Shown here: positions 1 to 22,175 of the stretch, piece by piece
Position numbering within the stretch: position 1 is the stretch's first letter
Layout: the number at the start of each line of letters is the position of its first letter
IMG/VR virus record: IMGVR_UViG_3300021559_000023
Location: 1-22,175 of that record
Strand: one strand, 5' to 3'
Source of the DNA: a virus
DNA length: 22,175 nucleotides
Made by a program: the position numbers and the translations under genes
The notes under the pieces: model-generated
The model's database searches: none
What the model saw: the letters and a program-made list of their open reading frames with translations, nothing else
What the model was told of the DNA's origin: nothing

Positions 1-780
1 CTTAAGCTGGGCGACAAGATCGCTGCAGAACTGACAACACAAGATATCGTGAGTTATGCCCAGGCGCGCCGCACGGAAGACGGCGTAGGCGGCTACACCG
101 TAGAGATGGAATTGTCGAAGCTCGGTACGATCCTGCGTCACATGGCCGGCATGCTGGACGCCAATATTCCGGACGCAGTTACAAAGGCCCGCCCGATGCT
201 GAAGCACCTGCACCTGGTCGAAGGAGGAAAAACCAGGGAGCGCCGGCCAACTGGCGCCGAGCTTACTTCAATCTTGTTATGGTTCGCCGACAATCCTCAG
301 TACGGCCTCCCGATGATAGATATTGTGACAGTGTTGCTACGCTCGGGGTTTCGCCGAGGTGAGCTATTCAGAATCGTGTGGGACGACCTGGACGAAGCGG
401 CACGCATGGTGATGGTGCGGGATCGAAAACATCCACGCCAGAAAAAAGGGAATGACGAATGGGTGCCACTTATCGCGGAAGCGTTCGAAATTGTGGTGCG
501 GCAGCCAAGAATCGATAAGCGAATTTTCCCATTCGAACCAGGGACCGCCAGCAAGTATTTTAAATGGGCGTGAGACGCATCAAAAATCGTTGACCTTCAT
601 ATGCACGATCTGCGTCATGAAGCCGCTAGCGCGTTGTTTGAAGCGGGCTGGGAAATACCTGAAGTGGCCGCCGTAACGGGACACAAAGATTGGCGTAACC
701 TCAAACGCTACACCAATCTCAAGCCAGAAGATATTGCGGAAAAAGGTCGGGTGATTATCTTCCCGAACAAGGCTGCTTAA
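1..780 (+). pseudogene. int: Phage tyrosine integrase, 5' truncated by window, in-frame TGA
   Basis: The frame is open from base 1, so the gene begins outside the window. It encodes a SAM-like core-binding region followed by the catalytic domain. The first catalytic Arg lies in SGFRRGELFRI (about 340-372). A TGA stop occurs at 571-573, just after FKWA. The same frame then continues without a shift through HMHDLRHEA (598-624), TGHKDW (676-693) and the nucleophile Tyr in LKRYTNL (about 700-720), ending at TAA 778-780. The HxxR, H/K and Y residues are therefore all downstream of the stop. The surrounding sequence fits an Arg (CGA) to TGA transition. A truncated product could not cleave DNA, so the gene is inactive unless the stop is read through or is a sequencing error. 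Position next to the early operon suggests it was the prophage's own recombinase. Confidence 0.85.
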
Positions 781-1025
781 GCAGCCCTCGCCTGCCGTTC
801 GCAAGCGCGGTGGGTAATCAAATGTAAATTATCAAGATACTCCGAAACCGCTTGATAACTGGCGAACCGGCGCGCCCCTTCTGTATAGGTAGTAATTGGG
901 AAGGCGCCGGAGCTAATCTGGTTTCGGATCGTCCCCTCTGCTATATCAAGCAATTTTGACAGCTGCGCTATATTCAGACGCAGCCCGAAATTTTCAAGTA
1001 CGTATGCTTGCGTTAAGAGACTCAC
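777..1025 (-). CDS. Small HTH DNA-binding protein (AlpA/excisionase-like)
   Basis: Encodes about 82 aa. Residues 10-70 look like a winged or MerR/AlpA-type helix-turn-helix: NIAQLSKLLDIAEGTIRNQI is the putative HTH, followed by GARRFASYQAV, a wing-like turn, and an amphipathic helix. I chose GTG at 1025 because GAGAGGAAAATA precedes it, a good ribosome site. An upstream GTG at 1079 would add 18 basic residues (RNRKINRKIERK) and has no obvious ribosome site. Its stop and the integrase stop share the tetranucleotide TTAA (777-780), so the two genes converge with a 3-nt overlap. Position beside int suggests a directionality factor or regulator at the end of the early operon. The exact family is not certain. 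Confidence 0.7.
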   Translation of the reverse strand: MSLLTQAYVLENFGLRLNIAQLSKLLDIAEGTIRNQISSGAFPITTYTEGARRFASYQAVSEYLDNLHLITHRACERQARAA

Positions 1026-1123
1026 TATTTTCCTCTCGATCTTTCTATTAATTTTTCTGTTTCGATTTCCAGCCGACACGTGCTCTAAAGCCGCATATTC
1101 ATTTCAGCGGCCATTGAAATTTT

Positions 1124-1135
1124 TTGTAATTACAA
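1124..1135. repeat. 12-bp perfect palindrome TTGTAATTACAA
   Basis: A perfect self-complementary 12-mer covers the stop codon of the short HUH gene and lies about 100 bp upstream of the small HTH gene. It could be an operator for that HTH protein. There is no T-run positioned for a terminator. Function is inference only. Confidence 0.35.
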
Positions 1136-1747
1136 GAGTTCGCAGTTGAATTGATCGCTACCCTCAAGCCAACTGCGGCGCCCGAAATGAGTATGTGCAT
1201 TCACAATGAAGTAAGGGCTGATGTCATCCAGGACGCGGTGGTCGTCGCTACTATCGCCATCGATATCTTTGGCGATATATTTAGCGATGTACCCTACAGC
1301 AGTGTTTTTTCCGGCTTCCAGGTGCAGCAATGTGCTTCGGCGCCTATCGTCGCCATCATGTTCAACTTGTGCGAAGGAAGTAATAACTTCCTCGTAACGC
1401 TGCCGATACTCGGGCGCGACAAACATCAAGAGGTGCCAATGTGGACAGCCATTGCGTTGTTGTTCAGAAAACCGCAAGCCGTAAAGCTTGATGCCGTCAC
1501 GATGCAGCGTGGCGCGGATTCGCATCCAGATGTCTCTGAGATAACGTTGTGCTTCCAGTGGCTCAGGCTTTCCGAATGCTACCCACGCCGGATTGAGTTC
1601 CCCGCTCTTGTCTCTGACCGGGTGATATTTGCTAGGTGCTGTGATCGTGGCAAACACGCCTACATGGCCGTGATCGGTGGCGATTTTCTCTAAGTGCAGT
1701 ACAGCCTGTTTGCGCAGTTGCGCTTTTAAGTAAGATGTTGTGTTCAT
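1130..1747 (-). CDS. Short HUH endonuclease, mini-paralogue of phage gpA
   Basis: Encodes 205 aa. Residues 26-165 closely match the catalytic core of the full gpA-type protein encoded upstream in the same operon (roughly 60% identity by eye), including HVGVFATITAPSKYH, the HUH metal motif CPHWHLLMF (His103, His105) and the two-tyrosine motif GYIAKYIAK (Tyr153, Tyr157). It lacks the N-terminal ~190 residues and everything after the tyrosine helix. The last ~35 residues do not align, and the TPSQRV...WGIRQF block of gpA is absent. The start at 1747 is preceded by GGAG 8 nt upstream; an ATG-less extension to 1795 is less likely. All nicking residues are present, so it may be an active single-strand endonuclease, a competitor of gpA, or a decaying partial duplication. 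The sequence alone cannot decide. Confidence 0.75.
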   Translation of the reverse strand: MNTTSYLKAQLRKQAVLHLEKIATDHGHVGVFATITAPSKYHPVRDKSGELNPAWVAFGKPEPLEAQRYLRDIWMRIRATLHRDGIKLYGLRFSEQQRNGCPHWHLLMFVAPEYRQRYEEVITSFAQVEHDGDDRRRSTLLHLEAGKNTAVGYIAKYIAKDIDGDSSDDHRVLDDISPYFIVNAHTHFGRRSWLEGSDQFNCELL

Positions 1748-1791
1748 GTTATTGGCTCCGAAATTGTATAAATAAAATTCTGCTGACCTGT

Positions 1792-2763
1792 TCAAATATG
1801 TGCAGCGGCCATGGCCTCGGCGATGGCGTACGCGGCGCCGTGATCGATGTGTTCGCCGGTGTATCCGATATAGGCGTTCTCAACCAGCACAGCATTCTTA
1901 TCTGCGAATTCGACAGCACGCTCATAGGTCAAGACTGGCGGAGTAGCGGCAAGTAGTTGTGCAAGCTCTGTACCACTTTGATCTGCGGACAACGCCCAAT
2001 ATGCGCGCCCTGGTTCGCCAACGGACGGATCGCCCTTGTCGGCATAAAAGTGGAAGCGACAGAACGGCTTGTCGCCTTCAATGCCGTCCAGCGGGCAACT
2101 TTCGTCTGGGAACAATTCGTGTTCGCCGCTTCGTGCGTCGTCCAAGCCGGACTGGTGAGCATCATCCAATTTGACCATGTCGAAGATTTCAATCGGCCGA
2201 TATGCGACTGGTGGCAACCATGCCTTGCCGTCGCAGTCCGTGAATCCGTAAGTAAGCAATGCGCTCTCGGCACGTGCAAGACGATCTACCGTGGCTTCGA
2301 CCGTCACTAACGGGTTGGCATCTGCGATATGGCTTTGAGTATGACGCGGACTTATTCGGCGGCATCGATCGTTTTGGCAGTAATTGCTGAACTGAGATTC
2401 GACGGCGCCGACATGACCGCAGGCCGGACATTGGAATCGCGGCTCATTTTCGGCGCGCTCACGGCGGTCAGCCGCTTCATCGATCACTAACGGCGTGTTG
2501 AGACAAGCGGCGTGGGTGGCCCAATCGAACCCGATGTAGCAGGTCGAAGGCGGTCCGACCTGGTCAGAAGTCAGAATGTCCGAAACCCGCACGGCGCGGA
2601 AGCAGCCGGGTAAATGGTGTTCCAGTTCAACCCAGGCATGCAGTTCACCATTGCCCAGGTCGCGCCGCAGGTCGTTGACGTAGCCGGCCTGGATGCCTTC
2701 GTCGGTGTCGAATGTGACACGGTCGCGCAACTTCACTGTGATATCTTGAGTTGTCTTATCCAC
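1792..2763 (-). CDS. Unknown early phage protein with CxxC...C zinc ribbon
   Basis: Encodes about 323 aa that I cannot assign to a family. Residues 1-65 look like a compact beta-rich module (KLRDRVTFDTDEG...YVNDL). Next comes a putative zinc ribbon, CPACGH at residues 112-117 paired with CQNDRC at 129-134, which gives four cysteines spaced for one metal. The C-terminal ~100 residues are acidic and contain no recognised motif. The GTG start at 2763 follows a GGGGG tract and overlaps the upstream 62-aa gene by 8 nt, implying translational coupling; a TTG at 2787 is an alternative. Position between gpA and a second HUH protein suggests an early or replication-linked role (inference). Confidence 0.7.
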   Translation of the reverse strand: MDKTTQDITVKLRDRVTFDTDEGIQAGYVNDLRRDLGNGELHAWVELEHHLPGCFRAVRVSDILTSDQVGPPSTCYIGFDWATHAACLNTPLVIDEAADRRERAENEPRFQCPACGHVGAVESQFSNYCQNDRCRRISPRHTQSHIADANPLVTVEATVDRLARAESALLTYGFTDCDGKAWLPPVAYRPIEIFDMVKLDDAHQSGLDDARSGEHELFPDESCPLDGIEGDKPFCRFHFYADKGDPSVGEPGRAYWALSADQSGTELAQLLAATPPVLTYERAVEFADKNAVLVENAYIGYTGEHIDHGAAYAIAEAMAAAHI

Positions 2764-2944
2764 GGAAAGCCCCCAGGAGCAAGCCAAGCATCAAGCACGC
2801 CAATACGACTGCCGACAAAAATGTGGTGATTAGTCCAGGACATGGAAGGCTCAAACGCTTAAGCAGCAGAAACATCACGCAGCCAATGCCCAAATACGCG
2901 GCGATCAGCAAGAGGACCAAACAGGAATGCATCAGTATTTTCAT
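2756..2944 (-). CDS. Small two-pass membrane protein
   Basis: Encodes 62 aa. Two hydrophobic segments, about residues 5-27 and 38-60, are separated by a short basic loop (LLKRL). The ATG overlaps the gpA stop as ATGA (2941-2944), and the 3' end overlaps the next gene by 8 nt, so it is locked into the early operon. No family is recognised. The topology would suit a small inner-membrane protein of the phage early region, such as an exclusion or anchoring factor, but no function is shown. Confidence 0.7.
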   Translation of the reverse strand: MKILMHSCLVLLLIAAYLGIGCVMFLLLKRLSLPCPGLITTFLSAVVLACLMLGLLLGAFRG

Positions 2945-4908
2945 AGATCGCTTTCAGTAATATAAATTCGTGGATATGGGCAGGCGCCGAGAGCTGCCCA
3001 GGTCGTGACAAGGCACTTGCGTGCCGCTATGTCGTTTTTTTCATACGCGGCCACTTCCTGCCGGCGCGTCTCTTCACACTGCGCATTCATCGCGGTGGCA
3101 AATTTGTCGGTTTCCCGCTCTAGGTCTTTCGATTTTTTATCAATCGCCGACCAGTCGGTGGGCTGGTACGCCGGCTGCGGATTTTTTTCGATGAAAGCGG
3201 CAAGCCGAACTGCTGTTGCTGCTATTTCTTCCGGCGATAAAACCGAAGTAGAAATTTTCTTTTTGGATTTTTTCGTACAGTTATTTACACCAGTCCAAGG
3301 AAAGTCAAAAGCCACAGCCTTGGCGGCGCCGACGACTGTCCACTGATAGCGGACCGATTCGTAGACCGCGCGGGGATTCCATGCGTGATAAATCCCGCAT
3401 GGCTTCTCTGTCTCATAGGTGGCGTACTTGCCTTCGACCACGGTGCTGCGTGTGGCGATCTTGACCAGACCCTTGCGCCCGACCAGGGGGCCGCCTTGCG
3501 CCCGCAGGTAGTCGCTATAGGAGGCTTGCTTGATCGTCTTGACGGTTTCCACGCGCTTGCCGTCGATAATGTTGGTTTCGGTTGCCTTGATGGTCTGGGC
3601 AGCCTGCCAGGCCGATTTAACCGCGTCAGGCGCGTTGATGATGCTTTCGCTCTTCACGCGCCGCAGCTCGCGCCAAGGGCCGATAGGCGCGCCGCCGACT
3701 TGCTGAAACTGCCGAATGCCCCAGGTCTGCGCCCAATAGCACACGCGCTGGCTGGGCGTCAGCATTTCGTCGCCGGCCAGGTCGTCGGTCACGATGTAGG
3801 TGCGGCCGTCTTCGCGCATGTGGTGATCGCCGACATGTTCACCGTCGATGTTCTTGGCGATGTATTTCGCAATGTAGCCAGCAGCAGTACCTTTGCCAGC
3901 TTCGATACGCACCAGCTTGACGCGGTTCTTATCGGCGCCGCGTTCGTCGCCGTCTTCGATCAGCGCGTAAGCTGTGATGATCGCCTCGTAGCGCTCTTGG
4001 TGTTCAGGCGGTACAAACATCAGCATGTGCCAGTGTGGGCAACCATCGTGATGCGGTTCAGCAATGCGGAAGCCGTAGGCGTGGATGCCGTCGCGGTGCA
4101 ACTTGGAACGGATGCGCTTCCATACGTCGCACAGGTATATCTGGGCATCGCGCGGCGTGGGTTCGCCAAACTCGATATATCGCGGGTTAGATTCGCCGCT
4201 CTTGCTCAGGACGGCGTGATACTTGCTTGGCGCTGTGATCGTGGCAAACAGGCCGACATGGCCTAAGTCGAAAGCGATTTCCTCGAAACCGCGTATGCGG
4301 GTCATCAGTTCGCCGCGCCGATTGGACTTGTTGGCTATGCCGAGTGCAGCCAAGGCGTCCAGGCTGTAGACCTGGCCGTTTTCGTTTTGCAGCTCGATAG
4401 AGGCCAGCAGCTTGGCATTCTGTTTATTGCGGCGCTGCTGGCGATAGGCGGTTTCGTTGCTGACATAGGGGCCGGTCATGTAGCTAGTGAAGCCAAGGCG
4501 GATCGCCATATGCTCGCAGCGGCGCGCATGCGCCTTGCGGATGCCGCGCAGCCACCAGGCTTTGTCCAAGGCCCTGCGAATGATTTCGTTTTCTTCTTCG
4601 CCGGCCGGCGGCGCCACAGTCAGACGCGCACAGAGTTCACGAATCGCGGACAAGATCGCATCCAGGGATTGCAAGTCGGCACAGAACTGATAGCACTCGC
4701 GGGCGGCGCTATCGGCAGCACGATAAAGCGCCTCATCAGGCGCATCGAGCGGCAGCAGGTAATGATCGGCTGACCAGATCTCATCAATGACATCGATCTT
4801 GTGTTCGTGCCGATCCATGCCATCGCGGGCGAACAGGTCGCGCAGGGCGCGGCCCATGCGTTTCGGCAGGCTGGTGATGGCGTCGGTGGAATAGAAGCGG
4901 TAGCTCAT
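2941..4908 (-). CDS. A: P2 gpA-like replication initiator (HUH endonuclease)
   Basis: Encodes 655 aa of the phage replication gene A family (P2 gpA is about 760 aa). These proteins nick one strand at the phage origin, join covalently through tyrosine and start rolling-circle-type replication. The metal motif is CPHWHMLMF (His292, His294). The paired nucleophiles lie in GYIAKYIAK (Tyr345, Tyr349). The conserved WGIRQFQQ and PIGPWRELRRV blocks follow at about 396-420. The start at 4908 forms an ATGA overlap with the upstream gene stop (4905-4907); a longer reading to 4953 is less likely. The start of the downstream 62-aa gene overlaps its stop. In P2 the origin lies inside gene A; I could not place a nick site here. 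Confidence 0.95.
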   Translation of the reverse strand: MSYRFYSTDAITSLPKRMGRALRDLFARDGMDRHEHKIDVIDEIWSADHYLLPLDAPDEALYRAADSAARECYQFCADLQSLDAILSAIRELCARLTVAPPAGEEENEIIRRALDKAWWLRGIRKAHARRCEHMAIRLGFTSYMTGPYVSNETAYRQQRRNKQNAKLLASIELQNENGQVYSLDALAALGIANKSNRRGELMTRIRGFEEIAFDLGHVGLFATITAPSKYHAVLSKSGESNPRYIEFGEPTPRDAQIYLCDVWKRIRSKLHRDGIHAYGFRIAEPHHDGCPHWHMLMFVPPEHQERYEAIITAYALIEDGDERGADKNRVKLVRIEAGKGTAAGYIAKYIAKNIDGEHVGDHHMREDGRTYIVTDDLAGDEMLTPSQRVCYWAQTWGIRQFQQVGGAPIGPWRELRRVKSESIINAPDAVKSAWQAAQTIKATETNIIDGKRVETVKTIKQASYSDYLRAQGGPLVGRKGLVKIATRSTVVEGKYATYETEKPCGIYHAWNPRAVYESVRYQWTVVGAAKAVAFDFPWTGVNNCTKKSKKKISTSVLSPEEIAATAVRLAAFIEKNPQPAYQPTDWSAIDKKSKDLERETDKFATAMNAQCEETRRQEVAAYEKNDIAARKCLVTTWAALGACPYPRIYITESDL

Positions 4909-5243
4909 GCGGCGATACCGTCCGATTCGTGACTCGCAGCGGGGAACTGACAAGGGAGTTCACCACCTTGCGCGCAGCGCAGGACGTTTTGCAGTTGCTT
5001 GATTAGCCGACTGGCTTCGCAATGCAGCTTGCCGCGCTCCAGGGCGTTCAGCGATTGCAGGGTGGTGTCGCCTTTCTTGCTGCCGATGCCGGCCATGTGT
5101 GCCAGCATCTGACGATCACGCGGCGGGACGCTATTCCAGCGGGCGGCGCGTACACTTTCCTTGTCGCCGGCCAATATGATGTAGGCGTGTGTCAGGTGGG
5201 TGTACGCAATGTCCTGGTGTGTCTGTTGGGAGTGGGGCGCCAT
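4905..5243 (-). CDS. Hypothetical early phage protein upstream of gpA
   Basis: Encodes 112 aa with no recognised domain. The central part is helical and polar (VRAARWNSVPPRDRQMLAHM), and the C-terminal third contains two cysteines (LHCEAS, LRCAQG). It is coupled to gpA by an ATGA overlap and begins 3 nt after the 35-aa membrane peptide gene. It is clearly part of the early operon. Role unknown. Confidence 0.7.
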   Translation of the reverse strand: MAPHSQQTHQDIAYTHLTHAYIILAGDKESVRAARWNSVPPRDRQMLAHMAGIGSKKGDTTLQSLNALERGKLHCEASRLIKQLQNVLRCAQGGELPCQFPAASHESDGIAA

Positions 5244-5246
5244 GGA

Positions 5247-5354
5247 TTACCCCTTGATGACGCCAAGGGCTTGCAGCAATGGGCCTGCCATGATTAGGAG
5301 GCAGCCGAGTGTCATCACGGAGAAATCGAACAGGAATTTTTTGAGCTGTTTCAT
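5247..5354 (-). CDS. 35-aa single-pass membrane peptide
   Basis: This short gene reads MKQLKKFLFDF, then a hydrophobic stretch SVMTLGCLLIMAGPLLQALG, and ends in VIKG. It has a basic N-terminus and one transmembrane helix. Its ATG overlaps the stop of the 72-aa gene as ATGA (5351-5354), and its stop lies 3 nt before the next gene. Tight coupling on both sides supports it being real despite its size. Function unknown. Confidence 0.6.
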   Translation of the reverse strand: MKQLKKFLFDFSVMTLGCLLIMAGPLLQALGVIKG

Positions 5355-5569
5355 GCTGTCACCTTGTCGTTAGTGACCACATCACCCAAGGCCAGCGCGT
5401 TCTGACCGGGATGCAAGAAGAACGTCAGGGCATGCTCTCCGCCATCTTTAAAATGGACTACGAGTCGTTGCATTGAGAACAGACGGCTGGCCGATTGAAA
5501 ATGAAGGCACGTTTGTACCGGGTTGACAGTGATGCGTTCGACGTTGAGAAAAGTTGTATCGGCTGACAT
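5351..5569 (-). CDS. Hypothetical early phage protein
   Basis: Encodes 72 aa. The ATG at 5569 is preceded by GAAAGG at good spacing. The protein looks beta-rich (alternating hydrophobics in RLVVHFKDGGEHALTFFL) and has no recognised motif. It is coupled to the 35-aa membrane peptide by an ATGA overlap. It follows a 130-nt untranslated gap after ogr that contains an inverted repeat. Confidence 0.65.
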   Translation of the reverse strand: MSADTTFLNVERITVNPVQTCLHFQSASRLFSMQRLVVHFKDGGEHALTFFLHPGQNALALGDVVTNDKVTA

Positions 5570-5601
5570 GCTTGCCTTTCTTCAGGGTGAGCGAATCCCG
5601 C

Positions 5602-5619
5602 ATGCCTGAAATCAGGCAT
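5602..5619. repeat. Inverted repeat ATGCCTGA-AA-TCAGGCAT
   Basis: Perfect 8-bp arms are separated by two bases, in the longest gap of the early operon (5570-5700). Neither strand has a T-run after it, so an intrinsic terminator is unlikely. An operator or an mRNA hairpin that separates ogr from the replication genes is possible (inference). The rest of the gap shows nothing else I can support. Confidence 0.35.
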
Positions 5620-5700
5620 TGCAGGGAACAACGGAAGGGATAAAACGGACTAGCTGAGAATTACGGCGGCGCCGTGCTTTGAGGTGTCGTCATGGGCTGC

Positions 5701-5952
5701 TCACAATTTCAACACAAGCTGATTGGCACAAGCATTGCGGACATGCTGCGATACGTGGATACGCACGTCGGGATTCGGCGTTGCCGACATCGACAATGTG
5801 CGCAGCACCTCCAAGCCGGCAACGAAAACGTGACCGCAGTCCGGGTTTTGACACATGTACGTAATCTCTTTCAGCAGGTCCGACATGGTGCGGCTCTTCG
5901 CGGCACGCACGCGATGATGGCAATGAGGACAAGGAAGGCTGATGAATCTCAT
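5701..5952 (-). CDS. ogr: Ogr/Delta-family late transcription activator
   Basis: Encodes 83 aa with the Ogr/Delta zinc-finger pattern: CPHC at residues 8-11 and CQNPDC at 34-39, with the conserved aromatic/threonine stretch FVAGLEVLRTLS following (P2 Ogr is 72 aa). In P2 relatives this protein binds upstream of late promoters and recruits RNA polymerase through its alpha subunit to switch on the capsid, lysis and tail operons. Here it sits in the early operon rather than beside gene D, as in some Burkholderia P2-like phages. Its start overlaps the upstream gene stop as ATGA (5949-5952). I could not find a convincing TGT-N12-ACA late-promoter dyad upstream of V or FI. Confidence 0.88.
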   Translation of the reverse strand: MRFISLPCPHCHHRVRAAKSRTMSDLLKEITYMCQNPDCGHVFVAGLEVLRTLSMSATPNPDVRIHVSQHVRNACANQLVLKL

Positions 5953-6137
5953 GCGGGTTTCCTATCTACTGGATACAAGGCGCGGCCTCTGCCGGATATT
6001 TGGCGCGACTGCTTGCGCAAACGCGACTTCGCAAGCCATTCCGCTGCCTGTTGCACCGAATCCAGACCTTGCTGCTGGCGCACGCGCTCCAGCAGATTGT
6101 TTTCTGCATCGGTAAGGGTGATTTCTTGAACTGGCAT
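5949..6137 (-). CDS. Small early-operon protein, unknown
   Basis: Encodes 62 aa. An amphipathic helical N-terminus (LTDAENNLLERVRQQQG) is followed by VQQAAEWLAKSRLRKQSR and a basic tail. It resembles small ribbon-helix-helix or helical DNA-binding proteins, but the family assignment is weak. The stop overlaps the ogr start as ATGA, which would tie ogr translation to this gene. Confidence 0.62.
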   Translation of the reverse strand: MPVQEITLTDAENNLLERVRQQQGLDSVQQAAEWLAKSRLRKQSRQISGRGRALYPVDRKPA

Positions 6138-6176
6138 CTTTTCGTCGGCTCTTTGTCTGCTTATTGCGGTCTAGGC

Positions 6177-6374
6177 TTACGCCGCTTTTGCGCCTACTAT
6201 TTCACTATCGGAAAGGCCCAGGGCGCTTGCAGCTTCCCGCAGGACAAGCTGGCGCAGCAGGGTGGAAGGTTGCTCTCCCTGATAATTGGCCAAAGCCTTG
6301 ATAAGGTCGTGTTCGTAGTCGTCAAACCGGAGTATGAGCCGATTGTTACGGATACGCTTTGTGTCGGGATACAT
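6177..6374 (-). CDS. Ribbon-helix-helix-like small protein
   Basis: Encodes 65 aa. The pattern is a short strand (NRLILRF), then helices DDYEHDLIKALANYQG and PSTLLRQLVLREAAS, typical of Arc/MetJ-type ribbon-helix-helix proteins. AGGA lies 8 nt upstream of the ATG. It is the second gene of the early operon. A regulatory or Cox-like role at the lysis/lysogeny region is inferred from its position, not shown. Confidence 0.7.
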   Translation of the reverse strand: MYPDTKRIRNNRLILRFDDYEHDLIKALANYQGEQPSTLLRQLVLREAASALGLSDSEIVGAKAA

Positions 6375-6386
6375 AGCAGCGTCCTG

Positions 6387-6584
6387 TTATTGGTGGGCGG
6401 GCAAGGCGCGCTTGTATTCGGCGAGGCCGCGCAATATGAGAGCGCGGAGAAACCAGGCACGTGAGCGCTGTTCGTCAAAGGCGTATTGGTCAACTTCCGC
6501 CAGTTCGTCGGGCATCAAACGCACGCCGCTTGGCCGAGAAGTTGTTCCTTTGGGGATACGCCTGACTTTGGGCAATGTTTCCAT
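6387..6584 (-). CDS. Ribbon-helix-helix-like protein, first early gene
   Basis: Encodes 65 aa. After a basic N-terminus (KVRRIPKGTTSRPS) comes a strand-like GVRLMP and helices DELAEVDQYAFDEQ and SRAWFLRALILRGLAEY, an RHH-type layout. It is the first gene after the early promoter, the place held by cox in P2, although Cox itself is a winged-helix type protein. The start at 6584 has no clear Shine-Dalgarno sequence. Possibly a repressor of PL/PR-type promoters (inference). Confidence 0.7.
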   Translation of the reverse strand: METLPKVRRIPKGTTSRPSGVRLMPDELAEVDQYAFDEQRSRAWFLRALILRGLAEYKRALPAHQ

Positions 6585-6619
6585 GATGTTATGATGTGTA
6601 TTCGCTATGGGATGGCGTA

Positions 6620-6648
6620 ATTATGGTGGTCATTCGTCCACCTGTCAA
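6620..6648 (-). promoter_or_regulatory. Early operon sigma70 promoter
   Basis: On the minus strand a perfect -35 TTGACA (6643-6648) is followed by exactly 17 nt and -10 CATAAT (6620-6625, 5 of 6 to consensus). It points at the first early gene, which starts about 35 nt downstream of the -10 box. It lies in the divergent gap with the repressor gene, as the early promoter does in P2. Confidence 0.75.
6625..6642. promoter_or_regulatory. Candidate repressor operator inside promoter spacer
   Basis: An inverted repeat GGTGG-N8-CCACC fills the spacer between the -35 and -10 boxes of the early promoter. A protein bound here would block RNA polymerase, so it is a good candidate for the operator of the divergent repressor or of the RHH protein. 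The plus strand offers only a weak promoter for the repressor (TGGTCA, 17 nt, TAAATT, 6627-6655). Binding is inferred. Confidence 0.45.
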
Positions 6649-6664
6649 ATAAATTATTGGGCAT

Positions 6665-7108
6665 ATGAAGGATTTCAACAAACGTCTACGGACGGAAAGA
6701 AAACGTCTTGGCCTTAATCAAGACAAATTTGCCGTACTCGGTGGTGTCACAAAAGATACTCAACTGAATTACGAAAATGCTTCCCGAAAGCCGGATTCTG
6801 ACTATCTCGCGGCAATAGCCGCTGCGGGTGTTGACGTCCTCTATTTGCTTACCGGGGAATATGCATCGGCAGTTCTGCCCGATGATGAAAAGGACATGCT
6901 GGCTGGTTATCGCAGTTTGGACATTCGCGGTAAAGCTGGTGTCCTTGGAATGATTGATGGGATGCGTGCAGCCCCTACGCCCGCTGCTGAACCCACAAAA
7001 ACAGGTCCCCATGTTGAATTCCATGGGAAGGTCAGCCAAAACGTTACCGGGAATGTCACCGCGCCGCAGACGTTCAATATGGGCGGCAAGAAGAAACCCA
7101 AAGTATAA
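6665..7108 (+). CDS. Phage repressor, Xre-type HTH with Gly/Val motif tail
   Basis: Encodes 147 aa. Residues 4-63 form a Cro/C1-type HTH (LRTERKRLGLNQDKFAVLGG, then a recognition helix and LLTGEY). There is no S24/LexA-like peptidase domain, so RecA-stimulated self-cleavage is not expected; in this it resembles P2 C. A Pro/Ala linker (102-116) leads to a glycine/valine-rich segment with pattern FxGxVxQxVxGNVxAPQ at residues 119-135, and a basic end (GKKKPKV). The same motif opens the membrane protein encoded two genes downstream. The gene is divergent from the early operon and should keep it silent in the lysogen. Confidence 0.85.
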   Translation: MKDFNKRLRTERKRLGLNQDKFAVLGGVTKDTQLNYENASRKPDSDYLAAIAAAGVDVLYLLTGEYASAVLPDDEKDMLAGYRSLDIRGKAGVLGMIDGMRAAPTPAAEPTKTGPHVEFHGKVSQNVTGNVTAPQTFNMGGKKKPKV

Positions 7109-7198
7109 AAATTCGATGGGAACGAACCCAGGTTTCAGTTTGGGCATTTAGATGCAATAAAAACAATTTCACAATTATTATTAACAATGGGAGTTCAG

Positions 7199-7780
7199 AT
7201 GGGAGCAGCAATTGGATTTATCAGTTTTGTCGCGGTTTGGTGGGGGCTGGTTCGTTTTTACAAAAGCAAGGGCAAGGGGGCTTTTGTACGCCATCTCGCC
7301 GGCTTTGCGGGGGGCTTTGTCGCGTTGATTATTGTCGCGGCAGTAGCAGGCGGATCAAGCAAGACAGCAGATGCTCCAGCGGTGGCTCAAAATACAGACG
7401 CCGCCACGTCCAGTGCCGATGCAAAATCAGCTGCGGCTTCATCTAGTAAAGCGCAAATTCCAGCAGAAGCAGCGATGGCGGTAACAGTGTTACAACTTGC
7501 CAAGGACTACGACGCCAATGAGGTCGCTGCGGATCAAAAATATAAAGGGAAGATGTTGCGTGTTTCGGGCAGCGTTCAAAGTATCGATAAAGACGCTTTC
7601 AACAACATCGTGGTTCATCTAAAGACTGCAAACGAATACATGCCTGCTATGGCAAAGCTGAATGACAAGCACGAGGCGTTGGCGGCGTCGCTCTCGAAAG
7701 GCAACAAAGTCACCTGGCAATGTGAAGGCGGCGGCAGGATCATCGGTAGCCCAGTTCTCAACAATTGCGCACCGGCCTGA
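7199..7780 (+). CDS. Membrane protein with OB-fold (tRNA_anti-like) domain
   Basis: Encodes 193 aa. There are two N-terminal hydrophobic helices (about 3-19 and 34-51), a low-complexity Ala/Ser/Asp linker (52-88) and a C-terminal domain (94-192). In that domain, TVLQLAKDYDANEVAADQKYKGK followed by LRVSGSV resembles the tRNA_anti-like/OB-fold family common in small membrane and periplasmic proteins. Two cysteines (WQCEGG, NNCAPA) could pair outside the membrane. I chose the ATG at 7199 because GGGAG precedes it by 5 nt; an ATG at 7187 lacks a ribosome site. It lies between the repressor and the motif-sharing membrane protein, in a typical moron position. Confidence 0.7.
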   Translation: MGAAIGFISFVAVWWGLVRFYKSKGKGAFVRHLAGFAGGFVALIIVAAVAGGSSKTADAPAVAQNTDAATSSADAKSAAASSSKAQIPAEAAMAVTVLQLAKDYDANEVAADQKYKGKMLRVSGSVQSIDKDAFNNIVVHLKTANEYMPAMAKLNDKHEALAASLSKGNKVTWQCEGGGRIIGSPVLNNCAPA

Positions 7781-7813
7781 TAGCCTGCAATCATATTACG
7801 GAGACTCAGCAGC

Positions 7814-8530
7814 GTGACAGGAAAAACAGCATTTACCGGGGACGTAGGCCAAGCGGTGATAGGTAATGTCGAACAGGCGCCACAATTAACTAATGTGATG
7901 CATTTGAACGTGAACACAGAGAAGTCCAAAGATGAAGCCGGCGAAAAGATCTCGCCGTATCAAAAATCTCAAATTTGGCGCAAGGCACTTGAGTTGGCAT
8001 CTGTCACCGGCGGGGAGCCGGTAGCAGCCTATCCCGAGTTGCTGGATCGTTTTGGTGTGAGTCGCATAGAGGAACTACCTTCCAGATATTACAAATCTGC
8101 GAAGGCAATGATGGAGCGCCGCATTGCTGCCGCCAAGGCCGACCTGGAAGCCACAGAACCAATTGAGCAGGCCGTCGCGCCGAAACCGCTTGAAACATTG
8201 GCGGTACTCGGTCCAACGACGATACATGCGCCCGCACCATGTCCTGCGTGTGCTGAGAAGACGAAAGCAAATACAAAACTGGTTCAAACTTCTATTGCCT
8301 TTGCAGTCGTCACGATTATGCTGGCCGTTGGATGTGGATGGCTACTTTACAAAATGCCGACGGATAGTCCCGTTGCCAACGCAGCGCAGACGGAAACGAT
8401 GTGCCATAACGACAGCAAAACATACTCCGTGGGCAGCACGGCTAAAATTTTGAATGTCGGCGTGAAAGAGTGCGTCGACGGTGAACACGGCCCACGCTGG
8501 GATGACATTCAACGTCCGCGGACACGCTAA
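7814..8530 (+). CDS. Membrane protein with Gly/Val motif and ORF6C-like domain
   Basis: Encodes 238 aa. Residues 7-27 carry FxGxVxQxVxGNVxxAPQ, the motif found at the repressor C-terminus. Residues 46-105 (SPYQKSQIW..., then LLDRFGVSRIEELPSRYYKSA) resemble the ORF6C domain of phage antirepressor-type proteins. PCPAC is at 142-146. A single transmembrane helix spans about 160-179, and a C-terminal part with two cysteines (197, 220) recalls the small periplasmic DUF1496 pattern. So the motif and ORF6C-like part are probably cytoplasmic. The GTG start follows GGAG. Domain names are by-eye resemblance. Context suggests a partner or antagonist of the repressor (inference). Confidence 0.65.
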   Translation: MTGKTAFTGDVGQAVIGNVEQAPQLTNVMHLNVNTEKSKDEAGEKISPYQKSQIWRKALELASVTGGEPVAAYPELLDRFGVSRIEELPSRYYKSAKAMMERRIAAAKADLEATEPIEQAVAPKPLETLAVLGPTTIHAPAPCPACAEKTKANTKLVQTSIAFAVVTIMLAVGCGWLLYKMPTDSPVANAAQTETMCHNDSKTYSVGSTAKILNVGVKECVDGEHGPRWDDIQRPRTR

Positions 8531-8538
8531 CGCCAAAC

Positions 8539-9807
8539 TCACGAATTGTTGTGGCCATTTTCCTTGATGATTTCGCGCCGCTCCCGAATTTTTTCCCATT
8601 CGAGTTTTGCAGCGCGTGCAGCGGTTTGCTTGTTGGTGTAGACGTGCTGCAGCGTCTTTGTGCTGGCTGTCGCGCCGGCGGCCGGCGCCGTATGCTTGCC
8701 CTTGCCGGTCGACGGTGCAAATTCTTTGCCGGTTTTCTTCGTGGCGACGTTGCGCCACTTGGCGTACACGCCGGTAATGCCGGGATCTGGGTCGACCTCA
8801 TCCTCGCGTTCAACTTCGGCTTCCTCGGTGCGTGTCTCCAGCTCGATACCGCTGGTAAAGCCGGCGTCGCTGATACTGTGCCGGACCTTGGCCGTTAGCC
8901 AATCCTGATTATCAATATCGGTTTTGAATCCGACGACTTCCACAGGCGATTGCGGCATCAGCGCCGGGTCGCCAATTGCCAGCGACAATTCCAGGGTGGC
9001 GGCGCCGCGCTGGATGCGCTGCCACTCAGCGACGGCGGCGGCGCGGGCGTCGGCCTCACTGGCGTAGGTGGTGCGCAGCCGCTTGCTGTTGCCAGGTACG
9101 CCTGCCACAACACTGCGGCGAAGGCCGTGCCGGTCGTCATGCCAGAACACGCGCACGCCGCTGTAGCTGTCGCGCTCGGCGCTGTGATAGCGGTGCCTGT
9201 CTCCCAGGTTGCGCGTGATGCGGATCACAGGCAAGTCGCGGCCTGACGCGGTCTTACTACGGCCCGCCGGCATGAATAGCAGCGTGTCATTTTTCACGGT
9301 CGCGGCAGCATCGTATTTCTTGCCCAGCCGGCGCAGGAATGCCGCGTCGCTCTCCCTGGTCTGGTCCAGGTGCGCGATCTTTACACCCCGTAGCGCCTCG
9401 GCAATACCGGCTTTCAGCTCCTGCTGAAACGCGATTACCTCGATCACCGCGCCCAGGGTGGTGTCGTGGAAACTGCGCTCGACGGGCTGGCGGAAGGTAT
9501 CGATTAAGCTGGCCGTCCTGGCGCGCAAGGTCAGCAGATCCGGCGCGCCGCTATGCTCGATCTCATCAACAGTAAAGACGCCCTTATCGATCAAGCCAGA
9601 TTCCTGCCAGCCGATCTGTACGTTGATCCTGGCGCCCTTGCTTGGTATCGCAAGCTGGCCGTCCGTATCGGACAGGGTGATACTCAGTTCGTCGGCGCTG
9701 TCGCTGCGGCACTCGGTCAGGTCGAGACTGACCAGGCGCGGCGCGAATTTTCCGGTAATGTCCTGGCCGTCCAGCGTGATTTTGAAAGCAGGAATCGGGT
9801 AGTCCAT
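8539..9807 (-). CDS. D: P2 gpD-like tail hub / late control protein
   Basis: Encodes 422 aa (P2 gpD is about 387), matching the late control D family: a baseplate hub related to T4 gp27 and VgrG N-terminal folds, joining tube and spike. Recognisable blocks are the N-terminal PAFKITLDGQDIT and the SLIDTFRQPVERSFHDTTLG region. The element TYASEADARAAAVAEWQRIQRG is echoed near the C-terminus by VYTNKQTAARAAKLEWEKIRER. The last ~80 residues are charged and rich in Lys, Ala and Thr. Its start overlaps the U stop as TAATG. Its 3' end faces the motif-protein gene with only 8 bp between them. Confidence 0.95.
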   Translation of the reverse strand: MDYPIPAFKITLDGQDITGKFAPRLVSLDLTECRSDSADELSITLSDTDGQLAIPSKGARINVQIGWQESGLIDKGVFTVDEIEHSGAPDLLTLRARTASLIDTFRQPVERSFHDTTLGAVIEVIAFQQELKAGIAEALRGVKIAHLDQTRESDAAFLRRLGKKYDAAATVKNDTLLFMPAGRSKTASGRDLPVIRITRNLGDRHRYHSAERDSYSGVRVFWHDDRHGLRRSVVAGVPGNSKRLRTTYASEADARAAAVAEWQRIQRGAATLELSLAIGDPALMPQSPVEVVGFKTDIDNQDWLTAKVRHSISDAGFTSGIELETRTEEAEVEREDEVDPDPGITGVYAKWRNVATKKTGKEFAPSTGKGKHTAPAAGATASTKTLQHVYTNKQTAARAAKLEWEKIRERREIIKENGHNNS

Positions 9808-10334
9808 TAGAACAGGCTCCCTATGCTGTCCGCGACATTGTTAAAGGTCGATCTGCCGGTATTGATGGCGTTGCTGGCGCTGTTGCTGATGCCCTCCAAA
9901 CTGAGCATGTTCTTGATGCTGCCCAGGTCGCCGAGGGTATTGAGCAAGCCCAGCACCGATTCGTCGGTACGCTCCAGGGTAATGGAGAACTCGATCTTGC
10001 CGGCGTCGCCATCTTGCCCCAGCATCGTGCGTCCCTCGGTCATGCCGGTGATGACATACGACCCCAGGATGCGACCGGTCCCAGCAATCAGAATCCACGA
10101 TTTTCCGGTATCGGCCATCAGGCGCAAGGCATCGAGCGAATAGACGCTGCCGGTTAGCTCCGGCGCGATCCAGCCGGACAGCGTGATGGTGTCGTCGCCC
10201 TTGCCGGTGAATTGGTGGGCATTGCGGGCGCCGACCCGCGAGGTGCTAGGGTGCTTCCAATCGGTCTTGCGTTGCAGCTCCTGGTAAGCCAGGGTCGGCA
10301 GGCTGAAGACAAACATGCCCAGGGTCATCATCAT
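9807..10334 (-). CDS. U: P2 gpU-like tail terminator
   Basis: Encodes 175 aa that begin MMMTLGMFVFSLPTLAYQ, nearly the start of P2 gpU (159 aa). The conserved core ITLSGWIAPELTGS...LRLMADTGKSW is present. gpU-type proteins close the tail tube at the head-proximal end. AAGGA, overlapping the T stop, lies 9 nt before the ATG, and the gene is followed by D with a one-base overlap. The C-terminal ~40 residues are Asn/Ser-rich and longer than in P2. Confidence 0.95.
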   Translation of the reverse strand: MMMTLGMFVFSLPTLAYQELQRKTDWKHPSTSRVGARNAHQFTGKGDDTITLSGWIAPELTGSVYSLDALRLMADTGKSWILIAGTGRILGSYVITGMTEGRTMLGQDGDAGKIEFSITLERTDESVLGLLNTLGDLGSIKNMLSLEGISNSASNAINTGRSTFNNVADSIGSLF

Positions 10335-10345
10335 GGTAAAAATCC

Positions 10346-13066
10346 TTAGAAGTGATTGTCGGACAAGCTGGAGCGCATCCGCGCCGCCTTCTGCCTATCG
10401 CGCTCTTCCATCGCCAGCATGACAGCGCGGGCAATGGCTTGCTCATCCATGCCTGGTGCAGCGGTAATGGAGATCGTGATCGTGTCGCCCTGGATCACCA
10501 TGCCGGCGCCGGCGGCCCGCTGCGCAATCGGCGGACGCGTATCGAAGGACAGCGCCGGCATGGCTGTTGCACCGATGGCGATGCCGGCGCCGAGCTGGGT
10601 CAGTCGCTTGGCAAGACCGCTGACCTGGTTGATCGGCGCATCCTGTCCATTCTCGATACCGAGCGCCAGCCCCTCAGTGATGAAGCCGCCGAATCGGCTA
10701 AAGACACGGCTAGGGCTGTGGATCTCCTGTTCCTTCGCAAACGTGATGCCGACCATGGCCCCCAGCTGCTTGATCTTGTCTTTCAGGAAGCCGAAGCCCG
10801 ACGTAATCCCATTGACCAGGCCCTGGATGATGTTGGCGCCGAACTCGGTAAATGTCCCCGGCAGCTCAATACCGAACCAGCTCATGACCCCAGCGAATGC
10901 CTTGTAAAACAGCCCCAGCGGCGACCAGTTCATGATTAATGCGCTGACGCCCCCGATACCGCCGTCGAATGCTGTTTTGACATCGGCCCACAGACCGCCG
11001 GCAAAGGTCTTGATGGCTTCCCATACGCGGTTAAACCGTTCGGTGATGCCATCCCACAGATCGTTAAAGAAAGCCTTCAGCGGTTCCCAATTTTTATAGA
11101 TGAGGTAGGCCAATACCGCAATGAGGGTAATCAGCAACACAATCGGATTCGTCAGCAAGGCACGACCTAGCCACAAGACGGTTTTACCGACCGTCATCAA
11201 GCCGCCGCTAAGGCCGCGCAAGATAGGCGTCAGCACGCCGCCGGCGACGCCCATCTTGGCGAACAGGACATGCAACATCGCGTAGGGACCGATCAAGGCG
11301 GCCAGCCCCAGCATCAGCGGCCCCAGCACCACCAGGATGCCGGCAAGGATGCCGAACCCGACAATCATGGCCTTGGCGGTGGCTGGGTTGCGCTCCATGA
11401 AGCCGTTCAGCCCTTCCAGCGCTTTCGTCACGGTCTCGATGGCGCTGGAATACAGCGGCAGGATTTTTTCGCCCATTGTCAGCTGGAGGTCGGCCAGCTT
11501 GGCGTGCGCGTCCATTTCCTTGCCGCCGGCCTGTTCGCGGGCCAGCGGTTCTAGCTGGTCCACATCGTAGGCACCTTCGTTCAATGTCCGGTTCTTGTGG
11601 ATCTGGGCACGCTGCAAGTACATGTTCGCCATCAAGTCGCCGGCCTTGCGATTGGTGAACAGGCTGCCGATGGTGTCGAGGATCTTGTCCTCGCCGGTAA
11701 TGCCGTTTTTTGCCAACTGCGGCAACAGGACCTTTTCCATCCACTCGAATTGGCTTTTCTTGAACAGGTCTGACCCCAAGAGCGCACCAGGATCAAGCTG
11801 GGCAGTCTGCCCGACCTTGTCATGTTTCACTTTGGTGTGATCGCCAATCAGCCCCAGCTTGTCCAGGTTCATCGCGGCGCGCTTGCTGGTGCGTCCCTGG
11901 TACAGATTGTTATAGCTCGACATCAGGCCGTTACCGACGCCAAAGCCGCCCAGCTCCTGGACCAGTGGTTCCAGCTCGTAGTAAAAGGATTTTTCATCCA
12001 TGCCCTTGGCGGCGATGCCGCCAGTCTTGATGAGGTTCAGCCATTCGGTAGGGCCGACTCGACCACCCGTGGCGGAAATGACCTTCTGCACCATATTGGC
12101 CTGTTCGTTGAATTTCTCCGAGCTGGCCGTACCGCCGCGCACCTCGATGACCTTCAGCATGTCCATGAACTTGCGTTCATTCTCGCCGCCGGCTTCCTCG
12201 CCATAAAATGCTTTATTCGCAAATTTCATCTTCGCCAACATGGGCGCCACCATCTGCGCATGCGGCAAATCGCCGAACACGGACATGCTGTCGCGCACCA
12301 GTTCCAGGTTTTCGGCGTGGCTGGTGCCGTAGGTTTTCATGTTGCGGGCGTAGCTCTCGGCGTCGGCGCTGACCTTTGGTCCCAGGCCCAGGGCAGTAAT
12401 GCGGCCTTTCTCGGTCTGGTAGTGCTTCGCCTCTTTCAAGCCTGTGACCAGGGGCGCGCCCACGGCGGCGCCGGCGACAGTCGCGCCGATGCCGGCAGCA
12501 GCGACATTGCCGGCGGTGGTACGCAACTTGTCGGCATGCTGGCGGGCGCCGGCAACCTTTTGTTGTTGCGCGCCGACTGCCGCCAGCTTCTTCTGCTGGA
12601 CTGTCAATTCGGCATTGGTAAAGGCAATGCTGTTTTTGAGCCAGGTCTGTGCGGACCCGAGCTGGCGCGTGTCGATGCCGGCGCCGGACAAGCGGGAGCG
12701 CAAGATCTGCATCTGTTCGCCTTGCTGCTGGCCGGCTTGCTTCAAGGCGCTGGCCGACTTCACGGCGGCGTTAAATTCGCGGGTCATGGCACGCGTGGGC
12801 GTGGTGGTCTGCTGCATTCGCTGTGCCAGGGCGGCGATCTGCTGTTGCGTCTCGCGTAGCTTGCCGGAGCTGGCCTGCAAGCCGGCATTTAGTTCACGGA
12901 AGCGCCCAACATCTTTTTGCTGGGCGTTCAGTTCCTTCAGCCGGTCGTTATTGGCTTTGATGGCGCGGCCCAGGGTGGACGATTCGCCGGTGATCCTTTT
13001 TAAGGGGCCGGTCAGCTTATCCAGCGCCGCGAAGACCACCTGTAACCGCAATTGCTTGTCACTCAT
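10346..13066 (-). CDS. T: P2 gpT-like tail tape measure protein
   Basis: Encodes 906 aa (P2 gpT about 815). Residues 1-165 are coiled-coil-like and rich in Gln, Lys and Leu. Next is a Gly/Ala-rich segment (GNVAAAGIGATVAGAAVGAP) and the TP901-type tape measure core. Hydrophobic stretches around residues 564-605 and 637-655 can insert in the membrane during DNA delivery. The end carries GGFITEGLALGIENG, typical of the family. The gene starts 9 nt after the E' stop. Tail length in this phage should scale with this protein. Confidence 0.95.
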   Translation of the reverse strand: MSDKQLRLQVVFAALDKLTGPLKRITGESSTLGRAIKANNDRLKELNAQQKDVGRFRELNAGLQASSGKLRETQQQIAALAQRMQQTTTPTRAMTREFNAAVKSASALKQAGQQQGEQMQILRSRLSGAGIDTRQLGSAQTWLKNSIAFTNAELTVQQKKLAAVGAQQQKVAGARQHADKLRTTAGNVAAAGIGATVAGAAVGAPLVTGLKEAKHYQTEKGRITALGLGPKVSADAESYARNMKTYGTSHAENLELVRDSMSVFGDLPHAQMVAPMLAKMKFANKAFYGEEAGGENERKFMDMLKVIEVRGGTASSEKFNEQANMVQKVISATGGRVGPTEWLNLIKTGGIAAKGMDEKSFYYELEPLVQELGGFGVGNGLMSSYNNLYQGRTSKRAAMNLDKLGLIGDHTKVKHDKVGQTAQLDPGALLGSDLFKKSQFEWMEKVLLPQLAKNGITGEDKILDTIGSLFTNRKAGDLMANMYLQRAQIHKNRTLNEGAYDVDQLEPLAREQAGGKEMDAHAKLADLQLTMGEKILPLYSSAIETVTKALEGLNGFMERNPATAKAMIVGFGILAGILVVLGPLMLGLAALIGPYAMLHVLFAKMGVAGGVLTPILRGLSGGLMTVGKTVLWLGRALLTNPIVLLITLIAVLAYLIYKNWEPLKAFFNDLWDGITERFNRVWEAIKTFAGGLWADVKTAFDGGIGGVSALIMNWSPLGLFYKAFAGVMSWFGIELPGTFTEFGANIIQGLVNGITSGFGFLKDKIKQLGAMVGITFAKEQEIHSPSRVFSRFGGFITEGLALGIENGQDAPINQVSGLAKRLTQLGAGIAIGATAMPALSFDTRPPIAQRAAGAGMVIQGDTITISITAAPGMDEQAIARAVMLAMEERDRQKAARMRSSLSDNHF

Positions 13067-13075
13067 CCTAGTTTC

Positions 13076-13192
13076 CTATTCTTCCGCGCCGCTGCGCACC
13101 CTGGCGCGTTCGCGCCAGGCCATCAAGTCCGATACTTCCAGCGCATCCATGGCCTGCGGCGGCCAGTGAAACACCACCGCAATATCGGCCAT
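13076..13192 (-). CDS. E': GpE'-like tail assembly protein (frameshift extension)
   Basis: Read alone from ATG 13192 this gives 38 aa with the GpE' signature FHWPPQAMDALEVSDLMAW followed by RERARVRSG. In P2 this part is made as an extension of gpE by -1 frameshifting. Here the frame is open without a stop from the slippery site at 13243-13249, so the expected E+E' product is about 149 aa (P2 about 142). The two forms act as tail assembly chaperones on the tape measure protein, equivalent to lambda G/GT. The stop at 13076-13078 is just ahead of T. Confidence 0.9.
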   Translation of the reverse strand: MADIAVVFHWPPQAMDALEVSDLMAWRERARVRSGAEE

Positions 13193-13200
13193 CGGATCTT

Positions 13201-13524
13201 CTACTCGGCCCGGTAAGCCGCCAGACGATCCGCTCTCTTCACCAAAAAAATGGCAACCTCCGCGCCGATCTCGGTCAGATCCGCCGGGTCCATGCCGGCG
13301 ACTTCGTGCGCGGTCAGGGTCGGTTGCGTGATACGCGGCAAGACGGTCTGCAAGGCGGCCACGCTCAGATTACCCAAGTCCATCAGCGAGACGCCGCGCA
13401 GCTCTCCCGACTTCGGGCGGCGGATGGTGATTTCGCTGATGAAGTCGTCGCCGCGCTTGATTGGTTCGTCCAGGGTGATCGATTTGGAGATGGCGGTCTT
13501 GGAAACGGTAGATGTGTTTTTCAT
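13201..13524 (-). CDS. E: P2 gpE-like tail assembly protein
   Basis: Encodes 107 aa of the Mu gp41/P2 gpE tail assembly family: an N-terminal strand-rich part (ITLDEPIKRGDDFISEITIR) and LMDLGNLSVAALQTVLPRIT, then AHEVAGMDPADLTEIGAEVA. AGGACC precedes the ATG. The frameshift site lies at codons 92-94, so a fraction of ribosomes should produce the longer E+E' protein. The A/T-rich gap upstream (13525-13580) holds no hairpin. Confidence 0.93.
   Translation of the reverse strand: MKNTSTVSKTAISKSITLDEPIKRGDDFISEITIRRPKSGELRGVSLMDLGNLSVAALQTVLPRITQPTLTAHEVAGMDPADLTEIGAEVAIFLVKRADRLAAYRAE
13243..13249 (-). promoter_or_regulatory. -1 ribosomal frameshift site T TTT TTG
   Basis: In the zero frame gpE reads ATT TTT TTG, giving the heptamer T TTT TTG, the same slippery sequence known in P2 E/E'. 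It is set within a run of seven Ts on the minus strand. Slipping back one base leads directly into the E' frame. I saw no strong downstream hairpin. Confidence 0.88.
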
Positions 13525-13580
13525 GGTGTGGTCCTAAAAGTAAAAAAATAAAAAGGGGTTGGGGTTGTTCTAGACCTGGC

Positions 13581-14090
13581 TTACAGGCCGATAGCGCGGC
13601 GCAGATCTGCGTTGCGATCCACGCCGCCGATTTTCTCGACGCCGTTGACGAAATCGAATTCGTAGATCGGTTTGTTGTCGATGGTCAGCTTGTAATAGCT
13701 GCAAGCGGTGCTGTATTTCTGGTTCGTCTCTTCGGTGGACTTGGCGCTGCCCATATCGATTTCCTTGTGGCGCCCGCGTACAACGATTTCCACGGTGGAG
13801 ACGGTGCCGTCGTCGTCATTTTCATAGCCGCCGGAGAAGCGCAGCTGGGTGGCGTTATGACTGCGGGCGCCGTACTGCAGCAGGGCGTCGATCAGGATGC
13901 CGCCGGCGGTCCACTCCAGCGTGATGGCTTCGTTGCCGAAGTCCACCGATACCGGGCCGGTCATACCGGCGGCGCGGTATTCCTCCATCTTGCGCGAGAG
14001 TTTCGGCAAGGTGATTTCCGTGACCTGACCGAAGTAGGAATTACCGCTATCGAACAGATTGAACAGTTTCAATTTTTTAGGCATGCCCAT
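13581..14090 (-). CDS. FII: P2 gpFII-like major tail tube protein
   Basis: Encodes 169 aa (P2 gpFII 172) starting MGMPKKLKLFNLFDSGNSY, very close to P2, followed by the conserved LPKLSRKMEEYRAAGMTGPV. It forms the inner tube of the contractile tail around the tape measure. It lies 27 nt after the sheath gene, and the purine tract AAAGAGAG precedes its start. Confidence 0.95.
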   Translation of the reverse strand: MGMPKKLKLFNLFDSGNSYFGQVTEITLPKLSRKMEEYRAAGMTGPVSVDFGNEAITLEWTAGGILIDALLQYGARSHNATQLRFSGGYENDDDGTVSTVEIVVRGRHKEIDMGSAKSTEETNQKYSTACSYYKLTIDNKPIYEFDFVNGVEKIGGVDRNADLRRAIGL

Positions 14091-14117
14091 GGTGTGATGC
14101 TCTCTTTCTGTATTTTA

Positions 14118-15290
14118 TTAAGCGTTGACGGCGGCGGCGAAGTCAGCCAGGTAGCGGTCGGTAATGCGTTGCTGGAACATCAGATTTTCCAGCGGCGGGA
14201 CGGGCGTGTAGTCGTAATCGATCGTCAACCGGCCATCCTTCAAACTTTCCTTTTCATTGAACTGCGGATCGCACCAGGCGCTGCCGCCGATCAGATAGCC
14301 GCGTTTGACCAGGTCGCGGAATTTGGCGTTGATGCTCTCGACCAGGTCTTTTGCCAGGGACGGGTGCAAGGGCTTGTCGGCATAGGTCATATGCGCCTCG
14401 GCAATGGTGTCGGCCAGCACCTGGGCGGTGCGCGTGTAGTTCTCAAAATAGAAGAACTCCGGCGTTTCGCAAGTGCGCGAACCCCAAAAGCGAAAGCCAC
14501 CGCTGTTAATCAAGGTGGTGACTTCCTTGGCGTTCAGGAAGCCGGCATCTGTCGCCGGATCTTGCAGATCCCAGAACACATCCGCCGAAATGCCGGTCGG
14601 GCCATTGACGACCATGTTGGAGAGGGTCTTGTGCCAGCCGATCTCTTCGTCCAGTTTGGCGCGCAAGCCCAGGGCGTAAGCTACTGCCGAGATATTGGCG
14701 TCCGCGTTGGTGGCGCTATCCCAGCTCACGAAATCGGGCCAGATCAGCATCAGTTCGCGCTGCCCAAAATCCTTGCGGTACAGCACGGCGTCTTCCTTGG
14801 TCAAACAGCCGTGCGCCGACGCGTAGACAAAGCCGCGCAGCTTCTGGGCAACGCTGACCATGGCGTTCGTGACGGCCTTGGTGTCCAGCCCTGGCGCGCC
14901 CAGGATGCGCGGCTTGACGCCGAGCTTGCTCTGAGCGGCCAGCAGCGCCTTGATGCCAGTGTATTTGCCAGCGGCGGTCGTGGTGCCGATTACGTTGGTC
15001 GTGGTTTCGGCTTCGTCCTTGCCTTCGGCGACGCGTACCACTACCGTGAACGGCTTGGTTTGCGCGCCGATGGCGTCCAGGGCGCGGCGCAGCGTTCCCT
15101 TGACGCCAGCTTTGCCGATGGCGGCGGGCACGTTGGTCAGCAGGACCGGCGTATCGAGCGGGAAGGCAATCGGGTCGGCATCCTCGGCGGTGGCGACCAG
15201 GCCGATGACGGCGGTGCTGATGGTGCGGATTGGGCGGGTGCCGTCGTTCTTTTCGATGACGCGCACGCCATGGTGGTAATCAGTAGGCAT
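14118..15290 (-). CDS. FI: P2 gpFI-like tail sheath protein
   Basis: Encodes 390 aa (P2 gpFI 396). Matches run the whole length: DYHHGVRVIE, the GVKPRILGAPGLDTKAV block, GWHKTLSNMVVNG, GFRFWGSRTC, FENYTRTAQVLADTIAEAHM and DYDYTPVPPLENL near the end. This is the contractile outer sheath. AGGAG lies 5 nt before the ATG, the strongest ribosome site in the tail block, as expected for an abundant protein. Confidence 0.97.
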   Translation of the reverse strand: MPTDYHHGVRVIEKNDGTRPIRTISTAVIGLVATAEDADPIAFPLDTPVLLTNVPAAIGKAGVKGTLRRALDAIGAQTKPFTVVVRVAEGKDEAETTTNVIGTTTAAGKYTGIKALLAAQSKLGVKPRILGAPGLDTKAVTNAMVSVAQKLRGFVYASAHGCLTKEDAVLYRKDFGQRELMLIWPDFVSWDSATNADANISAVAYALGLRAKLDEEIGWHKTLSNMVVNGPTGISADVFWDLQDPATDAGFLNAKEVTTLINSGGFRFWGSRTCETPEFFYFENYTRTAQVLADTIAEAHMTYADKPLHPSLAKDLVESINAKFRDLVKRGYLIGGSAWCDPQFNEKESLKDGRLTIDYDYTPVPPLENLMFQQRITDRYLADFAAAVNA

Positions 15291-15317
15291 ATTGGCTCCT
15301 GTAAATGAGATAAATAA

Positions 15318-15905
15318 TTAAACGGTGACTGTGTCGGGTGCGACCGGCCAGATGAGCGGATGGGGGAAGCTCTCCTGGTCGGGGAGTCGGTTCAAGCCGA
15401 CGCGGTAAATCTTCCAGGCACGTAGCAGCGCGATATCTGCGGCGCTGGCGTCGTCCACGTCGACGCGGTCCTGGTATTTGGTTACTTCGGTATTGGCACG
15501 TCGCAGCTCACGCGCTATGCGCTCTTGTGTCGCCTCCAGCAGCTCGCCATCGGTCGGCAGGTAATCGGGGACCTTGCGCGCTCTCTTGGCGGCGCATGCC
15601 TTGTATATCGCCCGGCCGTGTGCCTCGACATCATTGGCGCAGGCCAGGAACGTCAGGTAGTCGCTTTTGGCATCGAACTTAACGGCACACTGAAAGCCAT
15701 TCGGTAAGCGCACGATGTCCTTGATATCGGAGTAAGCAAACGGGTCGACCGGCTTCTCCTCCGGCGGCAGTAGCACTGACAAGAGAGGCGGCGCCGGCGG
15801 AATCGGTGCCGGTTCACTGATGAGGGGCAGCGCCTGGGCGACCTCGCCTGGCTCCGCTGCTGGAATAGTTGTTACTTGTTCGATTGTTTGTTTTGCTTTT
15901 GCCAT
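15318..15905 (-). CDS. Tail fibre assembly / tail assembly chaperone
   Basis: Encodes 195 aa. The N-terminal 75 residues are Pro/Glu-rich. The C-terminal half has the phage tail assembly chaperone pattern ending LLRAWKIYRVGLNRLP...PLIWPVAP. It sits directly after the fibre gene, in the place of P2 G, and its ATG (15905) overlaps the fibre stop as TAATG. A start 18 nt upstream (15923) lies inside the fibre gene and is less likely. It probably helps fold or attach the tail fibre; specific homology to P2 G is not clear. Confidence 0.8.
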   Translation of the reverse strand: MAKAKQTIEQVTTIPAAEPGEVAQALPLISEPAPIPPAPPLLSVLLPPEEKPVDPFAYSDIKDIVRLPNGFQCAVKFDAKSDYLTFLACANDVEAHGRAIYKACAAKRARKVPDYLPTDGELLEATQERIARELRRANTEVTKYQDRVDVDDASAADIALLRAWKIYRVGLNRLPDQESFPHPLIWPVAPDTVTV

Positions 15906-18349
15906 TACGCCACCCTTTGCCATAAAACTGCACTTGATTCATTGCCTTCCGCCGCTCCCGACCCGAAGTCGTACACGCTTCCGTGCTGCTCCCACACGCC
16001 CGGCCAGCCGGATGAACTTTTGTTTTTGTTCATCTCGATACTGCCGACCGTTCCACGCTGCAAGCCTGGACCCGCCAGCTGATTGGCGTATGTGGCAGTC
16101 ACGGCTGACCCGACCGCCATCGTGTCGCGATTGAACAAGGTCATTTCGACGCGGCCCGCGACGACGCCATAGACGTAGTAGGCTTGCTGACCGGGATTTT
16201 CTTGAAAACGCATAGGAACGCCGTTGAGCGTGTTGGCATTGCCGGCGCTATTGGCGTAATTGACGCTCCAGTTAGCCGGGTTGTAGACGTTGACGTTCTC
16301 AGAACTCTGTCCGCCGAATACCCAAGTAGGCTGGCCGCCCTGGCCGCTCCAGTTCAGACGGATATTGGTGCCGTTGACCTTGCTGCCAGGGTCAAAATTG
16401 TTATTGCCCCATGCCATAGTCCACGCAGTCCAGCCACCAGGACCGGACCCAAGATTCAAACGCGTGTAGGTTTGATTGTCGGTAGACAGGGCGCGCTGCA
16501 AGACCCAATTGCCGTTGACAGCCGACGCGCTTCCAGAGAGCGACGTGGTAAGGATCTGTCCGTAAGGGTTTGGACGATTAGCCGTTGCCTCTTGCGTGTA
16601 GGTAGCCCATCCGAGCGGCGCGTTGTTGCAATCAGCAATGATCGGTGGACCGTTGTCCGGCAACGTGCCGTTTTGTCCATGTCGCAATAGGCGCTGCCAG
16701 CCTGCCCATTTATCAGCAGTACCGATGCGGTGGTACAGATTCCCGCTGGCTGTAAAGCCAAGCTGATGCGTCGGGCCGCCCGAGAAGTCACCGCCAACTC
16801 CCCATTGCCGGAACGTGACGACGCCGTGCTGATTGCCGCCATCGGCCAAGCCATCCACATCGTTATTTTTGAAATCGAAATAGACGCCCATGTCGCGGTC
16901 TTGCGGCGCATAGTTCTTTGCGCGTGAGTCATCCACGATCACGCTGTTGAGCCAGTTGCCCACCGCCTGGGGAGGTCGGTAGCCGAGCGCATCCTGTTTC
17001 GTGGCCGGATTAAAATTGCCGGCATGCCAGATCTTGTAGGCATTCGCTCCCATCGAATAGCCGCCGACGACCAGGTCGTTATTGGCATCCAGTCCGAGAT
17101 GCGTTGCAAACGCACCTGGCTTGTGAAACGTGATGTAAGCATCATCGGACTTGCCGCTTGAGGCAATCTCGATACACGGCGTACCGGCGCCGACACTGCC
17201 GATAGCGCCAGTAGATCCAGAGACCCGCAGGAGGCCGGAGACGCTGCCGCCGGCCAGCGGCAGGTAACCCTTTAGCGCGGCTTCCAGATTCGCCTGAAAT
17301 ATCACGGCGCCCATGTCGGTATCGTCGACAGTGACTTTCAGGTTGCCGCCGTCCCAGCCGATCTTCACGACATGGGATTTTTGACCGATGCCGGTGCCTT
17401 GTTGGACCGGTGTAAAGGGCAGCTTGTCTTGCTTGGAAGCGGGGTCGAACGTCACGGAATCCCAGAGCAGCTTCCAGTCGCGCCCAATGAATGGCAGCGG
17501 CGCGCCAAGGTAGCCGGTGCGTTGCCAGGTTCTGCGTGCGGTGGTGCTTTCGGTATAGACCTGATGCACGAACTGGCCGCCGTTCTCTGTGGTCAGGGTG
17601 CCGTAACCATCCGCGCCCATGGGCAGGCCGGTGGCTGCAATGATGCCGCGATCATTGGCGACCGACACATCGCGCACGCCAGTTTCCTGCAAAGTGTCAC
17701 AGTTGATGTCGCTATTGGTGTAAGCGGGCAACCTGTGGAAATACAATTCATTGCCACGTGTCGGCGTCAGGTATTGCTGATGCGGATCGACTACTGCTAG
17801 GTGCTTGGCGATAGTTTGGGCCAAGGCCGGGGTCAAGCCGGCAGGCGTCACGGCGCGGGTGCCGTCCGTACCGGCCACGGTCTCTTCGCCGGTCGCCAAT
17901 TCGGCCACGCCCTGGCGGTCCACGGTGGCAGGCGGGTTCGTGAAATTGGCATCGCCAAATGTCAGGGAGGTGGCTTTAATGTTCGCAAAAACCACGTCAG
18001 CGGCCAGCAGCATCATCGACTGCGTAGATTTTTGCAGGATCGGCTCAGGCTGACTGTAGACGCCCAGCAAGACGCCATTGTTCAACCAATACCCTATCCC
18101 GCGCATCGCATAGGTGTCGGTGCCATCGTCGCGGATTGTGACGTGGATCGTATCGGGCGCCACGACTTCGCCGGAAATGGTGGTTAGCCGTTTAATCTCA
18201 CCCGGCAAGATGGTCATGTCTTCATTCGCCGCAAAGACTGCGGCAGTGATGCCGATTGCAGCGATCTTGAGCGGCGCTGTACCGTTGTGTTCAGCATTGA
18301 CCAGGGCGGCGCGGCCTGCCTTGGTGATAATGATTTGGAGTCCGGGCAT
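15905..18349 (-). CDS. H: P2 gpH-like tail fibre
   Basis: Encodes 814 aa (P2 gpH about 669). Residues 1-150 are the conserved baseplate-attaching phage tail-collar domain (LQIIITKAGRAALVNAE..., GYWLNNGVLLGVYSQ). The middle contains recurrent NFDPASKQ / NFNPATKQ / NFDPGSK units and Gly/Asn-rich segments typical of a trimeric fibre shaft. The last ~150 residues (starting around NVNVYNPANWSVNYANSAGN) form the probable receptor-binding tip. The fibre decides host range, and this end is usually the most variable. The gene begins 4 nt after the I stop. Confidence 0.93.
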   Translation of the reverse strand: MPGLQIIITKAGRAALVNAEHNGTAPLKIAAIGITAAVFAANEDMTILPGEIKRLTTISGEVVAPDTIHVTIRDDGTDTYAMRGIGYWLNNGVLLGVYSQPEPILQKSTQSMMLLAADVVFANIKATSLTFGDANFTNPPATVDRQGVAELATGEETVAGTDGTRAVTPAGLTPALAQTIAKHLAVVDPHQQYLTPTRGNELYFHRLPAYTNSDINCDTLQETGVRDVSVANDRGIIAATGLPMGADGYGTLTTENGGQFVHQVYTESTTARRTWQRTGYLGAPLPFIGRDWKLLWDSVTFDPASKQDKLPFTPVQQGTGIGQKSHVVKIGWDGGNLKVTVDDTDMGAVIFQANLEAALKGYLPLAGGSVSGLLRVSGSTGAIGSVGAGTPCIEIASSGKSDDAYITFHKPGAFATHLGLDANNDLVVGGYSMGANAYKIWHAGNFNPATKQDALGYRPPQAVGNWLNSVIVDDSRAKNYAPQDRDMGVYFDFKNNDVDGLADGGNQHGVVTFRQWGVGGDFSGGPTHQLGFTASGNLYHRIGTADKWAGWQRLLRHGQNGTLPDNGPPIIADCNNAPLGWATYTQEATANRPNPYGQILTTSLSGSASAVNGNWVLQRALSTDNQTYTRLNLGSGPGGWTAWTMAWGNNNFDPGSKVNGTNIRLNWSGQGGQPTWVFGGQSSENVNVYNPANWSVNYANSAGNANTLNGVPMRFQENPGQQAYYVYGVVAGRVEMTLFNRDTMAVGSAVTATYANQLAGPGLQRGTVGSIEMNKNKSSSGWPGVWEQHGSVYDFGSGAAEGNESSAVLWQRVA

Positions 18350-18353
18350 AGGG

Positions 18354-18911
18354 TTAGGCTTCAGTTAGGTTTAAACGGGCATAGATCACAGGGCGGGCAG
18401 TCGCTACCACGGCAATCGCGGCTTGCGTCTCGACACCCTGGGTAAACGTAAAGTGGCTACGGATGGACTTGGTGCGGTGGACCTCGGCGATCACATCATC
18501 GACAAATTCCGCGGTAGCGGACTGGCCGCCGGCGCCTGTGAGCGTCATGACCAGATCGAAGGTGTACGGTTCGCCCATCGGCGTTTTCTGCCACCACTCG
18601 CGCAGCAGGATGGCGCCGCCGAAAGCCGCGACCACATCCTTGACAGCCTTGGCCGTTCCCTTCTGGCGGTGGATCTTCATGGCGTTGCGTACCCGCGCGC
18701 GCCGCACCTCTTCCGTCCAGTAGGACTTCCAGCTATCGACCGACCAGTGCCAGGCTAACCAGGGCAGCAGATCAATATCGATGGTGTCCGGGTTGTGCAA
18801 GGTGCGCAGTGGAACCGGCACATCGGAGGTCCGGGCCGTGGCCGCTTCCAGCGCCCGCTCCAGCGGCGTGGAATTGGGCGGCAACAGGGATTTTATTTTT
18901 CTCTTGGTCAT
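18354..18911 (-). CDS. I: P2 gpI-like baseplate protein
   Basis: Encodes 185 aa (P2 gpI 176) with the tail protein I signature: LLPWLAWHWSVDSW, then RARVRNAMKIHRQKGTAKAV. It is part of the baseplate and connects to the fibre. The ATG at 18911 overlaps the J stop as ATGA. Confidence 0.94.
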   Translation of the reverse strand: MTKRKIKSLLPPNSTPLERALEAATARTSDVPVPLRTLHNPDTIDIDLLPWLAWHWSVDSWKSYWTEEVRRARVRNAMKIHRQKGTAKAVKDVVAAFGGAILLREWWQKTPMGEPYTFDLVMTLTGAGGQSATAEFVDDVIAEVHRTKSIRSHFTFTQGVETQAAIAVVATARPVIYARLNLTEA

Positions 18912-19798
18912 ACCTTGCCCCAAATGCCGCCATACTCGATCTGTATGTCATCGCAGTAGTACGCCACCAGCTTCGATATTTCCGGATCTGTGGTCGGCGA
19001 CACCAGGATGACGCGCTCGACGCCTGCAACATGCACCGCCGCGTCGATGCCGGAATGAGTCGGAACGCGGCCCAGCTGGTGCGCTTCCTTCGCATACATC
19101 TGCATGCGCTTGTTCGCTTCACCCAATACAACGGTCGGATCTGGACCTGAGAAGCTGTACAGCTTGACATGTACCTGGTAGCGGACGATTTGCGCGGCAA
19201 CGACGGTGACGTAATCAGTCAAGGGCCGCACGCCATCATCAAGCATGCGGGCGGCGACGATGTCCAGCAGCTCCTGCGAGGGTGTCCCGTCGCCTTCATG
19301 CGACAAGATCGCTACTACCACGTGACCTGGCGTCGGGCTGGTGGCCGTCGCGTTGCGCACGCGACCGTCGCTGCTTAAAGCATGAAACACATACGCGCCT
19401 TCCGGCCCGGCCACGGACATGCCTTGCGGTGCCAACTGGATGCGGCGGCGGTAATCTTCGTCCGCTTCCATGACGGCAGCAGTACCTTTGTCAGGATCTG
19501 CCGGCCAGATCTGCAAGCGCGGGACGTCCATGTTCGCGCCGATCTGGTCCAGGTCCGATTTCATCGCATAGGCCAACATCAGGGCGCGGGCGGCTTCGTT
19601 GATGCGCTGGCGCAATTTCAATTCACGATAGGCGTTAAGCTGGATCACCTTGATGGCGGGATCGGATTCCGTGAGTTCGTCCAGATTGACGCCTTGCGCT
19701 TCCAGGTCGGCCAGATTCTGGGCCAGGATAGTCTCAAAATCTAACGGCTCGATGACATTGGGTGCCGGCAGTTGCGACAGGTCGATAGCGGCACTCAT
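18908..19798 (-). CDS. J: P2 gpJ-like baseplate wedge protein
   Basis: Encodes 296 aa (P2 gpJ 302), of the baseplate J family. It has the N-terminal LPAPNVIEPLDFETILA, AYRELKLRQRINEAARALMLAYA and the GAYVFHALSSDGRVRNATA block. It forms the baseplate wedge with gpW and gpI. The start overlaps the W stop as ATGA. Confidence 0.95.
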   Translation of the reverse strand: MSAAIDLSQLPAPNVIEPLDFETILAQNLADLEAQGVNLDELTESDPAIKVIQLNAYRELKLRQRINEAARALMLAYAMKSDLDQIGANMDVPRLQIWPADPDKGTAAVMEADEDYRRRIQLAPQGMSVAGPEGAYVFHALSSDGRVRNATATSPTPGHVVVAILSHEGDGTPSQELLDIVAARMLDDGVRPLTDYVTVVAAQIVRYQVHVKLYSFSGPDPTVVLGEANKRMQMYAKEAHQLGRVPTHSGIDAAVHVAGVERVILVSPTTDPEISKLVAYYCDDIQIEYGGIWGKV

Positions 19799-20133
19799 AG
19801 GTCGGCTCCAGGACCGACAGGAATATCCAGTTGGACACTCTGCTCATTGGTGACGCCGTCCAGCATTAGCGTGGCCTGTCCGTCAGCGCCGCGATGCAAC
19901 TGCACGCCGGTCAAGGCAATGCGGTGCTCCCAGCGCAACACAGCGTAGGCGGTGGCGGCATAGATGCGCAGGACCGTGGCGCCGTTCAAGGGCTGATCGA
20001 TTAACTCCGGTACTTCGGAACCATAGTAGCGGCGCATGACGCGGGAACCGACGGGCGTGCTGAGAATGTCGGCCAGTGACTGGCGGATGTGGGCGAGGAG
20101 GGCCATAGGGCGGCCAGTGCGGGCGTTCATCAT
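19795..20133 (-). CDS. W: P2 gpW-like baseplate protein (gp25 family)
   Basis: Encodes 112 aa (P2 gpW 115). The conserved stretch ISTPVGSRVMRRYYGSEVP-like (here ILSTPVGSRVMRRYYGS) and LIDQPLNGATVLRI identify the GPW/gp25 family, a lysozyme-related fold that starts sheath assembly at the baseplate. Two adjacent ATG codons occur; the first overlaps the V stop as ATGA. Confidence 0.94.
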   Translation of the reverse strand: MMNARTGRPMALLAHIRQSLADILSTPVGSRVMRRYYGSEVPELIDQPLNGATVLRIYAATAYAVLRWEHRIALTGVQLHRGADGQATLMLDGVTNEQSVQLDIPVGPGADL

Positions 20134-20795
20134 TTCGGACCACCTGATTCGTCTTCACCCTTTTTGACGCCGCCGTGCGGGTGCTTGACCAGGCTGATGC
20201 CGGCAGCGACCACGTCCATGGTGGCCTGGATGATGCCTTGCACCACAGCGGTGGGACCGCCAGCCTTGCCGGCTTTTACATTCATGCCAGCATTCAAGGC
20301 CGACATGCCGTTGACGGTCAAGTTCTGGTTGACGACCAGATTTTTTTGCACCAGCAGGTTGCCGGTGCATTCCGTATCTTCGGCATTGGAGGTGACTTTG
20401 CTCGGCGCCAGGGTGACGCTGGTGCCGTCCGACAGCGTGGCCGTCAAGGTATGCGCGGTGCTGTCGTACTGGACGACAGTGCCGTCCTTGTAGCGGGTCG
20501 TGTGGTGCGCTGGATTGGTGGAGGGTGATTTGTATTTGTCGGAATAGATCGCCGGCAGGATAGCGGCATTGGCGAAATCGCCCTCGGGCGACAACACGAT
20601 GACCTGTTCGCCCAGGGAAGGCGGAAACCAGGTCTGTGCATCGCCGGCCCGTAACGTGACCCAGGGACGCCAAGTTGTAGTGTTTTTTCCTACAAGGACG
20701 CGGACACGCTGGGCGTCATGATCGATGTCGGCAATGGTGCCGAATCGAATCAGATTCAGGATTATACGCAGCAGTTCGGAGTAGTCAGCAGTCAT
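20130..20795 (-). CDS. V: P2 gpV-like baseplate spike
   Basis: Encodes about 221 aa (P2 gpV 211). The N-terminal OB-like region (LIRFGTIADIDHDAQRVRVLVG, then SLGEQVIVLSPEGDFANAAILP) is conserved. The C-terminal half is a beta-helical spike with a valine/asparagine pattern ending in KHPHGGVKKGEDESGG, whose HxH fits the iron-binding tip of P2-type spikes. It pierces the outer membrane. ATG 20795 was chosen by alignment with P2 gpV; ATG 20804 is also possible, and no clear ribosome site decides. Confidence 0.93.
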   Translation of the reverse strand: MTADYSELLRIILNLIRFGTIADIDHDAQRVRVLVGKNTTTWRPWVTLRAGDAQTWFPPSLGEQVIVLSPEGDFANAAILPAIYSDKYKSPSTNPAHHTTRYKDGTVVQYDSTAHTLTATLSDGTSVTLAPSKVTSNAEDTECTGNLLVQKNLVVNQNLTVNGMSALNAGMNVKAGKAGGPTAVVQGIIQATMDVVAAGISLVKHPHGGVKKGEDESGGPK

Positions 20796-21002
20796 GCATT
20801 GCATGTTGCCGGGTTGCCGGAATCGGCGCACCTGGTAGCGGGTTGATATGAGGCTTACCAACTGCTGGCGAGTGTTTTGTTGCGAGGTGGCGTACTACAG
20901 TGCCGGTCTGGAAAAAGAACGCGGCGACGCGGTCAGTGTGGGGACACTCGACCACGCCACCGTGCCAGCAGCCTATCCTGCAAGCAAGGCCAAGGCCGCG
21001 CC

Positions 21003-21014
21003 ACCTGTACAGGT
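21003..21014. repeat. 12-bp perfect palindrome ACCTGTACAGGT upstream of com
   Basis: This perfect palindrome lies 38 bp before the Com start, in the 256-bp divergent gap between V and com (20796-21051). A very weak -35/-10 pair overlaps it (TGTACA, 17 nt, CATATT), but it would start transcription almost at the ribosome site, so I do not call a promoter. It is a possible operator. I saw no other supported feature in the gap, although a plus-strand reading frame continues through it into com. Confidence 0.35.
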
Positions 21015-21051
21015 AGGCCGAAGGCTATCATATTCGCGCAGGTATACCCAA

Positions 21052-21228
21052 ATGCAAGACATTCGTTGTGGAAGTTGTTCCCGAAAACTCGGCCAAGGTG
21101 AATACATCACCCTGTCCATAAAATGCCCCCGCTGCGGGACATTGAATCATTTGATGAGGGCTACGCGCCCCGATCCAGAGCGCCTAAGAGCGCCACACGC
21201 TGGAGTTAGTCAAAGTGGAAGTCAATAA
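21052..21228 (+). CDS. com: Com-family zinc-finger regulator
   Basis: Encodes 58 aa: MQDIRCGSCSRKLGQGEY, with cysteine pairs C6-C9 and C25-C28 (KCPRCGTLNH). This is the Mu Com pattern. Mu Com binds the com-mom mRNA and frees the mom start codon for translation, and Mom then modifies phage DNA. Here the downstream overlapping gene is a DNA methyltransferase, so an equivalent control is likely. The frame extends upstream to 20848, but the Com homology begins at ATG 21052, which has AGGT upstream. It is on the opposite strand to the tail genes. Confidence 0.88.
   Translation: MQDIRCGSCSRKLGQGEYITLSIKCPRCGTLNHLMRATRPDPERLRAPHAGVSQSGSQ
21177..21194 (+). repeat. Tandem 8-bp repeat AGAGCGCC before methyltransferase start
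   Basis: Two exact copies of AGAGCGCC (21177-21184 and 21187-21194) separated by TA lie at the end of com, about 20 nt upstream of the methyltransferase GTG. The adjacent AGCG-CCACA-CGCT could form a small hairpin next to the GGAG ribosome site. This would be a suitable place for Com-dependent translational control (inference). Confidence 0.4.
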
Positions 21229-21973
21229 GCTGTACCAGGGCGACTGTTTGCCCTTCCTGGAATCCCTCCCAACTGAAAGCATCGACGCGCTGATTACCGA
21301 TCCGCCCTATGCCAGCGGCGGCCTGCATATCGGTGCGAAGCAGGCCAGCACCACCACCAAGTACATGCAGACCAGTACAAAGCGTGAGTTCCACGACTTC
21401 GCGGGCGATCACCGCGATCAGCGTTCGCATTTGCGTTGGTCCATGATGTGGCTGTCGGAGTGCTGGCGCCTGTTGAAGCCGGGCGCGCCGGTTTGCCTCT
21501 TTACCGACTGGCGGCAATTGCCGACCACCACCGACGCATTGCAAGCGGCTGGGTTCTCCTGGCGCGGTATTGCCGTCTGGGATAAGACCGAAGGGACACG
21601 GCCAGTCCTGGGGCGGTTTCGGGCGCAGTGCGAATACATCGTATGGGGCAGCAAGGGAAACATGCCGACGGACCGGGGCGTAGGCGTACTGCCTGGCGTC
21701 ATTCGCCAGGTCGTCAAGACAGCTGACAAGCATCACATTACCGGCAAGCCGCTAGAGGTCATGCGGCAAGTCAATCGTATCTGCGTGCCATCGGGGATCA
21801 TTCTCGACCCGTTCGCCGGATCTGGTTCGACCCTGGTGGCCGCCGCAATGGACGGCTACCAATGGCTCGGGTGCGAGTTGTCGCAGCACTACCGGGAGGT
21901 GGCCGAAGCCAGGCTGCAGGCGGCTAGATTTTCAGGTGCTGTATCAGCGAATCTCGAATTAGTGCTTAATTGA
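21215..21973 (+). CDS. Beta-class DNA methyltransferase (N6-adenine or N4-cytosine)
   Basis: Encodes 252 aa. Catalytic motif IV DPPY is at residues 29-32, followed by a target-recognition region, a motif-X-like HHITGKPLEVM (about 172-182) and SAM-binding FAGSGST (about 200-206). The order IV, X, I marks the beta group of N6-adenine/N4-cytosine enzymes. No restriction partner is seen, so it is likely an orphan enzyme that protects phage DNA. The GTG start at 21215 overlaps the com stop by 14 nt, with GGAG upstream. Recognition sequence cannot be told from sequence alone. Confidence 0.92.
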   Translation: MEVNKLYQGDCLPFLESLPTESIDALITDPPYASGGLHIGAKQASTTTKYMQTSTKREFHDFAGDHRDQRSHLRWSMMWLSECWRLLKPGAPVCLFTDWRQLPTTTDALQAAGFSWRGIAVWDKTEGTRPVLGRFRAQCEYIVWGSKGNMPTDRGVGVLPGVIRQVVKTADKHHITGKPLEVMRQVNRICVPSGIILDPFAGSGSTLVAAAMDGYQWLGCELSQHYREVAEARLQAARFSGAVSANLELVLN

Positions 21974-22095
21974 CGGTTATAAAATCGTGCAGTGGAACAT
22001 GGCGGATTGGAACATATTTCGACCATTTTTTAAGGAGGCTGAGTAAGCATTTTGTTGTTCTTTTGTAAGCTCGGCTTCCCTGTTGAGGATTGCTT

Positions 22096-22131
22096 AAAAT
22101 TGACCCAGCGTTATCGTCGAAATTTAACCCA
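22096..22131 (-). mobile_element. Possible IS21-family terminal repeats (remnant)
   Basis: Read on the minus strand, two near-copies TGGGTTAAATTT (22120-22131) and TGGGTCAATTTT (22096-22107), spaced 24 nt apart, resemble the multiple repeats at ends of IS21-family elements. About 45 nt further on the minus strand is an ATG (22048-22050) opening MLTQPP and then a stop, which may be the start of a destroyed istA. Only one end is visible and no transposase is present. The rest of 21974-22175 shows no gene. Confidence 0.35.
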
Positions 22132-22159
22132 CCCTTTGACGTTCAAATTACTCCGTGCC

Positions 22160-22168
22160 TGTGGATAA
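22160..22168 (-). other. Single DnaA-box match TTATCCACA
   Basis: The minus strand has a perfect consensus DnaA box. A single box near a probable insertion-sequence end is weak evidence for any function, and it may simply be part of that element's terminus. Confidence 0.25.
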
Positions 22169-22175
22169 GTCATCT

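Follow-up and report, generated by a model that had tools for sequence, protein, structure and literature searches.

Behind the cI gene of phage lambda lie rexA and rexB, the latter encoding a membrane protein, and we know of no short motif shared among these products. In this layout a repressor gene is followed by genes expressed in the lysogen, and RexA can reportedly tip the CI switch in favour of lysis (PMC11077077), which provides a precedent for a repressor-adjacent gene acting on lysogeny. Another kind of link between neighbouring gene products is represented by the BASS motifs, which were defined from the C-termini of Bell proteins and the N-termini of NLR proteins encoded side by side (PMC8086366). 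A review on this subject poses the question of whether bacteria also have signalling amyloids in pathways other than those of NLRs (PMC7889193). In the Burkholderia phage KS5, gp11 is annotated as a repressor and gp12 as a membrane protein (PMC3091744). The passages found on KS5 (PMC3091744), AP3 and Carl1 mention neither a shared motif nor a link between the two proteins, and our literature search yielded no description of the motif reported here.

We analysed the virus record IMGVR_UViG_3300021559_000023, a stretch of 22,175 bases that carries P2-like genes and is called the window in the following. Three genes lie in the same orientation on its plus strand: the gene of an HTH repressor (P0001, 147 amino acids, positions 6665 to 7105), that of a Sie-like, membrane-anchored OB-fold protein (197 amino acids, 7187 to 7777) and that of a single-pass membrane protein with a GTG start (P0002, 238 amino acids, 7814 to 8527), here called the partner. 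The frames of P0001 and P0002 are each followed by a stop codon. The repressor ends, and the partner begins, with copies of a common motif. Our sequence comparisons suggest that this motif forms a physical link between the repressor and the envelope, previously undescribed as far as we could find. The gp11/gp12 pair of KS5 and the corresponding pairs of AP3 and Carl1 have the same gene pair, gene order, motif pair and domain plan as the window.

The OB-fold protein matches the Pfam family tRNA_anti-like (9e-20) and PHROG 8545, 'superinfection exclusion Sie-like' (6e-39). It was found in 18 loci, of which 17 contain the repressor and 14 the partner, and is probably an associated moron outside the motif pair. 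Its gene lies before or after that of the partner, which is sometimes absent (L050, L086, L183). More generally, the region between the repressor gene and gene D is an accessory hot spot, where genes assigned by eye as HNH (L024), RelA/SpoT-like (L037), kinase (L195) and KAP-like NTPase (L237) were noted. Elsewhere in the window, on the minus strand, the open reading frames at 1130-1795 and 2941-4953 share a replication-initiator-like stretch (HWHLLMF / HWHMLMF, YIAKYIAK), and the shorter one appears to encode a second P2 gpA-type protein in truncated form.

P0001 is a phage HTH repressor by its Pfam HTH_3 match (E 6.7e-5, 23.3 bits for a cut-off of 23) and its similarity to known immunity repressors. 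Its best match among the PHROG transcriptional regulator and repressor families reaches 2.5e-15, and its full-length identity to the immunity repressors of Carl1, KS5 and AP3 is 47-53%. In the AF2 model a helical domain spans residues 4-100, and the tail from about residue 101, motif included, is disordered. The protein terminates in the basic tail GGKKKPKV (7082 to 7105, plus strand), and at least three K/R are present among the last 15 residues in 56 of 57 paired repressors. Motif-less members of this HTH family are common. Two repressors of this family (L050 and L088) carry other C-terminal tails, ...SQVIVGGSYNVQLG and ...SQVVVGGSHNVQVG, which contain a RHIM-like V-Q-[LV]-G and may represent other motif families carried by the same repressor.

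The partner matches the PHROG 6521 membrane protein family (E 4.6e-24) over residues 5-237, corresponding to profile positions 3-242 of 243, which agrees with the original prediction of a membrane protein. In an AF2 model built with 31 homologues, residues 1-39, including the motif, are disordered. They are followed by helices 48-65, 69-80 and 90-113, a block with pLDDT of about 84-97, by a long helix (144-180) and by a five-stranded domain (196-231; pLDDT of about 93 for residues 201-230). The transmembrane segment, contained in the long helix, covers residues ~157-179 (8282 to 8350, plus strand) and lies after C143xxC146. This CxxC just before the membrane (CPACAEK, residues 143-146) is found again in many partners, where it lies on the side predicted to be cytoplasmic, and its region gives a zf-LITAF-like match with an E-value of 0.047. 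By the positive-inside rule the N-terminus is predicted to be cytoplasmic, as 43 partners are N-in versus one, with a mean of 2.92 K+R before the transmembrane segment and 0.96 after it. The predicted periplasmic beta domain (residues 195-231; 8396 to 8506, plus strand) contains the cysteines C197 and C220, and exactly two cysteines follow the transmembrane segment in 45 of 49 partners. It resembles DUF1496 (PF07383) as a small two-cysteine domain with a YSxGxxI pattern at the C-terminus of the protein, but matches to this family are sub-threshold (seen in 15 of 31 homologues with E-values down to 2.3e-4, and absent for P0002), and in the partner the domain is fused behind a transmembrane helix and a cytoplasmic motif.

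The three-helix region (residues 45-113; 7946 to 8152, plus strand) had been described as ORF6C-like, a label for which we found a weak likeness to the ORF6C antirepressor domains (PF10552) in both sequence and predicted fold. Pfam matches are below the cut-off in five of the 31 homologues (E 0.046 or worse, 0.015 in another Pfam scan), and Foldseek pairs the region with viral ORF6C proteins at E 0.06-0.1 with a probability of ~1; a Foldseek search of P0002 against the PDB gave no match below E 0.8. Minimal partners of about 90-119 residues (L134-L136 and L237) consist of motif, transmembrane segment and cysteine domain only, so that the ORF6C-like part is dispensable. In the locus L001 an ORF6C-like domain is also present in the repressor, before the motif, and shares 44% identity with that of its own partner over 66 residues (E = 8e-12). 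The view that the two proteins are otherwise unrelated thus holds for the window but not for L001. Altogether, the predicted plan of the partner comprises a cytoplasmic motif, optional ORF6C-like helices, one transmembrane helix and a two-cysteine periplasmic beta domain.

The motif region is the best local alignment between P0001 and P0002 (Smith-Waterman score 43), and the consensus common to both termini reads F-x-G-x-V-x-Q-x-V-x-G-N-V plus xAPQxxN. On the repressor side it comprises residues 119-138 (FHGKVSQNVTGNVTAPQTFN, DNA from 7019), with a core at 119-131 (FHGKVSQNVTGNV, 7019-7057) and an extension, TAPQTFNM, that runs to residue 139 (whole feature 7019 to 7081, plus strand). The copy of the partner comprises residues 7-27 (FTGDVGQAVIGNVEQAPQLTN, DNA to 7894), with a core at 7-19 (FTGDVGQAVIGNV, 7832-7870) and the extension EQAPQLTNV up to residue 28 (7832 to 7897, plus strand). 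The coordinates and residues of the original prediction were exact for both copies. Over the 13-residue core, DNA and protein are both 62% identical (24 of 39 bases and 8 of 13 residues), with the same codon at four of the eight common residues, so the proposed greater divergence of the DNA relative to the protein does not hold. The heuristics of BLASTP do not detect the motif alignment between P0001 and P0002, and Smith-Waterman alignment with shuffles was therefore used. The match has a p-value of 0.025 against shuffled whole proteins (Gumbel 0.020), and of 0.0005 to 0.001 if the comparison is restricted to the two termini. For the window alone the chance level is modest, which makes the match a lead rather than a finding; it is raised above chance by the recurrence of the motif pair across homologous loci.

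The membrane protein has homologues in viral contigs (L001-L019), in the Burkholderia phages KS5, AP3 and Carl1 and in Herbaspirillum genomes; among 394 genomes of the same family, 34 contain one. Wherever the gene upstream of the partner is visible, it encodes an HTH repressor that ends in the motif and a lysine-rich tail. Of the distinct partners that carry the motif, 58 lie downstream of a visible repressor, and in all 58 cases this repressor carries the motif too; for two others the repressor is out of view. One gene intervenes between repressor and partner in some loci, the window included. Altogether, 57 distinct cognate pairs were obtained in which the C-terminus of one product and the N-terminus of its neighbour have the same motif. 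The motif is thus kept in homologous loci, including adjacent-gene pairs of other prophages, as the original prediction would have it.

A search starting from the repressor only, in 80 viral loci, gave 37 motif-bearing repressors with a partner and 13 without, compared with one motif-less repressor with a partner and 30 without (Fisher 7e-11, a value that overstates independence, the loci being related). Among the motif-bearing repressors of the sampled genomes, 24 of 49 have no detectable motif-bearing neighbour. The pairing is thus one-way in these sequences: the partner appears to require a motif-bearing repressor, not the reverse. With about half of the motif-bearing repressors unpaired, the motif probably also serves the repressor itself. 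A few unpaired repressors adjoin a partner with a diverged motif or an unusual start codon. The repressor motif is retained in the THGKIGQNFVGNI and FHGKVGQQIHGDI groups, which have no motif-bearing partner, and some of their members adjoin a motif-less protein with a transmembrane segment and a cysteine domain. Small proteins of this kind follow a motif-bearing repressor in L037, L044, L139, L140, L192, L195 and L223; in some loci their frame, a remnant or a variant, overlaps the 3' end of the repressor gene.

Two loci show other arrangements. In L056, tandem HTH proteins (4001-4423 and 4669-5097) both terminate in the motif and are followed by a transmembrane protein. In L134, a reverse-strand open reading frame (1016-1393; plus strand 1824-2201) between the motif-bearing repressor and a minimal membrane partner encodes a small HTH-less protein with both motif types, a partner-type copy at the N-terminus (FTGDVAQAVIGNV) and a repressor-type copy with a lysine tail at the C-terminus (YAGKVKQVVEGGQ); L184 contains a degraded parallel. 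This protein, of which there is one clear example, could be an adaptor relay or equally a deletion fusion of the two modules.

We compared the motif copies of cognate pairs with those of shuffled partners, using BLOSUM similarity over the 13 motif columns and clustering the pairs by the identity of their protein bodies. Cognate similarity was 31.8 versus 25.0 after shuffling for the 57 distinct pairs, 32.3 versus 26.2 for 28 clusters and 33.8 versus 27.6 for 18 clusters, with p at most 5e-5 in each case; single-linkage clustering below 70% identity leaves 2-3 clusters, for which the test has no power. Control flanks outside the motif gave no cognate excess (p = 0.37), and the excess persisted with I/L/V/M merged and when clusters were left out one at a time. 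The merged residues and the control flanks counter compositional bias as a cause of the similarity. Codon identity at common residues is 40% in cognate and 34% in non-cognate comparisons, which makes recent gene conversion an unlikely source.

Among 24 disjoint sister pairs, both copies changed in the same column in 23 instances versus 14.0 expected (p = 0.0016), for example S/S versus G/G, I/I versus F/F, N/N at column 8 and Y/F at column 10; a swap test on the sister pairs was borderline (Wilcoxon p = 0.057). Such matched changes can be seen in the cognate pairs of L116 (VGGDIGQQIHGDF with VRGDLSQLIGGNF) and L117 (VGGNVGQQIHGDV with VRGDVAQLIGGNV). As these sequences share ancestry, the p-values are optimistic and indicative. 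The co-variation is the strongest evidence of this analysis and suggests that the two motif copies are in contact. Column entropy alternates along the motif: odd columns average 1.18 and even columns 2.13, a pattern like that of a beta-strand conserved on one side. An avoidance of D/D at column 12, considered as a sign of in-register stacking, was no more than suggestive (p 0.09 overall, 0.03 in a subset) and was dropped.

The specificity of the motif was evaluated with the pattern G-x-[VIM]-x-Q-x-[VIM]-x-G-[ND]-[VIM], applied to the DNA of 196 genomes regardless of genes. About 98 matches were obtained, versus 9 for the reversed pattern. In the loci that were read, the in-frame matches with a profile score of at least 25 fall in repressor C-termini, partner N-termini and small repressor-like proteins, with one exception, L173, where an unrelated protein of 247 amino acids (1198-1938), possibly DUF2807-like by eye, has FHGGVGQVIMGDM in its middle. 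Many lower-scoring matches lie in DegP/HtrA-like genes or in antisense frames. A narrower pattern searched in 369 genomes of the class gave nothing convincing beyond one Herbaspirillum genome (G001), the few matches looking like chance or antisense hits. The PSSM used for motif finding was trained on 20 of the same sequences and is lenient for close relatives; the cognate-versus-shuffled comparison is unaffected, because both arms use the same motif set. The motif thus appears largely confined to the repressor/partner system and, in these samples, to phages of Burkholderiaceae. Wide use in unlinked proteins, which would have spoken against a paired function, was not seen in the 196 genomes, although about half of the motif-bearing repressors stand unpaired.

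The system resembles BASS in its design: a C-terminal and an N-terminal motif in the products of adjacent genes, local similarity and disordered tails (PMC8086366, PMC7889193). BASS pairs, however, consist of an NLR and a Bell (or TIR/CHAT) effector and occur mainly in multicellular actinobacteria and cyanobacteria, whereas the pair described here is made up of a phage repressor and a single-pass membrane protein. The RHIM/BASS3 core [VI]-Q-[VILC]-G was present in none of the 57 repressor and none of the 57 partner motifs (motif plus 20 residues), and Pfam scans found no NLR or Bell domain in either protein. With the core and both domains absent, this is not a known BASS; the proposed link to BASS/RHIM motifs stands as a likeness of design and fails as membership. 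The likeness to lambda lies in the gene order, with the difference that RexB is multi-pass and the partner of the window single-pass; family scans showed no homology to cI-rexA-rexB.

Contact between the repressor tail and the membrane protein is strongly suggested by these comparisons. We tentatively favour, at somewhat less than even confidence, a homotypic motif that links the prophage repressor to a membrane protein and thereby couples lysogeny to the envelope. The repressor would present its motif at the C-terminus, beyond a disordered linker, and the partner a cognate copy at its cytoplasmic N-terminus, with a small periplasmic domain of disulfide type on the far side of the membrane. 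The two copies would pair by beta-strand stacking, and the partner would bind or nucleate repressor molecules at the membrane, so that repressor availability, and hence lysogeny, might be tied to an envelope signal or state. We infer the physical binding, its stacking geometry, the effect on repression, the direction of that effect and the signal itself.

The motif might instead be a self-assembly tail of the repressor, used for cooperative operator binding and borrowed by a moron membrane protein that co-localises with the repressor or is regulated by it, with no control by membrane capture. This would explain why half of the motif-bearing repressors keep the motif intact next to no motif-bearing neighbour, why both tandem HTH proteins of L056 end in it and why 56 of 57 repressors have kept the basic tail. 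We nevertheless consider it unlikely, since same-family repressors commonly do without the motif and the dependence of 58 out of 58 partners on a motif-bearing repressor, together with cognate co-evolution, indicates that contact with the partner matters. A strong form of the homotypic-contact explanation, overlapping with it, is true amyloid-type signalling, in which the membrane protein would template an all-or-none beta-stacked polymer of repressor tails, as in BASS, HET-s and RHIM. The geometry of the termini, the gene adjacency, the alternating conservation, the disorder and the co-variation match the way BASS motifs were defined, but with no RHIM core in 57 pairs and no NLR or Bell domain, this form seems rather improbable. 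The same doubtful standing applies to its consequence, an NLR-independent homotypic, possibly amyloid-type templating between a membrane sensor and the lysogeny repressor, by which the envelope could sequester the repressor through stacking of its tail and cause an all-or-none induction not driven by DNA damage.

The position of the genes, on the same strand just 3' of the repressor gene and ahead of the late gene D, would also suit an exclusion or abortive-infection device expressed in the lysogen, with the layout of lambda cI-rexA-rexB. Here the membrane protein would sense a superinfecting phage at the envelope, the repressor motif would be a switch or an anchor, and the device would be directed at the superinfecting phage or at the cell rather than at the lysogeny of the resident prophage. 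The Sie-like OB-fold protein is often alongside, and the same site holds defence-like genes in relatives (L024, L037, L195, L237). The partner, however, contains no toxin, channel or enzymatic domain and has no match in PADLOC, and such a device leaves unexplained why the repressor carries the motif; we hold it to be quite improbable. Least probable of all, in our opinion, is the idea that an old duplication copied the 3' end of the repressor gene into the adjacent gene and left the shared motif as its relic, the copies being similar through ancestry or recombination and not binding each other. The similarity does run beyond the core into xAPQxxN, and the double-motif protein of L134 could have arisen by the joining of the N-terminal part of a partner to the C-terminal part of a repressor. 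Plain ancestry, however, would not favour cognate over non-cognate likeness, gene conversion would lift codon identity, which is 40% versus 34%, and the excess of same-column double changes also argues against a relic.

The homotypic link between repressor and membrane protein would be a small system: two genes, motifs of about 20 residues and dozens of natural cognate pairs with matched-column substitutions, so that its specificity is open to direct testing by motif swaps. If true, it bears on the question, raised in print, of NLR-independent bacterial signalling amyloids or similar homotypic motifs (PMC7889193). Should the two motifs bind each other, a large group of P2-like prophages in Burkholderiaceae would have its dormancy wired to the cell envelope, which would provide a route of induction or exclusion other than the SOS/RecA path.
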